Notes under the pieces: generated by a model
Told to the model about the DNA's origin: nothing
What the model saw: the letters and a program-made list of their open reading frames with translations, nothing else
Databases searched by the model: none
In this document: positions 1 to 64,000 of the stretch, one piece after another
Numbering within the stretch: position 1 is the stretch's first letter
How the letters are laid out: each line of letters begins with the position of its first letter
Assembly (NCBI RefSeq): GCF_023091245.1
Contig: NZ_JAHWXN010000002.1
Coordinates: 372,001 to 436,000, forward strand
Origin: Microbacterium croceum
Lineage (GTDB): Bacteria; Actinomycetota; Actinomycetes; Actinomycetales; Microbacteriaceae
Direction of reading: 5' to 3'
Length of the DNA stretch: 64,000 nucleotides
Translations under genes and position numbers: made by a program

Positions 1-24
1 GACGAGCTTCTTGCCTTCAGCCAA
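1..24 (-). CDS. topA: DNA topoisomerase I, N-terminal start only (partial)
   Basis: The first eight codons are visible and read MAEGKKLV from a TTG start; the gene then leaves the window. This matches the usual actinobacterial topoisomerase I beginning (a short tail leading into KKLVIVESP). An AAAGGA ribosome binding site lies 7 bases upstream on the minus strand. TopA relaxes negatively supercoiled DNA. The gene runs co-directionally downstream of the Tad operon, a common actinobacterial neighbourhood. Identification rests on eight residues plus context. Confidence 0.6.
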
Positions 25-122
25 GGGTGCGTCCTTTCTTCGAAGCACACCATACACACCACTGTGCGGGTTGTTCACAGTCAGCGCCTGCTTGTTCGCG
101 GGATCGGTGCTTCGCGCCGCCG

Positions 123-452
123 TCAGTTCCCCTCGGGTGGCCCAGCGCGGGCTCGGGACACGGCAGCGAGTCCAGCGTACGCCGCCTGCACCTCCACGGT
201 CGCCACGAAGCCTGTGATCGCACACCGCGTCACCGTCGCACCGGCCGCCGAAGCGACGCGCGCCGCGACCGCGCACGGCTCTTCTGCAACCGGCACCGCG
301 CCGCTGGCCGCGTCTGCAGCGGCGAGCGCCGCGGCGTCGGCCGCACCGGCTGCACGTTGCGCGGTGACCGCGGCTCCCCCGACGACGGCGAGGCCGAGGG
401 TGAGAGCCGCGACCGCCCCGAGCAGACCCGCGGCGACGGCAGACCCCGCCAT
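123..452 (-). CDS. TadG/Rv3654c-like Flp pilus-associated protein
   Basis: A 109-residue protein with one N-terminal hydrophobic segment (about residues 5-30, Ala/Val/Gly rich) followed by an Ala-rich helix. It resembles the helicase/secretion-neighbourhood TadE-like proteins (Rv3654c type) encoded last in actinobacterial tad operons. It probably acts as a minor pseudopilin anchored in the membrane. Its ATG overlaps the stop codon of the preceding TadE-like gene, so the two are translationally coupled. Family assignment is by size, topology and operon position; no catalytic motif is expected. Confidence 0.7.
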   Translation of the reverse strand: MAGSAVAAGLLGAVAALTLGLAVVGGAAVTAQRAAGAADAAALAAADAASGAVPVAEEPCAVAARVASAAGATVTRCAITGFVATVEVQAAYAGLAAVSRARAGPPEGN

Positions 453-826
453 CAGCCACCCCCGTCGAGCGCGCAGCTCCTGGCCATCAGCGGCAGCCGG
501 ATCACCCCTCCGATCTCGGCATCGGCGCTCGTCGTGGCACAGACCAGCTCGTCACCTCGCGACGACGACAGCCCTGCGCCCGGCACCGCGCCGCTGACGA
601 TCCGCGCTGCTGCGTCGTCACTCTCACCGCGGCCGAGCATCCGCGCGGCATCGGCCGCCGCATCCTGTAACGCCACCTGCCGTGCCGCCGCCCCGAGAGC
701 TCCGGCACCGAGAGCGAGGGTGAGCACGACGACGGGAAGGGCGACGGCAAGCTCGGCAGCCACGGAACCGCGCTCCGCCTCGTGCCGCAGTGCCGTGGTG
801 GGCCGTTCGCGCCGCGCGCGTTTCAT
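452..826 (-). CDS. TadE-like pseudopilin
   Basis: About 124 residues from the ATG at 826 (MKRARRERP). A short basic N-terminus leads to ERGSVAAELAVALPVVVLTL, the Glu-containing TadE-type start of a single membrane helix, followed by a small extracytoplasmic domain with two cysteines. TadE proteins are minor pseudopilins of Flp/Tad pili. An open frame continues upstream, but it crosses the DUF4244 gene in another frame and is not plausible coding sequence. The gene sits 8 bases after the DUF4244 gene. Confidence 0.75.
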   Translation of the reverse strand: MKRARRERPTTALRHEAERGSVAAELAVALPVVVLTLALGAGALGAAARQVALQDAAADAARMLGRGESDDAAARIVSGAVPGAGLSSSRGDELVCATTSADAEIGGVIRLPLMARSCALDGGG

Positions 827-834
827 CGGGCAGG

Positions 835-1032
835 TCACGATACGGTGAGGGCCCGGCGAACGAGATCGGTGAGGATCCCCCGCACCTCGTCCGAACGCAT
901 GATGACCACCAGCAAGCCGGCGAAGGCCACGGCGGCCATCGTCGTGATGGCGTACTCTGCGGTCGCCGCACCGCTGTCGTCTGCGAACAGCGCAGCAGCA
1001 CGTCGCCGGTCCAATCTCGGAAGAGCGATCAT
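835..1032 (-). CDS. DUF4244 Flp pilin-like small protein
   Basis: A 65-residue protein of the DUF4244 type, the presumed major pilin of actinobacterial Tad loci (Rv3656c-like). The cytoplasmic N-terminus is followed by GAATAEYAITTMAAVAFAGL, the Flp-like prepilin segment with the conserved Glu-Tyr pair of type IVb pilins. A prepilin peptidase would cleave before the hydrophobic helix; none is encoded in this window. Part of the compact minus-strand tad operon. Confidence 0.82.
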   Translation of the reverse strand: MIALPRLDRRRAAALFADDSGAATAEYAITTMAAVAFAGLLVVIMRSDEVRGILTDLVRRALTVS

Positions 1033-1077
1033 GGTGTTCCTTCTTTCTCTGAGGATGCGTGCGCATCGGGTGATGGT

Positions 1078-1989
1078 TCACAAGGGAAGCGGTGTCGAGC
1101 CGAGGACGCTGAGCAGCAACGGGGCGACGCCGAGCAGGAGGAAGGCAGGCAGAGTGCACACGCCGAGGGGAAGAAGCAGTCGCGTCGACAGGCGCGCGGC
1201 ACGCAGCCGGCCCTGCACCCGTGACGCATGGCGCTCCTGCGCGGCGGAGGCGCGGAGCAGTTCTGCAGCCGGGACGCCGGCGGCGCGAGAGAGATCGAGG
1301 ACCGAGCGAATCCGGCGCTCAGGATCATCCCCGGAGACGGGGCTCGCCGCGACCAGGTGCAGGGCGCGGTCGATCGAGGCACCGCCGGAGACCGCGATGG
1401 CCACGAGCTCGGCCCGCATCCCCGGAGTTCCCGGGCGCGGGCGGGCGCGTCTGAGCAGTCGACGGGTCCACAGCCGCGCGACGCCGACCAGACAGAGACC
1501 GAGGAGCACGCTCGCCGCCGCCAGCGGATTGCGCACGATGACACCGACCGTATCGAACCCGAGCGCGAATCCCAGCAGGAGACCGGCGAGGGGCATCCAC
1601 AGCAGCAGTCTCGCCGTCCCCGCGGGTTCGGCGAGGGCGATGCGCACGTCATCAGCGGCGGAGGCCGCATCCCGCAGGGTCTCGGCGATCATGCGCAGCA
1701 CCTCGGCAAGCGGCGCGCCGACGGTGGTGGCGATCTCCCACGCGGCAGCGAGGTCGACCCACGATCCACCTTCGGCCTCGATCGCCGCGAGCAGCGGCAT
1801 ACCGGCGTCGAGACGCGCGACCACGGCCTGGGCGTGCACGTCGCCGGTGTCGGCGAGGTGCCGCCAGGCGACGAGGGGAACGGCACCAGCCTGCAGGAGG
1901 ACCGCGAGCGTCTGCACCGACGTCGCCGCATCGACAGCCGTCGCGTCGCTCCGCGGCGCCGAGGACGCCCGCCGGATCCTGGTCACCAC
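1078..1989 (-). CDS. Type II secretion F-family membrane protein, TadB/TadC-like in one chain
   Basis: About 303 residues from a GTG at 1989 or 1986 that overlaps the CpaF stop codon. Two T2SSF-like half domains are visible. The first (about residues 15-120, SVQTLAVLLQAGAVP) precedes a membrane pair (LLLWMPLAGLLLGFALGFD and a following helix). The second (GMRAELVAIAVSGGASIDRA) precedes a C-terminal hydrophobic segment. Mycobacteria encode these as two genes (Rv3658c, Rv3657c); here one short gene appears to do both jobs. It would form the inner-membrane platform of the Tad pilus machine. Confidence 0.72.
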   Translation of the reverse strand: MVTRIRRASSAPRSDATAVDAATSVQTLAVLLQAGAVPLVAWRHLADTGDVHAQAVVARLDAGMPLLAAIEAEGGSWVDLAAAWEIATTVGAPLAEVLRMIAETLRDAASAADDVRIALAEPAGTARLLLWMPLAGLLLGFALGFDTVGVIVRNPLAAASVLLGLCLVGVARLWTRRLLRRARPRPGTPGMRAELVAIAVSGGASIDRALHLVAASPVSGDDPERRIRSVLDLSRAAGVPAAELLRASAAQERHASRVQGRLRAARLSTRLLLPLGVCTLPAFLLLGVAPLLLSVLGSTPLPL

Positions 1990-2996
1990 GGCCGCACCTC
2001 CTCGATGTCCAAGCGGTCGCCCCTCAGCTCGAAGACGCCGGCCTGGGCGATCCGACGCACACCATCGGGCGCCCGCTCGAGGTGCAGCACGATCGTGAAC
2101 GCGCTGACGACCTGACGCGCGAGCGCGGTGGCATCCATCCCCGCGAGCGCTCCGAGCGCTTCGAGCCGCGCGGGCACGTCGCGAAGACCGCTCGCGTGGA
2201 GCGTTCCCGCTCCCCCGTCGTGCCCGGTGTTGAGAGCGCTCAGGAGCTCTCGCACCTCTTCTCCTCTGCATTCGCCCACGACCAGCCGATCCGGGCGCAT
2301 CCTCAGCGACTCCCGCACGAGCCGGGCGAGGCTGATCTCCCCCGCACCCTCGAGATTCGCCTGTCGCGCCTCGAGCGCCACATGATGCGGATGTCGCGGA
2401 CGGAGCTCGGCGACGTCCTCGATCGTCACGATGCGTTCGCCGGGTGGCGCTTCCGAGAGCAGGGCGGAGAGCAGCGTCGTCTTGCCCGTGCCCGTCCCAC
2501 CCGTGATGAGGATGTTCGCTCTGCTCTCGACGAGCCCCCGCAGCCAGCGCTGCTGACGTTCATCGACTGCTCCCCTGGCGGCGAGCGCATCGAGGTCGGC
2601 GGCGTGCACGCGCGGGACCCGAATCGACAACGCCGTGCCCGCTGTGGCGATAGGCGCCAGCACCGCGTGCACCCGGATGCCGGAGGCGAGGCGCACGTCG
2701 ACGCAGGCAGCCTGATCGTCAAGGTGCCTTCCGCCGAGCCCGACGAGGGCCACGGCGAGATCACGCACCTCGCGTTCCGAGGCGCTCCAACCGACGACGG
2801 GCTCAGCGCCCCTGCCTCTATCGACGAACAGACCGCGGGCTCCGTTGACGAAGATGTCGGTGACCGCCTCGTCGGCACAGTACGGGGCGAGCGGCCCGAA
2901 CTCCTCGTCCACTCGCGATGCAGATGCGCACCCGCGCGGATCTGCATCGAATTCGGCGCCCCCGTGTCGGGGCTGGATGACGAAGGAATCGGCCAT
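1983..2996 (-). CDS. TadA/CpaF-family pilus assembly ATPase
   Basis: 337-residue secretion ATPase that powers Tad/Flp pilus assembly at the inner membrane. The N-terminal domain (VTDIFVNGARGLFVDRG) is typical of CpaF. Walker A is GGTGTGKTT near residue 166, followed by the Asp box (IVTIEDVAELRP) and Walker B-like RLVVGECRG, with His-containing NTGHDGGAGTLHA. It is the first gene of the operon; the usual upstream TadZ/Ssd-like gene is missing and a divergent acs gene is there instead. Confidence 0.88.
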   Translation of the reverse strand: MADSFVIQPRHGGAEFDADPRGCASASRVDEEFGPLAPYCADEAVTDIFVNGARGLFVDRGRGAEPVVGWSASEREVRDLAVALVGLGGRHLDDQAACVDVRLASGIRVHAVLAPIATAGTALSIRVPRVHAADLDALAARGAVDERQQRWLRGLVESRANILITGGTGTGKTTLLSALLSEAPPGERIVTIEDVAELRPRHPHHVALEARQANLEGAGEISLARLVRESLRMRPDRLVVGECRGEEVRELLSALNTGHDGGAGTLHASGLRDVPARLEALGALAGMDATALARQVVSAFTIVLHLERAPDGVRRIAQAGVFELRGDRLDIEEVRPW

Positions 2997-3377
2997 GCCC
3001 CGACGCTAGGAGCCGGGACCTACGCGGCGACGCCGAGATCGCAGGCCCTGTGCACAACTCCTCCCTCCGACCTCCGGTGCAGAAGGGGCATCCCCTCATG
3101 CCCCGGGAGGTGGCATGCGGCGGAGACGGAGAAGGGCGGCACCTCACGGGGGGAATGAGATGCCGCCCACGGCGTTCCACGATCGGGGGAATCGGGGCAC
3201 ACCAAGGCCGGAATGAGTATTCGGCTGTCGTCGAGTGTACGCAAGGCGACCGTCCTGACAAAACCCGCGGCACTACCTACTTTCGGCAGTATGCGATGTC
3301 GGAGGGCCGGACTAGATTCGCCCTGACTTGATCGTGCCCCCTCACGACCATGCCCTGACGCAAAGGAGCGCCTGCTG
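2997..3377. other. Divergent intergenic region between tad operon and acs
   Basis: 381 bases with no convincing gene; it must hold the promoters of both flanking transcripts. A GC-rich hairpin lies at 3134-3168 (GGGCGGCA pairs with TGCCGCCC and continues for 4 bp after one mismatch), without a T tract. A TAGATT hexamer at 3313-3318 is a candidate -10 element for acs, but no good -35 is seen. A clear AAAGGAG ribosome binding site precedes the acs ATG. Confidence 0.5.
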
Positions 3378-5345
3378 ATGAGCAGCCAGATCGACCATCT
3401 TCTCGACGAGACGCGCAAGTTCCCGCCGTCCGAGGACTTCGTGGCCCAGTCCATCTCCTCACCGGAGCTGTACGAACGTGCCGCCGCCGACCGTGAAGCC
3501 TTCTGGGGGGAGCAGTCGCGCGAGCTGCTGCACTGGCACAAGCCGTTCACGCGGGTTCTGGACTGGTCGGCCCCGCCTTTCGCGAAGTGGTTCGACGACG
3601 GCGAGCTCAACGTCGCCTACAACTGCCTCGATCGCCACGTGGAGGCCGGCAACGGCGACCGCGTGGCCCTGCACTGGGAGGGCGAACCCGGCGATTCGCG
3701 CACGATCACATACGCCGAGCTGACCGACGAGGTCAAGCGCGTCGCAAATGTGCTCACCGACCTCGGCATCGGCCACGGCGATCGCGTCGCGATCTACCTG
3801 CCGATGATCCCCGAGGCCATCGCATCGATGCTCGCGGTGGCCCGTCTCGGCGCCATCCACTCGGTCGTGTTCGGAGGGTTCAGCGCCGACAGCCTGCGAG
3901 CCCGCATCGATGACGCCGGCGCCAAGGTCGTCATCACGGCCGACGGCGGCTATCGCAAGGGTCGCGTCTCGGCGCTCAAGCCCGCCGTCGACCAGGCGCT
4001 CGGCGATCGCGGCGACGGCGAGCAGCAGACCGTCGAGCACGTGCTGGTCGTGCGGCGCGGCGGCAACGAGGTCGATTGGGTGGAGGGTCGCGACGTGTGG
4101 TGGCACGACGCCGTTCCCGCCGCGTCCGCCGAGCACGTGGCCGAGGCGTTCCCGTCCGAGAACCCGCTGTACATCCTCTACACATCGGGCACGACAGGAA
4201 AGCCGAAGGGCATCCTGCACACGTCCGGCGGGTACCTCACCCAGGCCGCGTACTCGCACAAATATGTGTTCGATCTGCACCCCGAGACCGACGTCTTCTG
4301 GTGCACTGCCGACATCGGCTGGGTGACGGGACACTCCTACGTGGCCTACGGCCCCCTCGCGAACGGCGCCACGCAGGTGCTCTATGAAGGCACGCCGGAT
4401 GCTCCGCACCCCGGTCGCTGGTGGGAGATCATCGAGAAGTACAAGGTCTCTATCTTCTACACCGCGCCGACCGCCATCCGCTCGTTCATGAAGATCGGAC
4501 GCGCGGTGCCGCAGAAGTTCGACCTGTCCTCGTTGCGCCTGCTCGGATCGGTGGGCGAACCGATCAACCCCGAGGCGTGGATGTGGTACCGCGAGGTGAT
4601 CGGCGGCAACAAGGCCCCGATCGTCGACACCTGGTGGCAGACAGAGACCGGCGCCATCATGGTCTCCGCCCTCCCCGGCGTGACCTCGACCAAGCCCGGC
4701 TCCGCGCAGGTCCCCCTGCCCGGCATCTCGATCGACGTCGTCGACGAGCAGGGTGCCGAGGTGGGCAACGGCAATGGCGGACTCCTCGTGATCACCGAGC
4801 CATGGCCGAGCATGCTCCGCGGCATCTGGGGCGACCCCGAGCGCTACAAGGAGACGTACTGGGAGAAGTTCGAGGACCAGGGATATTACTTCGCCGGCGA
4901 CGGGGCGCGCCTCGATGACGATGGCGACCTCTGGCTGCTCGGACGGGTGGACGACGTCATGAACGTCTCGGGTCACCGCCTGTCGACTGCCGAGATCGAG
5001 TCCTCGCTGGTCGCGCACGAGGCCACGGCCGAGGCGGCCGTGGTCGGTGCGGCCGATGAGACCACCGGCCAGGCGGTCGTCGCTTTCGTGATCATCAAGG
5101 AGAGCTACCTCGCCGCGCACGATCCTGCGGGCCTCGCCCAGCTGCTCCGACTCTGGGTCGGCGAGCAGATCGGAGCCATCGCTCGTCCGCGCGACGTCTA
5201 CATCGTCGGCGAGCTGCCCAAGACCCGGTCGGGAAAGATCATGCGTCGCCTGCTGCGCGATGTGGCCGAAGGCCGTGAGGTCGGCGACACCACCACACTC
5301 GCCGACACGGCGGTGATGAGCATCATCTCGGCTCAGGTGAAGTAG
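3378..5345 (+). CDS. acs: Acetyl-CoA synthetase
   Basis: 655 residues, normal full length for AMP-forming acetyl-CoA synthetase: acetate + ATP + CoA gives acetyl-CoA + AMP + PPi in the cytosol. The adenylate-forming P-loop TSGTTGKPKG lies near residue 270. The YFAGDGARLDDDGD and LGRVDDVMNVSGHRLS motifs are intact. The C-terminal acetylation-controlled lysine motif PKTRSGKIMRR is near residue 620. The start follows an AAAGGAG site. Together with the ackA-pta pair at 26.8-30.1 kb, the genome has both high- and low-affinity acetate routes. Confidence 0.97.
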   Translation: MSSQIDHLLDETRKFPPSEDFVAQSISSPELYERAAADREAFWGEQSRELLHWHKPFTRVLDWSAPPFAKWFDDGELNVAYNCLDRHVEAGNGDRVALHWEGEPGDSRTITYAELTDEVKRVANVLTDLGIGHGDRVAIYLPMIPEAIASMLAVARLGAIHSVVFGGFSADSLRARIDDAGAKVVITADGGYRKGRVSALKPAVDQALGDRGDGEQQTVEHVLVVRRGGNEVDWVEGRDVWWHDAVPAASAEHVAEAFPSENPLYILYTSGTTGKPKGILHTSGGYLTQAAYSHKYVFDLHPETDVFWCTADIGWVTGHSYVAYGPLANGATQVLYEGTPDAPHPGRWWEIIEKYKVSIFYTAPTAIRSFMKIGRAVPQKFDLSSLRLLGSVGEPINPEAWMWYREVIGGNKAPIVDTWWQTETGAIMVSALPGVTSTKPGSAQVPLPGISIDVVDEQGAEVGNGNGGLLVITEPWPSMLRGIWGDPERYKETYWEKFEDQGYYFAGDGARLDDDGDLWLLGRVDDVMNVSGHRLSTAEIESSLVAHEATAEAAVVGAADETTGQAVVAFVIIKESYLAAHDPAGLAQLLRLWVGEQIGAIARPRDVYIVGELPKTRSGKIMRRLLRDVAEGREVGDTTTLADTAVMSIISAQVK

Positions 5346-5350
5346 ACCTC

Positions 5351-5396
5351 AACGGCGAACGGCCTCTTCCGCATCTGGAAGAGGCCGTTCGCCGTT
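5351..5396. terminator. Bidirectional intrinsic terminator between acs and ridA
   Basis: A perfect 20-bp inverted repeat, arms 5351-5370 and 5377-5396, with a 6-base loop (GCATCT). It sits between the convergent ends of acs (+) and the RidA gene (-), so it can serve both. Confidence 0.85.
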
Positions 5397-5410
5397 CGAC
5401 GATGATGCCG

Positions 5411-5869
5411 TCAGACGAGGATGAAGACGACGTCGACCTCGACCGGGCTGTCCAGCGGGAGAACCGCGACGCCGACCGCCGCCCGTGCGTGGCGCCCGGA
5501 ATCACCGAAGATCTCTCCGAGCACTTCGCTGGCGCCGTTGATGACACCCGGCTGCCCCGAGAACTCCGGGGCAGAAGCCACGAACCCTCCGAGGCGCAGC
5601 ACGCCGGCGATGCGGTCGACCCCGCCGGCCACATCGGCTGCTGCCGCGAGCGCATTCAGCGCACACGTGCGGGCGTATTCCTTCGCATCCTCGGCGGAGA
5701 CGGCCGCACCGACCTTGCCGGTCGCGGGCAGGGCACCATCGGTGAAGGGCAGCTGCCCGGAGGTGTAGACCAGCCCACTGTGGCTGACCGCGGGCACGTA
5801 GGCCGCGACGGGCGCGGCGACGGCGGGGAGCTCGATGCCGAGCTCTGCGAGACGAGCGCTGACGGTCAT
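5411..5869 (-). CDS. RidA family (YjgF/YER057c/UK114) protein
   Basis: 152 residues from ATG at 5869 (MTVSARLAELG). RidA-like proteins hydrolyse reactive enamine/imine intermediates released by PLP enzymes. The fold signature VSHSGLVYTSGQLPF is present near residue 28, as are the later AAADVAGGVDRI and GVAVLPLDSPVEVDVVFI segments. The longer variant with the N-terminal extension belongs to the YjgF-like LPS/TdcF side groups, so exact substrate is unclear. Its ATG overlaps the stop of the upstream DUF4177 gene by 4 bases. Confidence 0.88.
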   Translation of the reverse strand: MTVSARLAELGIELPAVAAPVAAYVPAVSHSGLVYTSGQLPFTDGALPATGKVGAAVSAEDAKEYARTCALNALAAAADVAGGVDRIAGVLRLGGFVASAPEFSGQPGVINGASEVLGEIFGDSGRHARAAVGVAVLPLDSPVEVDVVFILV

Positions 5870-6090
5870 GCTGCGCCGCCTTCGAACTGACGAGCTGCTT
5901 CGGCCGCGGCGGCGAGGCCCGAGCTGTTCGAGCCGTCCTGAGTCACCGGGCGCTTGAAGTAGGCGACGAGGCCACCCTCGGGGCCCTGGACGACCTGCAC
6001 GAGCTCCCAGCCCTGCTTGCCCCAGTTGTTGAGGATGGCCGCCGTGTTGTGGATCAGCAGCGGCGTGGTGACGTACTCCCACGTGGTCAT
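5866..6090 (-). CDS. DUF4177 domain small protein
   Basis: 74 residues from ATG at 6090 (MTTWEYVTTPLL). The Trp-Glu-Tyr opening and the NNWGKQGWELVQV segment are typical of DUF4177, a small domain of unknown function. A Ser/Ala/Glu-rich tail follows. It shares an ATGA overlap with the downstream RidA gene, so the pair is co-translated; this same pairing is common in Microbacteriaceae. The upstream in-frame ATG at 6120 is less likely because it falls in the divergent promoter region. Confidence 0.8.
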   Translation of the reverse strand: MTTWEYVTTPLLIHNTAAILNNWGKQGWELVQVVQGPEGGLVAYFKRPVTQDGSNSSGLAAAAEAARQFEGGAA

Positions 6091-6178
6091 GGCACTCCTA
6101 TCGATTCGGCGCCACCGCACCGAATCGGGCGTGCGCTCGTCAAAGCCGGTATTCAGGGAACTCCCCTACGATCAGCGT

Positions 6179-8746
6179 ATGCCTCAAAAGAATCGCACGG
6201 TGAACGGCGTGCTCGGCGGCCTCCTCGGGGTCGTCGGTCTCAGCGCCGTCGCCGGACTCCTCGTCGCAGCCAGCGTCACCCCTGTCCTCGCGATGACGGG
6301 CGTAGCCGGGACCCAGGCCCTCACGCTGTTCGACAAGCTTCCCGAGAAGCTGAACCCCGTCACGCCGATGGAGCAGTCGACGATCTACGCGACCGACCCC
6401 GATGGCAAGGACATCGTGCTCGCGTCGTTCTACGAGCAGAACCGCATCCCGGTGACGTACGAGCACATCGCCCCGGTGCTGTACGACGCGATCCTCTCCA
6501 GTGAGGACAAGAACTTCTACAGCCACGGTGGCGTCAACCTCGGCGCCACGATCAGCGCCGTGATCGACAACCTCAAGGGCACGTCGTCTCGCGGCGCCTC
6601 GACGATCAGCCAGCAGTTCGTCAAGAACGTGCTGATCCAAGAGTGCGAGCAGGAGGTCGACACGGCCTCGGAGACCTACGCCGAAGAGCTCCAGGCCTGC
6701 TGGGAGAACGCGACCCAGGCGAAGGGCACCGACGGCATCGAGCGCAAGCTGCAGGAGATGCGCTACGCGATCCAGATCGAGAAGGACTACTCGAAGAACG
6801 ACATCCTTCTCGGCTACCTCAACATCGCCAACTTCGGCGGCACGGTCTACGGCATCGAGGCCGCATCGCGCTACTACTTCTCCACGTCGTCATCGAAGTT
6901 GACCGTCGCGCAGGCCGCGACGTTGGCCGGCATCGTGCAGAACCCGAACACCTACCGCATCGACAAGCCGGGCGGCACGTACACGACCAAGGACGGCGTG
7001 GCTCACAACGGCGTCGACGACGGGTACAAGGACACGAAGGACCGCCGTCACTACGTACTGGGACGCATGCTCGCCAACGGCAAGATCACGCAGGCGCAAT
7101 ACGACGAAGCCGATGCCTCGGAGATCGTGCCGGCCATCAAGGAGCCGACCCAGGGCTGCGCCGCCGCGAAGGTCAACGCCTACTTCTGCCAGTACGTGAA
7201 GTCCATCATCGAGAACGACAAGGCATTCGGTGCCGAGAAGTCGGACCGCACGGAGCTCCTCCGTCGCGGTGGCCTGAAGATCTACACGAGCCTCGACTAT
7301 CGCATCCAGAACGCGGCGGTCACCGTGATGAAGGACACCGTCCCCGCGAACTTCGACAACCAGGCCTTCGGTGCTGCCGGTGTCTCGATCGAGGTGGGTA
7401 CGGGACGCATCCTGTCCATGACGCAGAACACGCAATTCTCTGAGACGCCGAGCGACGACATGGGAAAGACCTCCCTCGTGTTCGCCGGTGACCAGGTGCA
7501 CGGCGACTCGGGCGGTTTCCCCGTGGGATCCACCTACAAGTTGTTCACCCTGATCGATTGGCTCGAGAAGGGCCATTCGGTCAATGAGGTGCTCAACGGC
7601 CGCGTGCAGACGAACATGAAGTTCACCTCGGAGGCCTGCGAAGGCGGCGGCACGCTCGTGGCCAACACCAAGGAGATCGGGAACTTCGGCGGCAGCCAGG
7701 GCTACACGAGCTCGGTCATGAACTTCACGGCGCAGTCGCTCAACAGCGGCTATTTCGCCATGGCGTCGAAGCTCGACATCTGCGACATCAACACGGTCGC
7801 CGACCGCATGGGCGTCACGCTCGCCGACGGCACGAAGGCCAACAAGGACAACCAGGCATACGACATCCTGGGTTCGAAGAACATCTCACCACTCGCCATG
7901 GCGAACGCCTACGCGACCGTCGCCAGCGGGGGCAAGTACTGCACGCCGCGCGCGATCGATCGCGTCGTCGGCCCCGACGGCGAAGAGCGCGAACTGCCCG
8001 CAGCCTCCTGCACCGAAGGGGTCATCTCTCCCGAGGTCGCAGCAACGGCGGCATACGCACTCCAGGGCGTCATGAACGGCGGAACCGGACAGAGGGCGAA
8101 CCCCTACGACGGCACGCCGCTGATCGGTAAGACCGGTACGCACAATCGTTCTCAGACGATGATGATCGAGTCGAGCACGAAGGTCGCCACTGCCGTCTGG
8201 GCCGGACGTTGGGACGGCCGGGAGACCAACATCTTCAACGTGTGGGGAGGCACCGCGCTTCTGAACGAGATGCGATACCCGCTCGCCCGCGTCACCCAGG
8301 CCGCGGCCAACGCCGCATACCCCGGCGACGCCTTCCCTCGCCCGGACAACAACCTGACCCGTCGCGTGCTCACCAACGTTCCGAACGTGGTGGGCAAGAC
8401 GATCGACGAAGCGACGGCGGAGCTGCAGGCCGCAGGATTCTCCGTCTCGGTCGGAGATCCGGTCGACAGCGACAAGGCGACGAACATCGTCGTGGAGCAG
8501 GATCCGTCCGGCCAGACCGCAGGCGGAAGCACCGTGACGATCTCGCCCAGCAACGGTCAAGGCGGGACAGTCCCCGATGTGACGGGGCAGAACGCGACAG
8601 CCGCCGGGGCCGCGCTCGTGGGCGCAGGGTTCAGTTCCGTCGATTTCGCGGCCTCGTGCAGCGCGCCTGGCGCCAAGGTGACGAGCACCAGCCCCGCGGC
8701 GAACTCGGCGGCGAACAAGTCCACCAAGATCTCGGTGTCGTGCTGA
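6179..8746 (+). CDS. Class A penicillin-binding protein (transglycosylase/transpeptidase) with PASTA domains
   Basis: 855 residues from ATG at 6179 (MPQKNRTVNG). An N-terminal membrane anchor is followed by a GT51 transglycosylase domain with catalytic EDKNFYSHGG, then a penicillin-binding transpeptidase domain with GSTYK (nucleophile Ser about residue 451), SLNSG and KTGTH. Two PASTA repeats close the protein (VPNVVGKTIDEATAELQAAG and VPDVTGQNATAAGAALVGAG). It polymerises and cross-links peptidoglycan outside the membrane. The longer open frame back to 6017 is antisense to the DUF4177 gene and rejected. Confidence 0.95.
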   Translation: MPQKNRTVNGVLGGLLGVVGLSAVAGLLVAASVTPVLAMTGVAGTQALTLFDKLPEKLNPVTPMEQSTIYATDPDGKDIVLASFYEQNRIPVTYEHIAPVLYDAILSSEDKNFYSHGGVNLGATISAVIDNLKGTSSRGASTISQQFVKNVLIQECEQEVDTASETYAEELQACWENATQAKGTDGIERKLQEMRYAIQIEKDYSKNDILLGYLNIANFGGTVYGIEAASRYYFSTSSSKLTVAQAATLAGIVQNPNTYRIDKPGGTYTTKDGVAHNGVDDGYKDTKDRRHYVLGRMLANGKITQAQYDEADASEIVPAIKEPTQGCAAAKVNAYFCQYVKSIIENDKAFGAEKSDRTELLRRGGLKIYTSLDYRIQNAAVTVMKDTVPANFDNQAFGAAGVSIEVGTGRILSMTQNTQFSETPSDDMGKTSLVFAGDQVHGDSGGFPVGSTYKLFTLIDWLEKGHSVNEVLNGRVQTNMKFTSEACEGGGTLVANTKEIGNFGGSQGYTSSVMNFTAQSLNSGYFAMASKLDICDINTVADRMGVTLADGTKANKDNQAYDILGSKNISPLAMANAYATVASGGKYCTPRAIDRVVGPDGEERELPAASCTEGVISPEVAATAAYALQGVMNGGTGQRANPYDGTPLIGKTGTHNRSQTMMIESSTKVATAVWAGRWDGRETNIFNVWGGTALLNEMRYPLARVTQAAANAAYPGDAFPRPDNNLTRRVLTNVPNVVGKTIDEATAELQAAGFSVSVGDPVDSDKATNIVVEQDPSGQTAGGSTVTISPSNGQGGTVPDVTGQNATAAGAALVGAGFSSVDFAASCSAPGAKVTSTSPAANSAANKSTKISVSC

Positions 8747-9681
8747 CGGCCTCACGGTCGCCCGCCCGCCCGGCCCTCATCGCGCTCAGCGCGGTGGGGG
8801 CCGCGGGCGTGGCGGCAGCCATCTGGGGCATCGGCATCGAGCGTTACCTGTTCACGGTGCGCGAGGTGACCGCGCCTGCGCTCGCACCCGGTTCATCGCC
8901 GCTCCGCGTGCTGCACGTCTCTGACGCCCACATGGCACCGTGGCAGCACCGCAAGCAGGACTGGCTCGCCTCCCTCGCACAACTGCAACCCGACCTGGTC
9001 GTGAACACCGGCGACAACCTCGGACATGAGGAGGGGCTCGCCGGCATCCGTCGTGCCTTCGAGCCATTCGCCGGGATCCCCGGGGTCTTCGTACACGGGT
9101 CGAACGACATCAACGGCCCCGCGCCGCGCAATCCGCTGCGCTACTTCTCGGGACCCTCGAAGCGGCACCGGGAGCCCACCTTCCTCGACACGGATGCGAT
9201 GGATCGCTTCTTCACGGACGACCTCGGCTGGACGGATCTCAACAACGCCGCCGCGCGTCTGACCGTCGCCGGGCACACGCTCGACCTGTTCGGCGTGAGC
9301 GATGCCCACCGTCACTGGGACAAGCTGGAGGTCCTCCCCGAAGCGATCTCGGCCCTCGGCCCGCGGGATGCCGGCACCTCAGTGCTCGGCGTCACGCATG
9401 CGCCGTATCAGCGCGTGCTGAACAGGTTCACCGACCTGGATGCGGATGCCATCTTCGGTGGCCACACGCACGGCGGACAGGTCTGCATCCCCGGTTTCGG
9501 CGCAATCGTCGCGAACTGCGACATCCCGCTGAAGCAGGCCAAGGGACTGAGCACCTGGTCGCATGGTGGTCGCACCATCCCGCTGAATGTCAGCGCAGGG
9601 TGCGGACACTCCATCTACGCCCCCGTGCGCTTCGCGTGCCGCCCCGAGGCGACGCTGCTGACGCTGACGGCACGGAGCTGA
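8740..9681 (+). CDS. Membrane-anchored metallophosphoesterase
   Basis: 313 residues from a GTG at 8740 that overlaps the PBP stop by 7 bases. One N-terminal membrane segment (about residues 12-32) is followed by a calcineurin-like phosphoesterase domain: VLHVSDAHM, VVNTGDNLG, VHGSNDIN, GVTHAPY and FGGHTHGGQV supply the Asp/His/Asn metal ligands. It is YkuE-like, with unknown natural substrate, probably acting at the outer face of the membrane. Overlap with the PBP gene is a conserved actinobacterial pairing. Confidence 0.9.
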   Translation: MLTASRSPARPALIALSAVGAAGVAAAIWGIGIERYLFTVREVTAPALAPGSSPLRVLHVSDAHMAPWQHRKQDWLASLAQLQPDLVVNTGDNLGHEEGLAGIRRAFEPFAGIPGVFVHGSNDINGPAPRNPLRYFSGPSKRHREPTFLDTDAMDRFFTDDLGWTDLNNAAARLTVAGHTLDLFGVSDAHRHWDKLEVLPEAISALGPRDAGTSVLGVTHAPYQRVLNRFTDLDADAIFGGHTHGGQVCIPGFGAIVANCDIPLKQAKGLSTWSHGGRTIPLNVSAGCGHSIYAPVRFACRPEATLLTLTARS

Positions 9682-9737
9682 TCCTGGCCCCGATTCGGTG
9701 TCGGGGACATTTCCCTGTAGACTCGGAGGGTTGCAAA

Positions 9738-9815
<78 letters not shown>

Positions 9816-9823
9816 TAACACCG

Positions 9824-9849
9824 GAAGGCCGCCCTCAGGGGCGGCCTTC
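9824..9849 (+). terminator. Terminator after tRNA-Pro
   Basis: Perfect 11-bp stem (GAAGGCCGCCC with its complement) around a TCAG loop, 10 bases after the tRNA CCA end. Confidence 0.75.
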
Positions 9850-9880
9850 TCTGTACCGGGAACGCCACGAAAGGGAAGGC

Positions 9881-10357
9881 ATGAGCCCGATGCTCCCCGC
9901 CCCTCGACGCCGCACGCGCGGCTGGGCGCTGGCCGTGGGCATCCCCTTCTTCGCCGGTCTCGCGATCTTGACGCTCACCCCGGCGCGCGTCGAGCGGTCG
10001 ATGCCGAACCTGCTCGATCTGGTGCTCGGTGCGGCGCACCGGGTCGGCTGGGATTCACTCGATTTCACCCGCCTCGAGATCATCGCCAACGTGCTGGTGT
10101 TCGTCCCGGTGGGCGTGATCGCCTTCCTCTTCACCCCCCGCATCGTCTGGCCGGTGGCACTGCTCGTCGGGCCCGCCATCTCCCTCGCGATCGAGGGGGC
10201 CCAGCGCGTCGCGCTGCCCCACCGCGCCGCGACCCTCAGCGACGTCCTGGCGAACTCCGCCGGCGCGACCATCGGAGTCGCGATCGCTCTCGTCTGCACC
10301 CTGTTGTTCGCTCCGCGCACCGCACAGCGTGAATCTCCTAGGGTGGAAGCATCATGA
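9881..10357 (+). CDS. VanZ-like family membrane protein
   Basis: 158 residues with four predicted membrane helices. The pattern is that of VanZ-like proteins: a first helix ending in LTLTPARV, the NVLVFVPVGVIAFL segment, the conserved acidic Glu in SLAIEGAQRV, and the RAATLSDVLANSAGATIG motif. VanZ-like proteins occur widely in actinobacteria and their function is poorly defined; this gene is not evidence of glycopeptide resistance. The stop overlaps the start of the HAD gene by 4 bases. Confidence 0.85.
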   Translation: MSPMLPAPRRRTRGWALAVGIPFFAGLAILTLTPARVERSMPNLLDLVLGAAHRVGWDSLDFTRLEIIANVLVFVPVGVIAFLFTPRIVWPVALLVGPAISLAIEGAQRVALPHRAATLSDVLANSAGATIGVAIALVCTLLFAPRTAQRESPRVEAS

Positions 10358-11109
10358 CCACGCCTGCTCTCGTCGCCTTCGACCTCGATGACACCCTCGC
10401 CCCGTCGAAGGGCGCGATCGACCCGCGTATCGCGACGCTGCTGCGCGCGCTGCTGCGGTCGGTCGACGTCGCCATCATCTCCGGCGGCAACGAGACGCAG
10501 TTCCGCACGCAGGTGATCGCCCAGCTCGGCGACGCGGATGCCTCCGATCTCGCTCGACTGCATCTGCTGCCCACCTGCGGCACCCGCTACCTCCGTCATG
10601 ACGGCGTCGAGTTCGCGCCGGTGTACGCCCACGACCTCAGCGACGAGCAGAAGGCGGCCGCACTGACAGCGCTGCGCGAAGAAGCGGAGCGTCTGGGGCT
10701 GTGGGAGTCGGACCCGTGGGGCGAGATCCTCGAGGACCGCGGCTCCCAGATCACCTTCTCCGCGCTCGGACAGCGCGCACCGCGTGATGCGAAGCACGAG
10801 TGGGACCCCAGCGGCGCGAAGCGCGCCTCACTGCGTGACGCCGTCGCCGCCCGTCTCCCCGGCCTCGAAGTCCGCTCCGGCGGGTCGACCTCGATCGACA
10901 TCACCCAGGAGGGGATCGACAAGGCGTTCGGCATGCGAGAGCTCGCCGCGCGCACCGGCATCCCGCTGACCTCGATGCTGTTCTACGGCGACCGGTTGGA
11001 CGAGGGCGGCAATGACTACCCGGTGCTCGCGATGGGGGTGCCCTCCGTCGCCGTCGAAGGGTGGGAGGACACCGCAGACAAGCTCGACGCGCTGCTCAAG
11101 ACGCTCTGA
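10354..11109 (+). CDS. HAD-IIB family hydrolase, phosphomannomutase-like
   Basis: 251 residues. HAD motif I is AFDLDDTLAPS, motif II is AIISGGN, and the C-terminal FYGDRLDEGGNDYPVL supplies motif IV acidic residues. A type IIB cap sits between. The closest described relatives are eukaryotic-type phosphomannomutases and related sugar phosphatases; whether this one is a mutase or a phosphatase cannot be settled from sequence. Translationally coupled to the VanZ-like gene by an ATGA overlap. Confidence 0.85.
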   Translation: MTTPALVAFDLDDTLAPSKGAIDPRIATLLRALLRSVDVAIISGGNETQFRTQVIAQLGDADASDLARLHLLPTCGTRYLRHDGVEFAPVYAHDLSDEQKAAALTALREEAERLGLWESDPWGEILEDRGSQITFSALGQRAPRDAKHEWDPSGAKRASLRDAVAARLPGLEVRSGGSTSIDITQEGIDKAFGMRELAARTGIPLTSMLFYGDRLDEGGNDYPVLAMGVPSVAVEGWEDTADKLDALLKTL

Positions 11110-11147
11110 GTCGCCGCCCCGCCGCACACGGGCCTTAGCATGGCGTC

Positions 11148-11990
11148 ATGGATGCCCTGCTGATCGTCATCGTCGTCGCCGCGGTCGCCAGTCTCGGATG
11201 CTGGGTGCTGTCGCTGATCACCCGGGACACGTCGTGGGTGGACCGTGCGTGGTCGATCGTCCCGGTCGTCTACGTGTGGATCTTCGTCGCGGGAGCATTC
11301 GCGAGCGGGGACGGGTCCGCCCGAGTGGTGCTGATGGGCGTCCTCGCCACCGCCTGGGGCGCCCGCCTGACGTTCAACTTCGCGCGCAAGGGCGGCTACT
11401 CCGGCGTGGAGGACTACCGTTGGGCCGTCCTGCGGGGACGCATGCGCCCGTGGCAGTTCCAGATCTTCAACGTGCTCTTCATCATCGGGTACCAGATGAC
11501 GCTGCTCGTGCTGATCACGCTGCCTGCCGCCGTCGCCGCGCAGCATCCGTCCGGCCTGACCGTGTGGGATATCGTGTTCGCGCTCGCGTTCCTCGCATTC
11601 CTGGTGGGAGAGACCGTCGCCGACCAGCAGCAGTGGAACTTCCATCAGCGCAAGAAGCGCGCCGGCGGGACGCTCTCCCCCGGCTTCGCGACCTCGGGCC
11701 TGTTCCGATTCAGCCGCCACCCCAACTTCTTCTTCGAGCAGGCACAGTGGTGGGCCTTCTACGCGATCGGGGCGACCGCGGCCGTGTCGACGGGCAGCGG
11801 GGTGATCGGTGGGGCTCTGAACCCGAGCATCGTGGGCGCGTCGCTGTTGACCGAGTTGTTCATCGGTTCGACGATCTTCACCGAGTCGATCACGGCGTCG
11901 AAGTACCCCGCCTACGCCGACTACCGGCGCACCACGTCGATGCTCATCCCGTGGCCTCCGCGCAGCCGCGCGACCGCTCCGCAGTCCTGA
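11148..11990 (+). CDS. DUF1295 (steroid 5-alpha-reductase-like) membrane protein
   Basis: 280 residues with about seven membrane helices. Family marks are DRAWSIVPVVYVW near the N-terminus, WGARLTFNFARKGGYSGVEDYRW, DQQQWNFH, and the C-terminal SRHPNFFFEQAQWW and KYPAYADYRRTTSMLIP, the NADPH-binding region of the 3-oxo-5-alpha-steroid dehydrogenase fold. Substrate unknown; such genes often act on lipids. Confidence 0.88.
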   Translation: MDALLIVIVVAAVASLGCWVLSLITRDTSWVDRAWSIVPVVYVWIFVAGAFASGDGSARVVLMGVLATAWGARLTFNFARKGGYSGVEDYRWAVLRGRMRPWQFQIFNVLFIIGYQMTLLVLITLPAAVAAQHPSGLTVWDIVFALAFLAFLVGETVADQQQWNFHQRKKRAGGTLSPGFATSGLFRFSRHPNFFFEQAQWWAFYAIGATAAVSTGSGVIGGALNPSIVGASLLTELFIGSTIFTESITASKYPAYADYRRTTSMLIPWPPRSRATAPQS

Positions 11991-12029
11991 GACCGGTCGA
12001 AGCAGCCGCGCGGGTGGCACACGATGGGA

Positions 12030-13289
12030 TCAGCGGGCGTTCACCTTGGTGACCGCACGCGAGACCGGCACCAGGCGGGTGAGCTGCGTCACGTGGGAGG
12101 GCTCGAGCTCGGCGAGCGACGCCACCCCGAGCAGTCGCATGGTGCGCTCGATCTCGGTGCGCAGGATCGCGATGGTGCGATCGACGCCCTGTCGCCCGCC
12201 CGCCATCAGACCGTAGAGATAGGCACGGCCGATGAGCGTGAAGTCGGCACCGAGCGCGACAGCGGCCACGATGTCGGCACCGTTCATGATGCCGGTGTCG
12301 ACCATCACCGTGAAGTCGTCTCCGACGGCCTGTCGCACCTCGGGCAGCAGGTGGAAGGGGATCGGCGCACGATCCAGCTGACGGCCGCCGTGGTTCGACA
12401 GCACGATACCGTCGACACCGGCGTCGCGGAGTCGGACGGAGTCCTCGACGTTCTGCACACCCTTGATGATGAGCTTCCCGGGCCAGATGTCGCGGATGAC
12501 GGCGAGGTCGTCGTAGCTGATGGTCGGATCCATCGCCGCGTCCAGCAGCTCGCCCACAGTGCCGCCGGTGGTGCTGAGCGAGGCGAACTCGAGCTTCGGC
12601 GTGGTGAGGAAGTCGAACCACCACCACGGGCGCGGGATCGCGTTGATGATCGTCCCCAGCGTCAGCTGCGGCGGGATGCTGAAGCCGTTGCGCTTGTCGC
12701 GCAGACGGGCACCCGCGACCGGGGTGTCGACCGTGAACTGCAGCGTGTCGAATCCAGCGGCCGCGGCACGACGCGTGAGCTCGTACGAGATCTCGCGGTC
12801 GCGCATGACGTACAGCTGGAACCAGTTGCGCCCGGTGGGGTTGGCCGCCTTGACGCCCTCGATCGAGGTGGTGCCGAGAGTCGAGAGGGTGAACGGGATG
12901 CCGGCGGCCGCAGCAGCTCCCGCACCCGCGACCTCCCCCTCGGTCTGCATCAGCCGGGTGAAGCCCGTCGGCGCGATGCCGAACGGCAGCGCCGACGGAC
13001 CGCCGAGGATGTCGACGCGGGTGTCGACATCGGGCGCGGGGCGGAGGATGCCGGGGTGGAACTCCACGTCCTGGAACGCCTGACGGGCGCGCGTCAGCGA
13101 GAGCTCGCCCTCGGCCGCGCCATCCGTGTAGTCGAACGCGGCCTTGGGCGTGCGGCGCTTCGCGATCGTGCGGAGGTCGTCGATCGTGAGCGCACCGTTC
13201 AGACGACGCGTACGTCCGTTGAGCTCTGGCTTCTTGAACTTCATCAGCTCGAGGAGTTCTGCGGGGTTGGGAACCTGGCGCTGGACCAT
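12030..13289 (-). CDS. lldD: FMN-dependent alpha-hydroxy-acid oxidizing protein (L-lactate dehydrogenase, LldD-like)
   Basis: 419 residues from ATG at 13289, which has an upstream GAGAGGA site; the longer frame to 13361 is in the intergenic leader. TIM-barrel FMN enzyme oxidising L-lactate (or another 2-hydroxy acid) to the keto acid, feeding electrons to the respiratory chain. The catalytic SNHGGRQLD lies near residue 298, with LIIKGV supplying the FMN-contacting Lys and IGRAYLYGL near the end. It is second in an operon behind a FadR-type regulator, the usual lactate-utilisation arrangement. Confidence 0.92.
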
Positions 13290-13357
13290 GGCGTTCCTCT
13301 CAGTCGTGGTTCTCGGTAGCGGCTCCCCGGGACGGACTCCCGGGGTGTTCGGGTGGA

Positions 13358-14080
13358 TCACGGGGCGGATGGCGGAAGGCGAGAACCCAGGGCGTTCTCG
13401 TAGTAGCCGGCGATGTGGGCGTGCACGAGGGCGCGCGCGGTATCGGCCTCACCCGCATCGATCGCCGCGATGAGCGCGTGATGCTCGGCGCGCAGACGCG
13501 AGGCCATTGCCGCCCAGTCGGAGATCGAGGCGGCCCCTTCCTGCACGTACGACTCGATAGAGGAGCGCAGCCCCGCCATCATCGCCGCGATGACCGCATT
13601 GCCACTCGACTCGGCGAGCGAGAGGTGCAGTTGCGCGTCGAGAGCCAGGAACTCCCCCGGTGTCAGATCAGGCCCCTCCATCGCCGCGAGCAGCTGGTGC
13701 GCTCGTGCCGTGTCACGGCCGTCAGCTGCGGCGAGGGCGGCGACCACGGCATCCTCCAGCACCAGTCGGGTCTCGACCACATCGTGCAGCGGGAAGCCCT
13801 GTGCGGCCACCTGCAGCCGCAGGAGCGCCGACATCCCCCCGGAGGGCGTCGCGATCACGATCGCGCCGGCCTGGGGTCCGGAGCCGGTGGCCGTGCGGAT
13901 CAGCCCCATGACCTCGAGCACCCGCAACGCCTCACGGACGCTGGAGCGGCCGACGCCGAGCTCGGTGGCGAGGTCGCGCTCCGAGGCCAGGCGGTCGCCC
14001 GGACCGAGACGGCCGTCGAGGAGGTCGCTCTCGATGCGCTCGAGAACGAGTCGCCATGCGCGCGCCGGCTGCTCCGACAT
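13358..14080 (-). CDS. FadR/GntR-family transcriptional regulator, LldR-like
   Basis: 240 residues from ATG at 14080 (MSEQPARAW). N-terminal winged helix-turn-helix: [28 protein letters not shown] spans its two HTH helices. The C-terminal FCD domain has metal/ligand residues in [14 protein letters not shown] and the [18 protein letters not shown]is cluster. It heads the operon with lldD, 68 bases upstream of it, so it most likely senses lactate or a related acid. Two matching palindromes directly upstream indicate autoregulation. Confidence 0.9.
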
Positions 14081-14089
14081 GTGGCCTCC

Positions 14090-14129
14090 TGTGGTCAGAC
14101 CACAGAGTATCGCGTGTGGTCTGACCACG
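14090..14129 (-). promoter_or_regulatory. Two FadR-family operator palindromes
   Basis: Site 1 is TGTGGTCAGACCACA (14090-14104), a perfect 15-base palindrome. Site 2 is GTGGTCTGACCAC (14116-14128), a perfect 13-base palindrome. Both match the TGGTCNGACCA pattern typical of FadR/GntR regulators. Their centres are 25 bp apart and lie 10-50 bases upstream of the regulator start, so bound protein would block transcription of the regulator-lldD operon. Confidence 0.85.
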
Positions 14130-14164
14130 CAAACGGGACGATCCCCGCTCCACCGCGGACGCAG

Positions 14165-14234
14165 CTCAGGAAGAACATGAGGAAAACGGCGCGTACGCGT
14201 CGCTCCTCCGTGCGCGGCCGAACATCTTCCTGAG
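14165..14234. repeat. Imperfect hairpin downstream of tdk
   Basis: Outer arms CTCAGGAAGA (14165-14174) and TCTTCCTGAG (14225-14234) pair perfectly. The interior is GC rich with a further partial stem around the ACGCGTACGCGT-like core. It lies 60 bases after the tdk stop and could end the mqo-tdk transcript. It does not follow the 19-bp-period pattern seen elsewhere in the window. Confidence 0.4.
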
Positions 14235-14295
14235 TTGTGCACGTGCGCGCGACGACACCGGCCAGTCGCGTGAGCTGCCGGAGAGGGCAGGAGAC

Positions 14296-14949
14296 TCAGC
14301 CCAGGCGTCCGCCGGATTCCTCCAGGTAGCACGTACCGCACAGCGACTCATATGTCGTCAACTCGGGAGCTGCGGAGCCGTCGGCCCCCTCATCGATCGC
14401 CACCTGGTCTCCGTCGAAGACGAAACGCCCGCCGATCACGCGCCCGTTGAAGACTGCCTTGCGTCCGCAGCGGCAGATCGTCTTGAGCTCTTCGAGGGAG
14501 TGGGCGATCGCGAGCAGGCGGGCGGACCCCGGGAAGGCGTGCGTGCGGAAGTCGTTGCGGATGCCGTAGGCCATCACCGGGATGCCGTCCTCGACCGCGA
14601 TCCGGAACAAGTCGTCGACCTGCGCGGGGGTGAGGAACTGCGCCTCGTCGACGAGCAGACAGGCCACATCGACGGGACCGCTGGGCAGGAGCTCTTCTTC
14701 GACGGCGCGCCCCGCGCGCTCGCGATTGCGCGCGAACAAGTGGCGTGCGTCGTCATCCGGCGCGATCAGGAAATCCACGGGGCGGGTCACTCCGAGGCGA
14801 CTTGCGATCTCACCGGCGCCCTTGGTGTCGATGGCCGGCTTCGCGAGCAGCACATGCTGCCCGCGCTCCTCGTAATTGTAGGCGGCCTGGAGCAGTGCAG
14901 TGGACTTGCCCGAGTTCATCGCGCCGTAGCGGAAGTAGAGCTTGGCCAC
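14296..14949 (-). CDS. tdk: Thymidine kinase (class II)
   Basis: 217 residues, cytosolic salvage enzyme phosphorylating thymidine to dTMP. Walker A is GAMNSGKST at residues 9-17. Walker B-like LLVDEAQFLTPAQ contains the catalytic Glu. Zinc cysteines are in CRCGRKAVFNGR and the late CGTCYLEE. Lies 6 bases downstream of mqo, so the two probably share a transcript. Confidence 0.95.
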   Translation of the reverse strand: MAKLYFRYGAMNSGKSTALLQAAYNYEERGQHVLLAKPAIDTKGAGEIASRLGVTRPVDFLIAPDDDARHLFARNRERAGRAVEEELLPSGPVDVACLLVDEAQFLTPAQVDDLFRIAVEDGIPVMAYGIRNDFRTHAFPGSARLLAIAHSLEELKTICRCGRKAVFNGRVIGGRFVFDGDQVAIDEGADGSAAPELTTYESLCGTCYLEESGGRLG

Positions 14950-14955
14950 GGTCTC

Positions 14956-16428
14956 TCAGACGTTGATGCCGAGGGTCGCGGCCGTGGCTGCCGTCGACTC
15001 CTCCGCGCGCGCGGCGTCCGTGTTCAGCTGCTCGCCGAACGTGGGGATCAGCGCCCGCAGCTCCGGCTCCCAGCCGGGGTACTCCTCAGGGAAGCACGAC
15101 TTGAGCAGGCTCAGCATGATCGGGACCGCGGTGGATGCTCCGGGCGATGCGCCCAGGAGGCCGGCGATCGATCCGTCGGCCGAGGAGACGACCTCGGTGC
15201 CGAACTGCAGGATGCCGCCCTTCTGAGGATCCTTCTTCATCACCTGGGCGCGCTGACCCGCGTCGATGAGCGTCCAGTCCTCATCCTTCGCCGTAGGCAT
15301 GAAGGTGCGCAGGCTGTCGACCTTCTTCGCGTGGTTCTTCAGCAGCTCACCGATCAGATACGTGATCAGGTCGGGGTTCTTCACCGCCACCTGCAGCATC
15401 GGCAGCAGGTTGTGCGTGCGCACCTGCGAGACGATGTCGAGCATCGAGCCGTTCTTCAGGAACTTCGGGCTGAACGTCGCGAACGGGCCGAACATGAGCG
15501 AGGCCTCGCCGTCGACCACACGGGTGTCGAGATGCGGCACGGACATCGGCGGAGCGCCGACGGATGCCTGCGAGTACACCTTCGCCTGGTGCTGCGCGAC
15601 GACCTGCGGGTTGGTGGTCTTGAGGAACTGGCCGCCGATCGGGAAGACACCGTACCCCTTGATCTCCGGGATGCCGGAGTTCTGGAGCAGCTTGAGCGCC
15701 CAGCCGCCGGCGCCGACGAAGACGAAGCGCGCCTTGATCTCGTTGGGCGTGCGGCCGATACGGTTGCGGTACTTGACGAGCCAGGTGCCGTCCTTCTGCT
15801 TCTTCAGACTGCGCACCTCGTGGTTCGTGCGCAGCGTGACGCCCGATGCGGTGAGGTGGTCGAAGAGCTGATGCGTGAGCGCACCGAAGTCGACATCGGT
15901 ACCAGCCGGCACGCGCGTCGCTGCGAACGGCTCCCCCTTGCGACGCTGCTGCATGAGGAGCGGAGCCCACTTGTTGATGACGCGGGAGTCCTCGCTGTAC
16001 TCGATACCGGCGAACAGCGGCTGCTTCTTGAGCACCTCGTAGCGCGCCTTGAGGTACGCGACATCCTTCTCACCGCGCACGAACGTCATGTGCGGTGTCG
16101 CATTGATGAACGTGGAGGGCGCGTCGAGCACGCCCCGCTCGACGAGGGATGACCAGAACTGGCGGCTCTGCTGGAACTGCTCGTTGATCGAGATGGCCTT
16201 GGCCGGGTCCAGCGGACCGTCGCCCTGCGGCATGTAGTTCAGCTCGCACAGCGCGGCGTGGCCGGTTCCCGCATTGTTCCAGGGGTTGGAGCTCTCCTGA
16301 GCCACCTCGGAGAGTCGCTCGAAGGCGACGATCTTCCACTCCGGCTGCAATTCATGCAGCAGAGTACCCAGGGTGGCGCTCATGATGCCACCACCGATCA
16401 GGACGACATCGACGGTTTCGGTCACCAC
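14956..16428 (-). CDS. mqo: Malate:quinone oxidoreductase
   Basis: 490 residues, full length. FAD-dependent membrane-associated enzyme of the TCA cycle, oxidising malate to oxaloacetate and reducing quinone. The N-terminal dinucleotide-binding motif is VVLIGGGIMSATLGTLL. Other family marks are SSNPWNNAGTGHAALCELNY and VFVGAGGWALKLLQNSGIPE. The start ATG has little space before a 174-base intergenic gap holding an unusual palindrome and the asd terminator. Confidence 0.96.
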   Translation of the reverse strand: MVTETVDVVLIGGGIMSATLGTLLHELQPEWKIVAFERLSEVAQESSNPWNNAGTGHAALCELNYMPQGDGPLDPAKAISINEQFQQSRQFWSSLVERGVLDAPSTFINATPHMTFVRGEKDVAYLKARYEVLKKQPLFAGIEYSEDSRVINKWAPLLMQQRRKGEPFAATRVPAGTDVDFGALTHQLFDHLTASGVTLRTNHEVRSLKKQKDGTWLVKYRNRIGRTPNEIKARFVFVGAGGWALKLLQNSGIPEIKGYGVFPIGGQFLKTTNPQVVAQHQAKVYSQASVGAPPMSVPHLDTRVVDGEASLMFGPFATFSPKFLKNGSMLDIVSQVRTHNLLPMLQVAVKNPDLITYLIGELLKNHAKKVDSLRTFMPTAKDEDWTLIDAGQRAQVMKKDPQKGGILQFGTEVVSSADGSIAGLLGASPGASTAVPIMLSLLKSCFPEEYPGWEPELRALIPTFGEQLNTDAARAEESTAATAATLGINV

Positions 16429-16511
16429 AACAGTCTAGTTCGGAGGCGCTATGCCCCGGACCATCCGCGGGCTCCGTGACGCGCATCCCAATCACTGAGG
16501 CCCGATGCCAC

Positions 16512-16584
16512 TTCTGCGGCCCGCGCACAGTTCTGCGGCCCGCTCGGCCGATCAGGGCCGCAGAACGTGAGAACGGCCGCAGAA
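16512..16584. repeat. Four-copy palindrome with 19-bp period (element 1)
   Basis: TTCTGCGGCC occurs at 16512-16521 and 16531-16540; its exact complement GGCCGCAGAA occurs at 16556-16565 and 16575-16584. Both direct pairs have a period of exactly 19 bp, so the element folds into one long hairpin with two 10-bp stems separated by a symmetric 9-base internal loop. The last copy overlaps the asd terminator arm. Three other elements in this window have the same geometry with different sequences. Confidence 0.85.
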
Positions 16585-16600
16585 GGTGCGGCCGTTCTCA
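16568..16600 (-). terminator. Intrinsic terminator of asd
   Basis: Perfect 13-bp stem (16568-16580 with 16588-16600) around a 7-base AGAAGGT loop, 2 bases after the asd stop codon on the minus strand. Confidence 0.75.
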
Positions 16601-16602
16601 GA

Positions 16603-17915
<1,313 letters not shown>

Positions 17916-19196
17916 TCAGCGACCGGTGCCGGCGTGGATCGTGGCGTCGGATTCGCCGTCGAGACCGTAGGCGGTGTGCACGGTGCGAGCGGCCTCGGCG
18001 AGGTCGTCACCCCGCAGCACCACCGAGATGCGGATCTCGGAAGTCGAGATCATCTCGATGTTGATGCCACCGGCGGAGAGGGCCTCGAACAGGACGGCAG
18101 AGACCCCCGAATGCGTGCGCATTCCCGCGCCCACCACGGACAGCTTGCCGATCTGGTCGTCGTGCACCAGGTTCTGGAAGCCGACCTCGGTCTGCTCGCC
18201 CGCGAGCGCCTTCAGCGCACCAGCGGCATCGGCCTTCGGCACGGTGAAAGAGATGTCGGTGCGGCCGGTGGCCGACACGTTCTGCACGATCATGTCGACG
18301 TTGGCGCCGCTCTTCGCGACGATCTTGAAGATCTCGGCCGCCTTGCCGGGGACATCGGGCACACCGGCGACGGTGATCTTGGCCTGGCTGAAGTCGGTGG
18401 CGACGCCCGCGACGATCGGTTCTTCCATGTCTGCTCCCTCGGCTTCGCGAGGGTTCTTCATGCCCTCGCCCAGAACGTACGTACCCTCGGACGACGAGAA
18501 CGTCGACCGGGCGTGAATGAGGACGCCGTGACGGCGTGCGTACTCGACGGCGCGGATGTAGAGCACCTTCGCGCCGTTGGCGGCGAGCTCGAGCATCTCC
18601 TCGCTGGAGATATGGTCGAGCTTCTGCGCCCGGGGGATCACACGCGGGTCAGCCGTGAAGATGCCGTCAACGTCGCTGTAGATCTCGCACACGTCGGCGT
18701 CGAGCGCGGCTGCGAGAGCCACGGCCGTGGTGTCGGAGCCGCCGCGGCCGAGCGTGGTGATGTCGCGGGTATCACGGTTGAAGCCCTGGAATCCGGCGAC
18801 GATGACGATCGCGCCTTCGTCGAGGGCTTCGCGCAGCCGCACCGGCGTCACGTCGACGATGCGGGCGGCGCCGTGCTGCGAGTCCGTGATCATGCCGGCC
18901 TGGCTGCCCGTGAAGGAACGCGCCTCGAAGCCCATCGAGTGGATGGCCATCGCCAGCAGCGCCATCGAGATGCGCTCACCGCTCGAGAGCAGCATGTCGA
19001 GTTCGCGCGGCGCGGGGATGGGCGCGACCTCGTTGGCGAGGTCGAGCAGCTCATCCGTCGTGTCGCCCATGGCGCTGACGGCGACGACCACGTCGTGCCC
19101 GGCACGGCGTGTGTCGACGATGCGCTTGGCGACGCGCTTGATGCTCTCTGCGTTGGCGACGGACGAGCCGCCGTACTTCTGCACGATGAGGGCCAC
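17916..19196 (-). CDS. lysC: Aspartate kinase
   Basis: 426 residues from GTG at 19196, giving [18 protein letters not shown]; a GGGAG site lies 5 bases upstream, while the alternative GTG at 19202 sits on top of that site. Phosphorylates aspartate, first step of the aspartate family pathway. N-terminal kinase domain ([23 protein letters not shown]) and two C-terminal ACT domains from about residue 265 for lysine/threonine feedback. As in other actinobacteria an internal start could give a separate ACT-only beta subunit. Confidence 0.96.
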
Positions 19197-19291
19197 GATC
19201 ACTCCCTGGGATGTCGGGCGGATTCGCCCACGCTCATTCTACGATCGGCCCATATGCCCCGGTGCGCATGTGACGCCCTCCCCACGCCTGG

Positions 19292-19375
19292 CGCCGAGTG
19301 CACGGGCTCTCGCCGAATGCACGGGATACAGCCTTGCGCAAGCCGTGCGTTCGGCGACGAGTCGTGCACTCGGGA
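19292..19375. repeat. Four-copy palindrome with 19-bp period (element 2)
   Basis: CGCCGAGTGCACGGG (19292-19306) and CGCCGAATGCACGGG (19311-19325) repeat with a 19-bp period. Their inverted counterparts begin CCGTGC at 19343 and TCGTGC at 19362, again 19 bp apart. The inner arms pair over 14 of 15 positions and the outer arms over at least 9. A TTGCGCAA palindrome sits in the loop. Located between the end of the EamA gene and the start of lysC; a partial fifth TGCACGAG copy follows near 19390. Confidence 0.85.
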
Positions 19376-19400
19376 GGCGCGGCGCGGATGCACGAGGGCG

Positions 19401-20318
19401 TCAGAGGGAAGGCGGGAGCGCCTGGGGTGAGACGGGCCGCAGTCGTCCGCCGGTGGCGGCGAACCAGCAGCCGGCGATGATGAGCGGGAAGCCGACCAGC
19501 AGACCGGGCGTGAGCGGCTCGGCCAGCACGAGCGCTCCGAGCAGGATCGCCACGACCGGGTTGACGTAGGTGAACAGGGGGGCGCGCACCGGACCCACCT
19601 CGCGGATGAGTGCGAAGAACGCCAGGAAGGCGACCGCGGTGCAGATGACCGCGAGCGCCAGCAGCGCGAAGATCGACGGCAACGTCGGGACCTCATGCTG
19701 CGTCAGGGCGCCGATGGGCAGATAGAACACGCCGATCATCAGCAACGAGAGGGTGATCGTGCCGAGAGAGGGCACAGCGCCGAGCTTGCGGGCGACGATG
19801 AACGGCGCCGTCGCGTAGAGGATCGCGACGAGCAGCACCTCACCGGCGGCGAGCAGACTCACCTCGCCTCCGAAGAGCCCGGGACCGGCGACCACGACGG
19901 CGACACCGAGGAAGCCGACGATCAGACCGATCACCCGTGACGGTCTCAACACCCCGCGGTCTCCCCCGCTGAGCGCGATCACCGCGGCGAACAGCGGAAC
20001 GGTGGCCACGAGCAGCCCCGTCATACCGGAGGGCAGCGTCAGCTCGGCATGCCCGAGCAGCAGGAAGGGTCCTGCCATCTCGACAGCACCGAAGGCCAGC
20101 ACCCAGGGCCAGTGCTTCCACGCCGCGCGCAGGGCGCCGCTGCGGATCGCGAACGGCAGGAGCAGGAGCGCGGCGATGAGCGTGCGACCAGCAACGATGG
20201 CCGCGGGCGAGATCGACTCGACCGCGATGCTAATGAATAGATAGGGCACGCCCCACAGCAGGGCCATCGCGCCGAACAGCAGCCACCCGCGGCGGGAGAA
20301 CCCACCGCCGGCGTTCAC
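19401..20318 (-). CDS. EamA/DMT-family transporter (RhaT/YdcZ-like)
   Basis: About 305 residues from GTG at 20318; the frame extends to 20381 but that would overlap recR by 29 bases with a poorer ribosome site. Ten predicted membrane helices in two EamA halves (GVPYLFISIAVESISPAAI and, after the middle, AVICTAVAFLAFFALIREVG). The drug/metabolite transporter superfamily exports small metabolites such as amino acids; substrate unknown. It sits between recR and lysC. Confidence 0.85.
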   Translation of the reverse strand: MNAGGGFSRRGWLLFGAMALLWGVPYLFISIAVESISPAAIVAGRTLIAALLLLPFAIRSGALRAAWKHWPWVLAFGAVEMAGPFLLLGHAELTLPSGMTGLLVATVPLFAAVIALSGGDRGVLRPSRVIGLIVGFLGVAVVVAGPGLFGGEVSLLAAGEVLLVAILYATAPFIVARKLGAVPSLGTITLSLLMIGVFYLPIGALTQHEVPTLPSIFALLALAVICTAVAFLAFFALIREVGPVRAPLFTYVNPVVAILLGALVLAEPLTPGLLVGFPLIIAGCWFAATGGRLRPVSPQALPPSL

Positions 20319-20352
20319 CGCATCCCCGCGCGCTGCGACGCAACGGTTCCGG

Positions 20353-20946
20353 TCACAGGACGCGCCGACCTTCGAAGGCACGCCCCAGCGTGACCTCGTC
20401 GGCGTACTCCAGGTCGCCGCCCACCGGGAGCCCGGATGCGAGGCGGGAGACCGTGATCTGCATGGTGGTGAGCAGCCGGCTCAGGTAGCTGGCCGTCGCC
20501 TCGCCCTCGAGGTTCGGGTTCGTGGCGATGATGACCTCCTGCACCGTGCCGTCGGCGAGACGTGTCATCAGCTGCGCGATGCGCAGGTCGTCGGGTCCGA
20601 TGCCCGCGATCGGACTGATGGCCCCACCGAGCACGTGGTACAGGCCGCGGAACTCGCGGGTGCGCTCGATCGCCGAGACGTCCTTGGCGTCTTCCACGAC
20701 GCAGATCAGCGTCTGGTTGCGGCGAGGATCACGGCAGATGGCGCAGCGATCCTGCTCGGACACGTTGCCGCACACGTCGCAGAACTTCACGCGATCGCGG
20801 ATGTCGCGCAGCAGCTCAGACAGGCGCGCGACATCGAAGGTCGGTGTCTGCAGGATGTGGAATGCGATGCGCTGCGCTGATTTCGGGCCGATGCCCGGAA
20901 GACGACCGAACTCGTCGATCAGTTCCTGAACGATGCCGTCGTACAT
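20353..20946 (-). CDS. recR: Recombination mediator RecR
   Basis: 197 residues, standard length. Part of RecFOR-type recombinational repair, loading RecA on SSB-coated DNA. Helix-hairpin-helix near the N-terminus ([15 protein letters not shown]), zinc finger CDVCGN...CAICRD about residues 57-72, and TOPRIM domain [17 protein letters not shown]. Its ATG touches the dnaX stop codon; the YbaB/EbfC gene that often separates them is absent here. Confidence 0.97.
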
Positions 20947-23378
20947 CAGGCAAACCTCGTCGGGGGCTCATAGGGCTCTTCGCGCACGAACGTCGCGCCG
21001 AGCACCTGGCGGATCACGGCCTCTCCGTAGCGCTGCACTCCCCCGGCGGTGGGGGCGCGCTCGCTCACGGTCGGCGTGGGTGCGGAACGGGGCGTCGGTG
21101 GGGCGACCACACGGGGAGCGGCGCCCTGGGCCGAGGGCGAGCTGCCGCTGTGCGCAGGGTTCTGGCCGCCGCTGTGCGCAGGGTTCTGGCCGGACGAGAC
21201 CGGCGCAGATGATGCACCGCGCGCGGGCGGCCCCTGCTCCTGAGGCGGCGCAGGCTCGTACGAGGGATCGTACGGCGGCTCATCGTCGAAGTAAGGCACG
21301 TCGTCGTCACCGGGAAGCGGCGGTTCTCCCCTGTCGACACCGCCATCGACAGGCGGCGCCGGCGCGGATGCGGCTGCTTCGACCTCTTCGGGCTCCTCAT
21401 CGACCGGCAGCGCGGCCGTGGGGCTGCTGAGCGGCGCCTCACCTGCGGGGCCTGCGGGGATCGGAGCGACAGCCCATTCGGTGACCGCGGGCGCGGACGA
21501 GCCGTGAGACTGCGGCCGAGAGGACGTGGAGGCTGATGGCTTCGCGGTCGACGGGGCTGAGCCTCTCGACGGTGCCGAGCCTCTCGACGGGGCTGAGTCC
21601 TTCGACGGAGCTAAGTTCTTGGGAGCAGCGTCCGATGCCGAACCGGACCCTCCGGGGGCACCGGACGACCCGGCGGCGGGAAGCGGCGCAGGCAGGTACT
21701 TCACGCGCACGCCGAGCTCCTGCTCGATCGCGGTGCGCAGGTGATCGGAGGGCCCGGTACCGGGCGTGGTGCCCTTGAACTTGCCGACGTCGTGCTGGCT
21801 GGCGAACCCGATGGTGAGCACCTCGGAATCGGTGTCATAGGCCAGCGGCTGTACGGTCGTCACGACCAGCCACGACATGCGGCTGATGCTCTCGAGCCGG
21901 GTGAGGATTGCGGGCCACGCCGCCGTGACGCGCGCCAAGGTCACGGGCCCGGTCGGCGCGACGGCAGGCTCGGGTTCCGCGATGGGGGCTTCGACCTCGA
22001 CCGGCACGGGAGCGGCAGCAGGCACCTCAGCGGCGGCAGCGACCGCCGGCGCCTGGGCGCCCGGCACGGGAGCGGCAGCAGGTGCCCCAGACGCAGCGGC
22101 CGCAGCGGCGGCAGGATCAGCAGCAGGTGACGGAGCGGGCGTCGCCTGGGCGACCGCAGCCGGCGGGGCCGATTGTGCCTGGGGCAGGCCTGCAGCCGTG
22201 GTGCGCGCGACGGGCGCGGCCGCGGGGGTCGAAGCCATCGCCGGTGCCGTCGCCTCTGCGGATGCTGCGGCGAGGACCCTCGCGACCATGAGCTCGAGGT
22301 GCAGGCGCGGCGAGGTCGCTCCCGACATATCGTCGAGCGCAGCGCTGACCACATCGGCGGTGCGCGACAGTCGTGCCGCACCGAAGCCCTGCGCCTGAGC
22401 GCGCATGCGCTCGAGCTCGTCATCGGCGATGCCGCGGAGCACCGCAGACGCCCCGCTGCCGACCGCTGCGATCACGATGAGGTCGCGCAGACGCTCGAGC
22501 AGATCGTCGACGAAGCGACGCGGATCCTGACCGGTCTGCACCACGCGATCGATCGCGGGGAAGGCGGCAGCCGCGTCTGCGGCGGCGAGCGCGTCGACGA
22601 TCTCGTCGAGCAGGGCACCGTGGGTGTAGCCGAGAAGGGCGACGGCACGGGCGTATCCGACTGTGACCGTGGGCGAGTCCGCCGGGGCGTCGGAGCCGGC
22701 GATCAGCTGATCGAGCAACGACAGCGTGTCACGCGGAGAACCACCGCCGGCGCGGACGACGAGCGGCAGCACTCCCTGCTCCACCAGCACCCCCTCTTCG
22801 GTGCAGAGCTTCTCGACGTACTCGAGCATCGCCGCAGGCGGCACGAGCCGGAACGGGTAGTGGTGCGTGCGCGAACGGATGGTGCCGAGCACCTTCTCGG
22901 GCTCCGTGGTCGCGAAGATGAACTTCACGTGCTCCGGCGGCTCTTCGACGAGCTTGAGCAACGCGTTGAACCCCTGCGGGGTGACCATGTGCGCCTCGTC
23001 GAGGATGAAGATCTTGTACCGGTCACGGCTCGGGGCGAAGGTCGCGCGCTCACGCAGGTCGCGGGCGTCGTCGACGCCGTTGTGGCTGGCGGCGTCGATC
23101 TCGACCACATCGAGCGATCCCCCGCCCGCACGCGAGAGCTCGACGCAGCTCGGGCAGGTGCCGCACGGCACGTCGGTCGGGCCTTCCGCGCAGTTCAGGC
23201 AGCGCGCGAGGATGCGCGCAGAGGTCGTCTTTCCGCACCCGCGCGGTCCGGAGAAGAGATAGGCGTGACCGACGCGGTCGCCGCGCAAGGCCGTCATCAG
23301 TGGATCGGTCACCTGGGACTGCCCGATCATCTCGCCGAACGTCTCGGGGCGGTAGCGGCGGTAGAGGGCTGTGGTCAC
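20946..23378 (-). CDS. dnaX: DNA polymerase III subunits gamma and tau
   Basis: 810 residues from a GTG start. Clamp-loader ATPase of the replisome. N-terminal AAA+ domain: Walker [10 protein letters not shown] near residue 44, a four-cysteine zinc module (CLNC...CGTCPSC), Walker [10 protein letters not shown], and sensor 1 FATTEPEK. Domain III runs to about residue 370. An Ala/Pro/Ser-rich linker separates it from a tau-type domain (about 480-570), and a second disordered, repeat-bearing linker precedes the C-terminal [18 protein letters not shown] segment. Confidence 0.95.
21147..21192. repeat. 24-bp tandem repeat in dnaX linker
   Basis: Two copies of a 22-base identical core (21147-21168 and 21171-21192), period 24, encode QNPAHSGG repeated in the disordered C-terminal part of DnaX. 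In-frame, so copy-number change would not break the protein. Confidence 0.8.
21549..21615. repeat. 18-bp tandem repeat in dnaX linker
   Basis: About four degenerate units of 18 bases encode S(K/R)(D/G)SAP hexapeptides in the Ser/Pro-rich linker after the tau domain of DnaX. Confidence 0.7.
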
Positions 23379-23431
23379 CTCAACAGCCTACGGCGTGCCA
23401 CGGACGTTCGGCGGGCTCCGCGGTGCACCTC

Positions 23432-25942
23432 TCAGTCGACGGGCTCGATCACCGGGATCGCCGTCGTGATCACGGGGACGGATGCCGACAGGCGGGTGCC
23501 GTCCTCGCGACGGGCGTCCGCGAACTGCCGCAGTGTCGGGCGCCCGGGGATCAGCGGTCCCTGGTCGGCGAGCGGCACCACGACCTCGGCCTCGACCGTG
23601 GCGATGTACGCCTCGTCGCGCACCGTGAACGGCACCGGATCTCCGGAGCGCACCTGCACCCGCAGCTCGTCCTTGGTGATCGTCACCTGCACCGCGGACC
23701 CCTGCCACTGCAGCGGATACGAGAGCGAAGGCCAACCGGCAGGGAGCCTCGGGTCGAAGCTGAGCTCTCCGGCGTAGTCGCGCATGCCGCCGAAGCCGCA
23801 CACCAGCGCCGTCCACACGCCACCGGCGGAGGCCACGTGCACGCCATCCGCCGCATTGTGGTGCAGGTCGTGCAGGTCGACGAACAGCGACTGCGAGAAG
23901 TACTCCAGCGCGAGGTCCTGATAGCCGACCTCGGCTGCGAGGATCGACTGCACCACGGCCGACAGCGTCGAGTCGCCGGTGGTCAGCGGGTCGTAGTAGT
24001 CGAAGTCGGCGCGCTTCTCCTCCGGCGAGAAGTGGTTGCCCTGCAGGAACAGCGCCAGCACGACATCCGCCTGCTTCAAGACCTGGAAGCGGTAGATCAC
24101 CAGGGGGTGGAAGTGCAGCAGCAGCGGGCGCTGCGAGTCGGGGGTGTGCGCCAGGTCCCAGACCTCGCGCTCGAGGAACAGGGAGTCCTGCGGGTGGATG
24201 CCGAGGGCTTCGCTGTAGGGGATGAACATGGCCTCTGCCGCGCGCTCCCACGCGTCGGCCTCGCCCTCGCCCAGTCCGGTGCGCTCGACCAGCAGGGCGT
24301 AGTCCTCGGGGTAGCTCTCGGCGATCTCGCGCACGATGCGGCTGGCGTAGCGCAGGTTGTAGCGCGCCATGACGTTCGTGTAGAGGTTGTCGTTCACCAC
24401 CGTCGTGTACTCGTCCGGTCCGGTCACGCCGTGGATGTGGAAGGTCTGGATGCCGTCATCCGCGCCGACCTCCTCGACCAGGCGCGAGCTGCGCCAGAAG
24501 CCCAGCGTCGCCCACAGGCGCGCGGTCTCGACCGCGACGTCCGCACCCTCCCGGCGCAGGAACTCCTCGTCGCCGGTGGCGCGCACGTACTTGCCGAGCG
24601 CGAAGCTGACGTCGGCGTTGATGTGGTACTGCGCGGTGCCGGCGGCGTAGTAGGCCGAGGCCTCCTCGCCGTTGATCGTGCGCCACGGGAACAGCGCGCC
24701 GGCCTCGTTGAGCTGCGCGGCGCGTCGGCGCGCGGCAGGCAGCATGTGCACACGGGCGCGCAGGGCGTTACGCGCCCACTGCGGCGACGTGTACGTGAGG
24801 AACGGGAGCACGTAGATCTCGGTGTCCCAGAAGTAGTGGCCGCTGTAGCCCGAGCCGGAGACGCCCTTGGCCGGCACCCCGGTGCCGTCGGCGCGCGCCG
24901 AGGCCTGGGCGAGCTGGAACAGGCACCAGCGGGTGGCCTGCTGCAGATCATCGCGCCCGCCGATCTGCACGTCGCTGCGCTCCCAGAACGCTGCCAGCCA
25001 CTCCTGCTGGCGCTGGAACTGCGTCTCGACGCCCTCGACGATCACGCGGTCCAGCGACCGGCGGCAGCGGTCGACGAGCTCACGCGGCGGCACGCCGCGC
25101 GAGGTGTGGTAGCTGACGAGCTTCGTGACGTGGATCGGGACTCCGGCCTTGGCCTGCACGCGGAACACGTTCTTGGCGATGTCGGCTTCGATGAGCGTGC
25201 GGGCGTTGTACTCGTTCTCGGTCTCGATGATGTGGTCGGCCACCACAGCCACCGTCATCCCGGAATCGGCGACGTGGTACGACAGCGCTGAGCGCAGTCC
25301 GTCCTGCCAGTGCTCGGCCGGCTCCAGCACCCGGTCGGCGATCTTCTCGGCCTTGCGCGGGTCGAATCCGGCCGGCTTCTTGGCCGCGGCGGGAGTGCCG
25401 GCGTACACGCCGGCGCCGTCCTGACGGTTCAGCAGCTGGCAGCTGATCGTGACGGGGGCGTCGGAGTTCTCGACGACGACCTCGAGGCGGAGCACGGCGA
25501 GGTGGCGCTCCTCGAAACTCACGATGCGCTCGTCTCGGATGCGCACCCGCTTTCCCGACGGCGTCTCCCACACCACGATGCGCTCGAGCACGCCCGTGCG
25601 CATGTCGAGCGTGCGGCGGTACTCGCGCACATCGGCGACGTCGAACGAGATCGGCTCGTCGTCCACGTAGACGCGCATGACCTTCGCATCCGGCGCGTTG
25701 ACGATGGTCTGGCCCACCTCGGCGAAGCCGTACGCCTGCTCCGCGTGGCGGATCGGCCAGGTCTCGTGCAGTCCGTTGATGAACGTGCCGTGCTCGTGCG
25801 CGCCTCTCCCCTCGATGTGGTTGCCGCGCAGGCCGAGGTAGCCGTTCCCGACGGAGAACAGCGTCTCGCCGACGCCCTCCTCGGAGTAGCGCGTCTCGAC
25901 GAGACGCCACGGGTCGACGGGGAAGCGGTCGCGGTCGATCAT
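23432..25942 (-). CDS. Glycoside hydrolase family 65 disaccharide phosphorylase
   Basis: 836 residues from ATG at 25942 (MIDRDRFPVDPWR). GH65 N-terminal beta-sandwich, (alpha/alpha)6 catalytic barrel and C-terminal beta sheet. The general acid Glu lies in FWDTEIYVLPFL, about residue 365. Such enzymes phosphorolyse trehalose, maltose, kojibiose or nigerose to beta-glucose-1-phosphate and glucose; the exact disaccharide is not readable from sequence. It overlaps the upstream beta-phosphoglucomutase gene by ATGA, which fits conversion of that product to glucose-6-phosphate. The longer frame upstream is a shadow of that gene. Confidence 0.92.
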   Translation of the reverse strand: MIDRDRFPVDPWRLVETRYSEEGVGETLFSVGNGYLGLRGNHIEGRGAHEHGTFINGLHETWPIRHAEQAYGFAEVGQTIVNAPDAKVMRVYVDDEPISFDVADVREYRRTLDMRTGVLERIVVWETPSGKRVRIRDERIVSFEERHLAVLRLEVVVENSDAPVTISCQLLNRQDGAGVYAGTPAAAKKPAGFDPRKAEKIADRVLEPAEHWQDGLRSALSYHVADSGMTVAVVADHIIETENEYNARTLIEADIAKNVFRVQAKAGVPIHVTKLVSYHTSRGVPPRELVDRCRRSLDRVIVEGVETQFQRQQEWLAAFWERSDVQIGGRDDLQQATRWCLFQLAQASARADGTGVPAKGVSGSGYSGHYFWDTEIYVLPFLTYTSPQWARNALRARVHMLPAARRRAAQLNEAGALFPWRTINGEEASAYYAAGTAQYHINADVSFALGKYVRATGDEEFLRREGADVAVETARLWATLGFWRSSRLVEEVGADDGIQTFHIHGVTGPDEYTTVVNDNLYTNVMARYNLRYASRIVREIAESYPEDYALLVERTGLGEGEADAWERAAEAMFIPYSEALGIHPQDSLFLEREVWDLAHTPDSQRPLLLHFHPLVIYRFQVLKQADVVLALFLQGNHFSPEEKRADFDYYDPLTTGDSTLSAVVQSILAAEVGYQDLALEYFSQSLFVDLHDLHHNAADGVHVASAGGVWTALVCGFGGMRDYAGELSFDPRLPAGWPSLSYPLQWQGSAVQVTITKDELRVQVRSGDPVPFTVRDEAYIATVEAEVVVPLADQGPLIPGRPTLRQFADARREDGTRLSASVPVITTAIPVIEPVD

Positions 25943-26697
25943 GCGGTCTCCGTGGGGTGGTTCGGGGTGAGCGGGAGGAAGAGGGAGAGATCGTCGACGA
26001 CGACGGTGGCACCGGCGGCGGTCAGAGCGTCGGCACCCGCGCCGCGATCGACGCCGATGACGTCGGCGAACCCTGCTGCGGCAGCGGAGGCCACGCCCGA
26101 GGTGGCGTCCTCCACCGCGATGCTGCGCGCAGGATCGACGCCGAGGTTCTCGGCACCGGCGCGGAACATGTCGGCCGCGGGCTTGGAGGCGAGGTTCTCG
26201 CGCTCGGCGACGACGCCGTCGACGACCACACGGAAGTAGGAGCGGAGTCCGGCGGCGCCGAGCACCTCTTCGGCGTTCTTCGAGCTCGACACCACCCCGA
26301 GCGGGACTCCGGCCTCGTGCAGGCGCTGCACGACCGCGAGCGACCCCGGATATGGGGCGATGCCCTCCGCGCGCAGCGAGGCGGCGAACGCGTCGTTCTT
26401 GCGGTTGCCGATGCCACAGATCGTCTCGGCCTCCGGCGGATCGTCGACCGCACCCCAGGGCACCTCGACGTTGCGGCTGTGCAGCAGGCTGGCCACGCCG
26501 TCGTAGCGCTTCTTGCCGTCGACGTAGTCGTAGTAGTCGGCGTCGGTGTAGGCGGGGGTGATGCCCCACTGCCCGAACACCTGGTCGAACACCACCTTCC
26601 AGGCGCGCATGTGCACCTCGGCGGTGGGTGTGAGCACGCCGTCGAGGTCGAACAGCACGCCGTCGGCGGCGAGCAGATCGGGAAGGGCTTCGGGCAC
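25939..26697 (-). CDS. pgmB: Beta-phosphoglucomutase family HAD hydrolase
   Basis: About 252 residues from GTG at 26697, preceded by a strong GGAGG site 5 bases away; the frame is open back to an ATG at 26772. HAD motif I is LFDLDGVLTPTAEVH, with the helical cap, GVVSSSKNAEEVL (motif II) and VEDATSGVASAAAAGF (motif IV). Interconverts beta-glucose-1-phosphate and glucose-6-phosphate. The 4-base overlap with the GH65 gene shows the pair works together. Confidence 0.9.
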   Translation of the reverse strand: MPEALPDLLAADGVLFDLDGVLTPTAEVHMRAWKVVFDQVFGQWGITPAYTDADYYDYVDGKKRYDGVASLLHSRNVEVPWGAVDDPPEAETICGIGNRKNDAFAASLRAEGIAPYPGSLAVVQRLHEAGVPLGVVSSSKNAEEVLGAAGLRSYFRVVVDGVVAERENLASKPAADMFRAGAENLGVDPARSIAVEDATSGVASAAAAGFADVIGVDRGAGADALTAAGATVVVDDLSLFLPLTPNHPTETA

Positions 26698-26801
26698 AGG
26701 AGCCTCCAGGAGAAGGGGCGAAGGGTCGGCACCTCTCCGTGCCACTGTGCCAGCGTAGTTGCCGAGTGCCATCGGGGGTAACCCCTCGGATGAGCGGTTG
26801 T

Positions 26802-28022
26802 TCAGAGCAGCTCCGCGGTCTGTCTCGCGATCTGCAGCTCCTCATTCGTCGGCACCACGAGAACGGTCACGGCGGAGGCATCCGTGCTGATCCGGCGGAT
26901 GCCGTGCGCCCGCGCCTCGTTGCGCGCGGGGTCGATCTCGACACCCGCGAATCCGAGCGTCTCCAGGGCCGCCGCGCGCACCCGCGCCGCGTTCTCCCCC
27001 ACGCCGGCCGTGAACGAGATGACGTCGACACCGCCGAGCTGGGCGATGTACGCACCGGCGTAGCCGCGCAGCCGATGCACGTAGACGTCGAAGGCGAGCG
27101 TGGCCGCTTCCTCCCCCGCAGCGACGCCGGCGAGGATATCGCGCATGTCGCTGCGACCCGCCAGTCCGAGCAGCCCGCTGCGGGTGTTGAGCAGGGCGTC
27201 GAGGTCGTTGATCGTGAGACCGGCGCGGCGCGAGAGGTGCACGAGCGCGGCGGGGTCGAGGTCGCCGGAGCGCGTGCCCATGACGAGACCCTCCAGCGGG
27301 GTGAGCCCCATGGACGTCTCGACAGAACGTCCGCCGTCGATCGCGGTCACGGATGCGCCGTTGCCGAGATGGAAGACGATCTGACGCAGCTGGGCGAGGT
27401 CGCGTCCGAGATGGGCGGCGGCCGCTTCGCTCACGAACTGATGGCTGGTGCCGTGGAAGCCGTATCGGCGCACCCGGTGCTCCTTCGCCAGCGTGCTGTC
27501 GATCGCATACGTGTAGGCGGCAGGTGGCAGCGTCTGGTGGAACGCCGTGTCGAAGACCGCGACATGCGGCACCCCCCGGAAGACGGCCTTCGCCGCGAGG
27601 ATGCCGGAGAGGTTGGCGGGGTTGTGCAGCGGCGCGAGCACCGAGAGCTCCTCGATCTGACGCTCCACGTCTGCATCGATCAGAGTCGGGGCGAAGAACC
27701 GGGCGCCACCGTGCACCACGCGATGTCCGACCGCGACGGGCGGGTGCGTGGCGAGCGAAGGACCGTGGTCGGCGAACTGCTCGAGCATAACCGCGAAGGC
27801 CGCGTGATGGTCGGCGATCTCGCGCTCATCGCGGTAGGTCGCATCGAGCATCGTGGGCACGGCATCCGCATCCGTCTCCGGGCGCACCGTGTGCGCGACA
27901 GGGCTCACCGGCTGACCGATGCGCTCGATGAGACCGCTGGCGAGCTCGTTCTCGCGCTCGACGTCGATCAGGCTGTACTTCAGCGACGAGGATCCGCTGT
28001 TGATCACGAGGATCGCGCTCAT
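26802..28022 (-). CDS. ackA: Acetate kinase
   Basis: 406 residues. Reversibly converts acetyl phosphate + ADP to acetate + ATP. ASKHA fold with VINSGSSSLKYSLI at the start, catalytic region VGHRVVHGG, VFDTAFHQTLP, RYGFHGTSH, and the C-terminal SFTAGVGENAARVR. The ATG overlaps the pta stop by 4 bases, the standard pta-ackA operon. Confidence 0.97.
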   Translation of the reverse strand: MSAILVINSGSSSLKYSLIDVERENELASGLIERIGQPVSPVAHTVRPETDADAVPTMLDATYRDEREIADHHAAFAVMLEQFADHGPSLATHPPVAVGHRVVHGGARFFAPTLIDADVERQIEELSVLAPLHNPANLSGILAAKAVFRGVPHVAVFDTAFHQTLPPAAYTYAIDSTLAKEHRVRRYGFHGTSHQFVSEAAAAHLGRDLAQLRQIVFHLGNGASVTAIDGGRSVETSMGLTPLEGLVMGTRSGDLDPAALVHLSRRAGLTINDLDALLNTRSGLLGLAGRSDMRDILAGVAAGEEAATLAFDVYVHRLRGYAGAYIAQLGGVDVISFTAGVGENAARVRAAALETLGFAGVEIDPARNEARAHGIRRISTDASAVTVLVVPTNEELQIARQTAELL

Positions 28023-30136
28023 GCCGCCCCTCCCTGGGCCTGGATCGCGGTGATCGCGACGGTGTTGACGATGTCGTCGACCAGCGCTCCGCGCGAGAGG
28101 TCGTTGATCGGCTTGTTGAGTCCCTGCAGCACCGGCCCGATCGCCACCGCACCCGCTGAGCGCTGCACGGCCTTGTAGGTGTTGTTGCCGGTGTTGAGGT
28201 CGGGGAACACGAACACGGTCGCGCGCCCTGCGACGGCGGAGTCGGGCAGCTTGGCCTTCGCGACGGCGGCATCCGCCGCCGCGTCGTACTGGATCGGCCC
28301 CTCGACGGGCAGTTCGGGCGCCCGCTCGCGCACGAGCGCCGTGGCCTCGCGCACCTTGTCGACATCGGCGCCGGAGCCGGACTCCCCCGTCGAGTACGAC
28401 AGCATCGCCACACGCGGCTCGATGCCGAACTGGCGTGCGGTGGCCGCCGACGAGATCGCGATGTCGGCCAGCTGCACGCTGGTCGGATCAGGGATCACGG
28501 CGCAGTCGCCGTAGACGAGCACCCGATCGGCGAGCGCCATCAGAAACACGCTCGAGACGACCTCCACCCCGGGCTTGGTCTTGATGATCTCGAACGACGG
28601 ACGGATGGTGTGCGCCGTGGTGTGCGCGGCACCGGAGACCATGCCGTCGGCGAGTCCGAGATGCACCATCATGGTGCCGAAGTACGACACGTCGGTGACG
28701 GTGTCCGCCGCCTGCGACACCGTGATGCCCTTGTGGGCGCGGAGCCGGGCATACTCCTCTGCAAAGCGCGGCACGAGCTCCGGATCGTGCGGGCTGACGA
28801 CCTGGGCACCGGAGATGTCGATCCCCAGCTCGACCGCGCGGGCACGCACGGCCTGCTCATCGCCGAGGATCGTGAGATCCGCGACCTCTCGGGCGATCAG
28901 CGTGGCCGCGGCGCGCAGGATGCGGTCGTCATCGCCCTCCGGCAGCACGATGCGCCGTCGATCGGCGCGCGCCCGCTCGATCAGGCCGTACTCGAACATC
29001 AGCGGGGTGACCACCCGGGACTCCGCGAGCCCGAGCTGTGTGGTCAGCGAGGTGTAGTCGACATGGGTCTGGAAGAGTCCGAGCGCGCGATCGTAGCGGC
29101 CTCGCGAATCCGGCGAGATGCGTCCGCGGGCACCCATCACGCGCACGGCCGTGTCGTAGGTGCCGAGGTCGGTCGCGATGATCGGCACCGTCGACGAGAA
29201 GCCGTCGAGGAGACGCACGATCGGCTCGGGCAGCGGGAAGGGGCCGTTCAGGATGATGCCGGCGACGCGCGGGAACGTGCCGGAGGCATCGGCTAGGAGC
29301 GTCGCGAGCAGCACCTCGGTGCGGTCGGCCGGGATCACCACGACCGCCTCCTCGGTGAGGCGCGGCAGCACGTTCACCATCGACATCCCCGCCACGACGA
29401 TCGTCAACGCCTCGCGTCCGAGACGGTCCGCGTCGCCCTTGATCAGGCGCCCGTCGACGGCCGACAGGATGCCGCGGATCGACGGAGCGACCAGCGTGCG
29501 GTCCTCCGGGAGCGCCCACACCGGGGTCTGCTTCTGCGGACGGATGCCTCGCACGGCGGCGATGATGTCGGGCAGCGCGTCGGGGTCCGCCCTGTTGACG
29601 ATGACGGCGAAGAGCTCCGCCCGTTCCGCGTCGAGCTCGGCGAGCGCGAGAGCGGCGATCTGCCCCACTGCTCCGGCGGCGCGGGCGGTGGTCGTGCCGA
29701 GCTGCTCCGCCTGGCGCTGCTGGTCGCGTCCGCTGAGCACCAGCAGCACGGGGGCGCCGAGGTTGGCGGCGATGCGGGCGTTGAACCCGAGCTCGGCGGG
29801 GCTGGCGACATCGGTGTAGTCGCTGCCGATGATCGCGACCGCGTCGCACTGCGCCTCTACGGCTTTGAAGCGCGCGACGATCGTCGACAGCGCGGCCTCC
29901 GGATCGTGGCGCACGTCGTCGTACGTGACCCCGATGCAGTCCTCGTAGTCGAGCTGCACCCCGTCGTGCGCGAGCAGCAGCTCGAGGATCTCGTCTCGCT
30001 CGGCGACCGAGCGGGCGATCGGGCGGAAGACTCCGACGCGGGGGCTGACGCGCATCAGCGCATCGAGCACTCCGAGCGCGATCGTGGACTTGCCGGTATG
30101 ACCTTCGGCCGATGTGATGTAGATGCTCCGCGCCAC
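28019..30136 (-). CDS. pta: Phosphate acetyltransferase
   Basis: 705 residues from a GTG start. Makes acetyl phosphate from acetyl-CoA. Long-type Pta: N-terminal P-loop-like domain (ITSAEGHTGKSTIALGVLDAL), central DRTGG domain (about 210-320) and C-terminal PTA_PTB catalytic domain from about 385 (RIVLPEGDDDRILRAA, SYSTGESGSGADVDKVREA). First gene of pta-ackA and coupled to ackA. Confidence 0.96.
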   Translation of the reverse strand: MARSIYITSAEGHTGKSTIALGVLDALMRVSPRVGVFRPIARSVAERDEILELLLAHDGVQLDYEDCIGVTYDDVRHDPEAALSTIVARFKAVEAQCDAVAIIGSDYTDVASPAELGFNARIAANLGAPVLLVLSGRDQQRQAEQLGTTTARAAGAVGQIAALALAELDAERAELFAVIVNRADPDALPDIIAAVRGIRPQKQTPVWALPEDRTLVAPSIRGILSAVDGRLIKGDADRLGREALTIVVAGMSMVNVLPRLTEEAVVVIPADRTEVLLATLLADASGTFPRVAGIILNGPFPLPEPIVRLLDGFSSTVPIIATDLGTYDTAVRVMGARGRISPDSRGRYDRALGLFQTHVDYTSLTTQLGLAESRVVTPLMFEYGLIERARADRRRIVLPEGDDDRILRAAATLIAREVADLTILGDEQAVRARAVELGIDISGAQVVSPHDPELVPRFAEEYARLRAHKGITVSQAADTVTDVSYFGTMMVHLGLADGMVSGAAHTTAHTIRPSFEIIKTKPGVEVVSSVFLMALADRVLVYGDCAVIPDPTSVQLADIAISSAATARQFGIEPRVAMLSYSTGESGSGADVDKVREATALVRERAPELPVEGPIQYDAAADAAVAKAKLPDSAVAGRATVFVFPDLNTGNNTYKAVQRSAGAVAIGPVLQGLNKPINDLSRGALVDDIVNTVAITAIQAQGGAA

Positions 30137-30174
30137 CCCTTCAGCTTAGGCGGGTCCCACAGACGGCGCGCCGG

Positions 30175-30837
30175 TCAACAGCCGTGGGAGAGGCCGTCTA
30201 CCACGGCGACGGCATCCGCCTCGTAGCGGGAGTAGTAGTCGCGGTCGGTGTTGATCTGCACCCGGTGGATGGCGTGCGACCGCTCCATCTGCTGCCAGTC
30301 GGGCAGCCGCGCCAGCCGGGTGAAGAACAGCGTGGCCGAGGTCGCCGGGTCCATCCGCTGCTCCACGCTCCCCCACCAGTCCTGCTGCTGGAAGAGCCCG
30401 ATGCTGCTGGTGCGCGTGCCGTCGGGATTGGTGAACCCGCTGGTCTCCCAGTCGCCGTAGTCGATGTTGCGCAGGCTGCTCTCACCCATCGCCGTCATGA
30501 CGCCCAGGATCTGTCCGTCGCGGCTGAGCCCGAGAGCGGACGCCGTGGTCATGATGGTGGCGGCGTTCTCCAGCTGTTCGCCCCTCCATCCCTCGATCCC
30601 CGCCTCGGGGAAGGTCCCCGGATCGTCTGCGCACACGACGACCGGATCGTGCGCGATGCGGAGCGGGATCAGCACGGCGGCCCCGACGACCGCCGCGACC
30701 ACGACGCCGGAGAGAAGGATGCGCCGCCACAGCCGTCGCCGCCGCAGCCGGATCGCGGCGCGGGCGCGGACGCCCGGCTTGCGCCTGGTGGCGCGCTTCC
30801 GCGGCCGCGCGCGGCTCTTCGCGCGCGGGGCACTCAT
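30175..30837 (-). CDS. Membrane-anchored lysozyme/SLT-like protein
   Basis: 220 residues from ATG at 30837. A very basic cytoplasmic N-terminus (about 40 residues rich in Arg) and one membrane helix (LLSGVVVAAVVGAAVLIPL) precede an extracytoplasmic domain. There, QILGVMTAMGESSLRNIDYG followed by SIGLFQQQDWWGS resembles the catalytic Glu and downstream motif of transglycosylase/lysozyme folds seen in actinobacterial and phage cell-wall enzymes. A peptidoglycan role is inferred. It overlaps the rhomboid gene by ATGA. Confidence 0.65.
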   Translation of the reverse strand: MSAPRAKSRARPRKRATRRKPGVRARAAIRLRRRRLWRRILLSGVVVAAVVGAAVLIPLRIAHDPVVVCADDPGTFPEAGIEGWRGEQLENAATIMTTASALGLSRDGQILGVMTAMGESSLRNIDYGDWETSGFTNPDGTRTSSIGLFQQQDWWGSVEQRMDPATSATLFFTRLARLPDWQQMERSHAIHRVQINTDRDYYSRYEADAVAVVDGLSHGC

Positions 30838-31448
30838 CCGCTGCGGTCCCGAAGCGTGGCTGGACCTCGGCGACGTCCGGCCACTGCCGCGACGCCTCCT
30901 CCGATCGCACCGAACAGGTGCGCCTGCCACGAGATCCCCTCGCTCACCCCCACGACGCCGGCCAGCATGGATCCGCCGTAGAGCGCGATCACGATCAGCG
31001 CCACCACGGCGTACAGGATGCGGTGCGCGACCCTGGCCGGTGCGAACACCCGCATCACGATGTAGCCGAAGTATCCGAACACGAGCCCGGAGGCTCCGAC
31101 GGTGAGAGTGCCGGGGGTGTTGAACACCCAGGTGCCGAGACCGCCGATGACCGCGATGAACGCGGTGACGGCCCAGAAGCGGCGAGCGCCCTCCACCGCG
31201 ACCAGGCAGCCGAGCAGGACGAACGGCAGGGAATTGGCCAGCAGATGGCCCCAGCTCGCATGCAGCAGCGGTGAGGCGACGATGCCGCCGAGACCCGCGA
31301 GGTCCCAGGAGCGCAGACCGAATCCGGAGAACGAGCCCGGCAGGATCGCGTCGGCCAGCTGGATGATCCACATCAGCGCGAGCAGGATGATCGGCGAGGC
31401 GAAACGGCTCAGCGCTGTCGGGCGCGGGGATCCGGCGGGGCTGGTCAC
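30834..31448 (-). CDS. Rhomboid-family intramembrane serine protease
   Basis: 204 residues, six predicted helices. The rhomboid catalytic Ser lies in TVGASGLVFGYFGY and the catalytic His in ISWQAHLFGAIGGGV; HASWGHLLANSLPFVLLG supplies the conserved His/Asn helix. Cleaves membrane proteins within the bilayer; substrates unknown. Followed by the lysozyme-like gene with a 4-base overlap. Confidence 0.9.
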   Translation of the reverse strand: MTSPAGSPRPTALSRFASPIILLALMWIIQLADAILPGSFSGFGLRSWDLAGLGGIVASPLLHASWGHLLANSLPFVLLGCLVAVEGARRFWAVTAFIAVIGGLGTWVFNTPGTLTVGASGLVFGYFGYIVMRVFAPARVAHRILYAVVALIVIALYGGSMLAGVVGVSEGISWQAHLFGAIGGGVAAVAGRRRGPATLRDRSG

Positions 31449-31493
31449 GTCACGATCCTCGCAGTGCCGCCCCGGAGGACGCTGAAAAAGAAA

Positions 31494-31589
31494 GTGACCC
31501 TCCGCGCACCCAGCAGAGCCCGGTTACCCTTGCTGCGTTTCCGCCCTGGGGGAATTGGCCTGGATGCCGCCACGCGGAGAGCCGTCACC
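31494..31589 (-). ncRNA. ffs: Signal recognition particle RNA (small bacterial type)
   Basis: Read on the minus strand, the RNA has the SRP domain IV hallmark: CCCAGGGCGGAAACGCAGCA, with the GGAA tetraloop and the asymmetric internal loop for Ffh. The 5' end GTGAC and CTCCGCGTG pair with TGCGCGGAG and GTCAC at the 3' end, and a T-rich run follows. A TAGGAT -10 hexamer is at 31591-31596. Ends are approximate, about 96 bases. Confidence 0.9.
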
Positions 31590-31731
31590 CATCCTAACCC
31601 GATGACGCCCGATGCTCCGACACGGGCCGCCGGGCATGTCTGAGCTCTGGGCAACCTGCCAGAGCGGCGCTCCGTCCAGCGGGTTACGATCGAGTAACGC
31701 GCACAGGAGCGTCAGACGCGAGAGGGACCGC

Positions 31732-32709
31732 ATGCCCGACAACTCCCCCCTGATCACGGCCGAGCAGTTCGCGGCACAGACCTCCGCGATCCTCGGCTCG
31801 GTGGGCCAGGTGATCGACGGAAAGCCCGACGCCGTCCGCAGCGCACTGGTCTGCCTCCTCGCCGAGGGCCACCTGTTGATCGAGGACGTGCCTGGTGTCG
31901 GCAAGACCATGCTCGCCCGCGCTCTCGCCGCCAGCGTGGATGCCACGGTGCGGCGCATCCAGTTCACCCCCGACCTGCTCCCCGGCGACGTCACCGGCGT
32001 CTCGGTGTACAACCCGGTCGATCGGGAGTTCGAGTTCAAGCGCGGCGCCGTGTTCGCGCACATCGTGATCGCCGACGAGATCAACCGCTCCTCGCCCAAG
32101 ACCCAGTCGGCGCTCCTGGAGGCGATGGAGGAGGGCCAGGTCACGGTCGACGGCTCCACGCACGTGCTCCCCGATCCGTTCCTGGTCGTCGCGACCCAGA
32201 ACCCGCTGGAAATGGAGGGCACGTACGCTCTCCCCGAGGCGCAGCGCGACCGTTTCATGATGCGCATCTCGATGGGATACCCGGATGCCGCCGCCGAGGC
32301 CCTCATGCTGCGCCAGCGCGATGTCGTGAACCCGCTGAGCGCGGTGTCGCCGGTCGCCGATGCGACCTCGATCGCGCACCTCATCGCCTGGGGACGGTCG
32401 GTCCATGTCGCCCCCGCGCTCGAGGAATACGCGGTCGCTCTGGCCCAGGCCACCCGCTCCGACCCCAACCTGCACCTGGGCGCGAGCCCACGGGCCACCC
32501 TGCAGCTCGTCAGAGCCGCCAAGGTGTGGGCGGCGCTGGACGGACGCGACTACGTCATCCCCGACGATCTGACCGCGCTGCTGATTCCCGTGTTCGCGCA
32601 TCGCCTGCTGCCCGCACGCGGAGCGCATCGCGCCGGCGCGCAGCCGGTGGAGGCGGCGCTGACGCAGATCATCGAGCGCGTACGGGTCCCCGTCGCCACC
32701 CGTTCCTGA
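31732..32709 (+). CDS. MoxR-family AAA+ ATPase
   Basis: 325 residues from ATG at 31732 (MPDNSPLITAEQF). Walker A EDVPGVGKTMLARAL, Walker B ADEINRSSPKTQSALLEAMEE, sensor VATQNPLEMEGTY. MoxR ATPases act as chaperones for partner proteins. Upstream in a three-gene operon with a DUF58 protein and a transglutaminase, a widely conserved set whose exact role in actinobacteria is not established. Confidence 0.93.
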   Translation: MPDNSPLITAEQFAAQTSAILGSVGQVIDGKPDAVRSALVCLLAEGHLLIEDVPGVGKTMLARALAASVDATVRRIQFTPDLLPGDVTGVSVYNPVDREFEFKRGAVFAHIVIADEINRSSPKTQSALLEAMEEGQVTVDGSTHVLPDPFLVVATQNPLEMEGTYALPEAQRDRFMMRISMGYPDAAAEALMLRQRDVVNPLSAVSPVADATSIAHLIAWGRSVHVAPALEEYAVALAQATRSDPNLHLGASPRATLQLVRAAKVWAALDGRDYVIPDDLTALLIPVFAHRLLPARGAHRAGAQPVEAALTQIIERVRVPVATRS

Positions 32710-32719
32710 ACGAGTCGCC

Positions 32720-33910
32720 ATGAGACGCCGTCGAGCACTGACCTTCCGCGGGGCGGGGGCGCTGATCGCCGCACTCGGCTGCGTCATCGTCGCGAACCTG
32801 GTGGGTGCGCCCATCCTGATCTACATCGGCGTGCTGCTGGCCCTGTTGACCGGATTCGCACTGATCGTCGTGCATGCGCCGCGCCGCAGCGGTACGGTCT
32901 CCCGGCAGGTCTCGACGGATCTGCTGACGGTCTCCGCGACCTCACGGGTGACTCTGCGCTTCGCGCTGCGCTCGATCCGCATCCCGCACGGGCTCTGGCA
33001 CGACCTGCTGCCTGATGCCGTGTCCGGGGACTCCAGTGGCGAGTATCCGCCGGAATCGGGCCAACTCACCTATCTGATCACCGGCATCCGACGCGGCGTC
33101 TGGCCGATCGGACCGCTCATGCTGCGCACGGTCGACCCCTTCGGCCTGGCCCAGCGGGAGCAGTCGTTCGGCGACCGCCGCACGGTGACCGTCGTCCCCG
33201 AGGTGGTCGCCCTGGCCCCGCTCAGCGTCAAGGTGGGCGCCGCCGGCGGGACCGCCCAGACCTCGTCGAGCCGCCTGGGGCAGGGCAGCGACAATCTCTC
33301 CCCCCGGCACTACATCCCCGGTGACTCGATGCGTCGGATCCACTGGCGCGCGACGGCGCACCGCGGCCAGTTGATGGTGCGTCAGGAGGAGGAGGAATCG
33401 AGCCCGGATGCCCTCGTCGTGCTGGATCGCAGCAGCGCCCGCTGGGACACCCCTGGCGTGGAGGCGGATGCCGCCTTCGAAGCCGCCGTCTCGCTTTGCG
33501 CCTCTGCCGCCGTCCATCTCGCCGACGAGGGCTACGGCGTCGAGGTGATCGACAGCGCCGGACTCTCCCTGGGCATGCTGCGCGGACATGAGGATGACCG
33601 CGACGGGCTGCTGGTCGCTCTGGCCATGGTCTCTCCGCGCGGGGAGTCCCGCGATCTGGCCGCTCTGATCGGTGGCACGCCGCCCGGACCGCTCGTGTAC
33701 ATCACCGGACGGATCGACGAGGAGGACGCGGCTCTGCTCCGGCCATCCGGCGCGGCTGCAGCGCTGCTGTTCAGCACGACCCCGCTCGCCGGTGCGAGTG
33801 CGGCGGCGGCGCAGCGCGGCTGGACAGTGACCGCTCTCGGCGACGACGTCGCCGCGGCGTGGCAGGATGCGCTGCCCGCGCGGATCGGAGCCGGTGATGT
33901 TCCGCGCTGA
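32720..33910 (+). CDS. DUF58 domain membrane protein
   Basis: 396 residues. Two N-terminal membrane helices (GALIAALGCVIVANLVGAP and the next) are followed by a vWA-like DUF58 region with LSPRHYIPGDSMRRIHWRAT, the family signature (conserved RxYxxGDxxRxIxW-type pattern). Encoded 10 bases after moxR and overlapping the transglutaminase gene, it is the membrane partner in the MoxR system. Confidence 0.9.
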   Translation: MRRRRALTFRGAGALIAALGCVIVANLVGAPILIYIGVLLALLTGFALIVVHAPRRSGTVSRQVSTDLLTVSATSRVTLRFALRSIRIPHGLWHDLLPDAVSGDSSGEYPPESGQLTYLITGIRRGVWPIGPLMLRTVDPFGLAQREQSFGDRRTVTVVPEVVALAPLSVKVGAAGGTAQTSSSRLGQGSDNLSPRHYIPGDSMRRIHWRATAHRGQLMVRQEEEESSPDALVVLDRSSARWDTPGVEADAAFEAAVSLCASAAVHLADEGYGVEVIDSAGLSLGMLRGHEDDRDGLLVALAMVSPRGESRDLAALIGGTPPGPLVYITGRIDEEDAALLRPSGAAAALLFSTTPLAGASAAAAQRGWTVTALGDDVAAAWQDALPARIGAGDVPR

Positions 33911-36161
33911 GAAGGGCACGGCAGGGCCCTTACCAGCGGCGCGCCCTGCGCCCCCGTGGCATCGCGAGCATGAGGACGCGAACGGCGTGGTCGTCCCCGC
34001 CCTGCTCGCCGGGGCCGCAGGGCTCGTCGCGATGTGGCCGTACACCGCGGTCATCGAGCCGGGCGCCTGGTCCGTCACCGTCCTGGCCGTGATCGTCATG
34101 GTCGGCATCACCGGCGCGCTCCTGCGCACCTGGATGCGCCGGCGCAGCGAGTGGCTTCGCGACCTGACCACGTGCGCCGTGCAGATCGCTGTGGCCGTCG
34201 CCGTCCTGACCAGGCTCATCGCCGGCGACTCCGCGATCCTCGGGATCGTCCCCACGCCCACGACCTTCTCCGCGTTCCGCGTGCTCGCTGCAGCCGCCTG
34301 GGAGGAGATCGCCTTCGGTGCGGCTCCGCTGGAGGCGACCGCCGGCCTCGCTGCCGTGCTCGGGGCAGGCTTCGCTCTGGTCGCGATCCTGCTCGACCAC
34401 CTCGTCTACCACCGGGCAGCCATCCTCGCGATCGTTCTCACCGGAACGCTCGGCGCGGTGCCGATGATCGTCACGCTGGGCGACGCGAACGTGGTGTGGT
34501 TCGTCCTCCTGGGCATCCTCGCCCTCGTGCTGCTGCGTTTCACCGCCCGTCGGCATCCGCTCGCACCGCGGCGATCGTCCACCTCGCTCGCCGCGGGTGT
34601 GGGAGTCGCCGCGCTGGCCGTGACGCTCGTGGTCGCGCCGGGCCTTCCGGTCACGGCGACCCTCGCCGGCACCGGAGCGGGCATCACCGTCGACGCCTCC
34701 CTCCGACTCGGAGACGACCTGCGCCAGCCCAACCCCGTCGAGGTGCTGACGGTGGCGACGAAGAGCGATGTCGCGCCGTATCTGCGCCTGACCACGCTGT
34801 CGCATTTCAACGGTCGGGTGTGGCAGCCCGACCGCGGCGGCCTGAACGCGCAGAGTGAAGGGTTCGGCGAACCGGAGTGGGGCGAGGACATCGCCACGAA
34901 GGACACGTCGACCTCGATCAGGGTGCTGCGGATGTCGAGCTCCTGGCTCCCGCTGCCGTACCCGGCGACCGGAGTGCAGGGCCTCGCCGACTCCTGGCGG
35001 GTGATGCCGGACAATCGCACCCTCGTGTCGCGCAACGCCGACGCCGTCGGCAACGACTACACCGTGGCCTCCACCCGCGTCTCGCCGACCCTCGAGCAGA
35101 TCCGCACGATCGATGCGGCTCCGCCGGCGGCCGACGACGAGGACGCCGTCGAGTTGCCCGATGTCATCGGCGACCTCGCCGCCGAGGTCACGAAGGACGA
35201 GACGACGGACTACGACCGTCTCGTGGCACTGCAGACCTGGTTCCGCAGCTCCTTCACGTACTCGCTGGAGACGCCGGTCGAGGAGGGCTTCGACGGCACA
35301 GGCGCCGAAGCCGTCGCCCAGTTCCTCGAAGCGCGTTCGGGGTATTGCGTGCACTTCGCCGGAGCCTTCGCCCTGATGGCGCAGAGCCTCGACATGCAGA
35401 CGCGGATCGTGGTGGGGTACCTCCCCGGCTCTCTCACCGACGAGAAGCGGGGCGACGAGTCGATCTTCTCGGTCAAGAGCGATCAGCTGCACTCATGGCC
35501 GGAGGTGCTGTTCCCGGGCGTCGGCTGGGTGCCCTTCGAGCCCACAGCCTCCCTCGGCGTGCCGACCGCCTTCGCCGCCGCCCCGACCGGGGGCACGGGG
35601 ACCGACGGGCCGTCCGCGCCGGTGCCGACGGCCACGCCTCGAGCCGAGCAGACGACGGGGCCCGAGGCGGACCGCCCAGATGCCGGCGACAACAGCTCGT
35701 CCACCGGCACCTCGCGGGGTCTGGATCCGACACCGGTCCTGCTGACCGTCGTCGGCGCCCTCGTACTGCTGCTCCTGCCCGCCCTCGTGCGCGGCGCCGA
35801 GCGCGGGCTGCGGCTGCGGCGCGCGCGCAGCGGCGAGGCGGGAGCGGCGTGGGCCGAGCTTCGCGACACCATGATCGATCTCCGTCTGCCGGTGTCCGAT
35901 GCCGACACCCCTCGCGTGCGCGGCGCAGCGCTGGTCCGTGAGTGCGGTGTCGACCCGGCGGAGATGCGGGCCCTGACCGACGCGGTCGAGCGAGCGAACT
36001 ACGCGCGCCCCGGTGCCGTCGCCGAGGACCTCGCCGGACCGCTGCGCAGCGTGCTGGGTGCGATGCATGCCCGTAGCGATCGCTTCACCCGTACGAGGGC
36101 GTTGCTGGTGCCGCGGTCGCTGTTCGCGACCCGCGACGTCGACGCGGCGACGGTGGTCTGA
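33897..36161 (+). CDS. Transglutaminase-like membrane protein (DUF3488/TgpA type)
   Basis: 754 residues from ATG at 33897 with a GGAG site 6 bases before; overlaps the DUF58 stop by 14 bases. Six or so N-terminal membrane helices, then an extracytoplasmic transglutaminase core with catalytic Cys in SGYCVHFAGAF (about residue 484), His in LHSWPEVLFPGVGWVPFEPT, a Thr/Pro-rich stretch, a further helix near residue 625 and a cytoplasmic C-terminal domain. Presumed to cross-link or cleave surface proteins. Confidence 0.9.
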   Translation: MFRAEKGTAGPLPAARPAPPWHREHEDANGVVVPALLAGAAGLVAMWPYTAVIEPGAWSVTVLAVIVMVGITGALLRTWMRRRSEWLRDLTTCAVQIAVAVAVLTRLIAGDSAILGIVPTPTTFSAFRVLAAAAWEEIAFGAAPLEATAGLAAVLGAGFALVAILLDHLVYHRAAILAIVLTGTLGAVPMIVTLGDANVVWFVLLGILALVLLRFTARRHPLAPRRSSTSLAAGVGVAALAVTLVVAPGLPVTATLAGTGAGITVDASLRLGDDLRQPNPVEVLTVATKSDVAPYLRLTTLSHFNGRVWQPDRGGLNAQSEGFGEPEWGEDIATKDTSTSIRVLRMSSSWLPLPYPATGVQGLADSWRVMPDNRTLVSRNADAVGNDYTVASTRVSPTLEQIRTIDAAPPAADDEDAVELPDVIGDLAAEVTKDETTDYDRLVALQTWFRSSFTYSLETPVEEGFDGTGAEAVAQFLEARSGYCVHFAGAFALMAQSLDMQTRIVVGYLPGSLTDEKRGDESIFSVKSDQLHSWPEVLFPGVGWVPFEPTASLGVPTAFAAAPTGGTGTDGPSAPVPTATPRAEQTTGPEADRPDAGDNSSSTGTSRGLDPTPVLLTVVGALVLLLLPALVRGAERGLRLRRARSGEAGAAWAELRDTMIDLRLPVSDADTPRVRGAALVRECGVDPAEMRALTDAVERANYARPGAVAEDLAGPLRSVLGAMHARSDRFTRTRALLVPRSLFATRDVDAATVV

Positions 36162-36183
36162 CCAGCGCCTGATCGTCGGGAGA

Positions 36184-37077
36184 TCAGGCGGCGGCGTGCT
36201 CGGCGCAGTGCACCGCGTCGCAGTTCTCGCACACCACGGACTGCACGCGGCAGCTCACGTCGGGACAGTTCGCCGTGCGCTTGGTCGCTGCTCCGCATCC
36301 GACGCATTCTCCGATCACGGCCGTGTGATCGGAGAAGTCCACGGATCCGCGCTTGTCGAACACGTAGAGCGAGCCGTCCCAGTAGCCGTCATCGCCGTAC
36401 TTCTCGCCGTAGCGGACGATGCCGCCCTCCAGCTGATAGACCTCGCCGAAGCCCCGAGCAGTCATCAGGCTCGACAGCACCTCGCAGCGGATCCCGCCGG
36501 TGCAGTAGGTCACCACCGGCTTGCCCTTGAGGTCGTCGTACGCGCCGGAGTCGAGCAGCCGCACGAAGTCACGAGTGGTCTCGGTATCGGGCACGACGGC
36601 TCCGCGGAACCGTCCGATCTGCGCCTCCAGGGCGTTGCGGCCATCGAAGAACACGACGTCGTCACCGCGTTCGTCCATCAGCGCGTGCAGTTCCTCAGGG
36701 CTGAGCCTGGTACCCCCGCCGACCACCCCGCGCTCGTCGACGCGGAGCTCGCCCGGCGCTCCGAACGACACGATCTCGTCGCGCACCTTGACGCTGAGCT
36801 TGGGGAAGTCCAGGCTCCGCCCCTCGTCATCGACGCCGGTCCCTTCGCTCCACTTGATGTCGGCATCCGCGAACGGGGCGTAGGAGCGGAACGACCGCGC
36901 CCACTTCTTGAGCGCGGGCAGGTCGCCGCCGAGGGTGCCGTTGACGCCGTCCTTCGAGAGGAGGATGCGTCCACGCAGGCCGAGCGCCTCGCCGAGGTCG
37001 CGTTGCCAGAGTCGGATGGCCTCCGGGTCAGCGAGCGGGGTGAAGGCGTAGAAGAGCACGATCTTGGGGGTTGCCAC
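36184..37077 (-). CDS. trhO: tRNA uridine(34) hydroxylase, rhodanese-type
   Basis: 297 residues. N-terminal UPF0176 domain ([20 protein letters not shown]), then a rhodanese domain with catalytic Cys in [15 protein letters not shown], and a C-terminal cysteine-rich tail ([29 protein letters not shown]) likely binding zinc. TrhO enzymes hydroxylate U34 of tRNAs in an oxygen-dependent reaction. Separate convergent transcription from the transglutaminase gene. Confidence 0.9.
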
Positions 37078-37086
37078 CTAGGGATC

Positions 37087-37830
37087 CTACGTCGTCGAGT
37101 CCCGTCGCCACTGCTCGGCGAGCACGGACGCGTCCTCGGGATCCGTGATGATGCCGGACACCTCGTCGAGCCCGACGACGGGGAATCGCGACGCGGCACC
37201 GATCTTCTCCGCGCTGCCCAGCACGTACACGTCGGCGCTCCGCGCGGCGAGCGCCCGCTTGACCACGGCATCGTCGAGGACGCCGGTGGTGAGTCCGTGA
37301 TCCGGGTGGATCCCGGTGACGCCCAGGAAGAAGACGTCGGCGCCGAGGCGCGCGATCGCCTCCAGAGCCAGCGCTCCACCGGCGACGAGCGAGTGCCTGC
37401 TCAGCTCCCCGCCGACGATCAGCACGCGTGCCGGGGAGTGCTCGGCGACCGCCACAGCCACAGCGGGGCTCGGGGTGATCACGGTGAGCGAGGGGTCCTG
37501 CGGCAGCATCCGTGCCATCGCGAGCGTCGTCGTGCCCGCGTCGAGGATGATCGTCGCCCCCGGACGGATCAGTGCGACGGCCGCCCGTGCCACCCGCTCC
37601 TTGCTGTCGGTCGCGACCGTGCTGCGCTGCGCGACCGGGGCCTCGGCGGCCGGCACGGGGAGCGCCCCGCCGTACACCCGTACACACAGGCCCGCGTCGG
37701 CGAGCTCCCGGAGATCGCGGCGGATGGAATCCTCCGAGACCCCGAGGTCAGCCGCGACATCCTTGGCGACCACACGGCCGTCCGTCGCGAGGAGGGCGAG
37801 CAGATGGTCCTTGCGCTGTGCACCCAGCAT
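37087..37830 (-). CDS. DeoR-family transcriptional regulator
   Basis: 247 residues. N-terminal DeoR helix-turn-helix (RKDHLLALLATDGRVVAKDV, GVSEDSIRRDLRELADAG) and a C-terminal DeoRC sensor domain (ILDAGTTTLAMARML, VGGELSRHSLVAGG, FFLGVTGIHPDHGLTT). Such regulators sense sugar phosphates. Transcribed away from the DUF4406 gene; direct repeats in the shared 56-base gap may be its operator. Runs ahead of trhO by 9 bases. Confidence 0.92.
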   Translation of the reverse strand: MLGAQRKDHLLALLATDGRVVAKDVAADLGVSEDSIRRDLRELADAGLCVRVYGGALPVPAAEAPVAQRSTVATDSKERVARAAVALIRPGATIILDAGTTTLAMARMLPQDPSLTVITPSPAVAVAVAEHSPARVLIVGGELSRHSLVAGGALALEAIARLGADVFFLGVTGIHPDHGLTTGVLDDAVVKRALAARSADVYVLGSAEKIGAASRFPVVGLDEVSGIITDPEDASVLAEQWRRDSTT

Positions 37831-37850
37831 TCATGCTTCTTCCTGTTATT

Positions 37851-37868
37851 TCACGTTTCTGCACGTTT
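37851..37868. promoter_or_regulatory. Direct repeat in the DeoR/DUF4406 divergent promoter
   Basis: TCACGTTT (37851-37858) and GCACGTTT (37861-37868) form a direct repeat with 10-bp period, one helical turn, within the AT-richer gap between the two divergent genes. DeoR proteins commonly bind short direct repeats, so this is a candidate operator. Confidence 0.5.
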
Positions 37869-37886
37869 AACGCTACAGTCTCCGAC

Positions 37887-38252
37887 ATGCAGAAGCCACT
37901 CCTGATCCTGATCGCCGGCCCCTACCGCTCCGGCACCGACGGCGACCCGGCCGCCATCGCCCGCAACCTCGCGCGGCTCGAAGAGGCGGCGGGCCCTATG
38001 CACCGCCTCGGACACATCCCGATGATCGGCGAATGGGTCGCGCTCCCCGTGCTTCGTGGTCTCGATGCCACCGAGACCGCCGACGGTGACGTGATGTACG
38101 ACGTCGCCGCGCGTCTGCTGCAGCACTGCGACGGAGTCCTGCGGCTTCCCGGAGCCTCCGCCGGTGCCGACAACGACGTCGCGATCGCCCGCGAGCGCGG
38201 ACTTCCCGTGTACTTCTCGATCGACGACGTCCCCGCCGCGAGCGGCGCGTAG
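37887..38252 (+). CDS. DUF4406 (nucleoside deoxyribosyltransferase-like) protein
   Basis: 121 residues from ATG at 37887 (MQKPLLILIAGPYRSG). The start ILIAGPYRSGTDGDPAAIARN, the HIPMIGEWVALP middle and CDGVLRLPGASAGADNDVAIA match DUF4406, a Rossmann-like fold related to nucleoside 2-deoxyribosyltransferases. Enzymatic activity is unproven. It is divergent from the DeoR regulator and probably controlled by it. The upstream in-frame extension is a shadow of that regulator. Confidence 0.82.
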   Translation: MQKPLLILIAGPYRSGTDGDPAAIARNLARLEEAAGPMHRLGHIPMIGEWVALPVLRGLDATETADGDVMYDVAARLLQHCDGVLRLPGASAGADNDVAIARERGLPVYFSIDDVPAASGA

Positions 38253-38280
38253 GTGCGGACGCGCACGGCTCTTCGTTCCG

Positions 38281-39015
38281 CTATCGCACGTCGCTCCTCA
38301 GAAAGGAGACCCCTCCGGCGACGAGGGCCACCACGACCCAACCGGCCGTCACCAGCACCGCGATCGAGCCGTCGAGGGCATGATCCGAGGAGATCCCCAG
38401 GGCGGCGACGTCGAAGCGGAAGGCTTCGAGCATCGCGAGCAGGGGCAGATAGACGGCACCGGACTTCCAGAGCATCGCGACGAGCATCGCCGAACCCAGC
38501 GACAGCGGAACCACGAAGAGTGCGACCAGGTGCGCCCGCACGACGATCCCCCATCCCAGCCCCCAGAGACCGGATACGGCGCCGAGCGACAACGTGGCTC
38601 CGACCGCCGCCCAGTCCACCGGAATGCCGCCCATCGTCAGCCGCAGCGCCGTATGACCGCCGATGAGCGCCGCGAGAGCGACGATCGCTCCGCCGATCGC
38701 CGAAGCGGGCACCCTGGCGACAAGGGTCGCCCACCGCGGCTGCAGCATCAGGCGCTGAGCGATCACGCCGTCTCGCCGATCCACGGTGTATCGGAAGGAA
38801 CCGTAGACGCCCGCGAGGATTCCTCCGTACATCGCGAGCACCGCACTGAGCGGCGCGATCAACGACTCGCGAACCTCCGGCGTCGCCCCCGTGAGATCGG
38901 GCGGGATGCTCGTCGCCAGAGAGAGCGACATCACGAATCCCGCGACCGCCATCCAGACGAGAACCCTGTCGCCCGTGAAGCTGCATGCCTGGGCGCGGAG
39001 TGCCTGGCCGATCAC
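38281..39015 (-). CDS. ABC-2 type permease of the daptide-like cluster (second)
   Basis: 244 residues from GTG at 39015, overlapping the preceding permease stop (GTGA). About six membrane helices; the N-terminal GQALRAQACSFTGDRVLVWM cytoplasmic amphipathic segment is typical of ABC-2 permeases. No recognised substrate motif. It is the last gene of the RiPP operon, with an ATPase and a sister permease, and most likely exports the mature peptide or gives self-immunity. Confidence 0.8.
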   Translation of the reverse strand: MIGQALRAQACSFTGDRVLVWMAVAGFVMSLSLATSIPPDLTGATPEVRESLIAPLSAVLAMYGGILAGVYGSFRYTVDRRDGVIAQRLMLQPRWATLVARVPASAIGGAIVALAALIGGHTALRLTMGGIPVDWAAVGATLSLGAVSGLWGLGWGIVVRAHLVALFVVPLSLGSAMLVAMLWKSGAVYLPLLAMLEAFRFDVAALGISSDHALDGSIAVLVTAGWVVVALVAGGVSFLRSDVR

Positions 39016-39740
39016 CCCGCCTCCTTTCGCCCGCGCAGCCAGGCGATCGCAACCAGCCCGAAGGTCCAGGCGACTCCGAGACCGAGAGCGGGCACGAACC
39101 CGAGCAGCGCGTCCTGGTATCCCGGAACGCCGAGAGCCGCCAGGACAAGACCAGGAGAGAACTTCGCGACGTCCGGCGCGGTGCGCAGCAGCGCGAACTC
39201 CACGGCCATCGGAAGAACGATGACGAGCGCCGCAGCGACGTAGTAGTTCCGTGTGATCCACCCGATGGCTCCTCCGATGAGCGCCCCGAGAACCGCGCCG
39301 ATCAGCGCGCCGGCATAGATGCGCCATGCGTCCGGCGTGAGAACGAGAGCCATACCGTCGAGCCCCAGCAGCACGGTGACGCCCACCGTCCAGACAGCGA
39401 AGAGGCACACGGAGAGCGCGACCGCCACGAGGACTCCGGCTGCGAGCTTCGCGGAGAACGCGCGCGCGAAGCCGACCGCCGTGAGCGTCCTGTCGATCGA
39501 CGTGTAGTAGCACTCGCGGGTGACGCCGTACGCCCCGACGAACGCCGCCGAGATCGCCACCCAGGCGAGCGGCTCCAGAAGTCGAACGGTGGCCGACCCC
39601 GGTTCGACGCCGGCGAGGTCGAACCGTGAGCCGTCCGAGACCAGCACGAAGAGAGGCATGAGCACCGCGACGAGGTAGACCGCCAGGACGGAGAACCCGC
39701 TCACGCAGCGCAGGACCTCGCTCCGGATCGCGTTCCTCAT
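39012..39740 (-). CDS. ABC-2 type permease of the daptide-like cluster (first)
   Basis: 242 residues, six predicted helices (first at about residues 15-35, LAVYLVAVLMPLFVLVSDG). The large loop with RECYYTSIDRTLTAVGFARA after helix 2 is a coupling-helix region for the ATPase. Overlaps the ATPase gene by 4 bases upstream and the second permease by 4 bases downstream, so the three assemble as one transporter. Confidence 0.8.
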   Translation of the reverse strand: MRNAIRSEVLRCVSGFSVLAVYLVAVLMPLFVLVSDGSRFDLAGVEPGSATVRLLEPLAWVAISAAFVGAYGVTRECYYTSIDRTLTAVGFARAFSAKLAAGVLVAVALSVCLFAVWTVGVTVLLGLDGMALVLTPDAWRIYAGALIGAVLGALIGGAIGWITRNYYVAAALVIVLPMAVEFALLRTAPDVAKFSPGLVLAALGVPGYQDALLGFVPALGLGVAWTFGLVAIAWLRGRKEAG

Positions 39741-40465
39741 GCGGATGCTCCTTCCACGAGGTCGAAGTATCTGCTCTCCAGCGAGTCCGCCCCACCCGTG
39801 ACGAGGTCTTCGAGCCGACCAGCGAAGAGGGCGCGCTGTTTGATGACGACCACCTCATCCACGACCTGTTCCAGCTCCGGGAGCTGGTGACTGGCGATCA
39901 GGACGGTGCCGCCGCGTTCCGCGTAACTGCGGAGGAACCGGCGAAGCCAGCGGATGCCGTCAGGGTCCAGACCGTTCGCCGGCTCGTCGAGGATGAGGGT
40001 CCGGGGAGAGCCGATGAGGGCAGCGGCCAGCCCGAGCCGCTGCGCCATCCCCGTCGAGAACGTCTTCACCCGACGGCGGGCATCGGCGGCGAGGCCCACC
40101 TCTTCGAGCACCTCTTCGGTACGGCCGCGTGCTGCCCCCGCGGCGAGCCGGCAGATCTCGAGGTGTCGCCTCGCCGTGATCCCGCCCTCGAAACCGAACC
40201 CGTCCATGTGGACGCCGACGTGCGTCGCCGGGTTGTCGAGTGCGGAGAACGGCGACCCGTGGATGAGGCACTCACCGCTGGTCGGCTCCAGCAGTCCGAC
40301 GAGCGCACGGAGCGTCGTCGACTTGCCCGCACCGTTCGGACCGAGAAGGCCCACGATCGACCCGCGCGGTACCGCGAAGGACAGCTCTTCGACGGCCGTC
40401 CGCTGACCGAACCTCTTCGTGAGCCCTCTCACCTCGATCGCATTCTCATTCGCTTTCCGGTTCAT
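39737..40465 (-). CDS. ABC transporter ATP-binding protein of the daptide-like cluster
   Basis: 242 residues from ATG at 40465 with an AGGAAGAGG site; the upstream extension overlaps the M50 gene. Walker A GLLGPNGAGKSTTLR (about 40-54), signature TFSTGMAQRLGLA, Walker B LILDEPANGLDPDG, switch His IASHQLPELEQ. Energises the two downstream permeases. Overlaps the M50 protease stop by 4 bases. Confidence 0.93.
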   Translation of the reverse strand: MNRKANENAIEVRGLTKRFGQRTAVEELSFAVPRGSIVGLLGPNGAGKSTTLRALVGLLEPTSGECLIHGSPFSALDNPATHVGVHMDGFGFEGGITARRHLEICRLAAGAARGRTEEVLEEVGLAADARRRVKTFSTGMAQRLGLAAALIGSPRTLILDEPANGLDPDGIRWLRRFLRSYAERGGTVLIASHQLPELEQVVDEVVVIKQRALFAGRLEDLVTGGADSLESRYFDLVEGASA

Positions 40466-42150
40466 GGTGATTCCTCTTCCTCCTGGCCCTGAAACGTTGA
40501 AAGGGGTGACACCACACCTGTCGCCCAGAGCATCTGCCATAGGTTTCCTGTACCGTTCTCGACCCGCGCCTGCCCTGTCACCGGCAACCTCCCGTGCGCG
40601 GCGGACACCTGCACCTCGGCGACGACCGCCGCGGGCACCGACGCATAGTCCGCCGTGATGGGGAACAACGCATCGAGCGGAACCGTCGTCTTCGCAGGCG
40701 GCAGCGGGTGCGCCGTGCCTTCACCGAGCTGCTCGTTGAAGAGGATGCCGTTGCTCATCAGGCTGACTCGGGCCCCCTCCGGCACCGTCACGTCGGACAT
40801 GTCGCCTGCATGCACGAGGACGACTCGGTCACCCGACGTGGTGAATCCGAAAGTGGTCGACATCGGCACGGAGATCGCGGCTCCTGCGATCGCGACACCC
40901 ACGATCGCAGCGGCGCCGACGGCCACGAATCGGAGTCGCGAGACTCCCGATCTGAGCACGCGGTGCAGCGACTTCGAGACATGCACGACGCCGGCGAGGA
41001 CGACGACGACCTCCAATGCGACGACGAGCATTCCGAGGAGCGGACCACCGCCGGCGAGCGCGCGATTCACGCGGACGACCGCGAACAGCACCAGCACGAT
41101 CGGTGCGACGAGGCTCGCCAGGCCGAACGGCACGCTCCACCACGTGTTCATGCTCTTGTTCCCCCGGTGACCGCCGAACAGTAGGCGAGTCAGGAGGTCC
41201 GCAGCGTCACGCATCGTACGCCGTCGGAGGTTCGGTTCATCCAGAGCGCTCATCAGCGCGATGTATCCGTCGAACCGCACGAACGGGATCAGGTTCACGA
41301 CGACGACGATGGCGCACGCGAGACCGAGGACCAGCAGAGTTCGACGCAGCTCCTGAGAAGGAACGAGGAGCGCTGCGCTCAGTGCTATGGCACCGAGCGC
41401 GGCGTGCACGGCAGGACCCGCCAGTGCGATCGCGACACGCTGCCTGCGGTCCGGGAGGCGCCAGCCGTCCGTCACATCCACGAAGAACGCCGGCGCGAGG
41501 TACAACAGCATGAAGCCTGCGCGTCTGGCTCTGCCGCCGAACCTGGTGAGTGCGGCTCCGTGCGCACCTTCGTGCAGCAGGGTGATGAGAAAGAGGGCTG
41601 CGACGACGGCCACGACATCGACGAGCGGCATCGGCGTGGTGACGGCTTCTCGCAGCTCACTCACCTGGACGGCTGCAGCGAGGGCCCCTGCGACCACCAG
41701 AGCGCCCATCGACACCAGAACTGCTCGGGGAGAGAGGGGTCGGAGCAGGGCATCGAGTCGGCCGAAGACGACAGGGGCGCGAAGCGTCGCGACCTGCAAC
41801 GTGAATGGCGGCCGATAGGTGATCCGACCGGGTGGACGCCTTGAGTCCCCGGCCAGCAGCCCACGGAGTTGGAAGCGTCTGGCCAGCTCGAGAAAGCTCT
41901 CCAGGGTCTCGGATGCCGCGAAGTCCCGATGCAGATCTCGAAGAGAGGTCTCGCCGTTCATGGCCGTGAGCAGATCGACGACGGAGCGGGAGACCCGCGA
42001 AGACGGCACTCCATGGAGCATGGCGATCCAGAGCGTCTGGTCGGCTCCTTCCTCGAAAGCGACGCCGGGCGCGAGCAGCGGACGGTCCTCGGCCGTGAGA
42101 GCGGGTGAGGAGCGAGAGTCTCGTCGGCGGGTGAACCTACTGGGTGGCAT
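40462..42150 (-). CDS. Daptide-type intramembrane metalloprotease (M50, MpaP-like)
   Basis: 562 residues. N-terminal cytoplasmic region (about 1-115) looks like a PqqD-type winged helix (SRSVVDLLTAMNGETSLRDL), as expected for binding a leader peptide. It is followed by a many-helix membrane part with the zinc motif LITLLHEGAHGAALTRFGG (HExxH) near residue 190 and a later NLIPFVRFDGYIAL carrying the third ligand Asp of site-2 proteases. Presumed to remove the leader from the modified peptide. Starts 14 bases inside the methyltransferase gene. Confidence 0.85.
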   Translation of the reverse strand: MPPSRFTRRRDSRSSPALTAEDRPLLAPGVAFEEGADQTLWIAMLHGVPSSRVSRSVVDLLTAMNGETSLRDLHRDFAASETLESFLELARRFQLRGLLAGDSRRPPGRITYRPPFTLQVATLRAPVVFGRLDALLRPLSPRAVLVSMGALVVAGALAAAVQVSELREAVTTPMPLVDVVAVVAALFLITLLHEGAHGAALTRFGGRARRAGFMLLYLAPAFFVDVTDGWRLPDRRQRVAIALAGPAVHAALGAIALSAALLVPSQELRRTLLVLGLACAIVVVVNLIPFVRFDGYIALMSALDEPNLRRRTMRDAADLLTRLLFGGHRGNKSMNTWWSVPFGLASLVAPIVLVLFAVVRVNRALAGGGPLLGMLVVALEVVVVLAGVVHVSKSLHRVLRSGVSRLRFVAVGAAAIVGVAIAGAAISVPMSTTFGFTTSGDRVVLVHAGDMSDVTVPEGARVSLMSNGILFNEQLGEGTAHPLPPAKTTVPLDALFPITADYASVPAAVVAEVQVSAAHGRLPVTGQARVENGTGNLWQMLWATGVVSPLSTFQGQEEEESP

Positions 42151-42967
42151 CGTCGTCCATCACGCTCGAGCGTCCTGCCCAACTCGTGGTCAGGAGCAGG
42201 ATGTCCTGTCCGCGATGAGTGCGGACGGGAGAGACGATGGGAGAGACGAAGCCGGCGGCGACGAGCTCACGTGAGAGAACCTCATGACTGAGCACCCGCA
42301 GACGACTTGTGAGCACCGTCACCTCACCTCCACTCCGGAGGTCGGCGGCACGGATCCAGTTGACCAGCCTGACAGCACCGCCTTCCTCTCGCTGTTGCAC
42401 GAAGAGGTAGGTCTCGTCTCCGTCCGGTCCGGGGACTCGGACCTCTTCCTCTCGTGAGAGGGCCAGGCTCTGCGCCGACGCGCCCGCCGCGACGGTGAAC
42501 GCGAAGACGCCTCCGACAGCGAGGTGGCGTCGCACGTTCGCGTACAGAAGCGATCTGCCGTCGCTGTCGAGCAGCGTGATGGATGTCGCGCCGATGATGA
42601 CCAGCTCGTATCGCTGCCCGAGCGCGATGTCTCGCATGTCGGCCACGATGCACTCGAGCAGCGGATGGTGCGGCAGTGCGCGACGAAGGTGCGACAGCAT
42701 GTCGTCGGAGAGATCGACCGCGGTCACCCGCTTGCCCGACCTCACCAGGGGGATCGTCAATCTCCCACTCCCCGCCGCGAGATCGAGGATCGGCCCCTCG
42801 GTTCCCCTCGCGAGCCCCAGCATCTCTCTGATCTCCGCGCGGTCCGAGCCGACCAGCCGCTCGTAGAAGTCAGTGCCTGCTCCCTCATACAGATCCAGCT
42901 CTCTGGCAACCGCACCCGCCTCTCGGAGCCTCGCCGAGACGGCGTCGGTGATAGAACCTGACATCAC
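42137..42967 (-). CDS. SAM-dependent methyltransferase of the daptide-like cluster (MpaM-like)
   Basis: 276 residues from GTG at 42967 (a GAGAGG site lies 6 bases before); an ATG follows at once. Class I methyltransferase fold: motif I ILDLAAGSGRLTIPLV near residue 60, motif II VTAVDLSDDML, then ECIVADMRDIAL and YELVIIGATSITLL. In daptides the corresponding enzyme dimethylates the new C-terminal amine. Lies 62 bases downstream of the third precursor gene. The C-terminal half is poorly conserved as far as can be judged. Confidence 0.83.
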   Translation of the reverse strand: MMSGSITDAVSARLREAGAVARELDLYEGAGTDFYERLVGSDRAEIREMLGLARGTEGPILDLAAGSGRLTIPLVRSGKRVTAVDLSDDMLSHLRRALPHHPLLECIVADMRDIALGQRYELVIIGATSITLLDSDGRSLLYANVRRHLAVGGVFAFTVAAGASAQSLALSREEEVRVPGPDGDETYLFVQQREEGGAVRLVNWIRAADLRSGGEVTVLTSRLRVLSHEVLSRELVAAGFVSPIVSPVRTHRGQDILLLTTSWAGRSSVMDDDATQ

Positions 42968-43029
42968 GCATCACCTCTCACTCACACGTCACAGGGTGCG
43001 GGCGCGCTGTACCCGCCCGCACCCCTCGG

Positions 43030-43149
43030 TTAGGTCGCGATGGCTGCCGCACCGCCGATGATGGCGATGATGTAGCTCGCGTGCTCCCACCACTCGAGTG
43101 GGGCATCGATGTGTTCGAGTTCCACGAACTCGAGCGACTCTGTCTGCAA
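43030..43149 (-). CDS. Daptide-like precursor peptide 3
   Basis: 39 residues from a TTG at 43149, 6 bases after a GGAGG site. Leader part: MQTESLEFVELEHIDAP, matching the leaders of its two neighbours. Core: LEWWEHASYIIAIIGG then AAAIAT, ending in Thr directly before TAA. A strongly hydrophobic, helix-forming core and a terminal threonine are what daptide precursors have. The competing frame through this stretch lacks any resemblance to the other two peptides. Confidence 0.8.
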   Translation of the reverse strand: MQTESLEFVELEHIDAPLEWWEHASYIIAIIGGAAAIAT

Positions 43150-43185
43150 TTCACACCTCCTCGGTGCACCCTGCGAATCCTGCTC

Positions 43186-43311
43186 CTACGTCAGAGCGAG
43201 GATCCCGATGATCACGCCCACGGCGAAGCCCCGCATCCAGTCGGTGGCGTCGTCCGGCGCTTCCATGTCCTCGAGTTCTGTGAACTCGAGCGTCGGCATT
43301 GCGACTTGCAT
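43186..43311 (-). CDS. Daptide-like precursor peptide 2
   Basis: 41 residues from ATG at 43311 with a GAGGAGGTG site. Leader: MQVAMPTLEFTELEDMEAP, sharing LEFxELExMxAP with peptide 3. Core: DDATDWMRGFAVGVIIGILA then LT, Thr being the final residue before TAG. Small size, glycine- and isoleucine-rich amphipathic helix and position between two similar genes mark it as a RiPP precursor. Confidence 0.82.
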   Translation of the reverse strand: MQVAMPTLEFTELEDMEAPDDATDWMRGFAVGVIIGILALT

Positions 43312-43348
43312 ATTCACCTCCTCTGTGGGGGTCTTCTCCTGCGATGGG

Positions 43349-43483
43349 TCACGTCGCCGCGGCGGCGCCGACCCCGATGAGCACGAGTGCCCCGATCACG
43401 CCCTGATAGAAGCTCTCCCAACTGGGAGCATCCATGTCCTCCAGTTCCTGGAACCGGATTCGCTGTTCGTCATCTCTGTTCAT
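43349..43483 (-). CDS. Daptide-like precursor peptide 1
   Basis: 44 residues from ATG at 43483, just 4 bases after the dehydrogenase stop, with a GGAGG site inside the 3' end of that gene. Leader: MNRDDEQRIRFQELEDMDAP, again the FxELExMDAP block. Core: SWESFYQGVIGALVLIGVG then AAAAT, ending in Thr. The upstream in-frame extension to 43558 overlaps the dehydrogenase and is rejected. Confidence 0.85.
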   Translation of the reverse strand: MNRDDEQRIRFQELEDMDAPSWESFYQGVIGALVLIGVGAAAAT

Positions 43484-43487
43484 TTCC

Positions 43488-44672
43488 TCACCTCCTTCGC
43501 GCTGGTCGTCGAAAGTCGGTGGATGCAGCCCCGGCGAGCTGACTCCAGCGGGAGTCACGAAGGACGTCCCGGAAGTCCTCTTCGACGAGACCGGGGAGCA
43601 TCGGATAGCGGTGCCCCCACCGCTTCTGCGTGGCGAGCGCGATCGCGCCGAACTCGTGAGCGGTCGGCCGCCGTGGAAGAGAGATCTCCCACTGGTCGAT
43701 CAATGCGGAGATCCCGCGGGATGGATCGAGAGGCAGCACCAATACCCCTGCGGCTTCTCGCCAGAATCTCTCAAGGCTCGCGTGGTCTCCCCACCGCGCG
43801 TCTCCTGCACAGATACGACGCCAGATCGGGGCGATGACCGCAACGGTGGCGACCATCTTGCGAACCCCCAGTGCGAAGGCGACTTCGTTGGCGACGTACC
43901 AGTGCCTGGCACTGTAGGGGTCCTCCCCGCGTAGCGCCGCAGAGCGCTGCGTCAGGGCGCTCAGACGCGCGAGACGCAACCGAGCGGCAGGAGACGCCGT
44001 GTCCCGGGCGGCGGTGCTGAGCAACGCTCTGCCGATGGCGACTGCATCGCTGTCTCCTCTGCGGCTCCTTCGCGAACTCGTCGCGGCGCCGGCGAGACGG
44101 AGGAATGCCTCCAGCGCGCCTTCTCTGACGGCAGTGGGCGAGAGAGTCATCAGGTTGTCGGAGTCGATGACGGCGTGGCGCGGTCTCAGGGATCTCCCGC
44201 AGACAAGGCGGTAGCCGTATTCGTTCTTGAGGATGGCGACGCTGTTCGTCTCCGACGACGTGCCGAGCGTGGTCGGCACGGCGACGATGTCGACCGGTGG
44301 TGGAGCATCGGGCAGGAAGACCAGCGCTGACTTCGACGCGCGTGCGATGACGTAGTCGAGCACCCCTCCAGGAGCGAGCGCGAGAGCCGCGATCTTGCTG
44401 GCATCCAGAACGCTCCCTCCGCCGATCGCCACGATCACGTTCGGCGGTCGTCGAGCGATCTCGGCGGCGAGCTCGACGACCGTCGTCACGTCCACAGCAC
44501 GAGCATCCACCTCGATCGTCCTGACGCCGCGACCGGGGAGAGCGGGGATGGCGACCCCCGAGTCCGCGATCACGAGGGTCTCGCGCCCTTCCGCGAACTG
44601 CGTCGACAACCGGGGCGCGACCCCCTGCCCGTGCCAGAGCGTCGGAACCCGTGCGGCGAATGCGGATCTCAT
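43488..44672 (-). CDS. Daptide-type RiPP dehydrogenase (iron-ADH-like, MpaB-like)
   Basis: 394 residues from ATG at 44672, overlapping the aminotransferase stop by 4 bases. Iron-containing alcohol dehydrogenase fold: NAD-binding VIVAIGGGSVLDASKIAALA near residue 87 and PTTLGTSSETNSVAIL. The usual DALTHAIE-like metal segment appears as GALEAFLR, and the downstream His-rich metal motif as NEVAFALGVRKMVATVAVIAP, so the canonical His/Asp metal ligands seem to be missing. In daptides this enzyme oxidatively decarboxylates the C-terminal Thr to an aminoacetone-like ketone. Confidence 0.82.
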   Translation of the reverse strand: MRSAFAARVPTLWHGQGVAPRLSTQFAEGRETLVIADSGVAIPALPGRGVRTIEVDARAVDVTTVVELAAEIARRPPNVIVAIGGGSVLDASKIAALALAPGGVLDYVIARASKSALVFLPDAPPPVDIVAVPTTLGTSSETNSVAILKNEYGYRLVCGRSLRPRHAVIDSDNLMTLSPTAVREGALEAFLRLAGAATSSRRSRRGDSDAVAIGRALLSTAARDTASPAARLRLARLSALTQRSAALRGEDPYSARHWYVANEVAFALGVRKMVATVAVIAPIWRRICAGDARWGDHASLERFWREAAGVLVLPLDPSRGISALIDQWEISLPRRPTAHEFGAIALATQKRWGHRYPMLPGLVEEDFRDVLRDSRWSQLAGAASTDFRRPARRR

Positions 44673-45928
44673 GCTGACGCCTCCTGTATCTGCGACAGGC
44701 CGGCGCGCACGGCAGACTCGACGGCGAGGAGCTCGTCCGCACGGAAGCCGTACGCCGGGATCAGTTCGATGGCGCTGGGGCCCGGCTGCACGAGGACACC
44801 GTGCTGTGCGATGGCCGAGACGACACGAAGGACCTCGGCAGCAGACAACCGACCTCCGTCCCCGTCGCGCAGGCCGAGCCCGACGAAGCACCCCTTGCCG
44901 GTGACCTCCTGCACGACGCCGTCCGACGTCAGACGAGCGGCCAGGCGTGCGAGCTCTTCTCCGAGTTCGCGGGTGGTCGACAGCACGTCGATGCGATGCA
45001 GTTCCTGGATCACCGCGAGGATGGCCGACGCACACACCGGAGTCCCCGCCTGAGTCTCACCATGAACGAAGGTCCAGGCGCCGCGCACGAACGCGGAGGC
45101 GACGCGGGGCCCGACGAGGACTGCGGCGGCGCTCGCTGCACCGTTCGTCAGCGCCTTCGAGACGATGAGGGCGTCCGGGGCAGCAGCCCAGTCGTCGGTG
45201 GCGAACATGGTTCCGGTCCGCCCGAATCCCGTCGCCACCTCATCGGCGACGACCAGAAAGCCATACTCTTCCCGGAGCGCGAGAAGGCGGGATGTGAACG
45301 CGCTCGACAGCGCATGCGCTCCACTTCCCAGAACAGGCTCCACGACCACCGACGCCACCCGAGAGCCTTCCCGTCGCAGCAGCGTCTCCAGCTCATCGCC
45401 CTCATCGCTGTGCGAGACATGCCGCACAGATCTGCGATCCACGCCGTAGACGGCCTGGAGCAGGTCGTCGCCGCTCAGCGCGTGGCTACCGTACATGGTG
45501 CCGTGGTAGCTGCCCCGGAGACCGACGACGAGAGAACGGGACCCGGCGCCCTTCTGCGACCAGTACTGCCGCGCGAGCTTCATCGCGAGGTCGTTCGCAG
45601 CGCCGCCCGACGTGGAGAAGATGACCCGGCTGTACCGGTTCGGGTTCGCGAGGTCGATGAGCGCTTCCGCCGCCCGTTCCGCGTATCGGTGCGGTGCGCG
45701 GAACAGGGAGAGGTAGGACGCGTCGCGCGTCGCCCTGTGCACGGCATCGGTGACAGCCGGATTGCCGAAGCCGAGGGGCACGTTCCACAGGCCGCTGGTC
45801 GCGCACAGACGAGTTGACCCATCGGCGAACTCAACGCGATTTCCTTCGGCGCCGACAGCGACCTGTTCCGGCGTGAAGGTGGCGTCCGCAGGGAGCATCG
45901 ACGTCCACAGGGCGTGCGGAGCGCTCAC
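44669..45928 (-). CDS. Daptide-type RiPP aminotransferase (class III, MpaD-like)
   Basis: 419 residues from GTG at 45928, overlapping the previous stop (GTGA). Fold type I PLP enzyme: STSGGAANDLAMKLARQYW, aromatic ring-stacking GSYHGTMYGSHALSG, LVVADEVATGFGRTGTMFA with the PLP Asp, and the Schiff-base Lys in ALIVSKALTNGAASAAAVL near residue 270. In daptides the enzyme transaminates the ketone made from the terminal Thr, giving a primary amine for methylation. Confidence 0.87.
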   Translation of the reverse strand: MSAPHALWTSMLPADATFTPEQVAVGAEGNRVEFADGSTRLCATSGLWNVPLGFGNPAVTDAVHRATRDASYLSLFRAPHRYAERAAEALIDLANPNRYSRVIFSTSGGAANDLAMKLARQYWSQKGAGSRSLVVGLRGSYHGTMYGSHALSGDDLLQAVYGVDRRSVRHVSHSDEGDELETLLRREGSRVASVVVEPVLGSGAHALSSAFTSRLLALREEYGFLVVADEVATGFGRTGTMFATDDWAAAPDALIVSKALTNGAASAAAVLVGPRVASAFVRGAWTFVHGETQAGTPVCASAILAVIQELHRIDVLSTTRELGEELARLAARLTSDGVVQEVTGKGCFVGLGLRDGDGGRLSAAEVLRVVSAIAQHGVLVQPGPSAIELIPAYGFRADELLAVESAVRAGLSQIQEASA

Positions 45929-46992
45929 TCCGCGATACCCGTCGTCCGGGATTCCCTCGCAGCGGCTCTGCCGACATGGATGCTCAACGCGCTGACCGCA
46001 TCGCGGCACAGGGCACCGGCAGCGGAGGCCGTCATCCCCAGTCGCCGGGCGACCCGCTCTGTCGCGACCTCGTGAGAGCGGGAGGTCTGCACCGCAGCGA
46101 CGACGGTGGCCGTCAACGGAGAGAGCAGTTGGCGGCGCAGCGTGGTGACGTCGGCGAGCACGACACCGTCTGGAGTCTCCAGCAGGAACGGATCAGCGGG
46201 CAGCGGTTCGGCATCCGCCCGGCCATCGTCGAGGGGCGACCATCCGAATCCCCCGATCCGGGCCGAGCCGTTCGCCAGGCGGAGCATCTTCATGAGGTCG
46301 GTCGCATGGAGGTATCGTCCGACCCCGTCGCGATCAGCCAGGTCCGCGGCGATCGTCGTGATCGACGCAGCGCCTGCCCACGCCGCGATCTGCGGCAGCG
46401 GCGCCGTGATCGCGGACCGCAGGTCATCGATGCTGCCGATGACCTCGCCCCGGACGCCGACGCTGACACGACCATCGGCGCGGACCCTGATGGCGCTCGG
46501 AGTCGCGATTCTCTGGGGGTTCGCAAGAGCGCCGCGATGCGCGAGAATCACGCGCGGATCAAGCAAGGCGGAGGGGAACACTCCTGTTCGACGAGCGAGT
46601 CGCGCATCGTCGAGGAAGGCCTGCCAGCTGGCGGCGTCGGGGAAGCACACTGCCGTGGGTCCGATGATCTGGACGAACTCGGCTGCGACATAGTCCTGGA
46701 GCTCGACACCGCGGTCGCCGAGGAACAGCTCATCGCCGATCTCGGTGAGCGCGCCGCTGTAATGGACGGCGGTTGCGGCGCCGCGGATCGGTTCGCTTCC
46801 GTCCGGCAGAAGAACCACATCGCCTTCGACTGCCACCTCGTCGATCGGCGCCGCATTCGCACCGCTCTCGACGAGGAACACCCGCGTATACGTCTGAGGC
46901 TCCCCGATGATCCACTCGCGGAGCGCACGGGCACCGACGCGCTCCGCGAACGCCTCGCCCTGCGTGGCTGCGTCGATCGAGCTCGCCTGCAT
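45925..46992 (-). CDS. Daptide biosynthesis RiPP recognition-type protein (MpaC-like)
   Basis: About 355 residues if translation begins at ATG 46992 (GGGGGAG lies just before it); in-frame starts also exist at 47010 and 47031. No catalytic motif is seen. A C-terminal block (about 265-335, DGVVLADVTTLRRQLLSPLT then VARRLGMTASAAGALCRDAV) looks like the winged-helix RiPP recognition element. It would present the leader peptide to the dehydrogenase and aminotransferase. First gene of the operon, 170 bases from tRNA-Ser. Confidence 0.7.
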   Translation of the reverse strand: MQASSIDAATQGEAFAERVGARALREWIIGEPQTYTRVFLVESGANAAPIDEVAVEGDVVLLPDGSEPIRGAATAVHYSGALTEIGDELFLGDRGVELQDYVAAEFVQIIGPTAVCFPDAASWQAFLDDARLARRTGVFPSALLDPRVILAHRGALANPQRIATPSAIRVRADGRVSVGVRGEVIGSIDDLRSAITAPLPQIAAWAGAASITTIAADLADRDGVGRYLHATDLMKMLRLANGSARIGGFGWSPLDDGRADAEPLPADPFLLETPDGVVLADVTTLRRQLLSPLTATVVAAVQTSRSHEVATERVARRLGMTASAAGALCRDAVSALSIHVGRAAARESRTTGIAE

Positions 46993-47161
46993 ATTCTCCC
47001 CCAGGTTCATCCGGTGCCACACGACACTCACATGTACTCGAATGAGGCTAAACAGCAGTCAATCGAAATGCAATATTCTTCACTTCGATGGAGACCTCGA
47101 GCGGGAAGCGTCGGGTCACGAGCACTCCGCGCGATCGGATAGACTGTTCAGGTTGTTCCCT
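46993..47161. promoter_or_regulatory. Divergent promoter region: RiPP operon (-) and tRNA-Ser (+)
   Basis: The stretch 47030-47095 is the most AT-rich of the neighbourhood. On the minus strand a TTGACT hexamer at 47057-47062 could be the -35 box of the RiPP operon, but no clear -10 was found. On the plus strand TAGACT at 47140-47145 is a good -10 for tRNA-Ser, the same hexamer as before tRNA-Pro. Confidence 0.5.
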
Positions 47162-47249
47162 GGTGACGTGTCCGAGCGGCCGAAGGAGCACGCTTGGAAA
47201 GCGTGTGTTGTGCAAGCAACCGCGGGTTCGAATCCCGCCGTCACCGCCA
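47162..47249 (+). tRNA. tRNA-Ser (anticodon GGA)
   Basis: Long-variable-arm class II tRNA. Acceptor GGTGACG pairs with CGTCACC; anticodon stem CACGC/GCGTG with loop TTGGAAA, anticodon GGA at 47196-47198. T-arm is GCGGGTTCGAATCCCGC. Discriminator G at 47246, then an encoded CCA. Confidence 0.97.
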
Positions 47250-47255
47250 CACAGG

Positions 47256-47297
47256 AAAAGGAGAAGGGCCCCGCTCACGCGGGGCCCTTCTCCTTTT
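47256..47297. terminator. Bidirectional terminator after tRNA-Ser
   Basis: Perfect 19-bp stem around a TCAC loop, A-rich on one side and T-rich on the other (AAAAGG...CCTTTT), so it can end both the tRNA (+) and the convergent exported-protein gene (-). Confidence 0.92.
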
Positions 47298-47309
47298 CTT
47301 CCCAACCGG

Positions 47310-47804
47310 TCAGTTCGGGATGGGCTCGTCTCCGGTGAAGGTGACCGTCACCGAGGCGAGAACGGCAGACGAGGCGGGGTCGATCACCCGCACCACGTAG
47401 GGAGTGAGGTCGGTCACCAGCGGTGTCTGCGTCTGGAACCAGAAGTTCGGCATCGCCGTGTCGAGCCGGTAGGTCGCACTGGAGGTGAAGTCCCCTGACA
47501 CGTGGACGATGTTCACGCTCTGATCGAACAGACCCCAGTCCGTCGTCGTCGCCGGGATCCACTCGATCGTCACGACCTCGGGCAGTGGGCCGGAGAGCGC
47601 GAAGTCGACGCGATAGTCCCGGAAGGAGCCATCGTCACCGTTTCGGTTCACGGTGAAGTCGAGAAGGGCGGCCGGTCCACTGGCGGCCGCCAACGGTGCA
47701 CTCACCGCGACCGCGATCACCGGCGCCGACCACACCGCCGCCGCAAGTACCGTACGACGCGAGACGGAGCCCTCGCCGATCCTGTCCGTAGTGCTCTTCG
47801 TCAT
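47310..47804 (-). CDS. Exported protein with Tat-like signal, unknown function
   Basis: 164 residues. The N-terminus (VSRRTVLAAAVWSAPVIAVA then a run ending APLAAASG) has a twin-arginine and a long hydrophobic segment of the type seen in SipW-like or Tat-exported actinobacterial surface proteins. The mature part is a beta-rich domain with no catalytic motif. No family name can be given. Convergent with tRNA-Ser. Confidence 0.7.
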   Translation of the reverse strand: MTKSTTDRIGEGSVSRRTVLAAAVWSAPVIAVAVSAPLAAASGPAALLDFTVNRNGDDGSFRDYRVDFALSGPLPEVVTIEWIPATTTDWGLFDQSVNIVHVSGDFTSSATYRLDTAMPNFWFQTQTPLVTDLTPYVVRVIDPASSAVLASVTVTFTGDEPIPN

Positions 47805-47935
47805 ACCGGTCCTCTGCTCGGCGAGAATTGTCAGAAACCGAGCCTACTAGCCACGCGCCACGCGGGTTCCACGAAAGCGGGGCCCTCCTTCGTCTCTCCT
47901 GAGCCGTGAACAGGGCAGCCCGAATCCGGAGACTC

Positions 47936-48538
47936 TCAGTCCGCGAAGCGCACGCCGAAGCTCTGTCCGCCGGGAGCCGTCGGCAGCGGCCGCATGCCCA
48001 GCCGCTCGTAGAACGCGGCCGCACCGGTGTTGTTCGGATCCATGCCGAGGTGGAGCCCGGTGACCCCGCGGCTGGTCAGCTCGGCGAAGAGCGTCTCGAT
48101 CAGGCGACGCCCGAGACCCTGCCCCTGCGTCTCCGGCAGCAGATCGATGTGGAGGTGCGCGGGGTACTCCCCCGCATTCGGCTCCCTGCCGGGACCACGA
48201 CCGTACGCGTAGGCGAGCATCCGCTCCTCGCGCGTGGCGGGGTCGGCGGGCTGTGGGAAGCGGTCGTGGAATGCCGGCCACCACTCGTCACGGAACCACT
48301 GTTCGAAGGCGTCGGTGTCGTCCGTCGCGACGATATAGCCGATCACGCGCTCATCGTCGGACTCGACCACCCACGCCAGATCCGGGTGCCGCTGCGCGTA
48401 GGGCACGGCGAAGAGGTCGCCCCAGAGACGATCGTCGGAGAAGATCCCGGTCGCGTCTCCCCCTGCGTCCGCTGTCTTCACGCACACCTCGTACAGGGCG
48501 TCGCGGTCGGCGGGACGGTACGGGCGGATGCGTGACAC
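47936..48538 (-). CDS. GNAT family N-acetyltransferase
   Basis: 200 residues from GTG at 48538 with a GAGGAG site 6-7 bases before. IRPYRPADRDALYEVC at the start, and motif A in HLHIDLLPETQGQGLGRRLI with the acetyl-CoA-binding QGQGLG loop, then FYERLGMRPLP. It resembles the O-GlcNAcase-associated/YhhY-like acetyltransferases with an AYGRGPGREPNAGEYPAHLH insertion. Substrate unknown. The longer frame upstream is antisense-like shadow within the PAP2 gene. Confidence 0.87.
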   Translation of the reverse strand: MSRIRPYRPADRDALYEVCVKTADAGGDATGIFSDDRLWGDLFAVPYAQRHPDLAWVVESDDERVIGYIVATDDTDAFEQWFRDEWWPAFHDRFPQPADPATREERMLAYAYGRGPGREPNAGEYPAHLHIDLLPETQGQGLGRRLIETLFAELTSRGVTGLHLGMDPNNTGAAAFYERLGMRPLPTAPGGQSFGVRFAD

Positions 48539-48567
48539 GGCGGGCTCCTCGCAGGGGTCGGAAGCCC

Positions 48568-49197
48568 TCAGCCTATCGCCGGTTCCGCGCTCTCCCGCCG
48601 CTGCAGCACCCACGGCAGCAGCCAGGCGCCGAGTACGAGGACGACCCCGGCGCCGACCAGCGCTCCGCCGAGCGTGTCCGTCGCCCAGTGGACGGAGAGG
48701 ATGGTGCGCGACAGCGCCATGACCAGGATCCAGACCGCTCCGCCGATGGCGATCCACACACGCGGGAACACCAGCCAGAGCACCAGGGCGATCGTCGCGG
48801 CGTTCGCGGTATGCCCGGAGGGGAACGACCCGAAGTCGCTGACCACCAGCATGTCCTCCGGGCGCGCGCGCCCGAAGAGCTGCTTGAGCAGCTGCACCGC
48901 TCCGGCGCTGGCGGCGAAGCAGATCGCGGCGAACACAGCGGTGCGCCAGCGACGGGCGAGCAGGAACGCGACGATCACGAGCAGCGGCACCACGAAGACC
49001 GCGATCCATCCGCCGCCGATCTCGTTGGTGAGGCGGGCCACCGCGAGCATCCAGTCGGCGCGATGGGCGGCGATCGTGGCGTTCCACCACACGTCGACGC
49101 CCGGAGGCTCGGTCAGACCGAAGACGACGGCCGCACCGAGGGCGGTGGCCAGCGCCAGGAAACCCGCGCCCCACCAGAGCATCGTCGATCGGTTCAT
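48568..49197 (-). CDS. PAP2 superfamily phosphatase
   Basis: 209 residues, six predicted helices. The three phosphatase motifs are present: KQLFGRARPED, FPSGHTANAA and SRTILSVHWATDTLGG. Members dephosphorylate lipid phosphates such as undecaprenyl pyrophosphate or phosphatidic acid at the outer membrane face. Followed by the GNAT gene 29 bases on; the two may be co-transcribed. Confidence 0.92.
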   Translation of the reverse strand: MNRSTMLWWGAGFLALATALGAAVVFGLTEPPGVDVWWNATIAAHRADWMLAVARLTNEIGGGWIAVFVVPLLVIVAFLLARRWRTAVFAAICFAASAGAVQLLKQLFGRARPEDMLVVSDFGSFPSGHTANAATIALVLWLVFPRVWIAIGGAVWILVMALSRTILSVHWATDTLGGALVGAGVVLVLGAWLLPWVLQRRESAEPAIG

Positions 49198-49228
49198 CGT
49201 CCCATTCTGGCGGACGACGCCTGTGGAC

Positions 49229-50605
49229 TCAGGGAGTGAGCATCCCCACGGTGCGTGGGCGCACGATCAGCCACAGCGAGAGGATGCCGATCGCGGCGCA
49301 TCCGACCATCACCGAGGCCATGGTGGTGGCGGTGATACCCGCATCCTTCGAGATCCAGCCGACCACGGGCGAGATGAGTCCGGCGACGCCGAAGTTCGTC
49401 GCGCCGAGGATGGAAGCCGCAGTTCCGGCCGCCTTCCCATGACGGTCGAGCGCCAGCACCTGCACGTTCGGGAACGTGAACCCGCAGGCGGTCATGAACA
49501 CGAACAGCGGCACGACCGTGCCCCACAACCCGAGACCGAGCTGGTCGGCGACCACGATCGCGACTCCGGCGATCAGCAGCACCGCGGTCGAGTACGCCAT
49601 GACCCACTGCGGGCCGAAGCGCGCCGCCAGCCGCGAAGCCGTCTGCACCCCCAGCACGACGCCGAGCGAGTTGACGGCGAACAGCAACCCGTACTGCTGC
49701 GCGTTCAGCCCGTGCGTCTGCTGGAACAGGAAGGGCGAGGCCGACAGGTACGAGAACAGTCCGGAGAACGTCATCCCGCCGATGATGAGCACACCGATGA
49801 AGACCCGGTCCGAGAGCACGGAGCGATAGCGCTGCAGCACCGTCGACCCGCCGCGCTCCTGCCGTCGGGCGACCGGCAGCGTCTCCGGGATGAACAGGAT
49901 CGTCGAGAGCAGCATGAGCACGCCGTAGGCCGCGAGCACCACGAAGATCCCGCGCCAGGGCATGAGGGTGAGCAGCCACGACCCGATCAGCGGCGCCACG
50001 ACCGGCGCCACACCCGACACGAGGGCGAGGCGCGAGAGCATGACCACGAGACGGCGCCCGCCGAACAGGTCGCGCACGATGGCCATCGCCACGACACCTC
50101 CGGCCGCGGCCCCCATGCCCATGAGCACGCGGGCCACGCTGAGCAGTTCGAGCGTGGGCGCGAAGGCGGCCCCGACGCTGGCGAGCACGTGCACCGCGGT
50201 GACGACGATCAGCGGGATGCGGCGGCCGACCTTGTCGCTGAGGGGCCCGACCACGAGCTGACCGATCGCGAAGCCGATCATCGTCCCGGTGAGGGTGAGC
50301 TGGATCGCCGCGGCGGTGGTCTGGAAGTCCTCCTCCAGCACCGGGAAGGCGGGGAGGTAGAGGTCGATCGTGAACGGTCCCAGCGCCGTCAGCGCGCCGA
50401 GCAGCAGGATGTAGAGGATCCGCCGCCGATTCGGGATCGAGTCGCCGGGGTGCAGCATGATCGGCGCGGTCGCCGGATTCGATCCGAGGGTGCGGATGGC
50501 CCCCGTCGCCGTCGAGGCGCGGATCGCACCGGTCGTGGTCGGGATGCTCGTGCGCTCGGGCTGGGGAACCGTCGGCGAGGAGTCGGTGCGGGGGGCGTCG
50601 GACAC
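49229..50605 (-). CDS. Bcr/CflA-family drug efflux MFS transporter
   Basis: 458 residues from GTG at 50605 (GGAAGGA site 6 bases upstream). Long, Thr/Pro-rich cytoplasmic N-terminus (about 60 residues), then 12 membrane helices. DHA1 marks: FTIDLYLPAFPVLEEDFQTT near helix 1 and GQLVVGPLSDKVGRRIPL between helices 2 and 3, plus the helix 5 motif LVSGVAPVVAPLIGSWLL. Exports drugs or metabolites by proton antiport. A 16-bp palindrome in the leader suggests regulation by a repressor. Confidence 0.92.
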   Translation of the reverse strand: MSDAPRTDSSPTVPQPERTSIPTTTGAIRASTATGAIRTLGSNPATAPIMLHPGDSIPNRRRILYILLLGALTALGPFTIDLYLPAFPVLEEDFQTTAAAIQLTLTGTMIGFAIGQLVVGPLSDKVGRRIPLIVVTAVHVLASVGAAFAPTLELLSVARVLMGMGAAAGGVVAMAIVRDLFGGRRLVVMLSRLALVSGVAPVVAPLIGSWLLTLMPWRGIFVVLAAYGVLMLLSTILFIPETLPVARRQERGGSTVLQRYRSVLSDRVFIGVLIIGGMTFSGLFSYLSASPFLFQQTHGLNAQQYGLLFAVNSLGVVLGVQTASRLAARFGPQWVMAYSTAVLLIAGVAIVVADQLGLGLWGTVVPLFVFMTACGFTFPNVQVLALDRHGKAAGTAASILGATNFGVAGLISPVVGWISKDAGITATTMASVMVGCAAIGILSLWLIVRPRTVGMLTP

Positions 50606-50634
50606 GAAGGTCCTTCCGGAAATCGAGGGTGTCA

Positions 50635-50650
50635 GTCGAATCGATTCGAC
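50635..50650 (-). promoter_or_regulatory. Perfect 16-bp palindrome upstream of MFS gene
   Basis: GTCGAATCGATTCGAC, 30 bases upstream of the efflux pump start. Length and symmetry suit a TetR- or MarR-type operator. No cognate regulator gene lies beside it. Confidence 0.65.
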
Positions 50651-50702
50651 CTAGGGGAATCATCCATGTTACCGCCGTCACGGCATCGCCCGCCCGCTGC
50701 AC

Positions 50703-50744
50703 GCACGAAGAAGCACCTCCCCGAGGAGAGGTGCTTCTTCGTGC
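50703..50744 (-). terminator. Intrinsic terminator of metB
   Basis: Perfect 17-bp stem (50703-50719 with 50728-50744), 8-base loop, 17 bases beyond the metB stop. Confidence 0.85.
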
Positions 50745-50760
50745 CCGCAGCGGGCGGAGG

Positions 50761-51915
50761 TCAGCGGGAGAGGCGCGCGAGCCCCTGCTCGAGATCCGCG
50801 ATCAAGTCGGACACGTCTTCGATGCCGACCGACAGCCGCACGATGTTCTCGGGCACGGCGAGCTCGGTGCCGCGCACCGAGGCGTGCGTCATGTCCGGCG
50901 GGTAGCCGATGAGCGACTCCACCCCGCCGAGCGACTCCGCGAGCTGGAAGAGCTCGGTGGACTCCGCGAACGCCCGGGCGGCGTCGGCACCGGCGGCGAG
51001 GCCGAGCGACAGCATGCCGCCGAACCCGCTCATCTGCGACGCCGCGATCTCGTGCCCGGGGTGCGAGGCCAGACCGGGGTAGAAGACCTGCGCGAACTCC
51101 GGGCGTTCAGCCGCCCACTCCGCGATCGCCTGCGCGTTCTCGGAGTGCTGGCGCATGCGCACCGACAGCGTCTTGATGCCGCGGGTGGTGAGCCAGGCGT
51201 CGAGCGGCGCCGACACGGCGCCCACCGCGAACTGCTGGAACTTCACCTGGTCGGAGAAGCGGTCGTCGCCGAAGACGACGGCTCCCCCGAGCACGTCGGA
51301 GTGGCCGCCGAGGTACTTCGTGGTGGAGTGCACGACGAGGTCGGCGCCGAGGGCGAGGGGCTGCTGCAGCGCGGGCGAGGCGAAGGTGTTGTCGACGACC
51401 AGGATCACGCCGGCGGCGTGCGCCAGCTCGGCGACGGTCGCGATGTCGACGACCTTGAGCAGCGGGTTGCTGGGGGTCTCGAGCCAGATGATCTTCGTCT
51501 CGGGGCGGAGCGCGGCGCGGATCGCGTCGAGGTCGCCGAGCTCGACGGTGGTCGTCTCGATGCCCCACATCGCATACACCTTCGTGAACAGCCGGTAGGT
51601 GCCGCCGTACACATCGTTGCCGAGCAGCACGTGATCACCGGGCTTCAGGATGCCCCGCAGCAGCGCATCCTCGGCTGACAGCCCCGAGGCGAACGAGAGC
51701 GCGCTCGCACCCCCCTCGAGAGCAGCCAACTGGGTCTCGAGCGAAGAACGCGTCGGGTTGCCCGAACGGTTGTACTCGTACCCCTCGCGCAACCCGCCGA
51801 TGCCGTCCTGGACGTGCGTGGAGGCCTGGTAGATCGGCGGGATGATGGCGCCGGTCGTCGGGTCGGGCGCTTGGCCTGCGTGGATGGCTCGGGTGGCGAA
51901 GGCGTGGTCGGACAT
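50761..51915 (-). CDS. metB: Cystathionine gamma-synthase
   Basis: 384 residues, Cys/Met metabolism PLP family. YEYNRSGNPTRSSLETQLAA near the N-terminus, ASGLSAEDALLRGILKPGD, PLP Lys in LVVHSTTKYLGGHSDVLGG, and SLGGVESLIGYPPDMTHASV. Sequence fits gamma-synthase (O-acyl-homoserine + cysteine to cystathionine) but gamma-lyase or dual activity cannot be excluded. It lies 75 bases after the cystathionine beta-synthase gene on the same strand. Confidence 0.9.
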   Translation of the reverse strand: MSDHAFATRAIHAGQAPDPTTGAIIPPIYQASTHVQDGIGGLREGYEYNRSGNPTRSSLETQLAALEGGASALSFASGLSAEDALLRGILKPGDHVLLGNDVYGGTYRLFTKVYAMWGIETTTVELGDLDAIRAALRPETKIIWLETPSNPLLKVVDIATVAELAHAAGVILVVDNTFASPALQQPLALGADLVVHSTTKYLGGHSDVLGGAVVFGDDRFSDQVKFQQFAVGAVSAPLDAWLTTRGIKTLSVRMRQHSENAQAIAEWAAERPEFAQVFYPGLASHPGHEIAASQMSGFGGMLSLGLAAGADAARAFAESTELFQLAESLGGVESLIGYPPDMTHASVRGTELAVPENIVRLSVGIEDVSDLIADLEQGLARLSR

Positions 51916-51990
51916 CTCCCCAGCCTACGACCGGCCTCCCCCGAGGTCGGCCCCCTGTTACGTCGCGCGTCCGCTCAGGGCGGTGCGCCG

Positions 51991-53367
51991 TCAGCGCGAC
52001 AGGTACGCGAGCAGGTCCTGTCGGGTGAGCACCGTGTGCGGCTTGCCGTCTTCGGTCACCAGCAGCGCGTCGACATCCGCGAGCGCGGCGCGTGCCTGAG
52101 CGATCGGGGCATGGATGCCGATCAACGGCAGCCGCTCCCCCGTGTGCGCGCCGACGGCGTCGGTCGGCTTCGCCTCACCGCGGAAAAGCAGATCCAGCAG
52201 GCCCTTCTCATCGACCGTGCCGACGACCTCGCCCATCATGACCGGGGGTTCGGCGCTGAGCACGACGAGCTGCGACACGTCGTACTCGGTCATCATCCCG
52301 ATCACCTCGAGCACGGTGTCGGTCGGATGCGCGTGCACGAGGTCCGGGATGCCTGCGCCTCGGCGGGTCGTGCGGGCCGCGACCACATCCGCCACGGTCT
52401 CGCCCTCCTCGATGTCGCTGAAGCCGTAGGAGCGCATCCAGCCGTCGTTGAAGATCTTGCTGAGGTAGCCGCGCCCGCCGTCGGGCAGCAGCACGACCAT
52501 GACGGCATCCGCGGGAAGCTCCTTCGCGATCCGCAGCGCTCCGACGACGGCCATGCCGCTGGAACCGCCGACGAGGATGCCCTCCTCGCGTGCCAAGCGC
52601 CGGGTCATGGCGAACGACTCGGCATCTCCTACGGCCACGATCTCGTGCGGCACGCTCGGGTCGTAGGTGCCGGGCCAGATGTCCTCGCCGACACCTTCGA
52701 CCAGATAGGGGCGTCCGGTGCCGCCGCTGTAGACGCTGCCCTCGGGGTCGACGCCGATGATGCGCACCCGGTCGTCAGACACCTCGCGCAGGTAGCGCCC
52801 CGTGCCGGTGATCGTGCCGCCGGTGCCGACGCCCGCCACGAAGTGCGTCACGGCGCCGTCGGTGTCGCGCCAGATCTCCGGACCCGTGGTCTCGTAGTGG
52901 CTGCGGGGCCCGTTCGGGTTCTCGTACTGGTTCGGCTTGAACGCACCAGGGATCTCGCGGGCGAGCCGATCACTCACGCTGTAATACGACTCCGGGCTGT
53001 CTGCCGGAACGGACGTGGGCGTCACCACGACGTCGGCCCCGTACGCCCGCAACACGTCGTTCTTGTCCTCGGCGACCTTGTCGGGCACCACGAAGACGCA
53101 CTTGTAGCCGCGCTGCTGCGCGACCAGCGCGAGTCCGACCCCGGTATTGCCACTGGTCGGCTCGACGATCGTGCCACCCGGCTTCAGGTGCCCCTCGGCT
53201 TCGGCGGCATCGATGATGCGCGATGCGATGCGGTCCTTCGCGGAGCCGCCGGGGTTCAGGTACTCCAGCTTCACGAGGACCGTGCAGGCGACGCCCTCGG
53301 TGACACGGTGGAGCTTCACGAGAGGCGTGTCGCCGACGAGGTCGACGATGGAGTCTGCGTACTTCAT
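51991..53367 (-). CDS. Cystathionine beta-synthase
   Basis: 458 residues from ATG at 53367 (MKYADSIVDLVGDTPLVKL). N-terminal PLP domain: Schiff-base Lys in GGSAKDRIASRIIDAA, TSGNTGVGLALVA, GTGGTITGTGRYL, and VGGSSGMAVVGALRIA. C-terminal CBS pair from about residue 335 (ARTTRRGAGIPDLVHAHPTD, VVLSAEPPVMMGEVVGTVDE). Condenses serine (or an acylserine) with homocysteine to cystathionine, or the reverse-transsulfuration cysteine route with MetB. An imperfect hairpin at 51931-51950 may weakly terminate it. Confidence 0.93.
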   Translation of the reverse strand: MKYADSIVDLVGDTPLVKLHRVTEGVACTVLVKLEYLNPGGSAKDRIASRIIDAAEAEGHLKPGGTIVEPTSGNTGVGLALVAQQRGYKCVFVVPDKVAEDKNDVLRAYGADVVVTPTSVPADSPESYYSVSDRLAREIPGAFKPNQYENPNGPRSHYETTGPEIWRDTDGAVTHFVAGVGTGGTITGTGRYLREVSDDRVRIIGVDPEGSVYSGGTGRPYLVEGVGEDIWPGTYDPSVPHEIVAVGDAESFAMTRRLAREEGILVGGSSGMAVVGALRIAKELPADAVMVVLLPDGGRGYLSKIFNDGWMRSYGFSDIEEGETVADVVAARTTRRGAGIPDLVHAHPTDTVLEVIGMMTEYDVSQLVVLSAEPPVMMGEVVGTVDEKGLLDLLFRGEAKPTDAVGAHTGERLPLIGIHAPIAQARAALADVDALLVTEDGKPHTVLTRQDLLAYLSR

Positions 53368-53460
53368 GGTTTCAGGGTACGTGCGCGGATGCCGCGACCG
53401 GGCGTGTGTTGCACCCGATCGCGGCATCCGTGTTCGACGGCCGCGGAGCCCGACGGAGGA

Positions 53461-54420
53461 TCAGCCCTTCGTCGACCCGGCCAGCAGACCTCGGACGAAG
53501 TACCGCTGGAGCGAGAAGAACACGATCAGCGGAACGAGGATCGACACGAAGGCGCCGGCGGTGAGCAGGTACCAGCCCTCGCCGCGACCGGTGATCTCGG
53601 CGAGCACCTTCGTGATCGGCGAGGCCGCTCCGTCGGCGAACACCAACGCCACGAGCAGGTCGTTCCAGACCCAGAGGAACTGGAAGATGGCGACGGATGC
53701 GATGGCGGGCATCGTCAGCGGCAGCACGACGCGGAAGAAGATCTGCCCGCGGGAGGCACCGTCGACGCGTGCCGCCTCGATGATCTCTCCCGGGATCTCC
53801 GACATGAAGTTGTGCAGCAGGTAGATCGCCAGCGGCAACGCGAACATCGTGTGGGCGAACCAGACCTGCGCATAGCCGCCGGCGACATCGAGTCCCAGAG
53901 TCACCTGCAGTCCGAACAGGTTGATCCCCCGCGAGAACGACGACAGCAGCGGGACGAGTGCCATCTGGATCGGCACGATCTGCAGCGCGAACACGAAGAT
54001 GAACAGCGCGTTGCGCCCCTTGAACTCGATCCACGAGAACGCGTAGGCCGCCATCGCCGCGATCATCAACGGGATGATCGTCGCGGGGATCGTGATCACG
54101 ATGGAGTTGAAGAACGACTGCAGGATCGTCAGCTGCGTGGTGCCGGATTGCAGCACGGCCACATAGTTGTCGAGGGTCACCTGCGGGTTGGCGAAGAACG
54201 TCCACCAGCCACTGGAATCGATCGCATCCCTGTCGCGGAACGACGAGATGAACAACCCGAGCGTCGGGACGGTCCAGACGACCGCGATGAGGATCGCGGC
54301 GACGCTGGCCCACGGCCTGCTGAGACGCTTGCGCACGCGACCGGCGGAGGCATCGAGCCGCCCCCCGGTCGTGAGCGCCCGGGTGGAGGTGCCGAGTTCT
54401 GACTTCACGGTATCGGTCAT
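53461..54420 (-). CDS. Sugar ABC transporter permease (MalG-like)
   Basis: 319 residues, six helices with a 40-residue cytoplasmic N-terminus. The permease EAA loop EIIEAARVDGASRGQIFFRV is present. CUT1-type inner component of a sugar importer; overlaps the first permease by 4 bases. Substrate is not shown by the sequence itself, but a CebR-like operator upstream points to beta-glucosides. Confidence 0.9.
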   Translation of the reverse strand: MTDTVKSELGTSTRALTTGGRLDASAGRVRKRLSRPWASVAAILIAVVWTVPTLGLFISSFRDRDAIDSSGWWTFFANPQVTLDNYVAVLQSGTTQLTILQSFFNSIVITIPATIIPLMIAAMAAYAFSWIEFKGRNALFIFVFALQIVPIQMALVPLLSSFSRGINLFGLQVTLGLDVAGGYAQVWFAHTMFALPLAIYLLHNFMSEIPGEIIEAARVDGASRGQIFFRVVLPLTMPAIASVAIFQFLWVWNDLLVALVFADGAASPITKVLAEITGRGEGWYLLTAGAFVSILVPLIVFFSLQRYFVRGLLAGSTKG

Positions 54421-55556
54421 CGGATCTCCCGCTGCTTCTTGATCTGGCGCGCGTTGTAGATGACGATCGGCAGCACCAGGATGAACAGGATGACGGAGAG
54501 CGCCGCACTGCGTCCCGCCTCGAACTTGGAGAACTGCGTGTACATCTCATTCGCGAGAACCGATGTGCCGTAGTTTCCACCCGTCATGGTCCGAACGATG
54601 TCGAAGACCTTCAGAGAGGCGATCGAGATCGTGGTGAGCACGACGATGAGCGCCGGCCGGATCGACGGCACGGTCACCGAACGGAAGCGCTCCCAGGCGT
54701 TGGCGCCGTCGAGCTCCGCCGCCTCGAGCAGCTCCTGCGGCACGCCCTTGATGGATGCCGAGAGCACGACCATCGCGAAACCGGTCTGCACCCAGATCAG
54801 CACCACGATCAGAGCGAGGTTGTTCCACGGGCCGTTCAGCAGGAACTGCTGCGGCTCTCCACCGAACCAGACCAGGATCTGGTTCAGCAGGCCGATCTGC
54901 TCGAACTCAGGTCCGCGGTAGGCGTAGACGAAGCGCCAGATGATGCTGGCACCCACGAACGAGATCGCCATCGGCATGAAGACCAGGAGCTTGTAGACCT
55001 TCTCGCCGCGGGTCTTGTCGATGAAGACCGCGTAGGCGAGGCCGATCAGCGTGGACAGCGTCGGGACGAGCAGGACCCAGACGATCGTGTTGATCACAGA
55101 TGTGACGCCGTCGGACTGCGTGAAGATCCAGAGATAGTTCGACAGGCCGACGAATTCGCTGCCCGTCGAGTTCCAGAACGACGCGTACACGGTCTGGATG
55201 GACGGGAGGATGAGTCCGGCCAACAGGAGCAGCATCGCCGGAGCCATGAATGCGACGAGCTGGATGAGATACCCCGCACCGTCGCGGGAACGATAGTCGA
55301 GGAAGAAGAACAGTGCGCCGACGAGGACCGCGACTCCCATCGCCCAGTAATAGGAGTTGAAGAACCACATCACGGCGAGCGGGATCAGCAGGCACATCGC
55401 CAGCCGCACCCAGGTGTAGAGCGCGCCCCTGCGCGGCGCGATATCGACGAGAAGCAGGATGATCGCCACGACCACCGCGAATGCGATGACAACGGCGACG
55501 GCTTGGAGGATCGGCGGGAGTGCACCGATCCATTGGAAGAACTGAGTCGCGTTCAC
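54417..55556 (-). CDS. Sugar ABC transporter permease (MalF-like)
   Basis: 379 residues from a GTG start, longer than usual because of three extra N-terminal helices before the core (AVVIAFAVVVAIILLLVDIA and following). EAA loop QELLEAAELDGANAWERFRS. MalF-like CUT1 permease partnered with the downstream MalG-like protein. Sits 64 bases after a strong hairpin that separates it from the binding-protein gene. Confidence 0.9.
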   Translation of the reverse strand: MNATQFFQWIGALPPILQAVAVVIAFAVVVAIILLLVDIAPRRGALYTWVRLAMCLLIPLAVMWFFNSYYWAMGVAVLVGALFFFLDYRSRDGAGYLIQLVAFMAPAMLLLLAGLILPSIQTVYASFWNSTGSEFVGLSNYLWIFTQSDGVTSVINTIVWVLLVPTLSTLIGLAYAVFIDKTRGEKVYKLLVFMPMAISFVGASIIWRFVYAYRGPEFEQIGLLNQILVWFGGEPQQFLLNGPWNNLALIVVLIWVQTGFAMVVLSASIKGVPQELLEAAELDGANAWERFRSVTVPSIRPALIVVLTTISIASLKVFDIVRTMTGGNYGTSVLANEMYTQFSKFEAGRSAALSVILFILVLPIVIYNARQIKKQREIR

Positions 55557-55620
55557 GGAATCCCCTTCATGAGACGGCTGATCAGCGGACCGTGCGACGA
55601 TGCACGGCCCGGGTGTGAGA

Positions 55621-55650
55621 AGGAGGGCCGCCCCGCGGGGCGGCCCTCCT
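55621..55650 (-). terminator. GC-rich palindrome between binding-protein and permease genes
   Basis: A perfect 30-base palindrome (15-bp arms). It lies 7 bases after the binding-protein stop and 64 bases before the permease start. Likely an intra-operon partial terminator or mRNA-stabilising hairpin giving excess binding protein. Confidence 0.75.
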
Positions 55651-55657
55651 CATCGGA

Positions 55658-56977
55658 TCAGTTGGAGGGCCAACCGGTCTGGATCTGCGCCAGAACGTCG
55701 TCCGTCGACGTCCCGTTGATCCAGGCGACCATCCCCTTCCAGAAGGTTCCCGAACCCACCGCGCCAGGCATCTGGTCGGAGCCGTCGAAGCGGAAGGTCA
55801 CGGAGTCGTCCTGAAGGAGCTTGATCGACTCCTGCAGGATCGGGTTCTCGACGGCGTCGATGTTGACGCCCTTGTTCGCGGAGGTCACGCCACCGAGTGC
55901 CAGACGGCTGTCAGCCCACTCGGGGCTGGAGAGGTACTCCAGGACCTTCTGCGTCGCCTCGGAGTCGCTGAACGCGCCGACGATCTCGCCACCACCCGTG
56001 ATGAAGGTCTCGTCCGGGCTCTTGCTCGGCAGCAGGAACGCCCACACATCGCCGTCCTCGGCGATGTTCGTGCCCTCGGGGAAGAAGCCGGAGAGGAAGG
56101 ACGCCTGGTGCGTCAGGGCGCAGTCGCCCTTGGCCAGGGCCGGTGCCACGTCACCGAATGCGGTCGAGTTGATCGAACGCACGTCGCCGAAGCCGGCGTT
56201 GACGTAGGCCGGGTCGAGCAGGATCTCACCGGTGGCGTCGAACGCCGCCTTGATCTGCGGGTCGGTGAACGGGATCTCGTTCTTGACCCACTGGTCGTAG
56301 ACGTCGGCGCCGGCGTTGCGCAGCACGAGATCTTCGATCCAGTCGGTGCCGGGCCAGCCGGTCGCCACGCCCGACTCGAAGCCGGCGCACCACGGTGCCT
56401 TGCCGCTCTTCTCCTGAATCGTCTTCGTGAGCGTCAGCAGCTCCTCCCAGCTCGTGGGCTCCTCGACGCCCCACTCCTTGAACTTGGTCGGCGAGTACCA
56501 GACCCAGCCCTTGACGCTCGCCATGAGCGGTGCGCCGTAGAAGGTGCCGTCGTAGGTGCCGAAGTCGACCCATCCCTGGGTCCACCCCTCCTCCGCGTTC
56601 TTCTTCACGGCATCCGGAGCGGGCTTCAGCAGGTCACGCGACGCGTAGTCGGCGAACAGGCCCGGCTGCGGGAAGATGGCGATGTCGGGCGGATTGCCGC
56701 CCTGTGCGCGGGTGCCGAGCTGCGTCTCGAAGTCCTGGCTGCCCTCGTACTTGATGTCGATGCCGTTCTCCTTCTCGAAGTCAGCCCACGACTTCTGGAG
56801 GAGCTTCGCCTCATCGTCGACGATCGTGCCGTAGATGGTGACCGTCTTGTCACCGCCGCCGCCGGTGCCACCACCCGAGGGGGCACCGCCCGGAGCACCG
56901 CACCCTGCGATCGCGATGCCTGCGACCCCCAGCAGAGCGAGCGGCGCGAGCCGCCTGGAACGCTGCGAAAGACCCAT
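55658..56977 (-). CDS. Sugar ABC transporter substrate-binding lipoprotein
   Basis: 439 residues from ATG at 56977 with an AGAGGAG site. Lipobox LLGVAGIAIAGCGA sets the lipidated Cys near residue 27, followed by a Gly-rich linker and a type 1 periplasmic-binding fold (CUT1 family). It captures an oligosaccharide outside the membrane for the two permeases. No ATPase is encoded here, so a shared MsiK-type ATPase elsewhere is expected. Confidence 0.92.
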   Translation of the reverse strand: MGLSQRSRRLAPLALLGVAGIAIAGCGAPGGAPSGGGTGGGGDKTVTIYGTIVDDEAKLLQKSWADFEKENGIDIKYEGSQDFETQLGTRAQGGNPPDIAIFPQPGLFADYASRDLLKPAPDAVKKNAEEGWTQGWVDFGTYDGTFYGAPLMASVKGWVWYSPTKFKEWGVEEPTSWEELLTLTKTIQEKSGKAPWCAGFESGVATGWPGTDWIEDLVLRNAGADVYDQWVKNEIPFTDPQIKAAFDATGEILLDPAYVNAGFGDVRSINSTAFGDVAPALAKGDCALTHQASFLSGFFPEGTNIAEDGDVWAFLLPSKSPDETFITGGGEIVGAFSDSEATQKVLEYLSSPEWADSRLALGGVTSANKGVNIDAVENPILQESIKLLQDDSVTFRFDGSDQMPGAVGSGTFWKGMVAWINGTSTDDVLAQIQTGWPSN

Positions 56978-57039
56978 GTGATTCTCCTCTTCGAGTTCAC
57001 GGCCCCTACCTCGTCCGACGCCACCCCCGGCGTCGTTCG

Positions 57040-57175
57040 GGAACCGATTCCAGGTAAACCTACTGGCCTTCCACACCCGCGCACAATGGCGAAACATCAC
57101 AAGCTCGCAACCTTTCGAGATGCTCGAACGACGGAGATGGGAGCGCTCCCGTGATTGATGTGTGGAACCGGTTTC
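57040..57175 (-). promoter_or_regulatory. Three LacI-type operator palindromes including a CebR-like box
   Basis: Site a: GGAACCGATTCC at 57040-57051. Site b: TGGGAGCGCTCCCG at 57138-57151, differing in one base from the CebR box TGGGAGCGCTCCCA known in Streptomyces. Site c: GGAACCGGTTTC at 57164-57175. All are between the binding-protein gene and the divergent LacI regulator, where they can control both. Confidence 0.75.
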
Positions 57176-57265
57176 TTTCAGAGCCTGGAACAGCTACCAT
57201 GACATCCGCGAGCCGCCTTCGGCGCATCGCTCGGCGCGCAGGCGCCGCCTGGTCGAGGAGGACCG

Positions 57266-58270
57266 ATGAGCACGATCGCTGACGTCGCCGCGCGGGCAGG
57301 CGTGTCGAAGGCGACAGCGAGCCGTGCCCTCAGCGGACGCGGCTACGTATCGGAGGCGACGCGCCTGCGCGTGGCCGACGCCGCGGACGCCCTCGCCTAC
57401 GTCGCGCACTCCTCCGCCACGAGTCTCGCCACCGGGCGCACACAGACCGTCGGCGTCGTCATGCCTCCAGTCGATCGCTGGTTCTTCGCCGAACTGCTCG
57501 CCGGCATCCAGGAGTCGCTGTTCGCACTGGACTACGACCTCTCGCTCTACGGCGTCCCCGAAGGATCGGAAACCAGGGAGCGCCTGTTCGAGAGCGTGCT
57601 GCCCCGCCGCCGCTTCGACGGCATCATCGCGGTGGGCATCCAGCCGAGTGCGCGCGAGCTCGAGCGCCTGCAGCGCACCGGACGCCCCCTTGTGAGCGTC
57701 GGGCCATACAGTGCGGGGTCCAGCTCCATCTCGATCGACGACACCGCGGCGGCACGGATCGCCACCGAGCACCTCATCGAACTCGGCCACAGGGACATCG
57801 CCTTCGTCGGCGGCTCGACAGACTCCGGAGAGCTGAGCTTCGGCGACGCGCGTCGGCTCGACGGCTACCACGGGGCATTGCATGCGGCGGGGCTCTCGGC
57901 GCATGCCAGGGTCGCCGGCGCCACCCCGACCATGCCGGGCGGATATGCCGCCGCCGCGGGACTGCTGGGCGACCGGCGGCGGCGCCCGACCGCGATCGTG
58001 GGCGTGTGCGATGAAGCCGCGATCGGTGCGGTGATCGCCGCCAGACGCCTCGGCATCGCGGTACCGACCGAGCTCAGCGTGGTCGGCATCGATGATCACG
58101 AGCACGCCGAGATGTTCGCCCTGACGACGATCGGGCAGTCCCCGCGCGAACAGGGGCATGAGGCGGTGCGACTGCTGACACTGCGGATGAAGGACCACGA
58201 TGCGCCGCTCGAACACGTGGCCGCGGCATCCGCTCTGGTGGTGCGCAGCTCCACGGCTCCGCCGCGCTGA
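57266..58270 (+). CDS. LacI-family transcriptional regulator (CebR-like)
   Basis: 334 residues with a GAGGAGG site before ATG. N-terminal HTH: TIADVAARAGVSKATASRAL with the hinge helix around residues 45-60. Ribose-binding-like sensor domain follows (VGVVMPPVDRWFFAELLAGI, VGGSTDSGELSFGDARRLDG, VGIDDHEHAEMFALTTIGQS). Divergent from the sugar ABC operon and the probable repressor of it. A box matching CebR lies in the shared promoter, which suggests cello-oligosaccharides. Confidence 0.93.
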   Translation: MSTIADVAARAGVSKATASRALSGRGYVSEATRLRVADAADALAYVAHSSATSLATGRTQTVGVVMPPVDRWFFAELLAGIQESLFALDYDLSLYGVPEGSETRERLFESVLPRRRFDGIIAVGIQPSARELERLQRTGRPLVSVGPYSAGSSSISIDDTAAARIATEHLIELGHRDIAFVGGSTDSGELSFGDARRLDGYHGALHAAGLSAHARVAGATPTMPGGYAAAAGLLGDRRRRPTAIVGVCDEAAIGAVIAARRLGIAVPTELSVVGIDDHEHAEMFALTTIGQSPREQGHEAVRLLTLRMKDHDAPLEHVAAASALVVRSSTAPPR

Positions 58271-58295
58271 CCGCAGGGCCGGCCCCGGAGACGCA

Positions 58296-58326
58296 CGAAG
58301 GCCCCGGGGCGAACCCGGGGCCTTCG
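58296..58326 (-). terminator. Intrinsic terminator of rplL
   Basis: GAAGGCCCCGGG (58297-58308) pairs with CCCGGGGCCTTC (58314-58325), extended by a C/G pair. 53 bases after the rplL stop on the minus strand; also faces the lacI end. Confidence 0.8.
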
Positions 58327-58378
58327 GTGAAGCGATGAGACGCCGGGTCGATGCGTTGACGCGTCGACCCGGAGACGA

Positions 58379-58756
58379 TTACTTGAGGGTAACCGTGGCG
58401 CCTGCCTCTTCGAGAGCAGCCTTGGCCTTCTCGGCGGCTTCCTTGGTTGCGCCCTCGAGCACAGCCTTCGGGGCACCGTCGACGACAGCCTTGGCCTCGC
58501 CGAGGCCGAGCGAGGTGAGCTCGCGGACCGTCTTGATGACCTGGATCTTCTTGTCTCCAGCAGCCTCGAGGACGACGTCGAAGGAATCCTTCTCCTCGAC
58601 CTCTTCCGCAGCGCCTCCACCTGCGCCGGCAACGGCGACGGGGGCAGCAGCGGTGACCTCGAACTTCTCCTCGAACGCCTTGACGAAGTCGTTGAGCTCG
58701 ACGAGGGTCAGGCCGGCGAACTGCTCGAGCAGCTCCTCAGTGGTGAGCTTAGCCAT
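58379..58756 (-). CDS. rplL: 50S ribosomal protein L7/L12
   Basis: 125 residues. N-terminal dimerisation helix ([20 protein letters not shown]), Ala/Gly hinge ([20 protein letters not shown]) and C-terminal domain ([20 protein letters not shown]) of the ribosomal stalk that recruits translation factors. Downstream of rplJ by 48 bases in the standard rplJL arrangement. Confidence 0.98.
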
Positions 58757-58804
58757 GATGTATCTCCTAGATAGATGGGGTTAGTAGACGAGATCGCCGG
58801 TCGC

Positions 58805-59293
58805 TTACGCGGCCTCTGCGGTCTCCAGCTTTTCGCGAAGAGCATCGATGGTGGCCGCAGCCTTGCCCATCGTCGCCTTCATCATGCCCGCAGCCTTCGC
58901 CAGCAGAACCTCACGGCTCTCGAGCGCGGCGTACTTGTTGACCTCGTCGGCAGAGAGGGCGTTGCCCTCGAAGATGCCGGCCTTGATCACGAGAAGCGGG
59001 TTGGCCTTGGCGAAGTCACGAAGAGCCTTGGCAGTGGCGACGAAGTCACCGTGCACGAAAGCGACAGCCGACGGACCCTTGAGGTCGTCATCCAGCGCAG
59101 TGATGCCGGCCTTGTTGGCGGCGATCTTGGTCAGCGTGTTCTTCACCACGGCGTACTCAGCGTCCTGACGGATGCTGTTGCGCAGCTCCTTGAGCTGGGC
59201 AACCGTCAGACCGCGGTACTCGGTCAGCAGAACGGCGGACGAGTTCTCGAATGACTTCGTGAGCTCGGCAACCGATGCATCCTTCTGCGCCAT
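58805..59293 (-). CDS. rplJ: 50S ribosomal protein L10
   Basis: 162 residues from ATG at 59293 ([11 protein letters not shown]), preceded by AAGGAG. L10 anchors L7/L12 dimers to the ribosome and represses its own mRNA by binding the leader. Family marks: [20 protein letters not shown] and [15 protein letters not shown]. The upstream frame to 59383 runs through the leader terminator and is not coding. Confidence 0.98.
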
Positions 59294-59354
59294 GGTCACT
59301 CCTTGGTGTGTACGAGGCGCCCCACGGTGGTGAGGCGCCGACCCCGACCGCCTG

Positions 59355-59390
59355 CAAAAGAAAAAGCTCCGGCGCAAGCGCACGGAGCTT
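59355..59390 (-). terminator. Intrinsic terminator/attenuator in the rplJ leader
   Basis: On the minus strand AAGCTCCG pairs with CGGAGCTT across an 11-base loop and is followed by TTTTTCTTTT. It is 62 bases upstream of the rplJ start, inside the leader, which fits transcription attenuation. It could instead end the AbiEi-type gene transcript. Confidence 0.65.
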
Positions 59391-59500
59391 CAGAAGTTCG
59401 TGACACCTGCGCGGGCCCCTGCGATGCAGAGTTTCAATCTCCGTGCACTTGCGCGCACGACGATGACCAGCGGTCTTCGGTTGCTCCCAGCGTACCCCAC
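59391..59500 (-). promoter_or_regulatory. Probable L10 leader region of rplJ
   Basis: Minus-strand region between the attenuator hairpin and about 59500. It contains CCGAAGACCGCTGG (near 59467-59480) and a later CGCGCAGG segment, which resemble the kink-turn-bearing helix of L10 binding leaders. Assignment by eye only; a covariance search for the L10 leader is needed. Confidence 0.5.
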
Positions 59501-59550
59501 CCGCTCCCCTCCCCCCAAATCCCCGCCTCGCCCGCCCCCGCCCCCGCCGC

Positions 59551-59628
59551 CGAGGCCCATCACCCGCGTCGAGACCCATCGGTAATGATGTGTCCGCTGA
59601 TGGGTCTCGACGGAAACGGTGGGTCTCG
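59551..59628. repeat. Four-copy palindrome with 19-bp period (element 3)
   Basis: CGAGGCCCATC (59551-59561) and CGAGACCCATC (59570-59580) repeat with a 19-bp period. Inverted copies GATGGGTCTCG (59599-59609) and TGGGTCTCG (59620-59628) repeat with the same period. Both arms match over about 11 bp; the loop is 18 bases. The element ends 2 bases before the stop codon of the AbiEi/DUF559-type gene. Confidence 0.85.
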
Positions 59629-59630
59629 GG

Positions 59631-60608
59631 TCAGGGAAGGAGGCCAAAGGATGCCAAGCGCGCCCCGAGACGTTCTGCGGAGACGATGTGCGACGATTCC
59701 CAGCGCACGATGCGCCAGCCCGTAACCCCACGAATCGCGTCCTCCCTGCGCTTCTCCGCCAGGAGGATCTCGTCCATCGAACGCCCGCCGCGCTTCTCTT
59801 CATCGAGGTACTTGCCGAGCCCGTCGAACTCTCCGAACGCGCGCGCCTTCGGAAATGCGAAGTCCGTCCAGTAGTCCTCGCCGTCCGGGCCGATCACGTG
59901 ATTCTGCAGCCCGAGACCCGTGAAGCCGAGCCGGTGCAGTTGCAGCCGACTGACGCTCTCTCCAGGCAACTGGGCTCGGCCGTCGGCGAAAGCGATCACA
60001 CGCCGAGCGCGGCGGATGCCGCGCGTGGAAACACCTGCGGCGCGGTCGAGCAACCTGTCGCGCCACGCGGCCGCGAGCACGTGATCCTGATGTTGATCGC
60101 GCACGGCGAAGCGACGCAGCGCCGCATCTGCACTCGCGACGGCGGCCTCGGACGTCATCCGCTGCGCGAGGTCGAGTACGGTTCGCTCCACGGACGTGCA
60201 GCGTAGGCCGTTCACCTCGACCACGTCGTCGGCGGCGACGCGCAAGGCGTGTCGAGCGGCGCCCGCTCGAACTCGGCTATGACTGGTGCCTCCGACGAGG
60301 GTGTGCACCACAGCCGGCGCCGAACGATACAGCGGCAGCCCGTGGATGACAGCCGCTGACTCGAAGCAGAAGGGTGGTGCCGCGTACGACGAGTCGTGGT
60401 GCACGGCGACGACTGCCAGAAGATGCCGCCCCTCGTTCCAGAGCCCTTGCCACTCCGTGGCGTCGACGTACCAGCCGCGCCGGATCCGGATCAGCTCACC
60501 GGATGCCACCGCGTCCAGCACCCTGCGATCTGTCGATCCGGACTCGCGCAGCTGAGTCCGCGAGCGGAGCATCCGCTTCGCATCCTCGATCGTGATGGCT
60601 CTCGGCAT
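59631..60608 (-). CDS. AbiEi-antitoxin-like / DUF559 endonuclease-like protein
   Basis: 325 residues. N-terminal part (RVLDAVASGELIRIRRGWYV, then FCFESAAVIHGLPLY and GLRCTSVERTVLDLAQRM) resembles the AbiEi-type antitoxin wing and linker domain. The C-terminal part (PDGEDYWTDFAFPKARAFGE then FDGLGKY and GWRIVRWESSHIV) resembles the Vsr/DUF559 nuclease-like fold, with D/E residues placed like its catalytic ones. Common in actinobacteria with unknown role; no AbiEii-like toxin neighbour. Bracketed by two related palindromes. Confidence 0.7.
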   Translation of the reverse strand: MPRAITIEDAKRMLRSRTQLRESGSTDRRVLDAVASGELIRIRRGWYVDATEWQGLWNEGRHLLAVVAVHHDSSYAAPPFCFESAAVIHGLPLYRSAPAVVHTLVGGTSHSRVRAGAARHALRVAADDVVEVNGLRCTSVERTVLDLAQRMTSEAAVASADAALRRFAVRDQHQDHVLAAAWRDRLLDRAAGVSTRGIRRARRVIAFADGRAQLPGESVSRLQLHRLGFTGLGLQNHVIGPDGEDYWTDFAFPKARAFGEFDGLGKYLDEEKRGGRSMDEILLAEKRREDAIRGVTGWRIVRWESSHIVSAERLGARLASFGLLP

Positions 60609-60720
60609 CCGACCATCCTGACCACACCCGCTGGTGGCTCGCGCAGACAGATCTCCGCGCGGTGGGCAACGGTTCCGAAACGCGTGTCGTGCAGGAGGAG
60701 TGCACGCACAGCCGCCTCAC

Positions 60721-60799
60721 CCAGACCCACCATCCGCGCCAGAACCCATCATGCGCGACATCGCGGGCGATGGGCCTGGGCAAGTGCGATGGGTCTGGG
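60721..60799. repeat. Four-copy palindrome with 19-bp period (element 4)
   Basis: The ACCCAYC core is at 60725-60731 and 60744-60750, 19 bp apart (CCAGACCCACC and CCAGAACCCATC). Inverted copies GATGGG start at 60769 and 60788, again 19 bp apart, the second continuing as GATGGGTCTGGG. The 18-base loop equals that of element 3 and the motif shares its CCCATC core. Lies 112 bases upstream of the AbiEi/DUF559-type gene. Confidence 0.82.
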
Positions 60800-60900
60800 G
60801 GCAGGAGCGGGTGGAGGTGGGGGTGGGGAGCGGCGACGAGACCAGGCGGACGGCGGCGTGTATGGGGAGCAGGGTCCGTGGGCGGGGTTAGGGTCGAGGA

Positions 60901-61593
60901 GTGAATCAGGATCTCGCCGCACGCATCGTCGCGGACTCCCGCGACCGCGTTGCGTGGCTGCGAGCGCGATCCCGGGGCATCACCGCGACCGACGTCGCGG
61001 GGCTCACCAGCGAACGCTCGATCGCCCGTGCTGCCGACGCCAAGCTCGGCGGCGGCCCGCGGTTCGGCGGCAACGCCTACACCGACCATGGTCGGCGTCG
61101 CGAGCCCGAGATCGCCGCCTGGGTCGCCGCGACCCACGGCATCCTCCCCTCCTCTGCGCTGTTCCGGGCCGAGGTCGAGCACCGCCACCTCGCGACCCCC
61201 GATGGCATCGCCGTCGATGCCGACGGCCGCGTCAAGCTCGCCGAGATCAAGACGACCAACAAGCCCTTCCGGGGCATCCCTCGCACCTACCTTCGCCAGA
61301 TCTGGTGGCAGCAGCACGTGCTCGGCGCCGAGCGCACCCTGTTCGTCTGGGAGGAGCACGTCGACTTCGCCCCGATCCACGACGAGCCCCGGTGCGTGTG
61401 GATCGACCGCGACGACAAGGAGATCGCGAAGCTGGTCGGGCTCGCGACCGACCTCATCGACGAGCTCTACCGCCGCACCACCGGACAGCAGATCCCGACG
61501 CGGATCGCGGATGCCACGGCTGCCGCGGCGGCGAGTCGACGCGAGCACCTGCGCGAGCGCGACGCGTTCCGCGCCCTGGCTCTGGCCGACTGA
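60901..61593 (+). CDS. YqaJ-like viral recombinase/exonuclease family protein
   Basis: 230 residues from a GTG start. PD-(D/E)XK nuclease marks: SRGITATDVAGL near residue 25, Glu in RREPEIAAWVAATHG, LATPDGIAVDADG with the catalytic Asp, and KLAEIKTTNKPF with the Glu-X-Lys. Such lambda-exonuclease-fold proteins occur in phages and in chromosomal actinobacterial copies; no phage genes surround this one. Divergent from the AbiEi/DUF559-type gene. Confidence 0.85.
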   Translation: MNQDLAARIVADSRDRVAWLRARSRGITATDVAGLTSERSIARAADAKLGGGPRFGGNAYTDHGRRREPEIAAWVAATHGILPSSALFRAEVEHRHLATPDGIAVDADGRVKLAEIKTTNKPFRGIPRTYLRQIWWQQHVLGAERTLFVWEEHVDFAPIHDEPRCVWIDRDDKEIAKLVGLATDLIDELYRRTTGQQIPTRIADATAAAAASRREHLRERDAFRALALAD

Positions 61594-61630
61594 CGCCGAG
61601 CCTCCTCGGGTGGGCGCCCGCGACACATCG

Positions 61631-62206
61631 TCATGCAGCCGTGAACGTGCACGTGGTCGCCCCACCCGCGAGAAGAGCGGCGTACGTGACCGTGATCTTC
61701 ACCTTGGTCGGCGAGCGCCAGGTGACACCTCCGGCCGTGACCCACGTCGTGCCGAAATAGACGACGTACTGCCCGCCGGTGAGGACGAAGCCCAGTCCGC
61801 CGAGGAGCCCGTCGAGCACGCCCTTGCTCACCACGGTGGTGTACACGCCGGCCGTCGCGGTTCCCGGTGTCAGGATCGATCCGCCCGAGCCGTCAGCGGC
61901 TGAGGTGAGGTACACGTTGAGGGCGGTGGTGGGCGGGTAGCCGGTCGGCGTGGTGGGCCACCGCCACTTGATCGTCAATGCCGTGCCACCGAGGATCGTG
62001 CTCAACGGGTTCGGGCAGGTCAGTCCGCCGGGCAACGGCTCCACGGCCGGCGGCAGCAACGCCAGCGCGGTGACCGTCGCTCCCGCGTACTCCTCGTCGG
62101 CGAAGGCCGCGTCGGTGTCCTGCACGGGCGGAGCCACGGCGAGACCCAGCAGCAGTGCCAGCCCCGCCGTACCGGCGAGCATCCGTCGCCCGGTCACCCG
62201 CATCAT
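61631..62206 (-). CDS. SipW-dependent-type exported protein
   Basis: 191 residues from ATG at 62206, overlapping the preceding stop by 4 bases. N-terminal membrane segment (RRMLAGTAGLALLLGLAVAP) is followed by DTDAAFADEEYAGATVTALA, the TasA/CalY-like region after a SipW cleavage site. Beta-rich remainder with two Cys and TVTYAALLAGGATTCTFTAA at the end. A probable surface fibre or pilin-like substrate of the signal peptidase encoded just upstream. Confidence 0.75.
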   Translation of the reverse strand: MMRVTGRRMLAGTAGLALLLGLAVAPPVQDTDAAFADEEYAGATVTALALLPPAVEPLPGGLTCPNPLSTILGGTALTIKWRWPTTPTGYPPTTALNVYLTSAADGSGGSILTPGTATAGVYTTVVSKGVLDGLLGGLGFVLTGGQYVVYFGTTWVTAGGVTWRSPTKVKITVTYAALLAGGATTCTFTAA

Positions 62207-62856
62207 GGGGTCTCCTTCTCGTCGCGCACAGGTCGCCGTCGATGATCGAGCACCAGCGCGGCCCCGGTCGCGACCAGCAGCGCGCCGCCTCCGAACGCCA
62301 CCGAGACGATGGGCGGGAGCCCCGTCGTGGCGAGTCCGCCGCCGGGTCCGACGACCGCCGACTCCCCCGCACCCTGCGCGTGCACACGGACGTCCGTGGC
62401 ACCGCCTTCGTCGTCGGCATCCAGCGTGATCGCGAGCCGCAGATGCGCGACCTCGGTGTCGGCCATCTCGGCGAGCGCGAACTCGGCCCCGTCGCGCGGG
62501 ATGCTCCACGCCGTACGCAGTTCCGTCGCGCCGCCGGGGCAGACGTCGGCCTCCCACTCCCGCAGGCAGAGCGAGGCGTCGAGAGTCAGCGGCGCGTCTC
62601 CCCTCGCGCTGACCGCGATGCGGACTGTGCCGGGGTCAGGAGCATCCGCACTGATCGTGACATCCCACTGCACCGGCTCGCCGGGCCGCAGGCGGGATGC
62701 CGCGTCCCAGTCGGCCACCGATACCAACCGGAGCACGTCGCCCTGGATCACCTGCGTGGTGGGCGACGCCCAGGCCGCTGTCGGCACCGCGAGCGCACTC
62801 CCCGCGGCTCCCACGGTGAGCGCGGAGAGCACGGCGACGAACCGGCGGCTGATCAT
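62203..62856 (-). CDS. Exported surface protein with LAXTG-type sorting-like end
   Basis: 217 residues. N-terminal signal peptide (MISRRFVAVLSALTVGAAGS, cleavage after AWA). Beta-sandwich-like middle, then GPGGGLATTGLPP, a membrane helix (IVSVAFGGGALLVATGAALVL) and the basic tail DHRRRPVRDE. LATTG fits the LAXTG signal recognised by actinobacterial class E sortases; no sortase gene is within the window. Overlaps both neighbours by 4 bases. Confidence 0.78.
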   Translation of the reverse strand: MISRRFVAVLSALTVGAAGSALAVPTAAWASPTTQVIQGDVLRLVSVADWDAASRLRPGEPVQWDVTISADAPDPGTVRIAVSARGDAPLTLDASLCLREWEADVCPGGATELRTAWSIPRDGAEFALAEMADTEVAHLRLAITLDADDEGGATDVRVHAQGAGESAVVGPGGGLATTGLPPIVSVAFGGGALLVATGAALVLDHRRRPVRDEKETP

Positions 62857-63491
62857 CGCCCGCGCCCGCCCCTCTCCCGCCGTTCCGACCGCTCGCTCCG
62901 CTCGGACGGCTCCGCCCGCGGCCAGAAGGCCCAGACGACCAGCGTCGTAGCGGCCAGGGTGAGCGCGCCGAGCACATACGGGTTCCCCATCCCGACGATC
63001 GCCGTGGCGATGCCGGGGATCGAGAACAGCACGATGCGCACCGACGTCGCGGTGTACGGGAACGGATCATCGTCGGCGTTGGCGTCTCCGCGCATCGTGA
63101 TGATGCGCTCATCGGCCGTCGCGCCCTGCTCGACCGAGGTGACGCGGTGCGTGATCGGGAGCGCATCCACCCGGTCGACCGTGACGACGTCGCCGATCGC
63201 GATGTCGGAGGCCGGCACGCGCTGGACGACGGCGACCGACCCCGCGGGGATCGTGGGCGACATCGACCCGGTGCGGAACATGATCAGCGTGATCTGCGCG
63301 GTGAAGGCGAGCACCACCAGCACGATGCAGAGCACGCCACCCACCGCTGCGATCCAGAGCAGCGCATCCGCGATGAGTCGTCCGGGATGCCGGCGTCTGC
63401 CGGACGGGGTCGGCGCGGCGGTCACGGTGCCGGGCGCGTCGGACGAAGGCGCCTGCTCCCGCAGACTCCGTCTCGTCATCGGCGTCGTCAT
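62853..63491 (-). CDS. Signal peptidase I, SipW/archaeal type
   Basis: 212 residues. Cytoplasmic N-terminus, helix near residue 45-70, catalytic FRTGSMSPTIPAGSVAVV (Ser), then ITHRVTSVEQ with His in place of the bacterial Lys, MRGDANADDDP (Asp) and a C-terminal helix. The Ser/His/Asp-type SipW enzyme cleaves TasA-like proteins. It is flanked by SipW-type substrates in the same operon, which fits. Confidence 0.9.
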   Translation of the reverse strand: MTTPMTRRSLREQAPSSDAPGTVTAAPTPSGRRRHPGRLIADALLWIAAVGGVLCIVLVVLAFTAQITLIMFRTGSMSPTIPAGSVAVVQRVPASDIAIGDVVTVDRVDALPITHRVTSVEQGATADERIITMRGDANADDDPFPYTATSVRIVLFSIPGIATAIVGMGNPYVLGALTLAATTLVVWAFWPRAEPSERSERSERRERGGRGR

Positions 63492-63528
63492 CTCGGCCCT
63501 CTCGTCCTCTGCTGCGCGAGCGCGACGC

Positions 63529-64000
63529 TCACGGTGCTGCCGCCGTGCCGAGCACCTGCCAGGTGAGCGTGGTGCTGGCCCCCTGCACGGTGTTGTCCGC
63601 CGCTGCCTGGAGGGTCACCGCGATGCAGTAGTTCACGGTCGATCCCCCGTTGGCCGATATCGCCTGGGTCGCCGTGCCGTTCGTCGCCAGCACGGAGAGG
63701 TCGGGAACCACCGACGTCCCGGCCGCGTAGCTGGTAGAGGTGCACGCGGTCGCCGCAGGGATCGTGCGCACCCCGTACCGCAGGTACACCGCGAGTCCGG
63801 TGGCCGACGGCGTCACCGCGTTCCACTGCAGATTCCCCGCCACCGACGGACTCGCCGTCTTGACGCTGAACAGCGCATACGTGGTCGCCCCCGGGACCAT
63901 CGACGACGGGGTCGCCGCGAACGTCAGCGACGCGGGTGCCCCCGCGGTCGCATGACTGGCGAACGTCGAGCCGTCGGCTGCGCCCACGATGTCGAAGCGC
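63529..64000 (-). CDS. SipW-type exported protein (partial, 5' end outside window)
   Basis: C-terminal part of a protein whose frame runs through the window edge (…RFDIVGAADGSTF…) and ends at 63529. Beta-rich, Thr/Ala/Ser-rich, with a CalY/TasA-like VKTASPSVAGNLQWNAVTPS region and two Cys. It lies 37 bases upstream of the signal peptidase gene and is probably one of its substrates. The start and signal sequence cannot be seen. Confidence 0.6.
   Translation of the reverse strand, partial: RFDIVGAADGSTFASHATAGAPASLTFAATPSSMVPGATTYALFSVKTASPSVAGNLQWNAVTPSATGLAVYLRYGVRTIPAATACTSTSYAAGTSVVPDLSVLATNGTATQAISANGGSTVNYCIAVTLQAAADNTVQGASTTLTWQVLGTAAAP

Follow-up and report, generated by a model that had tools for sequence, protein, structure and literature searches.

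The window, which is the whole stretch of 64,000 nucleotides of Microbacterium croceum DNA analyzed here, contains a dense block of minus-strand genes in which an aminotransferase, a dehydrogenase and a methyltransferase surround three very small reading frames. The question raised by this block is whether it represents a complete pathway for daptides or a fortuitous neighborhood of ordinary enzymes, and, if the former, how its unusual dehydrogenase may work and how the genes may be switched on. Taken together, the evidence indicates a complete operon for daptide biosynthesis, of the mpa type found in Microbacterium, and this reading is assigned a probability of about 0.93.

Gene Content and Family Assignment

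Eleven genes, each with an open reading frame, were counted on the minus strand between positions 38281 and 46992, where an earlier note on this DNA had given ten contiguous genes, and they are closely packed in the order R-C-B-A1-A2-A3-M-P-T1-T2-T3 (Table 1). As computed from the chosen start codons, six of the ten junctions overlap, by 14 bases at M/P and by 4 bases each at R/C, C/B, P/T1, T1/T2 and T2/T3, and the other four are gapped (B/A1, 4 bases; A1/A2, 37; A2/A3, 36; A3/M, 65). The earlier description of junctions that mostly overlap by 1-14 bases is therefore correct, although a 1-base overlap is not among them.

Table 1. Features of the daptide locus, with coordinates in the window and the main basis of each assignment.
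Feature	Position	Strand	Basis
R: RiPP recognition protein, 355 aa, probable C-terminal RRE domain (residues about 260-337)	45925..46992	-	NF041823 245.2 bits, cut-off 150
C: class III PLP aminotransferase, 419 aa, GTG start	44669..45928	-	NF041821 daptide_amino 569.1 bits, cut-off 450; Pfam Aminotran_3
B: Fe-ADH-fold dehydrogenase (putative oxidative decarboxylase), 394 aa, canonical metal ligands replaced	43488..44672	-	NF041822 daptide_DH 340.1 bits, cut-off 300
A1: daptide precursor, MpaA1 type, 44 aa, C-terminal Thr	43349..43483	-	NF041805 93.6 bits, cut-off 40
A2: daptide precursor, MpaA2 type, 41 aa, C-terminal Thr	43186..43311	-	NF041806 97.9 bits, cut-off 40
A3: daptide precursor, MpaA3 type, 39 aa, TTG start, C-terminal Thr	43030..43149	-	NF041807 87.4 bits, cut-off 40
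M: SAM methyltransferase, 275 aa	42137..42964	-	NF041820 256.3 bits, cut-off 175
P: M50-type intramembrane metalloprotease, 562 aa	40462..42150	-	NF041824 391.2 bits, cut-off 300; Pfam Peptidase_M50 30.4 bits, cut-off 27.2
T1: ABC transporter ATPase, 242 aa	39737..40465	-	Pfam ABC_tran
T2: ABC permease-like membrane protein, 242 aa	39012..39740	-	hydrophobic segments; same position in 16/16 relatives
T3: ABC permease-like membrane protein, 244 aa, GTG start	38281..39015	-	hydrophobic segments; same position in 16/16 relatives
Promoter-like element TTGCAT-N17-TAGCCT, imperfect dyad CCTCATTCGAGT overlapping -10, upstream of R	47037..47073	-	
tRNA-Ser (GGA), slot border, 5' end towards cluster	47162..47249	+	ARAGORN, Rfam tRNA; beside cluster in 16/16 relatives

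Eight of the eleven proteins (R, C, B, M, P and A1-A3) pass curated daptide cut-offs of NCBIfam, and for R, C, B, M and P the models concerned are daptide equivalogs. The precursors A1, A2 and A3 match the MpaA1, MpaA2 and MpaA3 equivalogs, respectively, over their full length, and all three end in Thr as had been noticed from the sequence; together with the dehydrogenase, they had been singled out for a search against the daptide families, and MpaA1-3 and daptide_DH all scored above cut-off. P fits the model of the daptide-type intramembrane HExxH protease. Among solved structures, M is best matched by PCZA361.24 (3g2m, E 8.6e-26), and it also matches the cypemycin N-terminal methyltransferase (7wzg, E 4.3e-6). 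The models used here (NF041805-NF041808 and NF041820-NF041824) are presumably those linked to the mpa cluster of M. paraoxydans DSM 15019, for which the chemistry and the order of steps are reported in published work on that strain.

Both C and B belong to large generic families (Aminotran_3 and Fe-ADH), which would be compatible with two enzymes of primary metabolism that adjoin three small hydrophobic ORFs by chance. The daptide models are, however, far ahead of the generic ones: C scored 569.1 bits with daptide_amino and 213.5 and 212.1 bits with the runners-up PRK07481.1 and bioA, and B scored 340.1 bits with daptide_DH and 44.6 bits with its runner-up, a bifunctional aldehyde/alcohol dehydrogenase. 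In addition, the neighboring ORFs hit MpaA1-3, and the whole gene set occurs together in 16 of 16 relatives. A grouping of the two enzymes with primary metabolism, named in the earlier note as one outcome that would speak against a daptide cluster, is thus refuted at the family level by the NCBIfam scores, and a chance neighborhood has a negligible probability. The identical gene order in all 16 named relatives, combined with the eight proteins above curated daptide cut-offs, means that the eleven-gene set is not a product of chance.

Proposed Biosynthetic Steps

The agreement of the gene set with the daptide pathway, as it had been proposed from the letters alone, is upheld by the curated equivalogs for enzymes and precursors, and the chemistry is predicted as follows. 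R would bind the leader stretch of A1-A3 via its probable C-terminal RRE and present the peptides to the modifying enzymes; the leaders carry a conserved LEFxELExM[D/E]A-like stretch. B, an NAD-type enzyme with the Fe-ADH fold, would oxidize the hydroxyl of the C-terminal Thr, and the β-keto acid formed would lose CO2. The resulting ketone would be transaminated by C with PLP, and M would put two methyl groups on the new amine, so that the mature peptide would carry an N,N-dimethylated C-terminal diamine derived from Thr. P would cleave the leader at the membrane, and T1-T3 would carry the peptides out of the cell, shield the producer, or do both.

The transporter was described earlier as a three-part ABC exporter. 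T1 is a generic ABC ATPase; the export role is a prediction, and an immunity transporter is equally possible. Among NCBIfam models, T1 is closest to TIGR03740, an ABC ATPase for lantibiotic protection, with a score of 189.3 bits that stays under the cut-off of 309.75. T2 and T3 each have several hydrophobic segments; neither gave an NCBIfam match, and Pfam gave no match above cut-off for T2 and none for T3. The likeness of T1 to TIGR03740, and the lack of an apparent separate immunity gene within the operon, would suit a LanFEG-like transporter serving chiefly self-immunity, with the peptides leaving the cell by another route. We consider this rather doubtful, as the operon encodes no other exporter and a single transporter could serve both roles.

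Loss of the Metal Ligands in the Dehydrogenase

B retains the Fe-ADH fold with its GGG dinucleotide-binding motif, and the usual metal ligands of Fe-ADHs (Asp, His, His, His) are absent from it. Three of the metal-ligand positions are occupied by E188, R192 and K272, each found in 65 of 65 daptide dehydrogenases, and the fourth by W258 (by hhalign only). As a control, all four ligands are kept in 15 of 15 other Fe-ADHs of Microbacterium. Judged from these alignments, the key enzyme of the pathway has lost the metal-binding residues of its parent family, and, because Glu, Arg and Lys are invariant at the ligand positions, it is probably metal-free. 6-Phosphogluconate dehydrogenase is a metal-free oxidative decarboxylase, and by analogy the invariant K272 may act as the general base of B while R192 may hold the C-terminal carboxylate.

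An alternative is that B depends on a metal bound through new ligands, namely E188, N262 or E263, which lie at or adjoin the old ligand positions and are well conserved (65/65, 60/65 and 63/65 daptide dehydrogenases, respectively). Against this, two other ligand positions are an invariant Arg and an invariant Lys (65/65 each), residues better suited to pairing charges and to acid-base catalysis than to binding a metal, so that metal dependence is considered unlikely and a probably metal-free enzyme is preferred. The Glu/Arg/Lys swap provides a sequence signature that parts daptide decarboxylases from ordinary Fe-ADHs, and, being family-wide, it opens the first daptide step to direct mechanistic tests through metal content and K272/R192 variants.

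Several further dehydrogenase genes were observed. In g281, another genus of the window's family, six nearly full-length daptide-like dehydrogenases (L071-L076) were detected in five genomes with 180-233 bits, below the cut-off; they share the Glu/Arg/Lys positions and perhaps form a divergent daptide branch. Genome G102 has two daptide-like dehydrogenases (300 and 260 bits), the match in G123 is split in two pieces, and that in G170 contains one TAG.

Distribution and the Fixed Genomic Slot

The daptide_DH model was matched above cut-off in 51 of 366 genomes of the window's genus and in 18 of 295 genomes of the genus of G388. An even draw of the phylum gave 3 of 396 genomes, the window's included, and a draw of the window's family gave 1 of 398, which is the window's own. 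A scan of named genomes, which may leave out records very near the window's genome, yielded 16 loci, all in Microbacterium, with B 61-72% identical to that of the window, and the eleven genes are in identical order in all 16. In Microbacterium sp. Se63.02b (L045) the matches to R, B and P are partial, which may reflect decay of the genes or errors in sequencing.

In 16 of 16 relatives the cluster sits between the tRNA-Ser(GGA) and a rhodanese gene. The sister genome L096 has a clean empty site, in which positions 38245-47113 of the window are replaced by about 38 bases and the flanks are 87.5-89.4% identical to those of the window at the DNA level. Among 15 rhodanese-gene stretches from genomes without a full-length daptide_DH, the tRNA is present in 13, and 6 contain two genes, one DUF and one DeoR, that lie between T3 and the rhodanese gene in the window; these two genes were not found by tblastn at that position in the loci of the 16 relatives. 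The cluster therefore looks like present-or-absent cargo of one fixed slot. Beside the tRNA, a second difference between the window and L096 was noted (47295-47925), which comprises a small gene at 47310-47804 whose N-terminus is signal-like and which lacks a counterpart in L096.

Conservation of the Precursors and the Recognition Protein

Every A1, A2 and A3 in the 17 loci has a C-terminal Thr. The last 15 residues are identical to those of the window in 13 of 16 relatives for A2 and in 12 of 16 for A3, while the same codons carry a mean of 4.9 and 3.1 silent changes, respectively; upstream of them, amino acid replacements affect on average 10.0 of 25 codons in A2 and 3.9 of 23 in A3. A1 is less fixed, with a mean of 2.25 replacements across the last 15 codons, and its last 10 residues are shared with the window in none of the 16 relatives, because the window has Val where all 16 have Ile. 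Such a pattern would fit purifying selection on three peptides that are used jointly. The cluster adds one divergent mpa-type daptide locus and a natural set of three co-conserved peptides.

A second paralog of R is present in 11 of 16 relatives and absent from the window; Microbacterium sp. 3J1 (L032) likewise lacks it, and in M. paraoxydans EaN35-6 it is truncated. Two loci (L041:6665-7540 and L047:6698-7558) have in its place a gene that is unlike R and finds no match in NCBIfam; the loose promoter-like match in front of this gene may be due to chance. In L099, an R gene (about 9046-10410, 63% identical over 326 aa) adjoins the rhodanese gene, the rest of the cluster is absent, and the region upstream contains the daptide promoter and dyad in their strict form; this R may be either a remnant of the cluster or a protein with its own role.

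A Promoter-Like Element with a Dyad

Ahead of the first daptide gene, 16 of 17 loci (all except L047) have a -35/-10 element accompanied by a dyad (CCTCAnnTGAGG, overlapping the -10), and the distance of this element to the assigned start is 73-81 bases in 15 of the 16 matched loci and 121 in L034. In its loose form (TTGC, a 17- or 18-base spacer and a T-A-type hexamer), the pattern is found ahead of whichever gene comes first after the tRNA in all 17 loci; the count falls to 16 of 17 for the first daptide gene because in L041 and L047 the gene unlike R comes first, and a loose match directly before R is present in L041 but not in L047. At the 18 matched sites, dyad symmetry averages 4.5 of 6 pairs for the most favorable of 18 trial settings of offset and length, compared with 1.65 at random positions (maximum 2.67 in 2000 draws), and pair 2 occurs as C-G, T-A and G-C.

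The strict composite pattern has a single match in the window's genome. A search of 58 relatives, the window's genome counted, found it in 5, in all of them at most 4 kb by coordinates from a daptide dehydrogenase match, and the reversed-pattern control gave no match in this search. Some of the 58 (G005, G169 and G102) have a dehydrogenase above cut-off and no strict promoter match, which marks the pattern as specific but not sensitive. As a single-copy element in this genome, the promoter with its dyad offers a handle on the switch of the operon.

The dyad of the window itself is weak (3 of 6 pairs), which, with the missing R paralog and the absence of the cluster from the sister genome, could suggest that in this strain the operon has fallen silent or is decaying. 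Eleven open reading frames and eight proteins above curated cut-offs argue for an intact operon, and silence or decay is judged quite improbable. For the complete operon, we lean with some reserve towards a combined picture, in which the enzyme that defines the daptide class would be a metal-free oxidative decarboxylase that arose in the iron-alcohol-dehydrogenase fold, with the former metal site rebuilt as an invariant Glu-Arg-Trp-Lys site holding the C-terminal carboxylate and taking the proton of the Thr hydroxyl, and in which the operon would be under a cluster-specific dyad promoter, with the recognition protein as a possible regulator.

Comparison with Known Systems

Daptides are a known kind of peptide, as the earlier note had stated; its further proposal of a probably distinct member is better replaced by a divergent ortholog of the known mpa type, a wording chosen because the C-termini of A2 and A3 are mostly identical to those of the relatives. 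The mpa cluster of M. paraoxydans has the precursor types and the five daptide protein equivalogs in common with the window. In M. paraoxydans EaN35-6, the gene order and the slot are the same, and the identities to the window are 64% for B, 77% for C, 61% for R, 72% for M and 60% for P, but the DUF and DeoR genes that follow T3 in the window were not detected by tblastn in the locus of that strain. Microbacterium sp. 3J1 (L032) is the closest in the named-genome scan, with the same order and with B 72%, C 81% and T1 88% identical; it is more divergent in R (64%), P (66%) and T3 (68%), and no DUF or DeoR gene was found between its T3 and rhodanese genes. Compared with the Fe-ADH family (Pfam PF00465), represented by FucO, YqhD and YiaY of E. 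coli, the daptide dehydrogenases have Glu, Arg and Lys (65/65 each) and, according to hhalign, Trp in place of the metal ligands.
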